A stretch of DNA of 64,000 bases from contig CM068832.1 in assembly GCA_028554795.2 (NCBI GenBank), forward strand, positions 86,999,011 to 87,063,010, in the 5' to 3' direction. Of this stretch, positions 1 to 64,000 are shown piece by piece. The notes beneath the pieces were generated by a model, which ran no database searches, was not told the origin of the DNA, and saw only the letters and a list, made by a program, of their open reading frames with translations. The number at the start of each line of letters is the position of its first letter. Position 1 is the stretch's first letter. The DNA is from Sinohyriopsis cumingii (lineage: Eukaryota > Mollusca > Bivalvia > Unionida > Unionidae). Position numbers and translations under genes: made by a program.

Positions 1-3000
1 ACGTTTTCTACACGAGCAAGGTCAGTCATTAGCACAGGAACTGAGCCTTTTAAAACCGCGGTTAAAACACCATGTTTGGATGGTTTAGGTGTTGCTTGTC
101 TGAAACAAACAATGAAATCAAGTTTATTTTGTGTTGCGCCATTGACTAGTACAATATTTATTTAATACGATGCTGTGTGCGATGTCGAGCACATAAACGT
201 ACCGCTATTCCAACCCGAGTTCACACACGTACTTGACGAGCAGTTATTACTGGAACTTGGGTTCCATGTAGATCAAACAAATTCCAAGTTTCAAACCGAA
301 GGTATATAATGGTCGTCTGTGGTGATATCACAGCTGCATTAACAAAACCACTGGGGACCATGGAGTAAATATCCGTGCGAAGAGCACATATCTGGCTAAA
401 ATTAATGTGCACCTGATACATAACAAGATCTGCGATTCATCTTTAGCAAACAGTCAAGGCCTGGTGAAGAAAATATCAATTACGTTGATACTTGGTCTTA
501 CTGACAAGACCATGCTTATAAAACAACCAATGATATCCTATGACGTCAACGCGATGAAGTAGATCGTATCCATGACTTAAATGCAATTAATACAGGATTG
601 GTAGAACGAATCGCACGATGGGTCGTCAAATGAAGTTTAGAAACAAAAATTGCATTGGAAGGCAAAATGACGCAAAGTAACACTGATGCAGATATAATCA
701 AAGAAATTAACAGTGGACACGAAATGGCGGACAGAAGCAAAAATAAGATGCAGTCCGTGTTGATACTGGAGAGGTGACGCAGCCGTAGAACACTTAGCTA
801 GTGCAGCTCATATCGATAATTGGATTGCACGAATGCCTTAGCAAATCAAACGCTGTGGTACATTTATTTGCCATTACCAAATACAAATTTCACACGGTTG
901 ATACGATGTCCTAACATCTAATGAGGTTTATCAGACTGTTATTTCTCTCACATAACCGTGTCAGTAATCGACAAGGCCGATTGCACACCTATAAATTGAC
1001 GCTCACCGTTCTTGATGTGACAAGCAGACGCAAAGAATCAGATACGCTAATCTCAAAAGAATTTTAAAGTCTAGCATGCAGATGCACTCGGGGAATTTAT
1101 GAACGAGGATCACTACCATTCCCAAGATTGTTTCAGTTTGATCCTGGCAAAGAAATTAAGGGATCTGTGTCTATGATGTTGGCCGCACACCATGTGCGAG
1201 TAGATGTCGGACATGTAAGTGTACATTGTGACCAAGCGTATTCTTGCAGAACGGTTATTTAGCCATTAGTGCGCATTAGTCTCCTGTCTCCTACCGCATA
1301 GGACCGTTAACGTTACTAAACAAAATTTCACAGCACGCGCCGTCACAAACGCGCGGAAACATGTTTGTTTGATATTGGTATGCACCTGGGAAGCTGACCT
1401 GGTATGGTCCTTTCCAAGGTCAAATTCGGAACCGATTGATAATCCAAGACAATCTAAATGTTATCGATTGGAGCCATCATCACCTGGTGGACTCCGAACC
1501 TCCCAGCTGAGCATTTGGTAGAGATGATTTGCAAATAATTCCAGCAAATACGGAACTGCCACCAGCATTTGCTTAGGCACCTTGACACGTTAACCGTTAT
1601 CAATAGTAAGAAGATTAGCAACATCTTGATGACAAAACTCATAAGTGGTGATATCAAACGCAGATTAACTCACCTTAGTATATCGCCATACACAAGTGTA
1701 ATGGTTTTGGATCGGATCATATTTGCTGTACATATAATTGTACGTCCATCTCGAGGACATTCTAGTTATAATTCGTGTTTGATATCTTTTCTACAACCAC
1801 ATTCTGAAAAGGGTTGACCTTTTTATGTTCTTGGGTCTTGCCATACACGAATACATGTTAGGTCGCAGTCGCCCATACTCTTCGAGTAGTTTACCCGGGC
1901 ATTAATCTTTGAATTTAATTTGCATTAATAAACAACTGATGTTCTTCAACATATTCTCTGGTATTCTATTCGTTAACCAATTTTGATTGTGCCATGTCCT
2001 CGTATATATAGGTGGTGATGTGCATCACCATCAGTGACAATGTACGGTATCTTGACCAAATACTGATATCATTGTTTGATATTGTGATAGTACATCTCGA
2101 AAATGTACATCTTCAAAAATTTCAGCACAGTCTTTGCACGACACACGGGCTTTGTCAGGGTTAGAAGTGATTTTTTAAACTTCAACGGCAGTAAGTCTAC
2201 CATCAAAGATTGTTCTGGGTTGAAAACCTGGGTCCGCAACAACCTATATAATTTTGTTTTGCTCATCGTCACGGACAACGGTCGACACCGATTTGTTTAC
2301 ATACACTCTATAGGGGTTTCTCGAACAAGGTATTATTCACGAGCTTATAAAAGTCATGTTCAGTGTAATTGGTGGTCTTCGCAATTGGTCTGTATTCATC
2401 TGAATATACAGAGCTATCAATGCTTCCTGACAAAATTCATGCACTAGATGAATCTTGGTTATACCCATACCCAATCACAGATGCAACTGCAGATCTCGCA
2501 CGTGTGGTACATAATTATGTTTGACATTGTATCAGTTTGGAAAATTTATTGTGGTTGAGGCCGATCTTATCGACGATCGTGCAATAATATGGGGACAGCC
2601 GTAAACCGGAAACCGAAAACGCTTCTGATGCAAGCGGATGAATGTTGAGTGCCTCATCGTAAAGGTCTCGATATTCTTGATCTAACTCAAATAAGTATAG
2701 GCAGAGAGAGGCGATATAGCGATCGTGCATTTGTCTTCGTTGACCAAAGTGCATTAAATAGATCCACTGAAATCTTATCACGTAAGAAGATACATCAACA
2801 ACCATCGATAGTGGGGTCAGCCATTATACGTCTGGACTGTAGCCACAGGCGTATCTGTGAGATGACACAGATATTCCTCGACAAAGTGATCGCTCGATAC
2901 ACAGATGCTAATCAATGCCTGTCAGCAATTACAGCTCGAATTTCGTTTTGGATAATGATGTATTCAATCTCGTACCAGGTGACGAGAACTAATTTATAGG

Positions 3001-4780
3001 ATCGAGCTTGTACATATTTATGAAAGTATCACAGTTTCTCAAGCATATCATCAGGCAATAACACATCTGTGCGTAGATTGAGATTGATATAGTCACTGAG
3101 GTTCTTGCACTCGAATGCAGATCAATTTCTTTTTTGCGTGTTAATATTTTATTTATGAAATACCTTCACGTGACAACGATTATGAAATGCTTATAGTTTC
3201 TGCAACTTTGTTTCAGTCGTTCCTGTACTCGTACGGACACATATTTCCTCGCCAATAAGTCTGAATGGGTTGGACAGTATCCACGAGCAATCAATAAACT
3301 GCAACTGTCCCGTCTGAAATGTCATGTCTTTTTCATGTTATTGGGTCAGGGTTTTGGGTATTCTTATGCCGTGGATACTGTTTAATTATTAAGTGACCAT
3401 GGTACCCACAAATGGTATGCAGCACCACGTGATATTTGTTTCGTTGAGGTAATTTATCAACAGTAAATTAGATGCGTTCTTTGCGGTACCTTTGTACTCA
3501 CCACTGAGGTGACAGTGATCACGATCTTTAGAAACGGGACTTCTAGTTTCATCAGTCGAATGACTTTGCTCTTCATCGTTGGACGGACATTGCCCTTCAA
3601 TTCAGCAGTAAGTGGCTGCGGAAACTCATAAACATTATCATCCGTCATAGTTAAGTCTGCTGGTGAATAGAACTGTTGCCGAATAAATTTTATCGCAATT
3701 TTTATCTACCTGAGAATTACATCAACTGTGTTTCAAACACCAGAGATCTGGACACCATTAAAGTTTGATAGCTCTGTTTCTCCATCACAAATTACTGCTA
3801 CATACCATAATCCGTTAAGATTTGTTCATCCACTTGCACTGTTGATCGGTAACATGATTACGTGTGTCTTTGTTAACGGATCTGGTCGCATTTTCGTCTG
3901 TAAAAATATAGTTTTAAACTGAAGCATTCAGGCATTCAAACATCTTTTGTTTTGTTACTAATAACAATACCATGGCAGTAACGATCATTACATGTGAACA
4001 GTTATTGAGTGTTATATACATGCAAGTTGCGTTTGCAAGGATAATTTTATTTTTGTGCTTGCTCTGCCAGTTTAGAAAGTGAGGAAGATTCGGTATCCAT
4101 ACTTAGTGATCTATTGAGACTTATTCTAATTCTAATTCTTTAATTTAACTCAGCAGAAAAAATATATTAGAATCCGTCCGTTTCATTACATGTAGAGATA
4201 ATGCCACCAGATAAAATCCTTTGTCATAACTGAGGACATTATCGGCGATACATAGGTTAATTGTTTCAGAGTTGCTAAGTTTAGCTTTGGTAACCTGCAA
4301 AGGAAATTTAGTCTCACCAAAGTTGGGTGAACTCAGGTGTTGCTGATATATTTGGGAAACGCCATGCCTGTGGTTGCCGGGATATAACGCCGACAAAATG
4401 GCCGATTAAATCTTTTGTAGTCAAATTGTTTTACGTTTGTAACTGACCATAGCTGTACCTTGTTTGGTGTTGTTATGTAACTGGTTCACAAAGTAGCTGA
4501 TTGGGTGAGAGACAGAAATCGACTTTAGCACATTTTGCAATGCACATACACATCGTACATTGGTGTATTTCTCCAACCTATCAAGACTATGTTCAATGCC
4601 TCTGGCTATTTAATCATTGATTGCTGTCTGTGCGGTTGAGGATTACGCAGGAAAACACTGTGAGTCCACGGTGTGGTAGTGTTAAATCCTTTCTTGCTGC
4701 TACTAAGTGGCATAACCAAATACGCATTAACAGCTATGTCTGCTCTAACGAGAGTGTGCGTTTTGTAACTTTCCTACGAT
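1..4780. other. Region without a recognisable gene
   Basis: Only short open frames (under about 120 codons) occur on either strand, and none shows a domain I recognise or clear splice structure. Some minus-strand stretches (about 2515-2805 and 3457-3648) read as plausible protein rather than random translation, so this may be old decayed coding DNA. I cannot name a family. No rRNA or tRNA was seen. Confidence 0.5.
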
Positions 4781-4781
4781 T

Positions 4782-5213
4782 TTAGGAATCATATTTGTCG
4801 AGTTTCTTTGCTAGTTGTGTATGTGGATCGAATAATGGCCACATGAATTTCTGCTTCGTCACTACGCTGTTGAAATTAGAATTATAATTCCTGTGTTTGT
4901 TCTGTATTGAACGAACATAATCAGCAAATTTCGTTGCTATAGCAGATACGCGACAACGATGACGGTTTTGTTCATACTTGTCTATCAACATAAGGATGTC
5001 GATATTTCTTACGCATCTGTGTATTCGGATAGTATGCTCACGTAGTATAGTCATGCATCTAAACCACCACGTAGCACCTATACATGTCTTGTACCAATCA
5101 TGGTATATTCTACAACAAAATTCATATCTTATAAGGCAGAGGGCTTTGCATCTGTCGCATCCCAACATAAAGAGTCCTAAGCATGCGAGTATGTTATCAA
5201 AGTGGCAAGACAC
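4782..5213 (-). CDS. Hypothetical ORF, possibly a relic
   Basis: A 143-codon open frame from an ATG, in AT-rich DNA where frames this long are unusual. The translation has scattered Cys in the first third and a Lys/Asn/Gln-rich second half (ending near KKLDKYDS). I recognise no domain, promoter or polyadenylation signal. Its 5' part borders the diverged duplication that starts near 5205. It could be a chance frame or the remains of an exon. Confidence 0.15.
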   Translation of the reverse strand: MSCHFDNILACLGLFMLGCDRCKALCLIRYEFCCRIYHDWYKTCIGATWWFRCMTILREHTIRIHRCVRNIDILMLIDKYEQNRHRCRVSAIATKFADYVRSIQNKHRNYNSNFNSVVTKQKFMWPLFDPHTQLAKKLDKYDS

Positions 5214-5905
5214 TGCTATATCTCAGGCGACCCATGGCCGCCTTTTTCATTTTTTCATTGGCCTCAAATTTTATGCCGATTTTAAAGCTGGATGATAGTG
5301 AGCATCAGAGAGTTATTTAAGCCACTTTATGGTACCTGGAAGTTTCAAATGAGGCTTTCTCATATAAAATGACCTATGATCATTGGCATCATCAAATGCA
5401 TCTGTACACGTATATTAAAGGATGAATAACATTGTTTCACCAGCCGAAATAAGTTTAAATGACTCTTTTTAATTGACTACTGCGATAACTCGAGCACAAC
5501 AAAAGTCTGTGCTTTGCAATAATTTAATTTCAAATGTCATATGGCGAATGTAAATTCCATCAATAATGTTTGTTTCGTTGCTTTAGGCAATAAAAGCAAA
5601 CTGCTGTCGAGGCTTGTTTATCTCCTCTTCTGCGTCCTCATAAGACCTTTCGTATTTCCACTTAACCGAAGTGAATTATGATGTCATTTGTATACTTACG
5701 GCTAAACAAACATGTGTTAAATTTGCCTGCTCTTCAAGATCCTCTAAATTATCGGAAGTATCATTCGTTTCAGACCCATTTGGAGATTATTATTGGTTTT
5801 TTTTTTTTTTTGCTTTCGAAGGTGTAGTCACTCATGCACGATATTTTGCTGATCCTTATTAAATTTATTTGCCTCAAAAATCTGTTTTTATTGCGTTTTA
5901 TTTCC
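5205..5905. repeat. Diverged duplication, copy 1
   Basis: This copy matches 6175-6860 in the same orientation with many substitutions and small indels. Shared blocks, in order: an 'acactgctatatctcagg'-like segment, the 'ggctttctcatataaaat' block (5353-5370), an 'attggcatcatcaaatg' block, a 'gctttaggcaat' block near 5580, a 'cctcataagacc'-like segment, and a 'tttcgaaggtgta' block near 5815. The offset is about 970 bp throughout, which indicates one old segmental or tandem duplication and not scattered mobile-element copies. Confidence 0.6.
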
Positions 5906-6054
5906 AATGTCACAACCAGGATAATCACGTATCACTTTATTATTTTATATTTCTGAGAATGCATGCAATTTATGCGGGTCTTTGATAAACCTATACCTAA
6001 AGAATACAAACGATATAGTGATCTCAGTTAATACAGTACATTTTTTCCAGGTTT

Positions 6055-6342
6055 ATGGTAAAAGGTGTTTTGCAGTTCTCAAAATGGATGTTCTGCCACG
6101 TGGTCGTATTTTGCATTGCTTGCGCCCCATTGCCGTGGAGCTTTCGGTGCAAACGCAAGAGCATACCCAATAGGCGGAAACACTGCTACATTTCAGGTGG
6201 CTCCTCAGAGCTATTTTATTCCTTCATCCGCATCAGGCGGTACATGGATTTCGAGGTTATGCGGACAGCGAATCTTACAGAGTCCATTAATCGACTTTAT
6301 GGTAACTTCAAATTTCAGATCAGGCTTTCTCAAATAAAATAG
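6055..6342 (+). CDS. Possible terminal exon in duplication copy 2
   Basis: A 95-codon open frame ending in TAG at 6340-6342. Its last 16 codons (LYGNFKFQIRLSQIK then stop) align with copy 1 at 5325-5372 (LYGTWKFQMRLSHIK then TGA). The same frame and stop position are kept despite divergence. A frame-preserving pattern like this is expected for the C-terminus of a once-coding exon. I do not recognise the family. The start is uncertain, and the first codon of the open frame is not an ATG with good context. Confidence 0.3.
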   Translation: MVKGVLQFSKWMFCHVVVFCIACAPLPWSFRCKRKSIPNRRKHCYISGGSSELFYSFIRIRRYMDFEVMRTANLTESINRLYGNFKFQIRLSQIK

Positions 6343-6860
6343 CTTGTTATTAGTATTGGCATTATCAAAGTCATTTGCAAACTAAAATAAATTAAACTGC
6401 AGGCCCTTATTGGCCCAAGTGGTATCAAAAGACCAATCATGTAGCTTAAAATAACCATAAGTTAATACTAAGCTAACTCGAATTCGACCAGACTTTGAAC
6501 TCAATGACATCAAATTTCCTGGACTGCAGGCAGAGTTCCGAAATAGATTTTGCATAATTGCTTTAGGCAATAGCTTCTTATAATTATTATCCATGCTTGC
6601 GTCCTTCCTCTCCTACATCCTCATAACACCACATTAGTTTTCTTATATCCACTGATAAGAAGTGATTTCGGATGGCACAGTTATGATTGGCTCTTGAATA
6701 TCCTCGTCACGGACCTCATCAAACATGTCACTTCAGATTTAGTGAGCGAGTTTTGTTTCTTTCGAGGGTGTATTCTTTCAAACACATTATTATGCTGATT
6801 CTTTTTAGTTGTATGTAGCCTAAAAAATCTGTCCAAGTTTATTTCGTTCTGGTATTAAGG
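6175..6860. repeat. Diverged duplication, copy 2
   Basis: Partner of the copy at 5205-5905 at an offset of about 970 bp. The blocks 'ggctttctcaaataaaat' (6323-6340), 'attggcattatcaaag', 'gctttaggcaat' (about 6561) and 'tttcgagggtgta' (about 6758) come in the same order as in copy 1. Confidence 0.6.
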
Positions 6861-7160
6861 TCACTCCAAGTTTCACAAACTTTTATATGCGTACTCTGTT
6901 TCTTTCCGGTGATGCTTATAATATCGGTTGTGCTATTTTAATGAACGTGTACGATGCGACGATCTCGCGGCCATAGTTTATTTGTCACATTTTTGACATT
7001 CTAGTTATTTAGCAGGTTTATGCCATATTACAGATTTCAATTAATTTCATCAGTATACTTTGGAAGTCAATGGTCTGGCTACTACTCCACTTCTGTAAAT
7101 AAAATTCTGCTAGCGTTTCTTAACATCGAAAGTCACAGCTCAACTAATGCATTTATATTT

Positions 7161-7170
7161 ATCCCTCCCC

Positions 7171-7222
<52 letters not shown>
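7161..7222. repeat. (CT)n microsatellite
   Basis: An almost pure CT dinucleotide run with one A interruption. The Ser/Leu-rich translation over it is an artefact of the repeat. Confidence 0.95.
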
Positions 7223-7226
<4 letters not shown>

Positions 7227-7737
7227 CTACCATTGTTTCTACATGCATAATTATGGAAGAAAGTGAAAACAGATTATTGTTGCTCTAGTAATGAAAGCCT
7301 GCATGTATGTAATAGATTAATTCAGTGTGTATCTTGATTGCTGTCAAAAGCTTATCTGAAATGCCTACATTCTATGGTATTTTGTTTGAAAAAATGGCAA
7401 AATTCCTACTGTCATAACAATGTTTGGGGTAAAGATGGTATTATATGATTATGATCCATTTCTTATATTTGCATGAGGACATTTTTTGTTCTCCTGAAGT
7501 TCCATGTATAACGAGCGCATTATATAATTGTTTTCACTGGTTGTATGAGTTAATCGGACACCACTTTCCACAATTATACCATCGCCTTGTAAACTAAATT
7601 TACTTAAGCTGAACATGGCTGGCATGGAATAGTTATCTACGGTTGGACGGATATTAGTGTTTTATTTATCAAGACTCGTCCACACATATTTAGTGTACAA
7701 GAATGTTAGGTACAATATTGTACAAGACCTGAAGTCA

Positions 7738-7878
7738 ATAATAATAAGAATAATAATAATAAGAAGAAGAAGAAGAAGAAGAAGAATGATACTAATAATA
7801 ATACTATTAATAACAATAATAATAAGTAATAGTAATATTATTATTATTATTAGTAGTAGTAGTAGCAGTTGTAGTAGT
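7738..7878. repeat. (AAT)n/(AAG)n/(TAG)n trinucleotide repeats
   Basis: Consecutive trinucleotide tracts: AAT, then AAG, then AAT, then ATT and TAG. Translation gives poly-Ile/Arg/Ser runs, so frames here should be ignored. Confidence 0.9.
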
Positions 7879-7978
7879 TATATAAAATGAGAAAATCATA
7901 CGTCCGATCTTTCATAATTATAACAGTTTCTATTTCATAGCTTCAAGGACTAAAAGTAGAGAATTTCTGCTTTTGTAG

Positions 7979-8467
7979 AAGCGTGTCAACCAAGTTTAGA
8001 GATAGTGCTGACGAAGAACGGGTGCTGAACAATGCTGTTTTCAGATTCATTGACACACTTGCTAGACAAACACAGATTCGGATGAAGGAAGTGGAGATAA
8101 GGAAAGAATGCATAGACTTCCAAAAGAAAATAGAATATCTTTCCATTTACCAATCATTCTATACAGGACTAGAACACAGTGACTATGCAACAGTTTTATA
8201 TAAGATAGTTTCATGGTTTTCGTTCAGCAAAGAATGGATAGTGAAATTCCGGGAGGAGGTCTTCCAGTACATTTTTAAAAAAATATCCGAAACTAATGAC
8301 AGCAATAAAGCTGAATCTGAGAACTTCTTGGGACAGACTCAACTGCACATGGCCATATGCAAGGAATACCCCGATCGTGTACGCAGTCTCATTCAAGCAA
8401 GAAACATATCAATGGGTGGTCTTGGAAAACTTCTTTCCATGAAAGCTACCGGAAGGGAATTCCGCAA
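7979..8467 (+). CDS. Ankyrin-repeat exon (TRP-channel-like), 3' end disrupted by satellite
   Basis: An open frame follows a good 3' splice acceptor (pyrimidine-rich tract ending TTTTGTAG at 7978). The first ~100 residues are charged and helical (LARQTQIRMKEVEIRK, FSKEWIVKFREEVFQYIF). An ankyrin-repeat start follows near residue 117 (GQTQLHMAICKEYPDRVRSL), and then LSMKATGREF. From memory of the family, the ankyrin segment followed by a K/R-ATG-x-F motif recalls the cytoplasmic N-terminus of TRPV-type channels, but one partial repeat cannot prove this. No 5' splice donor is convincing. From about 8468 the sequence becomes the 43-bp satellite and the frame ends at 8508-8510. No other exon of the gene was found, so this is an orphan or disrupted exon. 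Confidence 0.5.
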
Positions 8468-11400
8468 GCATACCTTACAGTTCAGTGTACAGTTACAAAA
8501 TGCATCATAAGCATACCTTACGGCTCAGTGTATAGTTACAACATACATCATACGCCTGCATCATGACTGATTGTACAGTTACAACACACATTAACGTCAT
8601 GCCTTATGGTTGAGTGTACAGTTACAACATACATCATACGCCTGCATCATGGCTGATTGTACAGTTACAACACACATCAACATCATGCCTTATGGTTGAG
8701 TGTGCAGTTACAACATACATCATACGAATGCCTTATGGTTGAGTGTACAGTTACAACATACATCATACGCATGTCCTGTGGTTGAGTGTACAGTTATGAC
8801 ATATAACATACGCCTGCCTTATGGTTGAGTGTACAGTTACAACATGTATCATACGCATGCCTTGTGACTGAGTGTACATTTACAACATACATCATACGCA
8901 TGCATTATGGCTGTATGTATAGTTATGGTTGAGATTACAATTACAACACATTTTCAGCGTGCCTTCTGGTTGAGTGTACATTTATGCCATTCATCATAAT
9001 GCCATTCATCATAAGCATGCCTTACGGCTGAGTGTACAGTTACAACATACATCATACACATGTCTTATGGCTGAGTTTACAGTTACAACGTACATCATAA
9101 GCATGTCTTATGGTTGAGTTTACAGTTACAACGTACATCATACACATGCAATTATGGTAGAGTGTACGGTTATAACATACATCATAAGCATGTCTTATGG
9201 TTGAGTTTACAGTTACAACGTACATCATAAACATGCCTTATGGCTGAGTGTACAGTTAAATTATTCATCATACGCCGGCCTTATGATTTAATGCACAGAT
9301 ACAAAATCCATCATATCCTTGCTTTATGGTTGCGTTTACAGTAACAACTATCATCATAAGCATGCTTTATGTCTGAGTTTACCTATACAATATATATCAT
9401 AGGCATGCCTTATGGCTGAGTGTGAATTTACTACATAATTCATTCGCATGCCTTATGGTGGAGTGTACAGTTACAACATATATCATAAAATGTTTCATGG
9501 ATGAGTTTGCAGTTAAAACATAAATTATTAGCCTGTCTTATGTTTGAGTTTACACTTACGAAATACATGAAAAGCATGGATCATAGGTCAATGTACAGTT
9601 ACAACATACATCATAAGCATGCCTTATGGTCGATTGTACAGTTACAAATACATCATAAGCATGCCTCATGGTTGTGTGTACAGTTATACCATTCATCATG
9701 AGAATGCCCTATCGTTTAGTGTACAACTACAACATAGATCATACGCATACATTATGGCTGAGTGTACAGTTACAATATTAATCATAAGCATGCCTTATAG
9801 TTGAGTGTAGAGTTACAACATACATCACAAGCATGCCTTATCGTTGTGTTTACAGTTACAAATAAGATCATAAGCCCGCCTTGTTTCTCAGTTTACAATT
9901 ACAACATACATCATAATTATGCCTTATGGTTGAGTGTACAGTTACACCATATATCATAGGCACGCCTTATGGTTGAGTGTACAGTTACAAGATACATCAT
10001 AGGCCTGCCTTATGGTTGAGTGTACAGTTACAACATATATCATAAAAATGTTTCATGGATGAGTTTACAGTTACAACATACATTATTAGCCTGTCTTATG
10101 TTTGAGTTTACAGTTACAAAATACATGAAAAGCATGGATCATAGGTCAATGTACAGTTGCTACATACATCATAAGCATGCATTATGGTAGAGTGTACAGT
10201 TACAAAATACATCATAAGCATGCCTAATGGTTGTGTGTAAAGGTATATCATTCATCACAAGAATGCCCTATGGTTGAGTGTACAGCTACAACATAGATCG
10301 TACGCATGCATTATGGCTGAGTGTACAGTTACAATATTCATCATAAGCATGCCTTATAGTTGAGTGTATATTTACAACACACATCATACGCATGCCTAAT
10401 GGCTGAGTGTACAGTTACAACACACATCAAAATCATGCCTTATTTTCGCGCTTACAGTTGCTACGTACATCATAAGCCTGCCTTGTGGATGATTTTACAT
10501 TTACAACATACACATCTTAGGTATGCCTTATGGTTGAGTGTACAGTTACAACATACATCATACGCACGCCCCATGGTTGAGTGTACAGGTACAACATATA
10601 TCATACGCATGCATTATGGCTGAGTGTACAGTTACAATATTCGTCACAAGCATGCCTTATAGTTGAGTGTACGGTTAGAACATATAGCATACCAATGCCT
10701 TATGGTTGAGTGTACAGTTACCGAATACATCATACCCATGACTTATGGCTTAGTGTACAGTTACAGCATACATCATAAACATGCCTCATGGTTGAGTAAT
10801 ATACGAAAAAAATGGCACATGGTCAATGTACAGGGACAACTTACTTCAAATCGATGCCTTATGGTTGTGTGTACAGTTACAACCTACATCATAAGTATGT
10901 ATTATGGTTTAGTTTACAGTTACTAGATACATCACACGCATGTGTTATGGTTGAGTGTACAGTTACGACATACATCATAGGTATGCCTTATAGATGAGTG
11001 TACAGTTACAACGTACATCCTAAGCATGCCTTATGGTTGAGTGTACAGTTACAACATTAATTATACGCAAGCCTTATGGCTGAGTTTACAGTTGCTACAT
11101 TTATTATACGCATGCCTTATGATTCAATGTACATTTACAACATACGTCATATGCATGCCTTATGGATGAGAGTAAAGTTACAACATATATCATAGGGATG
11201 CCTTATGGTTGAGTTTACAGTTACAACATACATTATTAGCCTGTCTTATGTTTGAGTTTACAGTTTCAAAATACATGAAAAGCATGGATCATAGGTCAAT
11301 ATACAGTTACAACATACATCATAAGCATGCCTTATAGTTGATTGTACAGTTACAAAATACATCATAAGCATACCTAGTGGTTGTGTGTACAGTTATACCA

Positions 11401-14400
11401 TTCATCATGAGCATGCCCTATGGTTGAGAGTACAGCTACAACATACATCACACGCATGCATTATGCCTGAGTGTACAGTTACAATATTCATCATAAGCAT
11501 GCCTTATAGTTGAGTGTACAGTTACAACATACATCACAAACATACCTTTTCGTTGTGTTTACAGTTACAAATAAGATAATAAGACTGCCTTGTGGCTCAG
11601 TTTACAATTACAATATACATCATACGCTTATCTTATGGTTGAGTATAGAGTTACACCATACATCATACGAATATTTCATGGATGAGTTTACAGTTGCCAC
11701 ATACATTATAAGCCTGCCTTATGTTTGAGTTTACAGTTACAAAATATACGAAAAGCATGGCTCATGGGTGAATGTACAGTTGCAAGATATTCGTCATAAG
11801 CATGCCTTATAGTTGAGTGTACAGTGACAACATACATCATACTCATGCCTTATGGTTGAGTGTACAGTTACAACATAGATCATACGCATGCATTATGGCT
11901 GCGTGTAAAGTTACATCATAGATCATAAGCTATGCCTTATGGTTGTGTGTACAGTTACAACCTACATCATAAGTATGTATTATGGTTTAGTTTACAGTTA
12001 CAACATACATCATAGGTATACCTTATAGATGAGTGTACAGTTACAACGTACATCATAAGCATGCCTTATGGTTGAGTGTACAGTTACAATATTCATCATA
12101 CGCAAGCCTTATGGTTGAGTTTACAGTTACAACATACGTCATACTCATGCCTTATGGATGAGTATAAAGTTACAAAATATATCATAAGAATGTTTTATTG
12201 ATGAGTTTACAGTTACAACATGCATTATCAGCCTGTTTTATGTTTGAGTTTACAGTTAAAAAATACACGAAAAGCATGGATCATCGGTGAATATACAGTT
12301 ACAACATACATCATAAGCATGCCTAATGGTTGTGTCTACAGTTATTCCATTCATCATGAGCTTGCCCTATGATTGAGTCTACAGGTTGTATAGATCATAC
12401 GCATGCATTATGGCTGAGTGTACATTTACAACATACATCATATGCATGCCTTATGGTTGAGTGTACAATAACCACATATTTAATACTCCTGCATTATCGT
12501 TGGGTGTACAGTTACAACATACATCAAACTCATGCCTTATGGTTGCGTTTACAGTTGCTACTTACATCACAAGCCTGCCATGTGGATGAGTTTACATTTA
12601 CAACATGCATCATAGGTATGCCTTATGGGTGAGTGTACAGTTACAACATACATCATACGCATCCATTATTGCTGAGTGTACAGTTACAATATTCGTCAAG
12701 CATGCCTTATGGTTGAGTGTACAGTTACAACATAGATCATACGCATACCTTATTGTTGAGTGTACAGTTACAACATACATCACAAGCATGCCTTATCATT
12801 TTGTTTACAGTTACAAATAACATTATAAGCCTGCATTGTGGCTCAGTTTACCGTTACAACATACATCATACGCATGCCTTATGGCTGAGTGTGAATTTAC
12901 TACATACATCAAAGGCATGCCTTATGCTTGAGTGTAAAGTTACAACATACATCATAGTTATGTTTCATGGATGAGTTTACAGAACTACATACATTATAAG
13001 CCTGCCTCATGTTTGAGTTTACATTTACAAAATATACGAAACGCGTGGCTCATGGGTGAATGTACAGTTACAACAAACATCAAAGCTATGCCTTATGGTT
13101 GTGTGTACAGTTACAACGTACATCATCAGTTTGTTTCATGGTTTAGTTTACAGTTACTAGATACATCATACGCATGCATTATGGTTGAGTGTACAGTTAC
13201 AACATACATCCTTGGTATGCCTTATAGATGAATGTACAGTTACAACGTACATCCTAAGCATGCCTTATGGTTGAGTGTACAGTTACAACATACGTCATAC
13301 GCATGCCTTATGGCTGAGTGTAAAGTTAAAACATATAGCATAAGAATGTTTCATGGATGACTTTACAGTTACAACATACATTATTAGCCTGTCTTATGTT
13401 TGAGTTTACAGTTACAAAATACATGAAAAGCATGGATCATAGGTGAATGTACAGTTACAACATACATCATAAGCATGCCTTATGGTCGATTGTACAGTTA
13501 CAAATACATCATAAGCATGCCTAATGGTTGTGTGTACAGTTATACCATTCATCATGAGAATGCCCTATGGATGAGTGTACAGCTACAACATAGATCATAC
13601 GCATGCATTATGGCTGAGTGTACAATTACAATATTCATCATCAGCATGCATTTTCGTTGAGTGTATATTTACAACATACATCATTCGCATACATTATGGA
13701 TGGGGGTACAGTTTCAACATAGATCATAGGCATGCATTATGGCTGAGTGTACAGTTACAACATTCATCATAAATGTGCCTTTTGGTTGAGGGTACAATTA
13801 CCACAATCATCATACGTCTGCTTTATCGTTGAATGTACAGTTACACCACACACCAAAATCGTGCCTTATGGGTGCGTTTAAAGTTGCTACTTCCGTCATA
13901 AACCTGCCTTGTGGATGAGTTTACATTTACAACATACATCATAGGTATGCCTTATCGTTGAGTGTACAGTTACAAAATACATAATACGCATGCCCTATGG
14001 TTGAGTGTACAGTTAGAACATAGATCATACGCATGCATTATGGTTGAGTGTACAGTTACAATATTCATCATAAGCATGCCTTATAGTTGTGTGCACAGTT
14101 ACAACATACATCATACGCATGGATTATGGTTGAGTGTACAGTTACAACATGGATCATAAGCATGCATTATGGCTGAGTGTACAGTTAAAACATACATCAC
14201 AAGCATCCCTTATCGTTGTGTTTACAGTTACAAATAACATCATAAGCCTGCCTTGTGGCTCAGTTTAGAGTTACAACATACATCATACGCATGCCTTATA
14301 GTTGGGTGTACAGTTACAACATACATCATAGGCATGCCTTATGGCTGAGTATAAAGTTACAACATACATCATCCGAATATTTCATGGATGGGTTTACAGT

Positions 14401-15710
14401 TGCTATATACATTATAAGCCTGCCTCATGTTTGAGTTTACAGTTACAACATATATCAAAGCTATGCCTTATGGTTGTGTGTACAGTTACAACGTACATCA
14501 AAAGTATGTAATATGGTTTAGTTTAAAGTTGCTACATACATGATACGCATGTATCATGGTTGAGTGTACAGTTACAACATGCGTCATAGGTGTGCCTTAT
14601 ATATGAGTGTACAGTTACAACGTACATCATAAGCATGCCTTTTGGTTGTGTGTACAATTACAACATTCGTCATACGCATGCCTTATGGTTGAGTTTACAC
14701 TTACCACATACACGATACGCCGGCCTTATGATTTAGTGTACATTTACAAAATACATGATAAACATACCTTATGTTTGAGTGTACAGTTAAAACACACATC
14801 ATAAACATGATTCATGGTTGAGTTTACAGTTAAACCGTACATCATAAGCCTGTCGTATGGTTGAATATAGAGTTATAACGTACATCATAAGCCTGTCGTA
14901 CTGTTGAGTTTACAGTTACAACTAACATCATAAGCCTCCCTTATGGCTGAGTTTACCTTTACAATATATATCATAGGCATTCCTTATGGTTGAGTGTAGA
15001 GTTACAAGATTCGTCATAGGCATGCCTTATGGTTGAGTGTACAGTTACAAAATGCATCATAAGCATGCCTTATGGTTGTGTGTTCAATTATACCATCCAT
15101 CATAAGCAATACTTATGGTTGAGTGTACAGTTACAACATACATCATACAAATGCCTTACGGTTGAGTGTACAATAACCACATATTTCATACGCCTGCCTT
15201 ATCGTTGGGTGTACAATTACAACATACATCAACATCATGCCTTATGTGTGCGTTTACAGTTGCTACTTTCATCATAAACCTGCCTTATGGTTGAGTTTAA
15301 ATTACAACATACATCATAGGTATGTCTTATGGCTGATTGTACAGTTACAACATACCTCAAAAGCATGCCTTATGGTTTTGTGCAAAGTTAGAACATACAT
15401 CTTGAACATTTCTTATGGCTGAGTGTAGAGTTACAATATACATCATACACATGTTTCATGGTTTAGTTTAGAGTTACAACATATAATATAAGCCTGCATT
15501 ATGTTTGAGTTTACAGTTACAACATACATGAAAAACATGGCTCGTAGGTGAGTGTACAGTTACAGCATATATCATAAGCATGCCTTATGGTTGAGTGTAC
15601 AGTTAAACATACATCAAAAGCATGCTGTATGGCTGAGTGTACAGTTACAACATACATCATAAGCATGCATTATGGTTGAGTGTACAGTTACAACATGCAT
15701 CAACGACATG
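8468..15710. repeat. 43-bp minisatellite, about 168 units
   Basis: A continuous head-to-tail array with a 43-bp unit built around GAGTGTACAGTTACAACATA and GCATGCCTTATGG. Units differ by point changes, and occasional units carry 1-3 bp indels. Because 43 = 3x14+1, a reading frame rotates through all three phases every 129 bp. This produces many 60-90 codon pseudo-ORFs built of three repeating peptides (MVECTVTTYII, ALWLSVQLQHTSY and GCVYSYNIHH types). Variant units recur in fixed order as higher-order blocks; see findings. There are no unique spacers, so this is not a CRISPR-like array. Confidence 0.97.
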
Positions 15711-15856
15711 CGAAACTATTAACAAAGATTTAAAGTGTTGTGGGTTCTGGTTCTTGTAACAGCTATCTGCAGTTACCTTTTAGATATGCAGATGGAAAAC
15801 GTATATAGGTTATTTTAAAGCCAAATCAAGTAAAGATATACTAATATAATTTGTAA

Positions 15857-16154
15857 CATCCATCCATCCATCCATCCATCCATCCATCCATACATACATA
15901 CCTACACACATGCATGCATGCTTGCCTGCCTACCTACCTACGTAGGTAGGTACATACATGCATACATACATACATACATACATACATACATACATACATA
16001 CATACGTACAGACAGACAGACATACATAGATACATACATACATACATACATACATACATACATACATACATACAGACAGACAGACATACATATATACATA
16101 CATACATACATGCATGCATGCATGCATACATACATACATACATACATACATACA

Positions 16155-16186
<32 letters not shown>
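15857..16186. repeat. (CATC)n and (CATA)n microsatellites
   Basis: About nine CATC units lead into a long CATA/ACAT array with CAGA, GCAT and CCTA/TAGG interruptions. The long Tyr/Val/Cys/Met or His/Thr/Tyr/Ile translations on both strands are products of the 4-bp repeat. Confidence 0.97.
15931..15952. repeat. Perfect 22-bp palindrome at a CCTA/TAGG junction
   Basis: Tandem TACC units switch to their reverse complement at a central CG (TACCTACCTA / CGTAGGTAGG / TA). This gives a perfect self-complementary segment inside the microsatellite. Confidence 0.85.
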
Positions 16187-16188
<2 letters not shown>

Positions 16189-18536
16189 CATGGTTCCTCT
16201 AGTATTGGTATGACAGTCTAGTACCAACAACTGTCTGATACTTAGTTATTGCTCTTATTACACTTTGGCATTACATGTCATCTGTATGAATTCAATGAAA
16301 AAGAAATTGCTGAAAATGGTATAAATTAAACCGTCATCAGTTAGCATCTCACTAGTTTCTTATTATAAGAGATACGATGATTATTATGTGACCATCTAAA
16401 ATGTTAGTACATGTATTTTGATTAGACATGCATTTTACAAATTATTTAATGTGCATCAATCACCTTTCAAGAAGCAATTAAATATGTAACATTTTCATTG
16501 CAATTTGAGTACTTCAATCAAACGATATTTTTTGGCTATGCCCCCTAAACAAATGTTATACATTTTGCGTTTTGCCGATGTAATTGTATAATTTGTCTAC
16601 GCTTGGCAAAGCCAAACAGCAAAATAAAACTCGCAAATCGGGGACATTATTATTACTTTTTTTCTGCGAATTAATGGATTTAATACACATAGAGTCATGA
16701 ACCTTTGTGTTACTGTAAAGATAAGGATTCACGTAGATGATTGTATTTTGTATAATCCAAAACTTTGCATAACCGTAAATGGAAATCCATGGGTAACTGC
16801 AACTTACACCTCAAGCAAATCAGAACGTTTGGTGCCTTGTTAGGGTCACTTATCAACGACAGTATTGTATAACTGGCAATGCATTCCATTGTGTTGGTTA
16901 ACCATCTCAATTATCATAAATAAAAAAAAAATACGGATGCAGGTTATAATAAGTGTAGTAATCAGAGTGCACAAAACATAATAAAAGAATACATCGATGA
17001 TACGTAACTGTGTAGTTTCAAACGTGACCTTGTGTGTTAAAATATATATTAATCCACAATCAACAAATCAATCTACACAAACCATATGGGACAGAATGAA
17101 GCATAATAACCGCTAACTGTGAACTGTGCCTCAGACAGTAATCTCTTATTGGGTATTGCAACCTCGTACGATTGATATAGTAATGCCATTATAACGATTC
17201 AGGTTTTTCTGTATTACATGCTGAAAGTTCAAGGCTTGTGTATACTTCAGAATCTTTATTTTATTTCGCTTCAAGATGTTCACGCATGTTAATCGCTTTA
17301 TAACTTGAGATATAGATAGAGAGAAAGCGAGATAGAGAAAGGATTTGATGCAATTACGTGTTGTGTTTAATTCAATTATAAAATGTGGATGGTATTTTTC
17401 AAAATATATAAACAGTGGAAATATGTCACTGATATGCAAGGAGTGGAAGCGAATAGCCTGATCGTAAGTATGTGTATCCCTACACGGTAATAAACAGTTT
17501 ATTGTTGAAGCATAGCTGTAAGAGTATCCATACGCCATGAGCAAATCACAATTCGCTAAAATTACAGTATTGATATATACAATTGCTTCATTCTAATGAT
17601 TTAAAATTCATGTGGCTTTAATGTCTGAGGATGAGACATATTCTTGGAACTAATTTGTATCCTGATTTTGAATTGCTTTAGGAAATATTGAAATAAGTTT
17701 CCCAATGAAACAACGTGGCTTACAGCACGAAAAGAAACCATATCCATCAGAGTCAAGCTGTGGAACAGTTACATGAACAAAATTATCATTTACTTATTTA
17801 CTCGTCCACCTGTAAAATCCGTAGCCAAAAGCATATTAATTTAAAATCGTACAACAAATAAGACTAGATGCTGGGTTGGTAGATAAAAAAGTTGTTCAAT
17901 ATCAAAGATAATTATCCCAATGTATTATAGTTATGAGAAGGAACAAAATTGTGAGGAACTTTCTTAAAGAGAAGAAAGAAGGTCTATATTGAACAATACT
18001 AATGCGGAATATGTTAAATGTGTTTGGTACAGAGCCTGGTTAAATTTAGGCAAATGAAGATTAAAGTTCAAATCGACCGTAGATGGTGTGAATATATATT
18101 ATCAACTGACATTATACATTTCCTTATATATTGTGGAACTAAGAAAACATGAATATGTCAAAAAAGCGTTCAAGTATTAAAGTTTGCAACTGAAATGTAG
18201 ACAAGTAAAGTGAGAAATAAGTATATAAGGATTTTGTGGTAATAGTTCGCCATTTGAGATTTTGCTTTCGTCTAATTAAAATTATTTGCATTGAAACCCT
18301 GTCCAGAATTTACATAATCAAGTATAAATGTAATGGATTATCCTGAACGAATGCTTGGATTAAATGACAACACAACACATAATGATGAAAGATGGAAGTT
18401 TATGAAATGAATTAATACAAAATATGTATATACCCCACAAATACAGTATGATTCGTTCACGCTCTAAACACAAGATTCATTCAACTACTTACTTTACACA
18501 AACATTCACAAATGGGAAGACTAAAATGTGAGTCAT

Positions 18537-18735
18537 ATATTCCCATGTAATGAAGGTCAAATTCACATAATCTTGTTGAAGGAAAATAATATTCACATAG
18601 TCTCATGAATGAAAGCAAGACTTTGCATAATCTAATGTAATGAAAGAAAGATTCAAATTATCTCATGTAAGAAAGTAAGGGTCAAATAATCCCATGTAAT
18701 GAACGTTAGATTCAAATAATCTCACCTAATGAACA
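18537..18735. repeat. Imperfect ~30-33-bp minisatellite, 6-7 units
   Basis: Units of the type 'catgtaatgaaag..agattcaaataatct' recur across the segment with small length changes. The array is not coding. Confidence 0.8.
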
Positions 18736-19959
18736 TAACTCAATTATACTCAGTTGAAACAACATACTCAATTGAAAAAACCACGTATGACTCATACATA
18801 CTTGTACAACCTTGCAAAGAAAATATGTTGACCTGGTTTGCCTGTCCCGTGTCCAACCACACATTTTTCCTGAATTCTTGGATTGGCCCAAGTTTACAAA
18901 TCAGTGGTTCTGTCCTTGTATGGCCTTGACAGTAACACCTGCTTCCATTTCCATACAGACATACATACGCCCAGACCAACAGCCTGATATACCCACACAT
19001 ACAGACACCTACAATACAACCGAACTGGTCATAATAACAGGTACGGAATTACAATATATAGACAAATGCAACTAATTAAACTCCTAATAACAACTTGCAG
19101 CGATTCAAAAGTTCACAACCTTTCAAATCCTCCTAGTGGTACAACATGCAACATTGCACGGTACGACATTAAAAACTAAGTATGCTTCACATATCAAATA
19201 AAAAAGTAATACTTAACCTTATGGCTGTAGAGATAAATGGAGAACGTACACTCCTTGAGAAGATCCAAAAGACCAGCGTGTCTATTTGAGAAGAAACGTG
19301 CCCTAAATCTACAGAATATTTAGTATTATTAAAGGTACAATACCCGTGCATACGGTGCTTTTTGTGTCTCCCGTCGCAAGTGATCTATGACGAGATAAAT
19401 GTATGTTCAGTCGCTTACCTAGAAAAACAAGTATCCACCCTGGGTAATATTCTTCGCATGTACGAAGAAAATGATAAAATCATTCAAAGGAGAAACTAAC
19501 TGATGCATTGCCTTATTATGTGACAGTATAAAATCCACACATACACACGTAACTGTATGTCACTAATTCGGAGCGAAATCGAACTATATGCCCAAGATGA
19601 AAGTACTTTGATCTGGAACATACTGAATATAATTTGTATAAGAAATATATGAAATAAAGTACTTCTGTAATGTGTTTCATTTAGCAAAGAAGTGGACGAT
19701 AGGGACACCTTTATCCACATGGGGATTTATTCTTAAAAAGTGGATGCTACCAAAGGGGGAAAAACTTTTCCTTTCTCAGGGCTTGATGCGGCAGATTAAA
19801 GATAGAATTTCATGTCTCATGGTACATTAATGTCCTTATCCTCTATGCAAAACATGATCGAAAAAGGTACAATAAATGATCGAATACGCAGTTTACAAGT
19901 GTGTCAGAAATTTTGAGGGAGGCAGAATCGGGAAACACAGTATGGCATATGGGAAGACT

Positions 19960-20105
19960 TAGCAGGATACTGAGATCAGGTGGAATACCATGGCAGGATA
20001 CTGTTATCAGATGGAATAACATGGCAGGATATTGAGATTTGACGGACAAATATAACAGGATAATGATATCAGAATTAATAACATGGCAGGATAATGGAAT
20101 GTCGC
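19960..20105. repeat. Imperfect ~35-bp tandem repeat, about 4 units
   Basis: Repeated 'catggcaggata' followed by 'ctgttatcagatggaata'-like sequence. Spacing is about 32-38 bp, with diverged units in the middle. Confidence 0.75.
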
Positions 20106-20352
20106 AAAGCTGCAGAAGCATAAGCGCGTATCTGTATGCATTACAATAATAAATAGTACATTTTAAACAAGCTCCTGAAAGTCTGCGTATACATTTTCGC
20201 CACTCACTTTTACAGTACTCGTTGATTAACTCATCGAATTTAAACTACAAAATGAAAAAGAAGAAAAACATATGGGGTGTGTAAACAGAACTTAAATTAT
20301 ATAATGACTTGTATCATTACTGAAATCATCATGGCAATTTACATATAGGGGA

Positions 20353-20367
20353 TCTCTCTCTCTCTCT

Positions 20368-20439
<72 letters not shown>

Positions 20440-20440
20440 C
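20353..20440. repeat. (CT)n then (TA)n microsatellite
   Basis: A short CT tract is followed by about 35 TA dinucleotides and then GATA units. Confidence 0.95.
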
Positions 20441-20569
20441 TAGATAGATTGATAGATAGACGCAAAAGAAAATAAAGATTTCAAGGTGGAATATAGTTTG
20501 AAAAGATGATAAGTATGATGATAAGTACAAAAATTAGCAATGCAGATATGTATTCATATTAGATCAAAA

Positions 20570-20940
20570 TACTACTACTACTACTACTACTACTAATAAT
20601 AATAATAATAATAATGAGGACTTTGTATAGCGCCTAATCTTTAGAAGCTCTAAACGCTTTACAACTTTGGACAACACCTATAAGATAAGAAACATAATAA
20701 TATTATTACAAAAACAAACAACATGAAATTAGAAAACATTTAAAAAAATAAAAAACATGCTGAGAATATTTCATGTAGGAAACATTATTAGATCTTTAAG
20801 GTTGCTCTTGCTGTCGAAATAAGTGAGTTTCGAGAGCCCTCTTGAATGTGATCACTGTGTCTTTGTGTCAAAGTTCTGTGGGCAATTCATTCCACGTTGC
20901 TGTGCCCTGGTATGCAAAAGAACGTTGTCTATATGAGTTT
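20570..20940 (-). mobile_element. 5'-truncated LINE 3' end (same family as 55.5-56.8 kb)
   Basis: The right part reads on the minus strand as the LINE C-terminal region (for example FAYQG.ATWNELPTEL and HKDTV). The left part carries the conserved 3' terminal sequence 'tatagcgcctaatcttta' and 'gaggactttg', abutting ACT and AAT trinucleotide repeats that look like the element's tail. The same terminal sequence appears, in opposite orientation, at 56766-56815. This is a dead fragment. Confidence 0.8.
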
Positions 20941-21321
20941 GTCAATTAAATGAGTTTTTTAACCATACAAGCTTACAAATGTATGTCTAACCATGCCCTT
21001 TTAGTTTATTAAAAAAAAACAAGTACATCACGTGAAACGTACAATTAATTAACAATACCACTGGTCAACAGTGAAATCATTACTGACTTGAAAAGGCCCT
21101 AATCTGTAGTATTTTGGTGTGCCGAACACGAATATAACCGTGAAAAATTTGTATTGGCTCTCGTTTTGAAGATATTCATATACCTCATTTTCTATGTTTC
21201 ACTGTGTAAATTTCTCCAGTAGGACTGCAGCAACATCCGGAATAATGATGTAACATTGCATAATACCATCATGCTCACATCATCCACAGTTGATTGCATC
21301 ATTTTCTGATGCAATGCAATA

Positions 21322-21438
21322 CTAATGCCATGCGGCTGCTGAAGTAAGTTGACGTCAGCAGTGTACTATACATGTGTAGGCCTATTATACTAATGCCAGG
21401 CGGCTGCTGAAGCTGACGTAAGCAGTGTACTATATAAA
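21322..21438 (+). promoter_or_regulatory. Duplicated TATA promoter of the transposon-like gene
   Basis: A ~49-bp unit occurs at 21322-21370 and again at 21390-21438. It contains 'gcggctgctgaag', a TGACGT(C/A)-type CRE-like motif and 'gcagtgtactata'. The second copy extends into a canonical TATATAAA at 21431-21438. The expected start of transcription near 21460 would leave about 90 nt of 5' UTR before the ATG at 21553. The CRE-like call is motif matching only. Confidence 0.55.
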
Positions 21439-21552
21439 GCCCAATCAGATAGGTTCAGCATTTAAAATATTTTAGACGTTGTGCGAGACAGTTCAAGCTA
21501 CTGTTACATAAAACTTATTATTTTATCCATTTACGTACAATAAAGAACAGTA

Positions 21553-23238
21553 ATGCCTCGAAAGTGTGTTAATACCGCGGACAATTTTTGCTATATTTGT
21601 GGGGAAGTGACATTTGCCAACCAGAAGAAAAGTATCAATTCTCAAGTGAAGAAGGCATATCATCTTTACTTCGGATGCAAGGTTGGTGACCAAGACAAGC
21701 CTTGGGCTCCGCATATATGCTGTGCTACATGTACAACACAGCTTTCACAGTGGTTGAATTGCAAAAGGTCATCAATGCCGTTTGCAGTCCCAATGGTGTG
21801 GAGAGAGCCAAGCAACCACCTAAATGACTGTTACTTCTGCTTGGTTCCTCCTCTTTCCGGCGGAATAACGAAGCGAAAGAAGTCGAGAATAGTCTACCCA
21901 AACATTCCATCTGCATTGAGACCAGTTCCACATGGTGAGGGACTTCCTATTCCAGAACCTCCAGCAGAATATTCTCTTGATTCATCTGACGAAGACAAAG
22001 GTGAGTCGACCTGTTCTTCTCCTGGTCCATCAGCATGCAGTGATCCAGATTTTCACTGTGGTGCATCATCAACCCCACACAGAATAACACAGGAAGAACT
22101 AAATGACCTGATTCGTGATTTGGACTTATCAAAGAACAAGGCAGAATTGCTAGGATCAAGACTCCAACAATGGAATCTTCTAGAAGATGTCACAATTACT
22201 GCATATCGAAAGCGCCACCAGCAATTGGAGCCTTTCTTCAGAAAGGAAAGTAATCTGATATTCTGTTCCGATATTGAGGGCCTCATGAATGCTTTAAAAA
22301 TCACTCATGACCCACAAGAATGGAGACTATTTGTGGACTCTTCGAAACTGAGTCTCAAGGCTGTGCTTTTGCACAATGGAAACATTCTTCCATCTATTCC
22401 AGTAGCGTATGCTGTCCACATGAAAGAGACATACGATAACTTAAGGTAGCTACTGAATTCCATTGAGTATAACAAGTACAGCTGGCACCTCTGTGGTGAT
22501 TTGAAGGTAGTTGCCCTTTTAATGGGACTGCAGCAAGGATATACAAAATACATGTGTTTCTTATGCGAGTGGGATAGCCGAGCAAGGGAAATGCACTACA
22601 TGAGGAAGGAATGGACTCACAGGCAGAATGTAGCCATTGGAGAGAAGAATATCCAACACCCAGCTCTGGTTGAGGCTCAGAAAATCTTGCTACCACCCCT
22701 TCACATCAAACTAGGTTTGATGAAGAACTTCGTGAAAGCCATTGACCGGACTTTGCCAGCATTCCGATACCTGCATGAAAAATTCCCTCGACTCAGCGAA
22801 GCAAAGATTAAAGAGGGAGTTTTTGTGGGTCCTCAGATTCGAGAGCTTTTCAAAGATGACCGGTTCAGCAACTTGCTGGAAGGTGACGCGAAACAAGCAT
22901 GGAATGCTTTTCGCCTAGTTTCTACAAACTTCCTCGGAAATGTTAGGGCAGAAAACTATAAGGAACTAGTAGAAGACATGTTGATGAAGTATAAGAAACT
23001 TGGCTGCAATATGTCTCTAAAGATTCACTTCCTTCATTCCCATTTGGATTTCTTTCCTAGCAACTGTGGTATTGTTAGTGATGAACACGGCGAACGTTTT
23101 CATCAAGATATCGCAACAATGGAACAAAGATACCAGGGAAAATGGTCCACTACAATGCTGGCTGACTACTGCTGGACACTCCTCAGAGATGCTCCCGAAC
23201 AGCTGTACAAGAGACAGGCGAAGAAATCTAAGATGTAG
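21553..23238 (+). pseudogene. Intronless transposon-like multicopy-family protein with one in-frame amber stop
   Basis: The frame runs for 562 codons from an ATG and is broken only by TAG at 22447-22449, with coherent sequence continuing in the same frame on both sides. The N-terminus has paired cysteines typical of a zinc-binding module (CYIC near residue 15, YFGC, CCATC, CYFC near residue 95). An acidic, Ser/Pro-rich linker follows. The second half contains CGDLKVVALLMGLQ, CFLCEWDSR and, near the C-terminus, EHGERFHQDIATMEQRYQGK. I recognise this as a family seen in many copies in invertebrate genomes, usually as single-exon genes. I believe it is transposon-derived but cannot name its superfamily or chemistry. 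Upstream is a TATA promoter; no polyadenylation site was clear. It could be a recently inactivated copy, a polymorphic stop or a sequence error. Confidence 0.65.
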
Positions 23239-23239
23239 T

Positions 23240-26200
23240 CAATGACTTGATTTTTTATAGGTAGGCTATTACAGTTGACCTTTTACTGTTGGAATGCATT
23301 TCGTTATGTAAACATTAATTTCTTGCAGATTACAAAAAAAACTAGAGCCAATTTTGCAATTTGACTGTCATATTCGTGTTCAGCACATAAAAATTGATAA
23401 GAATTGACTAATTTTATTTCAGTAACATGACTTTTGTAAAAATTTGTTGTCCAGTGTACTCTATCTATACAATACTTTCCGAGCTTCCATAAATACAACA
23501 TTTATACCATGAGTGGTATATCATTGATACTGCATGCATACTATACATATATTTTATTTATATCATAAACAAATACATACATTTATATTTGCCTTTTGAA
23601 AGAAGTTCAGAGTTACTACAGGTAAATGTGTTTTGACCGAGTTAATGAAATCATAACATTGCTGCCGAATGTGTTTAGCTAGAAAATATAGTTTAATTCC
23701 ATTCTTGGCTATTCTAAATTCCATTTGCATATTTATATGTTGGTTGTTTTTTTTTTTTTTTTTTTGTATGGTGAATTTCTATTTTTCTTCACATTGATTA
23801 AGTCAATATAATACACTCTTATGATTTAAACATAAAATATGGTTTTAATGAAGAACGTAGAGCACTATAAACACATGTTTAGCTACGTCAATCACATGAA
23901 TCCTTAGAAATTCAAGACCTGTCAAAGGAAAATTAATGTGGAATAGAACCTACATGAAATGACGAACCAAGAAGAGGTATTTAAAATGTCTTAATGTACC
24001 GCTGAGCTAAGACACTATTCTGATTTAATAACAGTAATGCCGACCCTACAACTCTCTGTCTCTCTCTGGTCGGTTTGACCTCAAAACTCTCTATCTCACC
24101 TTCTCTCTCTCTCTCTCTGGTCCTGTGGTCGGGTTGACTGTCGGCTTTTACTGTCATTCTTAAGTCCAGAGACATCGCTGGATGTCACAAGCGAAAACCC
24201 TCAACGCTCTTCTTTTCATAGAATTTCGCCCTTAACTTGCTACAATGTACCAGAGAGAGGGACTTTTAAAGAATAGTAAAATAAGTTTAAAAAGCAACAG
24301 CAACAGCAAAAACAAACATTAAATACATGAGAAATTTACTGTATAATGTCGAAATTTGTATCATTGAGTATATAAATACTGTAGATAAATACCAAAAATA
24401 TGGAAACATACCGTTACAAAGAATCATATTTTTGTATGATACTTGGTGTAAGCTCAATTTCCAGGTTTTTATCCACCATAAATTTCTTTTGTTTCTCACT
24501 CTAAACTTCTACGCAGGCTTTTTATCCGTTATGCATGCAATGGAAGGATTAACATAAGCAGAAAGGATTGTGATGTAAGTGTGTACCATATTGAATTCAT
24601 TCAGAAATTGGAGATTATTAGCATCTTTCATCGCAATTTGTATGTTACTAGTGTTCAATATGTGGAAATTCATCATTGATCTAAAACCAATAGAGCAAGG
24701 TTGTGAGATTGTTTAGATATACGCATTTTAGCGCCATGGGCAGTTCACAATTTCATATAACAAAATGCACAGCAATGCATGAGACGTGGAGGTCTTTCTT
24801 CTTTGACATCTCTTGACGTTGACATTTTAGTTTGAGTTGACTGATAATCTTGGATGGGATAAATCCTATTAAAACCAAAATAAAGGGTATGCCCAGTTAA
24901 TTCTCTTTTTACAAGATTGACAAGATGATCATATCATCATATTGTATTCCGTGCTTGATTTCACTTTATTTTGGTGTCTAAAATGGTATTCAGATTGCGT
25001 TTACTCTGTATAACATAACATAGCATTATAATTATTACCGAAGCAAACATTCACGTGTAGAGGATAGTGGAGGTGGCCAACACAGAGTGAACAAAATGAA
25101 TTGCACAATGTTCCAGCTAAAAATTATAGCTTTTACCAATTTATGAATTTTAATGTGCCACAACATTTTAGAGAAAGTATGATTCAAACATAAAATATGG
25201 TTTTATTGAAGAACGTAGAGCACTATAAACACACATATTTGTTCAAAAGGGCACAATCTTTGTTAAATAGTATATAATTATAATACAGAAATAAATGGTT
25301 TTAATATCAATATATTATAATAGAAAATTACTTTCAATATAATTTAATCAAAACATACTTTTAATACAATTTAGAGAACATTTAAATCTTATTACTTGTA
25401 CTAAAACAATCTGTCCTAATAAAGCTGTTAGTTTAATTGAACTGTGGCCACCTTCAATATATCTGGCATTAGCAATAAGTTTGTCATCACTGGACGTGGT
25501 TTGCAGTAAACACATTAGATAATAAAGACTTTAATCCACTTTCTTCAAATATGTTACCATATTCATTGTTTTAAGCGTGCAATAGTAATATGAAAACATA
25601 TTATTACTCAGGGAGATATGATTAAAGTTATTAAAATCTGACATGATATAATAAACTGTACTAGAATAGACCAAATGCATCGCGTCGTGCAATGTAATGA
25701 CCTTCGGAGCTGTAGACGAGCTAGTTACAACAAGATCGACACTTGAGCGCTTTGTCTTATCAATATATTATCATGATTTACATATGAGAGCATTTGGAAA
25801 TTTTGGTGTAAGTCAAACAGGGCTTCTAACATCATTAATTTGCTACTTGAAGATAAATAATGAGAGAGAAATATTGAAGTCGTTTTGTATTGTCTTCTTT
25901 ATGAAAGAGTTGAGCTCACCTAGTTAGTCTCAAAGCAGGACCTCGCTGAAATAGCGGAAATACGGTAGAAAAGTCGCAAAACATAATATCGTCAGAGATA
26001 ACTTAAGTGTTCCAAATATCATAATTGACACATTTTAAGCAACTATATAATTTCTAAACTATAAAATTTGAGTCACGGTAATCATTTTATAAACATGAAA
26101 GACAAACCCAAACTTTTGTATTTTTGCATTGCATCTATTGTATTAGTTGTTACAAAATTACAATCATTTAACGATTCGTGTTTACTAGATTATAAATAAT

Positions 26201-27100
26201 CACAATAGAGGCTTTTGGTCATTTTTATTTGCTACTATTATTTCCATTCATTTTAATTTCTTACGTACATTTTCAGTCTAATATCATACATACATTTTGA
26301 TTTAGGAATAAATAATAGTTCAAAAAGAAAATGTCAAATAATATGATGTGAAAAATAATTAACTAATATTTGCAGTAAATGAAGCTTTAAAATATAATGA
26401 AATAGACGTTGGCGAACGGCGACATCAAAACGGCAATATGTCGTCGGTGCTGTACTATTTAGTGGTAATGAAACAATAATCTATTAGTGACTCATACAAT
26501 TGACTTTTGTTTTGTCTATTTACATTTCGATTTTAATACTTTTTCTTGATACCTTCCCCCCTCACTTGTTCGTTCCTTTTTATGCTGTTGCTATATTAAA
26601 ATATCAATAATGTTCCTAGGTTAATCTACAACCAATCAAAATTATATAGAATGCCAATATACACTTCTAGCTTATTCAAAAATATTATTAGGGTCGTCAG
26701 ATTTACCAGAACCTTTTGAATGGATGAATAATTGTTCAATTATGTTACCTGCATCAATATACTTTTAGAAGTCTACAAATATCACAAGGTAAGTACTTGT
26801 ACATATTACAATTAGTACAATAAGTTCGAACACACCATCATCCCTCTATAAGGCATTTCGTTTATATCTCTAACTTGAACACGCTATTTTTCACGCGCCT
26901 GTAGTGAGAAAACCTTTACGGTGTCTATAGATTCTCGACATATGTGGCAATACGGTATGAGTATAGTCGATATTTATCTTGAAAACCCATTGGTATTCTA
27001 TGTCGGTAACGGTTATATCAGTTAGTTGACCTAGAACGAGACAGCATTATCAGCTTTGCAATAAATATAAACTTCCGTCTTGATCACTTTCATTGTAAAC
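23240..27100. other. Intergenic region with short repeats
   Basis: No gene was supported. It holds a T-run (about 23748-23765), CT tracts (24055-24120), and a ~55-bp sequence ('cataaaatatggtttta..gaagaacgtagagcac') present in direct orientation at 23826-23880 and 25184-25238. Confidence 0.5.
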
Positions 27101-27102
27101 GT

Positions 27103-27163
27103 ATGGACGTGTGGACCTTTTCAGTGTGTATTGGAGTATTAAACCTTATTCCTGGTATATATT
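27103..27163 (+). CDS. Receptor exon 1: signal peptide
   Basis: The ATG opens a 20-residue hydrophobic leader (MDVWTFSVCIGVLNLIPGIY). A canonical donor GTAAGT at 27164 leaves one base, which joins the phase-1 acceptor at 32255. An AT-rich 'aataaatataaa' about 45 bp upstream could serve as a weak TATA. Confidence 0.6.
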
Positions 27164-28054
27164 GTAAGTAAACCTGTGTGCAGTTTACTGTTGTAAATGC
27201 TTGTGTCAACGATAATCGATAATATCGATATATATTTGCTTTCAAGCAGATACCTAAAGACTTCAGCATGTCAAATTACTTTGATATTCTATTGTAGGAC
27301 AATAAGTCACGCAGATTTACATCTGTCAGAGGGCTTGAAATTGTAAAACTTTTTACATTCATGTATTAATTCAAATGACTTTGCCTTATTATTTGTAATA
27401 TATGTGGCTAGAATTTGTGTACAATATTTATAGGTTATTTCATTGTTATACTTATTAGTACAATTATTATTATTATTATTATTATCATTATTATTAGTAT
27501 TATTATTAGTATTATTATTATTATTGCTGTCCAGATTTCATTTTAAATTCAACCAAATCTGACTTTTGGCAAAACTTTTGGCGATCGTCGTGAAAATGGT
27601 ATATTACTTGAAATTTTTGTCAGTTTACAGTAATATTTATCGTCCAAAAAATAATCAAGAAATAATTTGTACTAAATGATAGTAAATACTTCAATACAAC
27701 TTCAGTGTGATACAGTGTTTGAATAGCTTTCGAAACCAAAGTCACTGACGAGGAAGTTTACTCTTAGCGGCCATCAGGGAGATAAAATTAAAGAGGTCAT
27801 CAGAGAAGGAAGTAATTGTTGCCGTTGTGAATTTAAAACCAGATCTCAGTATACATTGGGCTATATATGGCGGCCACTATAACTAGTTGAGGAACAATCC
27901 GGGAAAACCCTTTGTATAACTACTGACCCCTGGAAAACTACTAGCTAGCTTTTGTCACACATCTACTTGCATATGTGTTTGATGGCAGTGATTAGTAACA
28001 GTAAGAGCTTAATGTCAAATGGCCAATTGAGTTCTCTGAGAGGAGTGTAAAGAT

Positions 28055-28118
<64 letters not shown>

Positions 28119-31100
28119 TCTACCTCATCTTAAAAAGTAAATTTGTGCCATAGATCAAATACCTTATCAATAGGTTCGTCAGAACAATTTGTTTTGTTGT
28201 CAGAACTAATTTTAATTTAAAATTTGACTGATATAATGGCAGACGATTTTATCTACTGAGATCCATAGAACGAAAAGCAGGCAACGTTTGTATGCTACAT
28301 ATGTGACGTGATTCGCGGTACCGCTATTGTTATTTCTTGTAAACCACATTTGATGTATAATAGGTAAATCACAAGTCCATCACGTTTTTGTATCTATACT
28401 TCCTGAGGATACGACCACATTGAACATTGCAATGAGATAATAATAGACGAAAACAAAATTTCAGAATCAAAATTTAACATCAGCAAATTATGCAGACTAT
28501 AAAAACAGTTGTCGAGCACAAAATTAATTTCATCCAACCAGGGGAGGAGATATAATGAACACTCAAGGAAGTAAAGATTATACGGATTCGGTGAAAAGTA
28601 CTTAACCTCCCCAATGCAGTCTTATCAGGTTTCCACTCTGGCATCATTAATCACGCCTATGGAGTTCTTTCGTCCATTTTAAACATATTATATGTCTTAA
28701 ATAAATTTACATGAGTAATAATCATTAGTGCTCTTTTTGTTCTTACTGTAATTATTCGAAGCAGTAGTAGTAGTAGGACTAAAAACCCTTGTTTATTATC
28801 ATTATCATGGTATATTCGCATCAACTACCCCCACTGCACATGACTTTAAACGGACATAATATAACGGTCATAATGTATTATCTCGTTTAAGTTTTAATTG
28901 ATTGAATTCTCTGATCTGGAATGACGTCTAAATATATAAGTACTTTGCATGTTAGTTACGCATTTTCACCGATCGATCCAGCATTGATTCTTTTTAATGA
29001 AATTATGTTAATATGACATAACACAAATTACACAGTTTTACTCATTTCCGTATTGCTTTTAACTGATTTATTCTTTCACGTTTTAATTATTGAATTATTC
29101 TGGTTTTCACGGTTTATTCCAGAATGTAACGATATATTTGCTGTGTGTTAAGTGTTTGCTTTGTGGATGCGAGTTGCTTGATCCGCTGGCTAAAAGCTTG
29201 ATTAGCTCCACAGGTGTGGAACTGTTTTGCAATTGAGCCGTTACACCTGTTTGTGACTTTAAGTACATCAACGTTAAATCATACACTACCGTTGTCTCTG
29301 CGCAGAAAACACTCCCTTTCAGGAAAGTTGATTTGGATATGGTCTTGATATTAGGTTGTAAGCTATTAACAAAGTATTAAAAAAAATTGATCAGAGAGAT
29401 TAAATATTAGATATATGCTTGAAAGAAATGCAAAGTTTAGAGCTTGGTGGAAGCGAGCATGATCTTATTTTCAGATTGAAGAGGTATAACAGGAATATCT
29501 GCCGGTAAATCAGTTCCTTTGGACTAGTGGATTTATATTTCTTAGATCTGATTCAAAATTATTAATAATCATTGAAAAAACGTTTCTCAACTAAGTAATA
29601 TTCAAACAATAACAAAATATAATCAAGAATATATTAGCCAATGTAATCTGCTGCCATGAATCAAATGAATAGTTCATTTTAATCGAAGCAATTACAATAT
29701 ACAACCAAAATAGAAATATACAATTAAATAAATACATATGGAAGCAATTTTGGGAATCATTCAGGGACGAATTGTATGATCATGAAGTGTTCTTCTATAT
29801 AACAGACACAAACGAGACCAGGTCTGTTTTGATACTGTACAGCTTTCGCCATCTTGCCGTATGAGTATTATAGGGTGACACATTTGGATCAGTGGGTAAT
29901 TAATATTAGGCCGCCATTTTAAGCCACTCGGACGATAATGGGAAATTTACAGTTGGTTCCCCATTTTTATATCAATGGCAGTACAATAGGAATTAATTTT
30001 TAGCAACAGTCTTTGTGAGTTTATATCATCAAACATAAATTGTGTATTAAAAGGGATTTGTGGATCATTGGATTAAAGGTCTACACCATATTATTAATTT
30101 TCATACAAGGAATTAGGTTGTGGATCCATGGTGAGAACTATTGTAAATTTGTACCAATTCATTGGCAGCACATTGTCACAAAACATGATGGCCTATAACT
30201 GGAATTTAACATAACTGGGTTCTCTGACTTCACACGCGAAATGTCGCTTTGGACTGGTCAAGAGCCACTCTTTTCTTCACTAAAGGAGGTCGAATTTAAA
30301 TGACGGTGCACACAAAAAGATAAATGTATATTTTAAACAAAATAAAACCACTTTTCTATAACTAACCGTCCCTTTTCTTATAAGATAAATCTATCACCCG
30401 CTACCACAATTATAATTCCTTTAACCGTACGAGAGACATAGATAAACAATGGATGTGTGCATATCTTATCAAAACTTACAATACATCAAAACATGGAGAT
30501 AATATAATTTCTCTGGTATATTCATCTGAATAAGAATTGCAATGCATTTTAATATGAGAATCATTACAAAACGTAATATAGTTTTCGTTCACTTTGGATT
30601 TCTTTTGAACACAAAAAATAACTTTAAATCTAAGTCGGAACACAAACATAGATACGTTTCGCTGTCTCCAATCCGTCGTTCTTTCTAAATTAATGAATCA
30701 TGTTCATGCTTTCGTGTCAATTACTTAGCCACGTCACTTTTACTCGAAGATGTTCAATGCCGGGACAAAATTACTTATATTCCGTCTCTTGTTTAAGTAA
30801 TGGAGCAGTAGCAGTATCAGTGAACCAATACATGCACATTATTTGGCAATGAAATTCGAGATACCTTTCATTCAACAAACAGGTTCAATCTTTGTTGTAG
30901 GTTGTAAAGGTATGTATGGATCATCTCATTTCTGCGATTTTATTTCCTTGTCAGCAACGTCGAAACGGTAATGAAGATTCTTTTTAACATTGCTATACAT
31001 ATTTTTAGCAACTACACCTGAACAATGGCAACATGAAAAAATCATTAAGAATGGCAACAAGCATATCCCTCCTGAATGCCACTTAATCTTCATGATGTCA

Positions 31101-34100
31101 ATTACCTCGAAGCCTATTAACATATGAACATCTAAAATGTAATGATATCTTTTCAGATTACTTGATATTTAAGGATGCTCAATATGAATTCAACAATACT
31201 GTCACAACCATGCATCCAGCTAGTGTTTATGTGCATAAATTCAACGCTAAGTTTATATACAACGTAGGAAATTCCTCTGATTCTTACAGCATATGAGCAT
31301 AGAGGTAGACAGTGTAAATTTACATTTCGATACGGGAATTATCCTTGAGACGCAAGAATATAGCCTCAAGCAACTTTCTCTGTTATTGGGTACTTCAGTT
31401 ATACCGTCGATGTCGACAGTACATTTAAACTTATCGCTCATTCACATTCCCATAGTATCTCTGGACGTAATTTATGTTCTGTAGTCAAGACTTGTAAAGC
31501 AGTTCCTTGTCTTATGGCTGGCACCAGGAAATAAAACAACAAATAGTAGCACCATGGTCGAGAGCTGATATAAAGCGTATTATGAAATAAACTTTGTAAA
31601 TTGCATATATTTATATATGTCTGCATGTATGTATTTATTTATGCATTTCTGTGTTTGAAGAAAGATCAAAATTGCAAGAACAAACAAATTAATATATCTT
31701 TCATTAAACGCAATAAATTAATATTAACGTATCCGCTTATGTCATATTGCTAATTAGTGCATTGAACAGCATGCGAATATTCCACACTTTAGGTGGAATA
31801 TTACGTAATGGGTTACACAATTATTAACATTAGATAAACCACTACACTCTCTTATTTGGTAAGCTGGCAATTACACATCTTGGCATTTCCATTAATAGTC
31901 TTAGCCAAACAATCAATTTACCTTTTATTATAAAATAACGCGACATTCCCCCACTGGCCTCTAATATAAAAATATGTTATGATTCATAAGAATTTTTTAT
32001 CGTAGCTTTAACAATTTTTCAGTCATATCGCTACGATGTCTGCAGTGTGACAGTTTATAGTGACAGTTTATAGTGATATCTAGCACTGGGGAATCATGTT
32101 GCAGACATGTAGCATGTTGTCCCATCCAGTCACATTGTCCGGACACCTTGCCGAACGAACCCACGACCTACCGCATCTGACGCTCTAACCAAAAGACCAC
32201 GGGAGCAGTTTGTTATGATTATTAATTCTTAATAATCTTGTTGTATCGTTGCAGGTACAATTTTTCAAGCTCATTCCAATGTGGCATGGCCTGAAGCTGA
32301 AAAAGCGTGTCAAAAATGCCACGGAACGCTTTTCAAGCCGGATGAGAGATCATTCGATGTATCTCCATTTCCAAATAACACATTCGATGGAGATTCATGG
32401 GTAGCTGCAAGTTATACCTATGTCACGGATCCTGAAACCTGTATGTATATCAAAATTTTCTCCAGAATAGTTATCAAAAGCATCTATATAAAAAATGATA
32501 ATACAAAAGGAAACATAAAGCTTTTCAAGCAATAGCGAATTGTAATTTTCTCTTATCATCCGTGTTTAGTATATGTCTGTTACGATATAACTTGTAATTG
32601 AAAACACGTTCAGGGAACCAGACTCACAAGCGAATTACTTTCCATAATCATTTTTTTTTCAGCCAAATATGTATACGTCTTCGGGTTTTTCTGACGATCT
32701 TGGTGATGAAATGTGTTTGCTTTAAGGCAAACCATCAAGCAGTACTCTATATTTGTTACAAACATTCAAATAAAGATACTTAATGTTTACTTTACTTCGT
32801 TCGCATGTTTAGTCATCATACTCATAAATATATACTGCGCCTTAATATGTTATATCATTGTGGCATTTTAAATAAAAACGTCTAATTTTCGAAATGGTTC
32901 TACAAATGCGTCTTCGCAGTGCATTATGCATGTAAATTACTGAATACTCACGTCAAATATATACCCAAATGTCATAACATAAAGGTCTGGTAAGTATCAC
33001 TTTGGCTAGAAAAAAAAACGAAACCTATAATTAATACAATTGCAATTGCATCAGTTGCTAAATGTAGCGAAGCTTTTCATTGGGTAGAACATAAACATGT
33101 ATTCGGGCTAAACTGAGTTTATTTCTGTATAAACTGTGCGACTAACTACTATATACCAACTTACTTGAATAGAGTCATGTGCAATGTAACTATATAAAGC
33201 ATTGACACAGGAGGCAATCACGCCGAATGCCTTTAAAATGTTGGTTTTATTATTTATTCAGAAAATTGGAAAGATTGGTTTTGACATTTTCAAGTAACAA
33301 ATCGTGGTATTGTTTCATGAAATAACTAATTTGTTCTTTGACTGGATTTGAACGAAACAGAATAGCTCGGAAACTCGAAATCTACCAAGAAGAACATTGG
33401 GTTAAAAATTGATTTTAAACTAATGTCCAATTTATATATCATTCGGGAGGAGGTTCATTCTAAGACAAACAATATAACAATTGCACCACAGTCATACAAT
33501 GTAAGATGCCAACCCTGACAGTTGTGATGTGAGGCTAAAGGTGGCTTGAAGATATATTCCGCTCCTCCATAATTGTATCTTCTTGGTCGATGTATAATAT
33601 TGTTTGACTATTGGGGCCCGGTCACTGTAACCATTAAGTGATAGACTTAATGTCATTTAAGGAGCACCTTTATGTAACTTGACCTGTTAAAGCGTACAAA
33701 CATAGACTTAAAGAACTGTTAAGTGGTTCCTCACTAGTCTGGACAATAATAACTCGGTCAAGTCTTGATGAACTCAAGAAAGTATCACATCCAAGAGCCG
33801 TGTGTATGTCCAACAATGCAGTATATCGTTTTCTGTTGAATACTGTACTGCTACTCAGAATATATTTGCCAATTTCGATAAGATATTAAGACCATGTTGT
33901 GGAATGTTCAAAACCTTAGATCGCCAACCATCAATGGTTGTTTGATGCTTACGTAGGTATTAGGTTATTGATGGACGATCACCATTTATATAGATAACTA
34001 TGTAGCAGACGCCATCAACAATAATTCGTGTGCTTAAATAATGCTCTAAAACTAATAGGAAATGTCTTTAGAAAGCTCAATAAAAGTATTATTAAAATAT

Positions 34101-37100
34101 TAATAATTGCAATTAAATCTGTTTCGCATTCATTGTCTCAGTTCATCATGATATAAACTGTCAATTGTCGATTCACACAGCTCACATTACGCCCTTTGGG
34201 TGATATTTGCTGTGTGATTCAGGAAGGGATAGTTTATACCAGGATAAACTCATAACATAAACCTTCGGTCTATGGCTTTTATCGTACTATTGCAATGAAA
34301 AGTACATGTCAAAATATAAAAGTGAGCCCATATTCCTTTTCTTGTTGAGGGATGGTGTGGCATTTTGTTTAAAAACGTTGCACTATGTACAACATTCATG
34401 AGGAATTTATAACCTATGTTGACAGTAGCTTTACTTTTTTTGAATGAAAGGAAAATGTTTTCCTCAGTAAAAGGACGAGTTGGATTGATCGATGAGTTGC
34501 TTAATGTATGGCTAAAGTTGTACATGTTATGCATGAATATATACGTGTATTTGTGTTCCAAACTGCATTGTAGTGTTTCTCCATTCAATAACTTTACCTT
34601 TCTTTAATTCGTTTCTGAGATCTGAAACTTCACTGTTGAAAGTCAGATTTGAACAAGTTCCGAGAAAAATTAATATAGAATTTCCAGTTATGTTATTCCA
34701 TACAAGCTCTCTGAAAGTCAATTCATATATGATAAATGAAACGTCTGTAGCAGTGAAATATGCATGGCCGGAAAGGACTCAAACTTACTTAACTCCAGAC
34801 GGGCACTTTACCGTTTGAGCCATTGGAGCCGACACGCCAAGTACTGCCCGATACACTCTCATACAATTCATTGTGTATCAAAGTCCAACTTCAACTTAAC
34901 TGCACCCTCAATAGCCGGTTGTAGGTGCATATGTGGAATCCTGTCGGCGACGAAACATGTAGCAGAAACAATACACGGCTGGACCGGGGTGTGAACCCGA
35001 AACCTTCCTAACTCGACGGGCTCTTTACAATTTGATCCATTTGAGCCGACATGCAAAGTCATACCGTTACACGTGCATTCAAAGTAGATATTTCTCTAAT
35101 TGTTATATATAGGGATTGATTTGCAGACGTATGCAGTCTCGATTACCTAACCACATTAGTAAAGTTTGAGTTTTATTTTACAGACTTCACCAACTTTCGA
35201 ATGAATAACAGCTACAGATGTATAGCTATTGAAATTCAAAATAATTGTGCAATGCAGTATTGGCACAAGGCATGTAGAGAAAGATATGGCATGATATTGG
35301 AACTGAAAGATGGTAAGATTACTTTGTATTTTTATGTTACATGATCGTGTCATTAATATATATTAGTTCTACAAACAATACGAAATATATTTAGTGGATG
35401 TGAAATTATCTGGAATGATCACACTATCAATCAAAGAGATCCAAATGCCAAAATATAACGTTTAATGTACATGTACATCATACATTGTGACAACACATGG
35501 TATCACTTATACAGATTGATTGATTGATTAATTTACTGATTGATTTATTTATTGATTCCGATTGACTGATTAATTTCTGTGAACCGAACATAGAGACGCT
35601 TGTCATGAATGTGCAGGTCATTCGATTCCCTTTTGTGAGTGGTGAATCACTGGCCGAGTGGAGGACCTTCAAAGCAATTATATCCAGACATAGGTATAAA
35701 CAATGCTTTAACGTATAAATGCAGAGTCTGGTAGCACACCGAATACAACACTGTTTTACGAAACTGTTATTTTGCTCGTTATCGTATTTACGTAACACAC
35801 AACTTCCAAAGGCTGATTGGTCATGAGCGTTATAGCCCATACACGTATTTTAAGCAGCATTGTCTTGTATCGAAATTATATTGCTTTTATAAACAATTTA
35901 TTTTAAGTTTGTTAAGTACCTCCTTATAATTCTAATTCCTACCTTATATCAACTGTATTTCTTCTTAGACAGAATCAATTATTTCTCATCAATTTTACCA
36001 TTTTCATGCTCCACGGAAAATCACGTCGGCAGTTATTTTGATTGTAATAAATACATTTTCTTATGAAATTTAAATTGTATTGGCATATTTACCAAAGTAA
36101 GATATTTATTGTACAAGTTTGTAATGTTTGATGTAGCTGTCGTCTGTTAATTACTTGCATTTTCTGCATCCTGCATAAAGTGATATTCATTGCAATTCCA
36201 GTGATTTGCTGGGCGCCTTTTTGAGTGACCACTCAATCACTGTATGTTAAATTTGACACTTTACTTTCATCTTGTGTTATAAAGATCTAAGAGGATTAAG
36301 CTCCGTTAATACGGTCGATATGCATAGGGTTCTCCTGGACAAGACTGGTCTAAACGTTTTACTTGTGAGAGACATATGTGCATGCGAATCTATAGTGTAC
36401 AGGGGTTTTGGTAGTAGATACAGTTCGTGCAGACATGCAGTGTATGAATAATAACAAATGTTTGCCATATATGAGGATGTATGGTTCTCCGGGTATGATA
36501 TGTACATGCACATTACAATATATACCCTATCTTACTCCTTGTTGACGCTAAGATCTTTTCCTAGTTTCCTCTAACACAAGACTATATTTTTTTAATGATG
36601 TAACTCAAATGAGATGATTAATTTTTCAGTTCTGATTGTGTGTGTTTACTTTGTGCGCTTTAATTTAAAATGGATATGCTCTTGCAGATAACAGCAATCA
36701 TCCCTCCCACCACCACTACCACCACTAGAACCCCAATAAAGAAAAATGAATTATTGTATGTGCCATCAGAAGAAAAGAGTTCAATTTGTACGGATATATA
36801 CAATAAACGAATATGTGTGCTCACTACCTGTCATTATAGATAATACGCGTGCGGTCAAGAATCTATAATGAATGTGTAGATGACTTTGTTTTGATATTAA
36901 GAATCATCCATAACAATACATAAATTACAATTCTTTAACATTTCGTTTATAAAACATATACAAGTTGTGCGCTCATGCATACATACATACATACATACTT
37001 CAGTCAGTCAGTCAGTCAGTCAGTCATACATACATACATACATACATACGTACATACATAGTTCAATGTGTATGGATATATACAATAAACGAATATGGGT

Positions 37101-37221
37101 GCCCACTACCTTTCATTATAGATAATATGCGTGTGGTCAAGAACACACACACACACACAAATACATACATACATACATACATACATACATACATACATAC
37201 ATACATACATACATGCATGCA

Positions 37222-37252
<31 letters not shown>

Positions 37253-39633
37253 GGCGAATTTTATATAGAGGGGAATCGTGTAACATTGTTGATGTCAAAA
37301 TTCACTTACCTCAAAATTCTTGTCCGCCGTCTATATAATAGCCTTCCTCTGACATATATATGTTAAAACACTAACATGTACACAGACTTCCTTTTCGTGG
37401 TCGTATTTCTCGGCATTTAATATATTATTTGTAATGATCATTCTAATGAAAAGCAACGTCAAACCAACAAACAGCGGACAAATTTGTCTAGGGTATGTAG
37501 ATCCATCTGAAACTGATAACTATATATCCTTTAATGCCAGATATTCAGTTGTTGTATGAAAATGAGATGGACTAGATGACAGCAAAGGACGTATGTCAAA
37601 AGAACCACGTGAAATTGGCCACATTTATCAACAGAAAAATATTAGTTAGTCGGGGTCCATGTAAATACTGATTTTATTGGATCGGACGGGTCATACAAGT
37701 CATTTTTCAAAGTACAAGGGTAGGTATCTATTTTACAATATCCATTTAAATAAGTTAAGAAATTAAAGCGTTCCACGTGTCTTAACTATTTGTAACTTAA
37801 AACAATGAAGTGAAACTATGCCTTAACATTCATGTTGTGATTCGCTTAGAAACGCTGGTGATAATAAGCGATAATATAATATCGTTAACAAATCGAACAG
37901 CATAAACAGAACATAAAGTTTTTCACATTTGTCCAAGGAGACGTTTAAGCCTTTTGTTTTATATGTGACAAACTGGTTCCGATATTATTGGATCTTCACT
38001 TGTATTAATCGTACCATACTGCATGATTATGAACTTCCTATTGAGACGTTTGTCAGCTTTGGTCAAAAAGATCTATATAAAATCGTAATTCTTGATTGCA
38101 ATAAGGAGATCATGCTTTTCGTTGAATATTCACCTTTGTGTCCCCCTCAGTATTTATCATTTTATTGCTTTATGTCTCAGTGACCATTTCATGAATTATC
38201 ACTGAATAGTTCATATGCTCTGCTAAACAAGTATGCATACCTTTCACTTTATGCAGGCAAACCACGGTCGGAGTAACTGTGGAATACTTCAAAATGATGT
38301 ATTATCTTTCGACAATTGCTTTAGAATGCTACACCCACTCTGCGAAAGAGGTAACAAATTATAATTGTTTTGGCAAATTCTTGAAAATCTTACTTTAGCT
38401 AAATGCTTTCAACATGAAATCTTGAACGTAAATCACGTTAATCTTATTATCCCCAAAAATAAAATTTGTATCAGCCCTTATAACACCAAAATATAATCAC
38501 GACGAATCAGCCGTATGTATCACTCCTCAGTATGTTTCGGTAGTCGTCTTTCCTTGCACATGATAACAGTACAATTGCCATCGATTATATCAAAGACTAA
38601 ATTTCTTTTTTCCTACTTTGAGGTACCCAGCCTATGGTACCTGTCCGTAAGTTAAATAATAAATTAATAGACGTCATATTTACTTATAAATATAGCAGTA
38701 ACTTTCCTACTAAAATGGACAGTTGTCTGGACTATTTGTGGTACTCATTTCGATTAGCAGTTTTTTTATCTTGCGGTACCCAATCAAATCTACGACTGAC
38801 AGATAGCTGATTGAGCCACCTGTTAGTCAAATATTAACAGATCACAGAAAGAAATGGATAGTTGACTACATCTACAATTGTCTAAGGCTAAACATTACGT
38901 GATTGCAGCCAGGCTAAACTCTCGTTCTAACGTTTCAAAACTCTTGCATAAAACATATACACATTCAAAGAAACATTACTTCCAAAATGTCATGCCTTTA
39001 TGAACTTCACACTGCTGATGGAGATTTCATTTCGTTTTCAATGTGAGTGAATGTCACAACTGATACGTTGTTTATTACATATCTTGATGTGGTAATGAGC
39101 AGTCAGAACCACGCGAGTTTTTTCTCTGACAATCCTCAGTAAAAAAAAATCTTGGAGTATTCTTGTTTTCACTCAAATCAGTCATCTCGAGGAATTTGAC
39201 AACCTTGTCCCTCTCATCTCACCTTTACGATAGATATTCACATATCGCTAGGATACACACTCTTTCTAGGTTTCTATGATGATTCGGTGCATATGTTCAC
39301 TAAAAACCTTTATCCAAGATGTTATTGTACAGATTCTTTGTAAATGAGACTTGAACGTGCATATATAGCACGCGCGATTGAAATTTAAATAAACACAAGA
39401 ACTGCTGCTGTACAGTCATCTGCTATTGAGATCAGAGAATTTACACTGACAAAGGGCATTTTGAGTTTCCAGGTGTAGCACGTATTTTCTGTACGTAAAT
39501 TGAGAAAAAGCACAGATGTTATACATTGCATAATACTCTGATTGCAACCTCATTGAGACTAACATCTGTAATACAACACTTGAAATCTAATTTGAGATTT
39601 AACTGCGATTAATACTTTCGATTTAGCCTTGTG

Positions 39634-39703
<70 letters not shown>

Positions 39704-40389
39704 TTTCCCACTCACCCGTTTGACGACATGCAAAACATATAAAAGTGAACATTCCTTTTCACTAACTGTAAAAAAGAAACATGCACAAGATCCAAGGCTG
39801 GCAGATGAACAGATGAACGGAAACATAAGCCCATCATCAAATAGAATTCTTTTTATTACATCCTATATCCCACGGAATACAAACATCATACCGACGGCAC
39901 TAATAAGTGAACCATTACTCAAACGTAGTGATACAATTACAAATTTACTGGAGAAAGGAAAATTATTAATAATAAAGACACCCCAAAACTTTGAAACGAA
40001 TTATTGCCATATCTAAATTTAACCTCTTTGAAAAGGAGGTCTAGTGATCCAATATGGTACGAATAGATGGAAGTTTTGTTCAAATATATTAGAAGGAAAT
40101 TCCATACAATTCATAAAGAGTATGCTAGTTAAAGTTAAACAGGACATGATTTGCTATTGATGAACTGTGTTTCATGCATTTATATGTGTGATGATTAAAG
40201 CCCTTTAGGTCAGACAAAAAATGAACTTTAGAAAGAGAATGCTTAGCCATAAAAAGCAGAAGAGCTCAGGTTACTAAAGTCATTAAACATATACATAACT
40301 GTTCAAGAGGAAACTTTATACTGTATCAATACATTAATGAACATTTAAGACATTTCGTGCACTACACATTTAATTTTGTATATAAGTAT

Positions 40390-40445
<56 letters not shown>

Positions 40446-43400
40446 TACATAGATAGATAGATAGATAGGGAAATTGTTAATTTCTCGCCAAATAAACAAT
40501 GACATAATAAATATTGTAATGACGTCAAATTGGATATTTGCAAATATATTGTAAAAGAATGATGTATTCGCGAGAGGAGCAACCACAAAGGTGATACTAA
40601 AGCGCTCGAAGGATTAAAGCATGAATATTTGTCTGATCCTCTGTTACATTAACTTAACAAACAGTGCAAACCTAATTTCTAGCTAGCATAAGCACTATCG
40701 ACTCTAAATGAGTATTGTTCGAAGGCAGATATAAGACAGGGACAAAACAAGCAAAAACACAACAAGCGTTGATATTCCGAAGTTTTATAAGACTATTTCA
40801 CATGAATACAATCTAGAAATTTGTCATGTTTCAGCTAGTTGGTTTCAACTTGAGGCTGATGATTTCCCGTTGAAAATGTTTTTAAGTATCAGGAGATAAT
40901 TTGCATATGCTGAGTTTAAAGAACGTGTATACTTAATTATATTGGCTGGCTTGCTGAGGTGCTAGTACGCGTTCTTTAATACTTTGCAAAATTAGTTGTT
41001 AAAGTCGTTCTGTACGAATAAACATAAGATGTTAATTTTATTTTACGCTACAGCAGAAACATCAACTACAAGATCTACGAATTCTTACTATGGAGAGGCA
41101 CTAATGCGATTGTTTCAGTGTTCAAGAGTTCTACAACAACATCTAATACAACAAAAGCTGTGACCAAGGTCAGAGTTCCAACAAGAACAACTATCGAACA
41201 ATTTGCTAGATTTGAAAAGACGTCACAAAGAATTAACACTAATAACGGGCTTACTGGTGGAGTCAAGGAACAAAACATATATTCATCTTTACCGTCGGCG
41301 ACAAACATTGAGAAAGGCATCGTTGCAACATTCTCTTCCGACGGGAAATCAAAACATCCTGGTACAGTTAAAGTATTTTCCATGTTTGTTGAGGAAACAT
41401 GCATACACTGTAATTTTCTATATTTTGTATAATCCCATTTTATTATCAAAACGTATATTTACAGATTTCTTTTAAGCATTCTAGTAAAACTCTATCATTT
41501 CTTCATTTTTTGTTATTGCTGTCAATTTTGCGCTAGTTTCTATGTTTGAATTTCCATGTAATCAGGTGTCTTTATTATTGAATCAGCTATTATGTACGGA
41601 TATATTGTTTTTTCAGATATTGGCGTAATCATCGGTTCTGTTTTTGGAGGTGTCGTCTTTCTTTTGCTTATGGTTCTGCTTTTAATAATTTTGCGGAAGA
41701 GGCTAACACAGGGGTAAGTCTACTGAACAGGATATAAACGCCAATCAGTTCTGCCTGGCTTTAAGCTTAAGTGGACGGTTTTTGCATGATATGGGGTGAC
41801 AAGATGAATATTTTACATACTTGTAGACTATTTTAAATAGTATTGTCAGAATGTTTCATCACATTTACATATATAAATGATACATGCGACTGGATGCAAT
41901 AGATGCAAATTTTACTAAAGGATGAAACATATTTACGTGGTCAGTAAATTTATGTCGTAAACAAGGGTGGAGTGGAATGACTTAAGAGAGATTTGTAGAA
42001 TAGACTTCAAATTTTTAATGAAATCAGTAATATCTTTAACATATGACAGAAGTCATCTTATTAAAAGCTTCACAACGATGTGCATATATTGGGTAGATAT
42101 ATGAATTACAACCCGATATAATTGGTCGTCCTGGATAATATAAAGGTACAAAATGGTCAGAACCCTTACGAGTTTTAGGTCATATGTGAAATCGAGACGA
42201 ACGTGTTTTGAGAGCGTTGAAAAACATCAAATTCTACATAAACGAAACTATTAAGTGTAGGGATTTCATCAATGGATTTTAAAATTTTCAATTTAATTTT
42301 TAATGAAGGGTCTTCGTTCACATTATATACATTTCATCAAGGTTTTTCATTCATTCATTGCAGTAGTTTCTTTTATTTAATTGACATTGAATTCATAGTC
42401 TTTTTTGCAGTCTTCCCGATTAATAATAACAATACTTTTTATCTTTGTCAACCCTTTTAATCACAACAGTCTTGTCATTAATTAGGTTACGTAAAGACTC
42501 CATTTCCTCCTAAGAAATATTACTATAATGTCACTTAAGAAACTAAAGAATATCATCTAATATTTATTTTTTGTCTTACTATAATATCGCCTTTTAGGAC
42601 TATCATTCTATATTTCTTGTTTGATAGCTTCAGTGTAAAAACTAAATGGGAGTCACGTCCACCAAATGGTGTAAAAGATGATTTAAGTTTTTTTGAAACA
42701 ACCTTTATTTTTTTAACTAAAACAATCTGAATGACTCCCATAATTGTTGTCGGTTTTGTAAAATCTTTTTAATATCCGAGATATATAACTGAAAATGAAA
42801 TTATAAATAAAATGAGGTATCCATTACTTAAAATTAACGTTTGCATGCCAGTTGCAAAAAAATTTTTTTTTGCGTTTTGTTTATTTTAGAACTCGAAAGT
42901 CAGATTTAACAAAACAGGCGGAGACGACGAAATGGCCAATAGGGGATCATGCAATGAATCCAACGAATTCTGTATATAATCAAGATGTTGTGCTACATAT
43001 TGGACTTAATAATGAAACATATGTTTCCTACGCAAGTGATCCTGAACAACGTAATCGTGGCATGATGGCAGAAACTTCAAAGCCTGATAATTCTATGTAT
43101 TCTTTGGCGGCTTCCGAAGCCAATAATGCAACTTACGCGAAAGTTAAAAGACTAAAGGCTGTCAGAAAGGCAAGCAATTATAGTCCAAATGTAATATACG
43201 AAGACAACGATCAATTTAATGATATAAAAATGGGAAATAAAAATTTGACAGGAAATGTTTATGATAAAACTAACTTCTGTCTCAGAGACCGTCTTGTAAA
43301 TCAGTCTGACAGTAGTTATGATACAACAAATGAATATAGAAAAACATTGGGACAAAGTGATGAGGCATATGACAAAGCTAACAGTGGAAGCTTTGGAGAA

Positions 43401-43457
43401 TATGAAACGACATACGTCACAAAAAGTGACACAGATTTCACTTATGATCATGTCTAA
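27103..43457 (+). CDS. Six-exon single-pass receptor with a C-type-lectin-like domain and tyrosine-rich tail
   Basis: Assembled by eye from splice sites. Exons: 27103-27163, 32255-32440, 35184-35312, 41119-41361, 41617-41713, 42890-43457. Every junction has AG and GT ends and matching phase (1,1,1,1,2). The lengths sum to 1284 nt, exactly 428 codons including the stop. Order in the protein: signal peptide (residues 1-20); lectin-like region starting FQAHSNVAWPEAEKAC and ending YWHKACRERYG; Thr/Ser/Lys-rich stalk with N-glycosylation sites; one transmembrane helix followed by RKR; a 189-residue cytoplasmic tail with about ten tyrosines. Known for such receptors: the lectin fold binds ligand outside, and phosphotyrosines recruit SH2 proteins inside. 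A role in recognition or innate immunity is inference. Additional or alternative exons in the 35.3-41.1 kb intron are possible. Long introns hold SINEs and microsatellites. Confidence 0.65.
28057..28117. repeat. (TA)n microsatellite
   Basis: About 30 TA dinucleotides in intron 1 of the receptor gene. Confidence 0.95.
32022..32212 (-). mobile_element. tRNA-derived SINE, shorter copy
   Basis: On the minus strand it begins with a tRNA-like head containing an A-box-like TTTGGTTAGAGCGTCAGA and a B-box-like GTCGTGGGTTCG. The tail shares 'gctacgatgtctgcagtgtg' and 'cagtttatagtga' with the copy at 51345-51635. A 13-bp 'acagtttatagtg' is duplicated in tandem. It lies in intron 1 of the receptor gene just before exon 2. 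Confidence 0.75.
32255..32440 (+). CDS. Receptor exon 2: first half of lectin-like domain
   Basis: Acceptor ...CGTTGCAG at 32254 and donor GTATGT at 32441. The exon is 186 nt and phase 1-1. It carries WPEAEKACQKCHGTL (the W..A...C...G.L pattern that opens many C-type-lectin-like domains) and a central DSWVAASYTYV. Confidence 0.65.
34755..34840 (-). mobile_element. tRNA-like SINE head
   Basis: On the minus strand this reads as an A-box-like TGGCTCAAACGGTAAAGTG and a B-box-like GTTTGAGTCC. It resembles the segment at 34940-35060, so the two are probably related insertions. No complete cloverleaf is evident, so it is not called as a tRNA gene. Confidence 0.55.
34940..35060 (-). mobile_element. 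tRNA-like SINE, second copy
   Basis: The minus strand shows GTCGGCTCAAATGGATC, AAAGAGCCCGTCGAG and a strong B box CGGGTTCACACCCCGG. The head resembles 34785-34840. It lies in intron 2 of the receptor gene, just upstream of exon 3. Confidence 0.6.
35184..35312 (+). CDS. Receptor exon 3: second half of lectin-like domain
   Basis: Acceptor TTTTACAG at 35183 and donor GTAAGA at 35313. The exon is 129 nt and phase 1-1. It encodes FTNFRMNNSYRCIAI, EIQNNCAMQYWHKACRER and YGMILELKD, with the C..N..C...W...C spacing usual at the end of a lectin-like fold. Confidence 0.65.
36975..37253. repeat. (CATA)n, (CAGT)n and (AC)n microsatellites
   Basis: Several tetranucleotide tracts flank a short sequence that occurs twice ('ggatatatacaataaacgaatatg', near 36792 and 37075), which suggests local duplication of the block. 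Any long frame here is repeat-driven. Confidence 0.9.
37650..37719 (+). pseudogene. Probable broken first part of a second lectin-like module
   Basis: One frame reads VGVHVNTDFIGSDGSYKSFF before a good donor (GG|GTAGGT at 37720). A TAG lies in the same frame just upstream (about 37643). The phase at the donor does not match the reading frame of the next candidate exon at 38257. This is either a decayed exon or one used differently. Confidence 0.35.
38257..38350 (+). pseudogene. Candidate exon: end of a second lectin-like module
   Basis: Acceptor CTTTATGCAG at 38256 and donor GTAACA at 38351. One frame reads NHGRSNCGILQNDVLSFDNC and then FRMLHPLCER, with the C...F..C....P.C spacing of a lectin-like C-terminus. 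It leaves one base (phase 1) and could join exon 4 at 41119. The entry phase is 0, and no upstream exon supplies it without a frame clash. Confidence 0.35.
39637..39702. repeat. (TA)n microsatellite
   Basis: About 33 TA dinucleotides. Ile/Tyr translations over it are artefacts. Confidence 0.95.
40391..40468. repeat. (TA)n/(GATA)n microsatellite
   Basis: A TA tract runs into ATAG units. Confidence 0.95.
41119..41361 (+). CDS. Receptor exon 4: Thr/Ser-rich stalk
   Basis: Acceptor GATTGTTTCAG at 41118 and donor GTACAG at 41362. The exon is 81 codons and phase 1-1. The sequence begins VFKSSTTTSNTTKAVTK, includes potential N-glycosylation sites and is rich in Thr, Ser and Lys. It fits an extended extracellular stem. 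Confidence 0.6.
41617..41713 (+). CDS. Receptor exon 5: transmembrane helix
   Basis: Acceptor TGTTTTTTCAG at 41616 and donor GTAAGT at 41714. The exon is 97 nt. It encodes IGVIIGSVFGGVVFLLLMVL and LLIIL, followed by RKR, a clear single-pass membrane segment with a basic stop-transfer sequence on the cytoplasmic side. Confidence 0.75.
42890..43457 (+). CDS. Receptor exon 6: tyrosine-rich cytoplasmic tail
   Basis: A long pyrimidine tract and TTTTAG acceptor at 42889 precede a phase-2 exon that ends in TAA. The 188 residues contain many spaced tyrosines in short acidic or polar contexts: NETYVSYAS, SMYSLAAS, NATYAKV, NVIYEDN, GNVYDKT, SSYDTT, EAYDKA, GEYETTYVT, FTYDHV. Several fit YxxV/L or YxN-like SH2-docking patterns, although classical ITIM spacing is not exact. 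There are no enzymatic motifs. Confidence 0.75.
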
Positions 43458-44430
43458 TGGTCAAATTCAAAATGTAAATATGTGTACCGCGAAACAAATA
43501 TACGAAACGCTATATGGATTATAATATCGGAACAAAATTATTAGTAAATATGAAAAAGGGTAGCACTTTTTAACTCATTAGCCCTGCGTGCCACATATAT
43601 ACGTCATGTGGTTGTATCATACTTTCATGCTTTGTAACATCAACATCATTTATGATATATAAACATGATTGGCAACACAGAAAGGAAGCCTGATAAAGCT
43701 ATACAATGGTACCTAACTATGCAGGCTTTCTACAATCACTCCAAAATACAGCGATAAAACCCGAATTTTGTAGAACCCCCCCCCCCCACACACACACACA
43801 ATTTATTCGCAAACAAATTGACGGTTCATGACCGTAGTTTATGTCCCGATGTTACAATTCATATCCATGTATATAAAGCAGACCGGCCCGAACTTCACAC
43901 GGAAAGCGAACCTTTGCAAAGAAAAGGAAAAGTTAGGAAATTAAAGTCTTGTGTCCAATGAGCAAAAAAGTCAGCATTCTCTTATCCTGCACATGCGCTA
44001 CTTAAATAGACAAACGACAATACGTTTTATAAACATATAGGCATTCAGCTAACTGAACAATTTTGGAAGCAGATGTATCTTGATCTTTACTGAAGATGGA
44101 CCCTACGTATGTTGATGGTTGTTCAAAATCATTCGGGATCAAATCATCGAATACCTTCTCTCCAAACGTGCAAATAATGATTAGAAATATTCGAATGATA
44201 GTGTCACGGGTGAACAAAACACAACATGGATTTACACTTTTATCAAGAGAAAAAAAAATAAGACCAGCTTAGCAGAGACCACACATTTATTGACCTAATC
44301 AATTTCTCACAAGAAATGTATATGCAATATGCAACAGTCCAGGCCTTCTGGCTGCGCTTGATTTTGACACAATGGGCATTTAAATCCCTCTAAAGTGAAA
44401 ACAATTAGAACATTCTGGGAAAACACACAC

Positions 44431-44485
<55 letters not shown>

Positions 44486-44722
44486 GTTTTAGGTGCGTTG
44501 TGGGCAGTCATCCCGAAAGTGGGTTTACGGGAAGGACATGATATAGTTTACATTTCAAATCAAAATATATATACATAGGTTGTATTTCTTACATAGTAAT
44601 TATGTATATGTTGAAAATAAGTATATATACTTATGTTATAGTCCTATTCATGTTTTCGGTTCGTGGGCAGATATATAAATTTCATGGGCAGTTTTGACCT
44701 TTAGGTTGAAGATGATAAAGTA

Positions 44723-44841
44723 ACTGCCCAAAAATACGTTCACGAAGAACAAACATATAGCATTCTGCCCGCGAATGCGGCCATGGGAACAATATATAGC
44801 GTACTGCCCACGAATACGTTCACAGGTAACAAATATATAGC
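44723..44841. repeat. ~41-bp tandem repeat, 3 units
   Basis: Units start near 44723, 44764 and 44804 with 'ctgccc.cgaat.cg' and end 'aacaaatatatagcat'. The complementary 'gttcgtgggcag' occurs upstream near 44660, so part of the unit is also inverted, as in some small hairpin-type elements. Confidence 0.7.
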
Positions 44842-47800
44842 ATGACTTTCCGGTGTGCGCGCGCAAAATGGTTGTCAAGACACGACGATAAACATTAATC
44901 TATTAAAGCATCCTTTGCAATGGCCAGCGTACATATAGCGGACGTGAGGTTCGTTTTTCACAGTTTGTTTGAAAAAAATGGATGATTATATATCCAGTGT
45001 AACAACTTGTCTTGACAGCTTATGGATGCTAATGTTTGACATTTATTGTGAAGATGATTGTCACCGTTTGTTGATGAATTCGTAGATTCTGTTAATCGAT
45101 GCTATAGCTCAATTTAACTGTCATACACTGATATGTTTAAGTCTGCTTGCACAGTTAACTATGCAGAGTTATGGAAATACAACAAATTGGTTTTAATAAC
45201 TTTCAGAGTTTGTTTTACTATTACTCAATATTTGTTTCAAGTACTATAAAGGCTGTGATAGGTTGGGTGGCTGAGATTACAAATCAGGCCCTTTCTCACT
45301 TGGGGTGGGGTGGGGTGGTACTGCCCATTATGAATATTACTGGTCCTAGATGTCCAACCTGATATTTATGACATATAGGTTCAACATCTTTCTGCCAGCA
45401 GAAATGGTGTTCTGTAGTATTTTTCCCAGTCAATAGTTTATGGATATATTATGTCATGTACTATGCTTGTTTAATTCTCTCATCTCAGTTCTGACATTAC
45501 CATTGAATGCTATAATGTTCCCAGACATGCGGTATTCTTGGTTATTAAAATTATATATATACACAGATAACTGAAGTTGAGTTCTCATTATTCCCTAACA
45601 ACTGTAATTAGTGGGGCTGTAGCAATTGATGCTCTGAGAATTCAAGTTAACTGGTTCAAAACTTGGGTAAACAACAAACTGTTTTCTTCCTTTGACAGGC
45701 ATCATAAAGTTTTGCATCTTTGTCTCTCTGATGACTGTGGTACACAAGTTACAAACTTTGCCTTAGAATGAGCCTGATTTTTGATACTTGTTACTGAATG
45801 GGGTGGGGTGGGGAAGTAACAAAATTATTAAAGGTGGAATGTATGCAAACCATGCTGGAAATAGATATGTGCCAGCAACTGCAACATGTAAGCTTCAATA
45901 GATTTGGAAACTATAAGCTTTATCCTGTAAATATTAACAGTTCACACCCTGTATAAAAGATGATTTTGTGTTTGATTAACTGGAACTGTTAATTTATTAT
46001 GTTAAGGAATTTATTGTTTTAACCCTAGTAAATGTAATATAATTAGGTCAAAAGTTCCAGTTTGTTTATTGTTTCCAGAGTTGATTACTGTAACTGGAAG
46101 AACCTGTTTCTAAGTGTTAAATGAAACGAAAGAGATATTGTTTACTCAAGTGATATAAAATAAAAGTTTAAAATGAACTGAAAGAAATATTGTTTATTCA
46201 AGTGATACAAAATAAATGCAAAAGTGTATATTCATTAAGAAGTGTATTGTCAATTGCAAATAAATGAAGATTTATCTTATTTTGTTCTTTACTTGTGTAC
46301 AAAATTAGACCTGGATTGGGCAATAATTACTTGGACTCCATTTGGAAAAGAAAAATCTATATGTCCTAAATACCTAATGTTCATATCATAATGCTCTTTT
46401 AATGGATGATTATGCTTTTCAGCTGACGTTACCATATTGCCAAGTGAACTAATAGTATGGCCTTCGGTGTGGCCCACTAATCATATTTGTAAATGAATTA
46501 TGCATACAATAGAGAAATAGCTCTTAAAATATCTTATGAGTTGAACAATGTGTGTACACAAATAAACATGAAGCAAATCTTTGAACTTGTATGCCACACA
46601 TGCAAGCGAATTGGTGGTTTTCATATGTAACTTGTGTACTCTTATGGCTTTTGTCTATATTACTTTTAGCCATTTCTATTCACACACCAGAACACAACCT
46701 TTTTTGTCTGATTCAGGTGCTAATGCAAAACTTATTTCAGCTGTAACTGAAGTATACAGAATTTTTCCTGATGCTGAGGCCTACTGTGTAGACAGTATAG
46801 CTGTAAGTCATCAAATCAAATGGAAGACAACAGTGTGCAGTTGAAGAAAATGATATATACCCAGTACCATTTAGAGTTATCTTAAAGAAAAGTCACAATG
46901 CACACTGATACAAGTAGTTTTAGAAAATGCATTTGTTCCACATACATTTTAACTTAACCCAAAAGTTCAGTCTCTTGCCTAAAATTCAATCAGATGTATG
47001 CATTTATTCCATAAAACTCAAAGATATAATGAACCAAATCATTTTCATTATTGAGTTAGGTAGTAGGCTATGTTAAAGAGTGCAATCACTTTATCGATTT
47101 TTTTTTCCATTACATTTTTATTTATTATAAAATGACATTTCTTAGTGGAGTGCTAGCAACTGTAACTTGAGGAATATTTTGTACATGCTGGCCTAAGTGT
47201 CATGAATATACTGTGCTACATTTTGCTTTATTAGGTACAATACTATCATGAGACTTGCTTGATTAAATCCTGAATTTGTCAGTTACACTTACAAGTCCAC
47301 TGGTAGAATTTAAAATCTGTGACAGTTTGGGAACTTTTTTTGCAGTAACTGCAAATCACTTTGCCTTCATAGTCAATGAATTCAAGCCATTGATAATTGT
47401 CAAACGATTGTGACTGAAAATGTGATTGTCTGCTAGTTGTATCCTATTTGATAATTTTGCTGCCACAGAGTCTGGATTGTGTCTCTGAAGAAATAGTTCA
47501 TCTAGACTCTGTTGCAGTATTACATTTTATATGTTCAATTTAATGAATTTTCTTTCTTTGAATCATTCTTATGTCATAACTTGCGAAAATAGTTTAGTTA
47601 ACAATATTTATTCAAACAGAAAAGATAACCTCACTTGACAAATCATCCTACTAAAGTGATCATGGCATACACTTTTATCTTTGAAATTCAAATATTGCCC
47701 ACTCGTTAATTAACATAACTAATATTGCACATTGGAGGTGATCATATGTATCATCAGTTTTAAAAAAATAAAGACATAATACTATCATTTAATCACTGCA

Positions 47801-49524
47801 TACAGGAAACAGACACTTGTGTCTGTAAAATGCCTTTCATTGGATTACTTTGGTTTATTAAAACCAAACAGCGATCCACTCAGGATTTTCTAGGGTAGAT
47901 ACAGAGAATATATTATGGTCATTCAGAACGCTATCAATACATCAGACCAGATTGTTTTTATTATTATTTAGGCAAAATAACTTAGTAAGTCAGATGGCAA
48001 ACATGAGGATGGTGATAGGTTATGTGGAATTTGCATTGAATCAATGATCCCAGAAGATTTGATACAATGTCACTGGCTGTGGTAATCATCAAGTGCAGTT
48101 GCACGGCACCATAAGACTTATCAAGATACCATAAGCTAGAAAGATGAAGAAAAAGAAAAACGATGACCCAAAGACAAATCCTGCAAACTGTGTGCAAAAA
48201 CGATTCCACAGATTATAGATGAAAACTTTACTATATTTAGCTTCAAGATATTAATAAATTCGGATTACTTCCTCCAGTCTGCTACAGTAATTCATGCCCA
48301 TTGCACTCATAAATTGATTATAGTCCTTGCAGTATTTTGTGTGGGCCACAATATTTTAATTGATGCAGCTGATGCTCCATTCTTCAGTTCAGTGTTGATT
48401 CAAACATAGCAATGTCCCTTTGGGATGTGTGCATAAATAAAGAATGCCTGTCCCTTCATTACCACACTTGTTGAATTTATCGTGTCTCTCTGAAAACTGT
48501 ACCATGTGAGAAAGAATTTTATAAACAAACTGGACATAAGTATTGCTAGACATATACTCAGACCTGAGACTCCATAAAAGACTGCTTACTTGTGAGGCAT
48601 TATTAGTGCTAGGGCTTGAGGTAATAACTTGCTATATGTTTGGTAAGGCAAAATAAGGGGCCTTATGACTTAAATTGAAACTGTGAAAAAACAAAAGGTT
48701 CAAATGCAATAAACTTTTGTTTTTCCTCATTTGTTATATTACAGTGCCATGAAAGGTCATTTCTTTTATCTTTTTAATCCCTTGCCAATTTTAAGTCATC
48801 ATCACTAACGAAGTCTCTAAATCAATTCTTGGCATATTTAGCTAAAATGGTGTCTACTATTCCATTATATCATTGATTGTTTAGCTTGCTTGTATGGAGC
48901 TTAACACCATTTTTCAGGACATCATAGACTTTACATGGCAGCCAACATATTTATTGGAAGAAATCAACACACATAACGCTACTGGCAAGCTTTCTCATAT
49001 CCACACATTGGTTGGACTAGAGAGAGTTGATTAGTGATGTGTATGCCTAGACCATTCTATAATCCAGGGCCCCATGATTGAATACAGCTTAAAGAAATTA
49101 ACCCTAATTCAATTTCCTTGTTGCATTTAAATCATAACACCCACCATGCAAAGTGACACATGTCTCAAGATTTTCAAATTTGTATATGTTTTGCAACTTT
49201 TAATTCTGAGTTGATGCATGTGGATGTGGAAATTCAGTTACTGAATACTTAGCTACTTATATAAGGAGCTCTCACACTGGTAAAAGCATGCAATTGGGAT
49301 TGTATTTGCAAGAGGGCAATTAATTGTTCAAAATACTGTTTTAGCTAACTACATATGCGAAGGGTTGATGTATAAAAAAGAGGATCAAGAAATCCTAGCT
49401 GGTAAAGATAATTGTATCCAACTTGATAGAAAGTGAGAAGGCCTTTTAATTTTGTACAGCAGTTTCATTAAGGAACCAACTATAATACCATTAGAAGTTT
49501 ATGAGCAGCAAAAACCACATTTAG

Positions 49525-49985
49525 GACCAACTAGACATCAAAACCATATGCATAGTTTCATTTACGGCCAACCAGACATCAAATAGGTCATCTAGTGAAA
49601 GCACAATGTCAAAATGACCAGCCATCTAGGAGAAGTAGTAAGGAAGGGTTTTCCAGATGCCCATTAAAACAGCCATATTGGAGGTTAGATTGGCACTATT
49701 TTCATTTACGTCCAACTAGACATAAGAAGTCTTTCACTGATATGACGATTCATTCAGGAGAAGTAGTTATACCAAGATTTTCAGGATGGCCACATTGGTG
49801 GCCTTATAGGATGTCTGTACAGCACCATAATTCTCATTCAGGACCTGCTAGACATCAACATAAGTATTTTGTACACATGTTGACACGCTGACACAATTAT
49901 CCATTCAGAAGTAGCGATAAAAAGTTTCTTAATATGGCTACTGTGGCAACCACACTGTATGTGTGAGTGGCACCATCTTGTTTTT
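49525..49985. repeat. Diverged ~130-145-bp tandem repeat
   Basis: The marker 'agacatcaa'/'agacataag' occurs at about 49532, 49573, 49718 and 49850. Between markers the blocks 'ggagaagtagt', 'ttttccagatg' or 'ttttcaggatg', and 'ggccacattggtggcc'-like sequence recur in order. The 98-codon frame across it is not supported as a gene. Confidence 0.65.
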
Positions 49986-51344
49986 TCTTCCAGATATTTT
50001 CACACAAATATCATATTTAAAGATAACATGAATTCATACAAGATCTTGTCGGTTTATTTCATAACAGATTTTTCCCTCATATTAATATAATCTTTTGAAA
50101 ACATTTATACATTATAGTTCTAGAAATTTTTCATGCTCTCAGAAACTATTAAAATCACAGCAGAAAGTGTTATGTTATATCTTTATTCAGCACTGAAAAA
50201 TATTTATGAACTCTTAAAGTTTTTTCCCCTATATTAACTTAATTTAATGAAGATTTTCAGACTATAACCTTTCCATTGGATTTATTTTTTCAAACATGGC
50301 GTAAAAAGTATGTTATAGTAACCAATTTTTACATTGCCTTCACCATTGCAGAAATCTCTATAATCAATTTCCTAGTAAAGAAAAGCCAAGAAAATAAATG
50401 GACAGTTAATATTCACTTCAGGATCACAGACCTGAGGCAAATATGTCATTGTTAAATTAAACATTTTTATTGTGTTTCCTTAGACCTAAATATATATATA
50501 TACTTGCTGTTACTCTAAACGAAGGCTGGTGATCCAGTTGATAACCTTTTGGGGGTTTTAAGGATGTCTTTAAAATTAAGGCCTTAAAAATGTTGAGATC
50601 TTATATTAAAAATGACAATTTGAGCCTTGCAGATTCATGTCCACAGGTGCCCAAATAAAAAAAAAAGGGGGGGGGGGTGCAAGGGGCAAGCTTGTTGGCG
50701 TGTTATAAAATAACTGACTTATCATCGGTGTGCTGACAGGTGATGTGTAATTAAATCACTGTTGTAATATTAATAATGAGTGAGTCTGCACAAAGGAATT
50801 TCATACAGCTAAACTAGCTCAACAACTAGAGGCAATTAAGAAATATATCCACATTCGTGATTCTGTCAAATGGCAGATACAACAGCATCAGGAAGCTCAA
50901 GTGGCATTTACAGAAGGTAAAAAGCCGCTATACTTGTTATCTTTTTAGGGATGTGCTTGGATTTTGCCGTCAAGCTTGAGCAGTCATAGGATATATAATA
51001 AATCGCCACGGTCGGAATTTATCCCCAAGCTGGGGTAATCGATGGGTAAAGTCTTATCCACAGTCGGGGTTTTATTCAAGCTTCAGGTGCAAGTTTTTGT
51101 GCATCTCCATGCCCTTGCATAAAACACAGTTACACGTTTTTTTATATAGATATTTTTCAGTTGTAGACAGGAATAATAAGTATTTGTGAGTGTTTGAAAT
51201 GAATGGGTTCATTATGAATTGAGTGGCACTACATTTCAAAAGCAAAATTGGATTGAAATGCAAGAACTGTAGTACGGAATTAGTGTTGGTTCTGGATCGT
51301 AGAATGGAATTGTGTGTGTGTGATTGGATTTTTAACATAGCTTG

Positions 51345-51635
51345 AATAATTTTTCAGTCATATTGCTACGATGTCTGCAGTGTGGCAGTTTATAGTGATG
51401 TATAGCACTGGGGCATCATGCTGCAAACATGTAGTATGATGTTGCACCCAGTCACATTATCCTGACACCAGGCCGATCAGTCCTAACACTAACCTCTTAA
51501 TGCTGAGCGTCTAGCGAGGTAGCTGTTAATAACATTTTTGTAAGTCTTTGGTATGACTTGGCTGGGGTTTGAACCCATGACCTCCCGCTTCTGAGGCGGA
51601 CGCTCTAACCACTAGGACACCGGAGTGGTCAGAAT
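51345..51635 (-). mobile_element. tRNA-derived SINE, longer copy
   Basis: The minus strand starts with a tRNA-like head. It has an A-box-like TAGTGGTTAGAGCGTCCGCC and a B-box-like GGGTTCAAACCCC. The body ends in 'gctacgatgtctgcagtgtg' and 'cagtttatagtga', shared with the copy at 32022-32212. It is longer than that copy by a middle segment (about 51480-51570). Confidence 0.8.
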
Positions 51636-52220
51636 GGAATTGTAACAATTACAATGGAAGCAATTTGTATTATGCTTGTTGGGGCATTCCTCACTGATGG
51701 CTGTCAGTGACATCATCATGGGAATGTGTAACAGCCACATTTTGTAAAACAAGGTGTAGTTGGTGAACAATACAGACACTTTTCTGCCATTTCCACTGGC
51801 ATCATCTCATATGATGTTATTTAAAAAAACTTCCTACAACATACTCACAACATATAAAACCTATATGCAAATCTGATGAAAGCTGCTTGTGTTTCTGAAA
51901 AACATATTCCATACTGGTGGCAAGAATGTCCAAATCTACATTACAAAAATGAAAACATTACCATCCATCTAGGAGCTGCAAATGTATGAAATCCTCTTGT
52001 TGGGTAGTTTTACTAACAGGCTTTACAGCAGGGCCTTCCATTAGATTTAAATGTGGCAGGTATAATTCATTTTTTTTTTAAAGTAGCATGGTGTAAAGTA
52101 AAAGTAGATGGGCTGATAAGGAATCCACTGAATTTACAGACTAAAGGTTCAGACATTTGTTTTTAAGAGAAAAATGAAAGAAGGAAACAATACAACAGAT
52201 ATTTTAATATGACTTTAATG

Positions 52221-55200
52221 TTTATTTTCTAGATTTAATTAAGATTATGAATCAGAATCAGTCTCCAACTCCACTGTAAAGTTTATCTATTACTTCTTCT
52301 GCTCAGGCACCTGCAAATTAAAACAAAATTGTAATGCTTAAATAAAGTCATATCATCTCAGCACTAGTTACATATGCAGAAGTCATGTTAATCAGCATTA
52401 TAAAAATGTATGAAATTTTCTTCACTGCACTTGTGCTTCCCTTACTATCGTTAAGCCATGATACAAGATAACTTTGCACTTACTTGTCATTTCTGGCAAG
52501 TGGATGGTGCAATCAATTTGCACAAAGATGAATTTATTTCATCCAAATATTTCATGTGAATAAAAATTCCAAATGGAGGCACTTGTCCGATCAGACAAGA
52601 TATATGCATATTGTAGTTAGCTGGACTCTAGCTCTGATAGTCCTGGGCAATAGGATAAGCTGATTTTGTTATCAGTTTAGAAATGCATCCGCTTTGCAAA
52701 TACTATGCTTTAAAAGACGAAACTGAATCCAATATTGATGAAATAAGAGTCATTTGGATTACCTTGTTTTTTATCATTCTGCGTTGGTTGGGTGCATATT
52801 TGAGGGTCTCTGATACGGTCTCTTCCATTCCATTTGCCTTTGCTTTGCCATCAGTTTTCAAGCAGGCTTCTGCAAGAGTAATACAATGTTTTAAAATAAG
52901 TTTCACAACAAAGGATGCATTGCATTTTTCTAAATGCCAGCAATAATCAATGGAATATTTTTAAAACATGTACTTTGAAATGTGTCTCAAGTTACTTTAT
53001 CAATTCATTTAAAAATCTCTGGCAAGTCACATGAAAAACACAATTTAAATCAAGCCATACTTACTTATCAAAACCTGACATATCACAAGCTCTTGAAATG
53101 CTTTTTTCCCTTTACGTCCCTTTGGACTCTTTTTGTTTTAAGCTTTTTCATCATCCTGCAGACACCATCCCCAATTGTAAACCTGCCAAGGGAGCTCAAG
53201 TAGCATATCTGAAAATAATAATAATAATAATATTACTATTTTTTGATTTTGATATTATTATTAGTAGTAGTATTTCATGATCGATGTGACAAAATATGCT
53301 TGTATATAGTTATTTTTTGCCATGGTTTTGCAAGCAAATTTAATTTCTCTAACTTGAAAAAAATTTGATAACATTAACTATGCAACACAATGTACTAATA
53401 GCAATTATAAACCAAATTAACCACCGTGAATCTATTAACTTCATAAATGACATTCACTCAAGGATTGAATTAAAGTAGCCACATAATATGTAATAGTGTA
53501 TATGTAGTAAAATACCTGTTACATGTTCATCTCTAAACATGTTTTGGCCTACATCCGTAAGACAAAACAGCCGACCACTACATGTTCACCCCACCCCCAA
53601 AAATAATTATACAGGCACTGCAGAACTTGCATAATGCATACTGAGGTTCACAACAGCAAATAAAGGTTATAACAGTTTTTTAAACAGAAAATAAAGCCCC
53701 AATTTACCATCTTCTTGGAGAGTTTGGGATTCTCCTCCAACCTCTGGCAAAGGCCCTCTAGTTCCTCCACTGAATCACATGGCATTGCAAGAATTTCTTC
53801 TCTATATTCTGTGTCTGGGCCTTGTGTATGAACTTGGATGGCCAGCTGCTCCAACAAATTCTCAATATTTGTGTCCAGTTTCATAAGTACATTGAACTGG
53901 AAATCTGTAACAGATTTGTGATGAAATTAGTTTTGAAAGATCAAGATCATTATTATAAACTCCTTAAAAAGATCTGTACAGTGAACATGGGTTTAACAAT
54001 GAAATATATTTATGAAATGAAATACATGGTTTTTGTACAGTTTATATGAAAACTTTTCCCTATAATCCTTTATTTTTTTATTCCCTGGATATGTTGTTTC
54101 ACTGCTGGTGTCTGTAAAGTCTGCATTCAATGTAGATGGTTTAGGCGTCTGACTTACACAAGACAATGGTATACATCAGAAAGAAAAATAAAAAAACCAA
54201 TGGAATGATGAACAGTCGACACATCAATGAAAAACAATTCATTGTTTATTTGCACAAATAAGTCTTGAACAGTATGTTTTATGACCTATAATTTAATTAA
54301 TTAACATCTCACAATGTTCTGAAATAACAGTATCTAAGCTACAAGAGCTTGTGCTTTCATGTCATAATCTTCCATTTCGCAAACAAATTTTGATGTTGAA
54401 TCAATGTATATGACCTTAGCATTGAACACTAACATTCAAAATGTCTACAAGATGACAAGACTATTATCAACTGAAGTGACAACAAACCAATGAGTTTTAC
54501 GTGCACTGAACATAAGCATTTTTAAATGCTACAAAATGTGTTTTTAGTGTATGGCCACAAATTACCCAACATTTTGTCAAACATAAAACAGTTCTACTAC
54601 CTTAGATGAGAATTAAATTCATAAATACAGTGTATAATTGACCTACTCGTATTTAGAGAGCTGTAAATGAAATAAGAGATTATATAAAAGTCAACACCTG
54701 TAGTATTTGTTTCATTATTCTATAATGTACATTTTTTTCCATCCTCAATACTTACTACTTGCAGAGGAACTGGCAGAGAGAAATCTTTATATTCTCCACT
54801 CCAGAGTGGATGGGGATGGTGATGGTGTTGACCTTCTGGATGCAGCTAAGAGTATAAAGATTATCACTACTCCTTAATTGCAGTAAAAAAGAAACAAAGA
54901 AATCAGACTGGATTTTTTGGCATGTAAACAAAATGCATACTGGTTGCAATGACCACTGTATATAAAGCAGTGATACAATATATCACAAAATGCATTCTTT
55001 TTTAACAAAACATCTAATCTCATATATACAGCATCATGAGTAAGTAAGTACTCTTAAACACATCTTGTTAAACAGACAGAAAAATGATGAAATTTATACA
55101 TACTTTTGATAAAGAATTTCCAATTGTGGCATGGTATAAAAGCAATTGATAAAAAATAAAAAGAGACCAGATAAACTAAATAGAACATACCAGCAGGATA

Positions 55201-55467
55201 AGAGGAAATCTTGGAGTCTGCAAAATACTCTCCATTTCAGGAGGTTTTGGATGAGATGGCTGACCAGAAAGGTTTCCACTTGAGATTTTCATCTTTAAAT
55301 AATCATCCCAGAGTGCACCAAAGTCATGTGAACTTGATCCAATTCCAACATTACTGCTGCTTGAGTGCTTAGATCCAGTATTGCCTTCACTAACTGATGT
55401 TATTAATACCTCTCTCTCATCAGCATAATTTCCATCATTTTTCAAAACTCCCATTGTAAAACCTCTG
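52221..55467 (-). CDS. DUF4806-domain protein gene, six exons seen, one-base frame break
   Basis: Minus-strand exons found by splice sites: 55467-55191 (ATG at 55454), 54845-54756, 53896-53708, 53208-53065, 52869-52763, and 52310-52290 ending in TAA. AATAAA follows (52226-52221). The predicted protein is about 275 residues. It has a polar, Ser-rich start with FGALWDDYLKMK, an LHPEGQHHHHPHPLW exon, and from exon 3 on a region I recognise as DUF4806: SVEELEGLCQRLEENPKLSK, then CYLSSLGRFTIGDGV and RMMKKLKTKRVQRD, ending TVSETLKYAPNQRRM. The function of DUF4806 proteins is unknown to me; relatives are common in invertebrates, sometimes with DNA-binding domains. Exon 4 is 144 nt where the flanking phases need 145; an A-run (T6 on the plus strand, 53102-53107) is the likely site, so the frame closes early at TGA. 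Upstream coding exons may exist. The 5' end is uncertain, and a LINE lies immediately upstream. Confidence 0.65.
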
Positions 55468-55489
55468 CTGAAGAAACTAACACTACACC

Positions 55490-56826
55490 ATAAGGATTTA
55501 AAGAACTACTGCCCGGTTTCTAATCTCCAATTCATATAAAAAATCTTACAAAAGGTTGTTCAATCCCAGCTTGCATCTTGTCTGAATTCAAACAGTCTTT
55601 TTAGCAATGTACAATCTGCATATCGCCCTTGCCACAAGACACAAATTGTGTCTGCAAATAGATTACACTCCAGCCCAGTTGATCTATGTTGTGGTGTTGC
55701 ACAGGGGTCTGTTCTTGGACCTGTTCTCTACACTCTATACACTCAGCTGCTCTCAAGTGTCATAGATCATCATCCAGTGTCTCACCAATTGTACACTGAT
55801 GACACCCAAATATACAAATCTAGCCACCCAACTGAAGTTGATGCTGCCATCCAAGGTGTAGAGATGTGCATTTCTGATGTGAAATCATGGATGACTTGTA
55901 ACAAGCTGCAGATGAATGATGATAAAACTGAGGCCATTCTGATTACAACACAAAGACTTTCTCATTCACATCCTTTACCTCACACAATAAATATCAGCAA
56001 CACCAACATTAAATTCACACAATCAGTACAAAACCTATGTGTTACTCTGGACAGTACTCTCACATTGCACCAACATGTCATGAACATATGCAAGGCTGCA
56101 TATCTTGAGCTGAGACGCATCAGCTCCATTCTCAGATATCTTTCAGTTGATGCCACTAAAACACTTGTGTGTTCATTACTACTTTCAAGACTGGACTATG
56201 GTAACTCAATTCTGTCTGGTTCATCTTAATATCTACTGCAGAGACTTCAAAAAGTTCAAAACATAGCTGCTTGGATCATACTTAGAGTACCACAATCAGA
56301 GTACACCTCCCCGCTGCTCTGTACCCAACACTGGCTATCCATTCGATCCAGAATCAAACACAACATTAGTTCTCTGTGCTACGTTTCACTGACAGACTCT
56401 AGTCCAACATACCTATCCGACCTCACCTATGTGTACACACAAGCAAGATACTTACACTCCTCTTCTGACAATCATATACTCATTATTCTCACTATGAAAA
56501 CAAAGTCACATGGACAGCATTCTTTTGCATACCAGGGCCCAGCAACATGGAATGAATTGCCCACTGAACTTAGACACAAAGACACAGTGATCCCATTCAA
56601 GAGTGCTCTCAAAACTACTTATTCTGACTACAAAAACAAACTTAATGACTTAATAATGTTAACTACCTTAAATATTCTCAGCATGTTTTTTATGTTTTCT
56701 AATTTCATGGTGTTTGTTTTTGTAATCATATCATTGTGTATGTTTTTATGTTGTCTAATGTTGCAAAGCGCTTAGAGCTTCTAAAGATTAGGCGCTATAC
56801 AAAGTCCTCATTATTATTATTATTAT
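55490..56826 (+). mobile_element. CR1-like LINE remnant (reverse transcriptase C-terminal part)
   Basis: A 5'-truncated non-LTR retrotransposon. The reading starts near KNYCPVSNLQFI (RT palm start). It jumps after SAYRPCH to a later segment, so the RT motif-A region is deleted. It then continues VAQGSVLGPVLYTLYT (motif B area) and LYTDDTQIYKSS, where the catalytic box is YTDD instead of the usual YADD. One frame runs to the end with an in-frame TAA at 56227-56229. The C-terminal part has QRLQKVQNIAAWIILR, YLSDL and ATWNELPTELRHK. The 3' end is 'ttaggcgctatacaaagtcc' followed by an ATT repeat tail. It sits antisense just upstream of the DUF4806 exon at 55467. It cannot be autonomous. Confidence 0.85.
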
Positions 56827-57349
56827 ATTTAGCTTGGATGAATATTTTTTAAATCAGTGGCCATAACTAAAAAATGGGATTTTGTTTTATGATCATAAAA
56901 GTATGTTGGACACCATCCATGATGTACAATGCTGTCTGACATTTCTATGCACCTAAGGTTTCCATCTCAAATATTAAAGCAAAATGCATACCGAATTTGA
57001 CAGATTGACGAAAATAAAAAAAAGCAATGCTTACCATTTGAAAAGAGGCAATTGTCACTAGAATATTCTATTCAAAATGATATTAATTTTGGACACAGGG
57101 GATACCACCCCCATGTTTTCCTGACTCGTGATATGTCGGCCTATTCTGTGCACAGCTTTAAAAGATGTAATGTTTATCCATCGAGCTATAGAAATGAAAT
57201 ACATTTACTGTAGACTGTTTCTGTCAGCAGTTAAGTTGAGTAATTAGGTCAGGTTTATAGCTAGTTTACAAAATTCAATGTAGAATGCCAATAAATGACA
57301 AGATATATTTTTGCAAACTAAAGTGATCTTGAAAAAAGATTAGTAAAGT

Positions 57350-57820
57350 TTAACATTTTATAAAAAATAAGCTATTATGTGGAAAAGAAACAACAATGAA
57401 ATAGGATGCAATGTGTTTACGTCTAGTTTTGGAAGGTACCGTCTCTAAGGTACCGTCATAATTGTACCGTAGTTTAATGGGTGGAAAGGCCATTGAAAGG
57501 TAAGGGCAGTGCGGAGACCATCGAGTATGTTCCAGAATAGCTGAATCTTTGTAGATACATAGATCCATTCGTAACTTCAGTCCGCAAGCGAAACACTGTA
57601 CTTCGTATCCCAATCCTGACTCAGGTCCGAAGTAGACAAATCCTGTTCTAGCTAAAACATACGAAGAAGGTAATCCTTCCCTATCCGTAGGCCATTTTTG
57701 AAACGTGTCCAATCGACGGGCACAATCACAATAGTCAGGTAAGAAGACTGGAAAATGGTAGGGTTTGAACTTGGAGTTCTCACTGGATTTCTCACTCGAT
57801 TCTTGCTGTGGCGAAGTCAT
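57350..57820 (-). CDS. BIR-domain (IAP-like) ORF in the virus-like element
   Basis: A 156-codon ORF from ATG. Residues 35-108 form a BIR domain: RRLDTFQKWP at the start, LARTGFVYFG in the middle, and zinc ligands C76-x2-C79, H98-x6-C105 (CFAC ... EHTRWSPHC). No second BIR or RING domain is present, so it is shorter than most cellular IAPs. Known of the family: BIR proteins bind caspases or IAP antagonists and restrain cell death, and large DNA viruses often carry them. A role in delaying host-cell death is inference. The ATG lies 15 nt after the polymerase stop codon (TAG, 57838-57836) and in the same frame. The last ~25 residues, hydrophobic after RRKH, may be readthrough past a lost stop or an unrecognised donor (GTAAAC near 57422). 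Confidence 0.75.
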   Translation of the reverse strand: MTSPQQESSEKSSENSKFKPYHFPVFLPDYCDCARRLDTFQKWPTDREGLPSSYVLARTGFVYFGPESGLGYEVQCFACGLKLRMDLCIYKDSAILEHTRWSPHCPYLSMAFPPIKLRYNYDGTLETVPSKTRRKHIASYFIVVSFPHNSLFFIKC

Positions 57821-57835
57821 CCTTCTGGTGGGTGG

Positions 57836-60800
57836 CTATCCTCTTACAACCAATGTTTTATACCGACATGTCCATACGGCAAAGTAAAGTGGGTGGGAAG
57901 CCGCACTCGCTTCTGCTACACGATTTGATAGACTTTTTCCAAGGGTCGACTGACGATGTGGTGTGTGGGTAAACGTACAATCTTGTTGGGTTGATAGGTG
58001 GTCACTTTCTCTAGACTGCAAGGCTTCTTTCAATACGCCAAAGTTGACCACTCGACTGGTACGATAATTCAGAGTAAGTCCTTTCACTTTACACTTCGTG
58101 TGCACTTCTCCTTGTTTGTCCCAGTATTCGTAGCTGTAATTTTTGGGACCGCCACTGACGAAACTTAGAATCTTGTCATCGGGGTGCTTGTCTGTCCAGG
58201 CTCCTAAACGGTCTCCTTCGATGTCAGGGTGCTGTTGACTCGGGTGATCGATATAAATGCAACTGTCCATGTCAAAGTACAAGACACGTTCCCCTAACAG
58301 TTCTAAAGCTTCGTACAATTTTAAGCGAGCATGAGCTGTCATGTAAGCTGCAATGATGACATTTCCAAAGGGGTCATCTTCTACAAAGTTCAGATCTTCT
58401 TCGTAATTCACCAAGATCAAATCCTCACGAACGACGTCCACGTGTTTCATGAATTTGGCTTTGTCGTGAATCATCTGAAAGTAGCGGGAAGGTTCGGTCA
58501 AATACTCCGTCTTGGGTAAACACGGTCATTGTGCCATTTTACCCCACAAGCAATTTAACATCACTTTGGCAAACAATCGCCTGCCTTCGTTTTTCTCAAT
58601 GTGATCTAAAGTAATGCCTTCTTGTGCCCAGAATTTCTCTCTGAATGTCTTTTGGTCTTTGGGAGTGTGACACCAGGACAGATAGCCACTGGCTTCTTGC
58701 TCAGTTTCAAAAAGGCATCCACGTAGTCTGCGAAAATGCCTTTCTGCGTGGGGTCACCCTTGTGGAATTATTGTGTCTTGGGAAAGTGGCAAATTTCGTA
58801 CACTTCTAACAGTTGGTATCCCATGTTCAGAGCTTTGAACAATTCTACGCTGACCCATGTCCCCGTCAAGGCCCGTTCTTCCTGGGTGTGATGACAAGGT
58901 TGATCTTGCTTGCACGTTTCAGCACAAGTACGGCACAAAGGAAACATAAGTTTGCCTTGGCAATGGCGAGGTAAGACGGGATGGTATAGGTTCGTGGGAG
59001 GCAAAACTTTGCACTTGATCAAGCCTTCGTATTGTCGAATGTTTTTTAGGGCGATGTGTTCGGTGAACAATTGTGGGTGCCCTGCAGGAAAGCAACAATA
59101 TTTGCACACGTAGGGATACAGTGAACACACGTCCAAGTATTTGATTTCTTCTCCTTTCTCTTCGTCAGCTTGGTACAGCAAACAGGTGGCATTGGTCCTT
59201 CCTCCGTACAAACTATCACTTGGGTTCAGGGGGTCCATGAACTGGTAACTTTCCATGAGACGTTTAAACTCGGGATCGGTGTTCAAACGGTGATTGTATT
59301 TGTGTTCCCACATTTCCACCACTTGGTATCCTTCCTGTTCTAACTTTAGGCGTCGCTGACAAATGGCCTGGTACAAGTCTTCCATGGTTCGTTGTAAGAA
59401 CTGATTTTTAGTGCCGCGGTCAGGGTAACAGACGGGACATCCGTGAAATAAGCAACCGTTAAACTCGTACATGATCTTGGGGTTTTCTAAGTCCCAGCCA
59501 TCGACCGAATGCATTCCGATGATCTTTTCGCCCTGTCCGTTGCGGGCATGCTGAATCCATTTGTCTTCCTTGTCGCACAAGTAATGCAACCAGCATGGGG
59601 CTTTGACCAAGTATTGACGTTTGACATAGTTGGTTGTTTGAGGACTGATGACAGCCACAGTGTTTTCAAGCATGAATCGTTGTCGGTAGACTAAGGAACA
59701 CGCTTTGGCAATGGTGCAAGCCTCTTTTAAATGATCAACCCCTCCATGTTCCATGAACAGTTCTCGAAATTTTCCACAGCATCGCCGTAAAATGTCCACG
59801 TCGGAACGACGATACTTTAGCATTTCTTCCTGAAAGTCGAAAGGGTCGGAGGCGTGAGCCTGGTACCAAGCGTAGAAAGTTTCTCGTTCGGTACGCATGT
59901 TGTCAGGGTCGTAATAGTGAGCCTGAGGCAAATGGGGTAGAACGGCGTGTTGATTGGCTTCTGTATTGAAAAAGTGTGGAAAGTACCCTTTAGCCATTTC
60001 TGTCATTCCAAACATTTTAGGCATTCGACTCAAAGGCATGGCTAAGTAGCTCATCGAATCTTTAAACTGCACTTGTCCCACTTGCATGAAAATGATTTTG
60101 GCTCCGTTCAAAGTGATTTTAGGACGCTCGATGCCACGTTCCGTATAACATCTCAAAAGAAACTGTCCATCGTATCCGGAGAAATTGTGAGCCATCACCG
60201 TGGCATGGTGATGACATTCTCCATAATAATGTTCGATGTCCTCTTGGCTCCACGTCTTGTCGATGGGGTCTAAGACCCATTGTGTGAAATCGGCTAGTGT
60301 TTCGGTCCTTGAAAGATTTTTTCACGCCCTCCAGGAATCTTACTGCAGTGAGGGCAATAACTCAAGATAGGTTCTTGAATCACTTCTCGCACGCTCGATG
60401 AGCCACGCAGAAATTAGGAATGTGAATACCGGTCTCTTGCATGCATTCGAAATCGAAAAAGATGAAATTGCCTTTCTTCTTCTTGTGACCATCCTCTTTC
60501 TCTGGTTGGGATTGGTATTTTTGCATGTAGCATTAGTGTTCCAAGTCCACGATGCAGTGACAAATGTGACATTTTTTCTTTCCTGAACATACGTGTGCCT
60601 TGGTACTGTTGATACATAGACCTTGTCCACACATTGGGCACAATCTCAGGAGTTGACAAGCACATTTCTTCTGTGAACCTTGCATCTTCAGATGTTGTTG
60701 GTAACAGGCAGGGCTGACAAATGTGCGCAGACAAGCAGGACAATGCACTGGTTCTTGCCCTTCGCTCAGACAGGGTTGAGAGGCCAAACATCCTGAGCAT

Positions 60801-61879
60801 TTCGATCCACAATGTTTGTGTTGCTCTCGATTATTATAACCATCATAAGTCACATTTCTCACAGTAATATTTGTATCCCAGGAATCCAGTGATAGTGGTA
60901 ATGGTATCGAAATGGTCATCGTGATGATAGAGGTGAATGTATTTTCCATCCTTAAAGTCTTTCCCTCGAAACAACAGAGACCCGCGCACTTCTTGAGGGT
61001 GCACTTTCAAGGTGTATCGTGGAGCTAGGGCATCTTGCAATTTTTGCATCTCAGGAATGCCACAGGATGTGTCTTTGGACAGGCATGCTTGTTGTAACAG
61101 AAGTTCTGCTTCATTTCGTTGTTTGGCTCGGTTCGATTTTCGAATGTTCTCCCAGGCTCTTTTCCATTCTACCATGTGTTCTTGTCGGCATAAGTTCATC
61201 CCACCACGATGGCTCGGGCTAAACACATGTGGTCTTGAAAATTATTAATTTGGACAAGACTTGTTTTGGTAATGCGAAGGTTGTTGACCAATAAGGTCTT
61301 TCTGCATTGTCCGGTCCCTTGAGGAGGAGAGACGTGGGTCATGTCCAGTGTGGCTTTTCCATCGGTGATGTCAAACTGGTCATTAGATTGTTGCACGTGT
61401 TGAATCTTGTCCATGACTTTGGAAGTGGTCAATTCTGCAGGGCTGCTAAACTCGATCCAAACAGGGGATTTCAAGCCGTCATGTTGTATGGAAAGTCTCA
61501 AGCGATCATCTTCTTTGGGTTGACATTATCGCTTGAGTGTGGTGAGCAAAGAATCCCACATGTCGGTGATGAACCCTTCTGCTTTCTCTAACAGTACTTC
61601 AGACTTGAAATCTTTAAACTTCACTGTGTATTTGTAAGCCGTAGTTCTAAATTTTCTAGAGGGACGCTTTTCCGTCTCTCGAATGTCATAGTACTTTTCA
61701 GGGTTGACTAAGGGTGGTAAACTTTGTTTAGAGGGTTTGGATTCTGGTTCACTCATGTCCACTTCAAAATCACTGGCATGAATTTGTGCCAAGACTTCAG
61801 CCCTGGTACGAGGCGATAGATCACGTTTCTGCCTCTTACTTTCTTCTTCTTTCTTCTCAAATGAATTGGATCATTTCAT
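57836..61879 (-). pseudogene. Protein-primed family B DNA polymerase, Polinton/adintovirus-like, decayed
   Basis: The open pieces line up in one order over about 4 kb. N-terminal region (61879-60843): SPVWIEFSSPAELTTSK and similar. Cys/His-rich zinc region (60850-60540). Exo I as FIFFDFEC (about 60445-60465), Exo II as HNFSGYD (about 60172-60195), Exo III as YRRSDVD (about 59803-59820). Pol motif A as YLDVCSLYPYV (about 59112-59142), motif B-like LFAKVMLNCLWGK (about 58540-58585), motif C as YFDMDSCIY (about 58255-58280). This order and the DxxSLYP form mark protein-primed PolB of Polinton/Maverick and adintovirus elements. It is broken: stops at 61873-61871, 61528-61526, 60535-60533, 60382-60380, 58770-58768 and 58528-58526, plus frame changes near 61200-61225, 60845-60860, 60280-60390 and 58600-58770. 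The exact spot of each shift is uncertain. It is non-functional as it stands, or the sequence has many indel errors. Confidence 0.85.
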
Positions 61880-62012
61880 CTCGATAGCAAAAAGTCAAAT
61901 GACTAAAGTTTAAACACCATGGACTAATTTATAGTCATAGCAGACCAGTGTATATAAAGGGTATGTGTCTTGTCCTTTCACTATTCATTTCACTCTCAAA
62001 CTGAGCACAACG
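61880..62012. promoter_or_regulatory. Divergent promoter between polymerase and CCHC gene
   Basis: A 133-bp gap separates the two start codons. It contains a minus-strand TATA-like CTATAAAT (plus coordinates 61927-61934) facing the polymerase and a plus-strand TATATAAA at 61951-61958 facing the CCHC gene. The spacing to each ATG (about 50 bp) suits short 5' UTRs. Confidence 0.55.
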
Positions 62013-62469
62013 ATGGAAGAGACCACCAAGATCGAACGTTTCATCAGAGCTTTGCGAGGGGTCATTAGAAAATTCTCTTCAGACCAGCCGAGGGACTACT
62101 CTCCTTCCTTTCAAGATAAAAGTCAAGATACTTGCTATATCTGTCAGAAGAAAGGGCATTGGTCTTCAGAGTGTCCAGACCGTTAAAAAAGAAAAAAAAG
62201 GGGTTAGAAGAGACAAAAGTCAAGATAACTGTTATTATTGTCAAGAAAAAGGACATTGGTCACCAGACTGCCCAAAAAAGAAACAAGAGGAGTCAGAAGA
62301 AGAGAGGGATTCTTCAGAGGAAGAGGAAGAAGAAGAGGAAGAAAACAGACAGGTGAAGAAAAAGAAACAGGAGAAGAAAAGAAGGGAAGAAAGTGAGGAG
62401 GAAGAGGAGGAAAAGACTATGACGGTGAAGAAATTAAAAAAACAGAGAGTGAACAATGAGACAGAATAA
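62013..62469 (+). pseudogene. Double CCHC zinc-knuckle protein, second half out of frame
   Basis: The ATG at 62013 follows a TATA box. The first frame encodes 57 residues with one zinc knuckle, CYICQKKGHWSSEC (C-x2-C-x4-H-x4-C, 62133-62174), and stops at TAA 62184-62186. A second knuckle, CYYCQEKGHWSPDC (62230-62271), lies in another frame that is open to TAA at 62467-62469. It is followed by a long Glu/Lys/Ser-rich, highly charged tail. The two knuckle segments are related copies 97 nt apart, so the copy distance itself is out of frame by one. CCHC knuckles bind single-stranded nucleic acid in retroviral Gag and related proteins; a nucleic-acid-packaging role here is inference. AATAAA at 62529-62534 is a probable polyadenylation signal. 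Confidence 0.6.
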
Positions 62470-62528
62470 GTCTATGAACTTTTTAAAGTGCTCTGTTGTG
62501 AATTGTGAATTGTAAATATTTATAAAAG

Positions 62529-62534
62529 AATAAA
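62529..62534 (+). terminator. Polyadenylation signal AATAAA of the CCHC gene
   Basis: A canonical hexamer 60 nt after the second-frame stop. This contrasts with the histone-type ends of the two neighbouring genes. Confidence 0.55.
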
Positions 62535-62647
62535 TTAATTATAAAAGGTAAGTGTCTTTGGGTTTTGATTTTAAAATAAGAACCTACACTCACGCACACT
62601 CATACACAGACAGGTACTATTGGGTAAAATGGTTTTTTTTAGTTATT

Positions 62648-62703
62648 GGCAATTGAAAGTCTATCTCTTTTCGAGAGACGTGGATGGCCCTGAAAAGGGC
62701 CTT
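62648..62703. repeat. Left arm of an inverted repeat shared by two 3' ends
   Basis: 56 nt that match, in reverse complement, 63770-63825. The shared blocks are ggcaattgaaagtc, tcttttcgagaga and atggccctgaaaagggcc. The arms hold the 3' ends of the two divergent genes. Confidence 0.85.
62686..62701 (-). terminator. Histone-type 3' stem-loop after the coiled-coil gene
   Basis: On the minus strand this is GGCCCTTTTCAGGGCC: a 6-bp stem with a 4-nt TTTC loop, matching the metazoan histone mRNA stem-loop consensus. It begins 23 nt after the stop codon (62726-62724), a normal distance for histone messages. A conserved purine-rich TCTCGAAAAGA follows about 10 nt downstream and resembles a histone downstream element, the U7 snRNP site. 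The sequence match is direct; processing by SLBP and U7 is inference. Confidence 0.75.
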
Positions 62704-62723
62704 TTTTGGTGTAAGGGGTGAGT

Positions 62724-63293
62724 TTAAACAATCAACTTTAACTGTCTTAAGCCTTTGCCATGGCCAAGGCCTACTTCTGGACTGCGTACTGTTGATGATG
62801 ATTTCGTTGAAATCACTAAGGGTGGTGCAGTAGGCGTAGTCACAGGGTTGGAGTGTTTAGCTTGGGAAGGTCGTATTCTCTTCGGCCGTAATAAAGAAGT
62901 CTGATACATTTGTTTCAGACTTCTTAACTCCGCTAAAATGTCTAACAGTACCGTGACCGTTTGATTTTGACACCCTTGTTTCTTTGCTGCTGCTTCTTCT
63001 TCTTCTTGTTTTTTTCTTACCTCTTCTTCTTGCTGCTGTTGCTGTAGGAGAAAAGCTTGTTCCGCTTCCTTTTGCTGTTGTATAAATTTCTCCAATTCTT
63101 CTTTCTGTCTCTGTCTAAAATTTTCCATGTGCGGTAATGAAGGAGAAGGTGACGAAGGTTCAGGAACAAATTCTTGCAAGGTAAAAAAATCCACAAAATC
63201 CCAATTCACCTCTTCTGAAAGTAAGTCTGGGTTCCCTTGGGTAGTCTCCACCATCAGTGCACCCAAACTGATCGTTTTCTGAGTTTCCGTCAT
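62724..63293 (-). CDS. Unknown acidic Gln/Glu-rich coiled-coil protein with a histone-like 3' end
   Basis: Starts at MTETQKTISLGALMVE (ATG 63293), chosen because it is the first ATG below the TATA box; the upstream extension has no ATG. It is 189 residues long and uninterrupted. Order: an acidic N-terminus with a Ser/Pro stretch (PEPSSPSPSLP), a Gln/Glu/Lys coiled coil (about 57-100, with five consecutive Gln), a short helix (VTVLLDILAELRSLKQMY), then a basic Ser/Pro/Thr tail. I recognise no family. It is intact, unlike the polymerase. TATA (GTCTATATAG on the minus strand, 63350-63341) lies about 50 bp upstream, and the stem-loop follows the stop. Confidence 0.65.
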   Translation of the reverse strand: MTETQKTISLGALMVETTQGNPDLLSEEVNWDFVDFFTLQEFVPEPSSPSPSLPHMENFRQRQKEELEKFIQQQKEAEQAFLLQQQQQEEEVRKKQEEEEAAAKKQGCQNQTVTVLLDILAELRSLKQMYQTSLLRPKRIRPSQAKHSNPVTTPTAPPLVISTKSSSTVRSPEVGLGHGKGLRQLKLIV

Positions 63294-63513
63294 GTTGAAA
63301 AACTGTCGCTTAGATTGACTGCGCACAGGCGCTAGCGAATCTATATAGACTATGTGACGTCACAGACTGCTCTCTTCGGATTGGACGTGGGCTGACTGAA
63401 TTTTGTAACGCGTGTTTGGATTGGTCAACAAACTCAATCCGTTTCAATCCTTCCTCCCCCTATAAATAAGTACAGTTCACTGCATTCCTTCACCTGTTAC
63501 TCAGCACCCCAAC
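63294..63513. promoter_or_regulatory. Divergent histone-like promoter
   Basis: A 220-bp gap between two start codons. Minus TATA CTATATAG (63341-63348); palindromic CRE GTGACGTCAC (63354-63363); two inverted CCAAT boxes (ATTGG at 63380-63384 and 63420-63424); plus TATAAATA (63461-63468). Paired TATA boxes with shared CCAAT boxes are typical of divergent core-histone gene pairs. Confidence 0.65.
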
Positions 63514-63759
63514 ATGTGGACCGACGTACAATCTTCAACGCTTGTGTCTTCGATGATGTTCCGGACGGACATATCAATGTATGTCCGATCCAACTGGACA
63601 GTTATCCACAGGACAGACACCAGCCTGTGGATGCGAAGAATCTTATATGGAGCATCAAGGATGCCTCAAAAGAGTCTTAATCTATGGTCCTGCAGTCAGG
63701 CGCAGCCTAAGGTCAAGAAGAAGATGTCACAGATGCCCTTTATGTTAAGGGTATATTAA
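63514..63759 (+). CDS. Small unknown ORF with a histone-type 3' end; reading frame uncertain
   Basis: An ATG about 46 bp below a TATA box opens an 81-codon frame ending in TAA (63757-63759), 12 nt before the stem-loop. The other two frames are also protein-like in part. One from ATG near 63580 is Cys-rich and ends in an Arg-rich SLRSRRRCHRCPLC. Another reads NACVFDDVPDGHINVCPIQL and stops near 63673. The true product may therefore be frame-broken, or may use a frame other than the longest one. I recognise no family, and it is not a histone. Confidence 0.4.
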   Translation: MWTDVQSSTLVSSMMFRTDISMYVRSNWTVIHRTDTSLWMRRILYGASRMPQKSLNLWSCSQAQPKVKKKMSQMPFMLRVY

Positions 63760-63769
63760 CATAAAACCA

Positions 63770-63825
63770 AAGGCCCTTTTCAGGGCCATTCCTATCTCTC
63801 GAAAAGATCTTGACTTTCAATTGCC
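63770..63825. repeat. Right arm of the inverted repeat shared by two 3' ends
   Basis: Reverse-complement match to 62648-62703. It covers the stem-loop, the downstream element and a gactttcaattgcc block. Confidence 0.85.
63772..63787 (+). terminator. Histone-type 3' stem-loop after the small ORF
   Basis: GGCCCTTTTCAGGGCC preceded by ACCAAA, as in histone messages (consensus CCAAA before the stem). The downstream segment TCTCTCGAAAAGATC matches that of the minus-strand gene. No AATAAA lies between the ORF and the stem-loop. Confidence 0.75.
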
Positions 63826-63921
63826 TACCCCTTTTTTTATTTTTTTGTTTAAAAAATAATAAAAAAATAGAGACCCCTCCCTGTTTCAATTTTCGCCTGT
63901 TCCATTTTCATAGACCCATCA

Positions 63922-63953
63922 GGTCGGGACCTTATTAAAATAGGGTCCCGACC
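63922..63953. repeat. Hairpin with a 10-bp perfect stem
   Basis: GGTCGGGACC (63922-63931) and its complement GGTCCCGACC (63944-63953) flank a 12-nt AT-rich loop. Similar 'cctgttccatttyc' sequences lie on either side (about 63896 and 63953). The role is unknown; it may be a terminator, an origin-like hairpin or the edge of a repeat. Confidence 0.7.
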
Positions 63954-64000
63954 CTGTTCCATTTCCCTTAGTCCCAAGACAGTCCCACGATTTATTCCCC

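Follow-up and report, generated by a model that had tools for sequence, protein, structure and literature searches.

A minus-strand gene for a predicted helical protein, carried by a decayed relative of the polB-bearing animal DNA viruses, probably ends its message by the mechanism that forms the 3' ends of replication-dependent (RD) histone mRNAs. We place the probability of this reading at roughly two in three. The window (the whole 64-kb stretch of DNA that was analyzed) had previously been read as holding two non-histone genes of a virus-like element, each ending in a histone-type stem-loop. The part of this sequence-only reading that stands is a complete 3'-end module after a conserved non-histone ORF, located by a broken viral-type polymerase gene and apparently kept in one relative; the second gene does not stand.

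Histone-type stem-loops within a repeated module

The 16-mer GGCCCTTTTCAGGGCC is present in two exact copies in the window, at 62686-62701 on the minus strand and at 63772-63787 on the plus strand, both in the sense orientation of the open frame that precedes them. The minus copy begins 22 nt 3' of the stop codon of the minus ORF and the plus copy 12 nt 3' of the stop codon of an 81-aa plus ORF. The motif ACCAAA lies immediately 5' of the plus stem, and it is found at the minus copy too, where three extra A separate it from the stem. These results agree with the sequence-only reading, which had described the 16-mer as occurring twice in sense, a distance of 12-23 nt from stop to stem, and ACCAAA before the plus copy. 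Searching for GGCYCTTNTCAGRGCC with up to two mismatches returned no further match in the 64 kb besides the two copies, and the same search of 100 dinucleotide-shuffled versions of the window gave a mean of 0.07 matches, a maximum of one and never two. When the window was scanned with the pattern GG-N4-TTN[AC]-N4-CC, requiring a 6-bp stem with every position paired, these two copies were again the only matches.

The likeness to the histone 3' stem-loop claimed for both copies was borne out by Rfam for the minus copy and fell just under the cut-off for the plus copy. Against RF00032 (Histone3), whose cut-off is 34 bits, the minus copy scored 35.2 bits at 62661-62706 (E = 1.6e-6, whole-window scan) and the plus copy 33.5 bits, 0.5 bit short (E = 1.8e-7, 1.5-kb scan). 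Histone3 at the minus copy was the sole Rfam family above cut-off across the whole 64 kb. Stretches of 26 nt at both copies are predicted to fold into a 6-bp stem with a 4-nt loop at -11.4 kcal/mol; 5 and 3 of 200 shuffles folded equally well. For the 59-nt stretch of the minus copy this was the case for 3 of 200 shuffles, and the 59-nt plus module folded at chance level (48 of 200).

Both stem-loops sit inside a single 57-nt inverted repeat (I1), the copies of which are located at 62648-62704 (minus) and 63769-63825 (plus) and are 88% alike. With the copies aligned on their stems, 5 of 22 positions match just upstream, 88% of 57 match within the module and 4 of 16 match beyond it. The inner edge of the repeat lies 3 nt before the stem. 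Each module has a purine core that begins 15 nt 3' of the stem, as observed without a separate chance control for the core. In the minus copy it is AAAGAG (62665-62670), within the downstream-element-like CTCTCGAAAAGAG (62665-62677); in the plus copy it is AAAGA only, in CTCTCGAAAAGA (63796-63807), at the same position relative to the stem. The downstream element of mouse histone genes is described as having the purine core AAAGAG, which pairs with U7 snRNA (PMC7026596). A cnidarian study gives the stem-loop and a purine-rich downstream element, without a poly(A) signal, as the hallmarks of such ends (PMC5011920). Judged by its sequence, the histone-type 3'-end module after the minus ORF is complete, with a stem-loop and a downstream element at the right spacing. 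Neither the downstream element nor the membership of both copies in a single repeat had been noted in the sequence-only reading. Pairing with the 5' end of human U7 (used as a stand-in for the host U7) was dropped as support since it was no better than in shuffles, fractions of 0.417 and 0.281 of 1000 shuffles pairing equally well.

Past the purine core, both modules end in the same 14 nt, GACTTTCAATTGCC (62648-62661 on the minus strand and 63812-63825 on the plus strand). The tail of a homolog discussed below, P0008, retains the residues N-C-Q in this region.

The minus-strand gene, its relatives and its neighborhood

The minus module follows a conserved single-frame ORF at 62724-63293 (minus strand), which encodes 189 aa when begun at its ATG and whose frame stays open upstream to a GTG at 63326. 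Using the frame without its Met (62724-63290) as a query against a database of 5.8 billion proteins, we identified 20 homologs among 411 candidates, on contigs of 0.9-2.3 kb. All except one of these are 57-81% identical to the query across 55-100% of the gene; the remaining one is 62% identical across 23%. A Pfam scan of the 21 family members taken singly (E <=1) gave 28 weak families, with no histone among the 25 listed. The predicted structure is a single helix spanning residues 53-132 with poorly modelled or disordered ends (mean pLDDT 67.4, pTM 0.26). We read the minus ORF as a real gene, and it is not a recognizable histone. A histone fold for its protein was rejected on the absence of a histone from the Pfam families listed and the prediction of one long helix. 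The sole PDB match of the family profile, at residues 53-91 with E 0.0019, contained no stretch that passed by itself and was taken as coiled-coil noise. Searches with the family alignment (A1) found no relatives in IMG/VR, and none were found in a profile search of genome contigs.

Conservation of the signal is visible in one of the 20 homologs, at the protein level; the other 19 show no sequence beyond their ends and are uninformative either way. This homolog, P0008 (68% protein identity), has lost its stop codon and runs 31 residues past the usual end. Compared with one frame of the 3' UTR in the window, its tail has 13 identities in 31 residues, all of them from the stem-loop onward. The best of 1000 shuffles reached 9 identities. 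Comparison with 2114 stretches from elsewhere in the window gave a single score of 11, probably due to the plus module, which alone scores 11, and otherwise no score above 9. Since the identities start at the stem and none lie before it, P0008 appears to have kept the stem-loop and downstream element while its stop-to-stem stretch diverged, and this pattern suggests use of the module. One residue of the stem-loop frame differs, being Phe in the window and Ile in P0008. This requires a change in the U-A pair that closes the stem, which would remain paired, as A-U, for a certain codon only. Such a swap of U-A to A-U is described as reducing SLBP binding without abolishing it (PMC6827988).

The distribution of poly(A) signals differs between the two modules. 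On the minus strand, the first ATTAAA is 5207 nt and the first AATAAA 8435 nt 3' of the stem; the density of AATAAA and ATTAAA on this strand is one per 451 nt window-wide. Weak poly(A) variants are found 42 and 161 nt after the minus stem. The plus module has an AATAAA 70 nt after its stem, and histone genes of other animals are described as carrying downstream poly(A) signals as well (PMC1924863). A neighboring plus-strand zinc-knuckle ORF has an AATAAA 59 nt after its end, as read by eye, and is without a histone stem-loop. For the minus gene, we consider it likely that the histone 3'-end pathway is the one in use.

A type B DNA polymerase is encoded on the same strand at 57836-60198, split between two frames. 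The piece at 58768-60198 matches PF03175 (DNA_pol_B_2) with E 5.4e-32, and the piece at 57836-58501 matches the DNA polymerase family phrog_1907 with E 2e-12. A PDB search with 58768-60195 was empty at E <=0.01, and neither polymerase piece had relatives in IMG/VR. The element in the window is broken and decayed. Pfam matches to rve integrase, hexon, penton or capsid were not found among the 21 ORF pieces given, in a window that ends at 64000, and no OTU-like domain was matched by the broken fragments 5' of the polymerase match. The earlier description of the element as Polinton- or adintovirus-like holds for its type B polymerase (PF03175) and was not matched by an integrase or capsid in the ORFs scanned. 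We interpret it as a probable integrated, decayed relative of the polB-bearing animal DNA viruses that is adintovirus- or Polinton-like in its polymerase.

Another homolog, P0020, would tie the minus gene to this polymerase neighborhood. It consists of the N-terminus of the minus-gene protein followed by a stretch that matches, at 19 of 24 residues (E 4e-10), an ORF piece located upstream of the polymerase match on the same strand (61196-61501), which itself matches no family. P0020 could be the product of rearrangement or of misassembly.

Several further features were observed around the element. The zinc-knuckle ORF (zf-CCHC, E 4.8e-7) is located at 62013-62469 on the plus strand in two frames, the first running to 62186 and the second, by eye, to 62469. 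It contains two repeats of 64 nt, 77% alike and 97 nt apart (62114-62274, plus strand), between which the ORF shifts frame. Next to the broken polymerase, the minus-strand ORF at 57350-57820 encodes a BIR (inhibitor of apoptosis) domain (E 1.2e-13) and could be one of the element's accessory genes. A reverse transcriptase fragment (RVT_1, E 3.3e-10) lies near the element at 55648-56229 on the plus strand. A tandem array of 7.2 kb occupies 8468-15711, with a 43-nt unit (a period of 129 nt is detected too) in about 169 copies with 73% matches.

The plus-strand module and alternative explanations

The frame that precedes the plus stem-loop, an 81-aa open frame at 63514-63759, is not supported as a gene. 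It has no Pfam or PHROGs match. Homolog searches with the two other frames of the plus ORF, in one case with residues 46-94 only, were empty, and codon scores trained on the ORFs of the element favor different frames along its length. The claim of two genes is not upheld for this ORF, given a codon signal that changes frame and no homolog in two of three frames; perhaps it is a broken gene. The accompanying claim that neither ORF resembles a histone remains valid, the minus protein having a helical predicted fold and no histone among the Pfam families listed for it and the plus frames having no Pfam family.

The interval between the divergent ORFs (63327-63513) was scanned for motifs, without a chance control. 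TATA-like motifs were found at 63342 and 63461, TGACGTCA at 63355, and ATTGG, the inverted form of CCAAT, at 63380 and 63420; overall, the interval holds TATA-like, CCAAT-like and CRE-like motifs. This arrangement bears on the possibility that the element captured a divergent pair of host histone genes, of the H2A-H2B or H3-H4 type. What is left of this pair would then be its promoter and its two 3' modules, with the coding parts diverged or replaced, and the signal may have been inherited rather than selected. Such a capture would fit the layout seen here, in which TATA-like and CCAAT-like motifs separate two short divergent units that each end in a stem-loop. Related groups are also described as having viral histone-like genes, one case being a clam-dataset adomavirus with adintovirus-like virion genes (PMC11071296). 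On the other side, no histone is among the 25 listed of the 28 Pfam families returned for the 21 family members, and the predicted fold is one long helix. Retention of the 3' module in P0008, without the stop-to-stem stretch, suggests use rather than simple inheritance. We regard capture of a histone pair as unlikely, if still deserving of attention.

Another possibility is that the histone likeness is incidental and that the 57-nt inverted repeat forms the ends of a small DNA transposon or a palindrome inside the element. Its copies point towards each other with 1064 nt between them, and their last 14 nt are identical even though they are past the purine core. However, no target duplication of 2 nt or longer was seen by eye at the flanks of 62648 and 63825, and an inner repeat edge located 3 nt 5' of the stem also speaks against this explanation. 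Nor would a transposon end account for the Rfam matches, the suitably spaced purine core and a stem-loop that is a perfect match to the histone type. This origin of the repeat appears improbable. We find it hardly credible that the stem-loop has another function instead, whether in termination between converging genes, in packaging, as an origin, or in the trafficking or replication of an RNA: the minus module does sit between the converging zinc-knuckle ORF and minus gene, and a viroid loop that shares the letters UUUUCA is described as serving replication and trafficking rather than 3'-end cutting, yet this viroid is presented as lacking the extended stem required by SLBP (PMC6827988), whereas a full stem, the ACCAAA flank and a downstream element are all present here.

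Possible use of the signal and comparison with known systems

Under the reading that we prefer, processing of the minus-gene message by the histone pathway, an intact relative of the element would have its stem-loop bound by the host SLBP, while the purine-rich sequence 15 nt past the stem would be recognized through pairing with the host U7 snRNP. The message would be cut between these two sites, and the product would be a short, intron-less, non-polyadenylated mRNA. In this way the message would be tied to S phase and placed outside poly(A)-based control. The binding of SLBP and U7, the cleavage, the timing and the benefit to the virus are steps that we infer from sequence features. We give even odds to a broader proposal, namely that a lineage of animal DNA viruses relies on SLBP and the U7 snRNP, and not on polyadenylation, to finish the message of a conserved non-histone gene, the synthesis, translation and destruction of which would be timed to host DNA replication. 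If this is true, the virus would gain for a non-histone gene a ready-made S-phase switch and a bypass of poly(A)-based control. It would also mean that the histone 3'-end pathway can be borrowed by unrelated genes.

Searches for the signal elsewhere in IMG/VR gave no match to the exact stem with its downstream element. The combination CTCGAAAAGA...CAATTGCC was found in 19 stretches, none of which had a stem-loop of the pattern sought. A 19-mer around the stem matched three contigs, which had no Histone3 at the Rfam cut-off and ORFs that looked phage-like by eye, and these were set aside as chance matches. In open-licence PMC, no viral mRNA ending in a histone stem-loop was described in the titles and abstract starts of the matches listed. 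To this extent the searches agree with the earlier statement that there is no described example. By term search, "stem-loop" and "polyadenylation" are absent from the main text of PMC11071296, and a review of viral histones (PMC9145170) gave no occurrence of stem-loop, SLBP or polyadenyl in such a search. The nearest precedent found in open-licence PMC is a plant viroid loop that has the letters of the histone loop and is described in other roles.

This precedent is loop 27 of Potato spindle tuber viroid, a terminal loop whose sequence equals that of the histone mRNA loop and which was modelled on it (PMC6827988). Unlike the transcript considered here, the viroid is a plant non-coding RNA and is described as being without an extended stem (PMC6827988). 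The roles given for its loop are replication and trafficking, with neither SLBP nor 3'-end processing involved in that account (PMC6827988).

Adintoviruses and animal Polintons resemble the element in having a type B DNA polymerase of the DNA_pol_B_2 family, and differ from it in that no integrase, hexon or penton match was obtained here in the ORFs scanned. The features described as defining adintoviruses are a hexon and a polymerase that carries an N-terminal OTU-like domain, and these viruses are said to encode an integrase too (PMC11071296). The same source gives "Cah" as a class of helical capsid-surface proteins named by predicted fold only (PMC11071296). The minus protein shares the generic helix-rich look of this class, which is a likeness and not an identification. 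The late or structural role suggested in the sequence-only reading is at most a possibility for a protein known here by a predicted long helix.

The closest resemblance is to the 3' end of RD histone mRNAs (RF00032, processed by SLBP and the U7 snRNP), messages that are described as uniquely non-polyadenylated in animals (PMC12803260). Common to both are the 16-nt stem-loop, the preceding ACCAAA, the short distance from stop to stem and the purine-rich element 15 nt past the stem, together with the lack of a nearby canonical poly(A) signal at the minus copy. They differ in that the minus ORF is not a histone and adjoins a viral-type polymerase, and in that the plus copy has an AATAAA at 70 nt. 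A viral link to host histone biology is also seen in the viral histones, such as the "Histoid" genes of adomaviruses and those of other DNA viruses. Those viruses encode histone-like proteins, whereas in the element described here the likeness is confined to a histone-like RNA signal.
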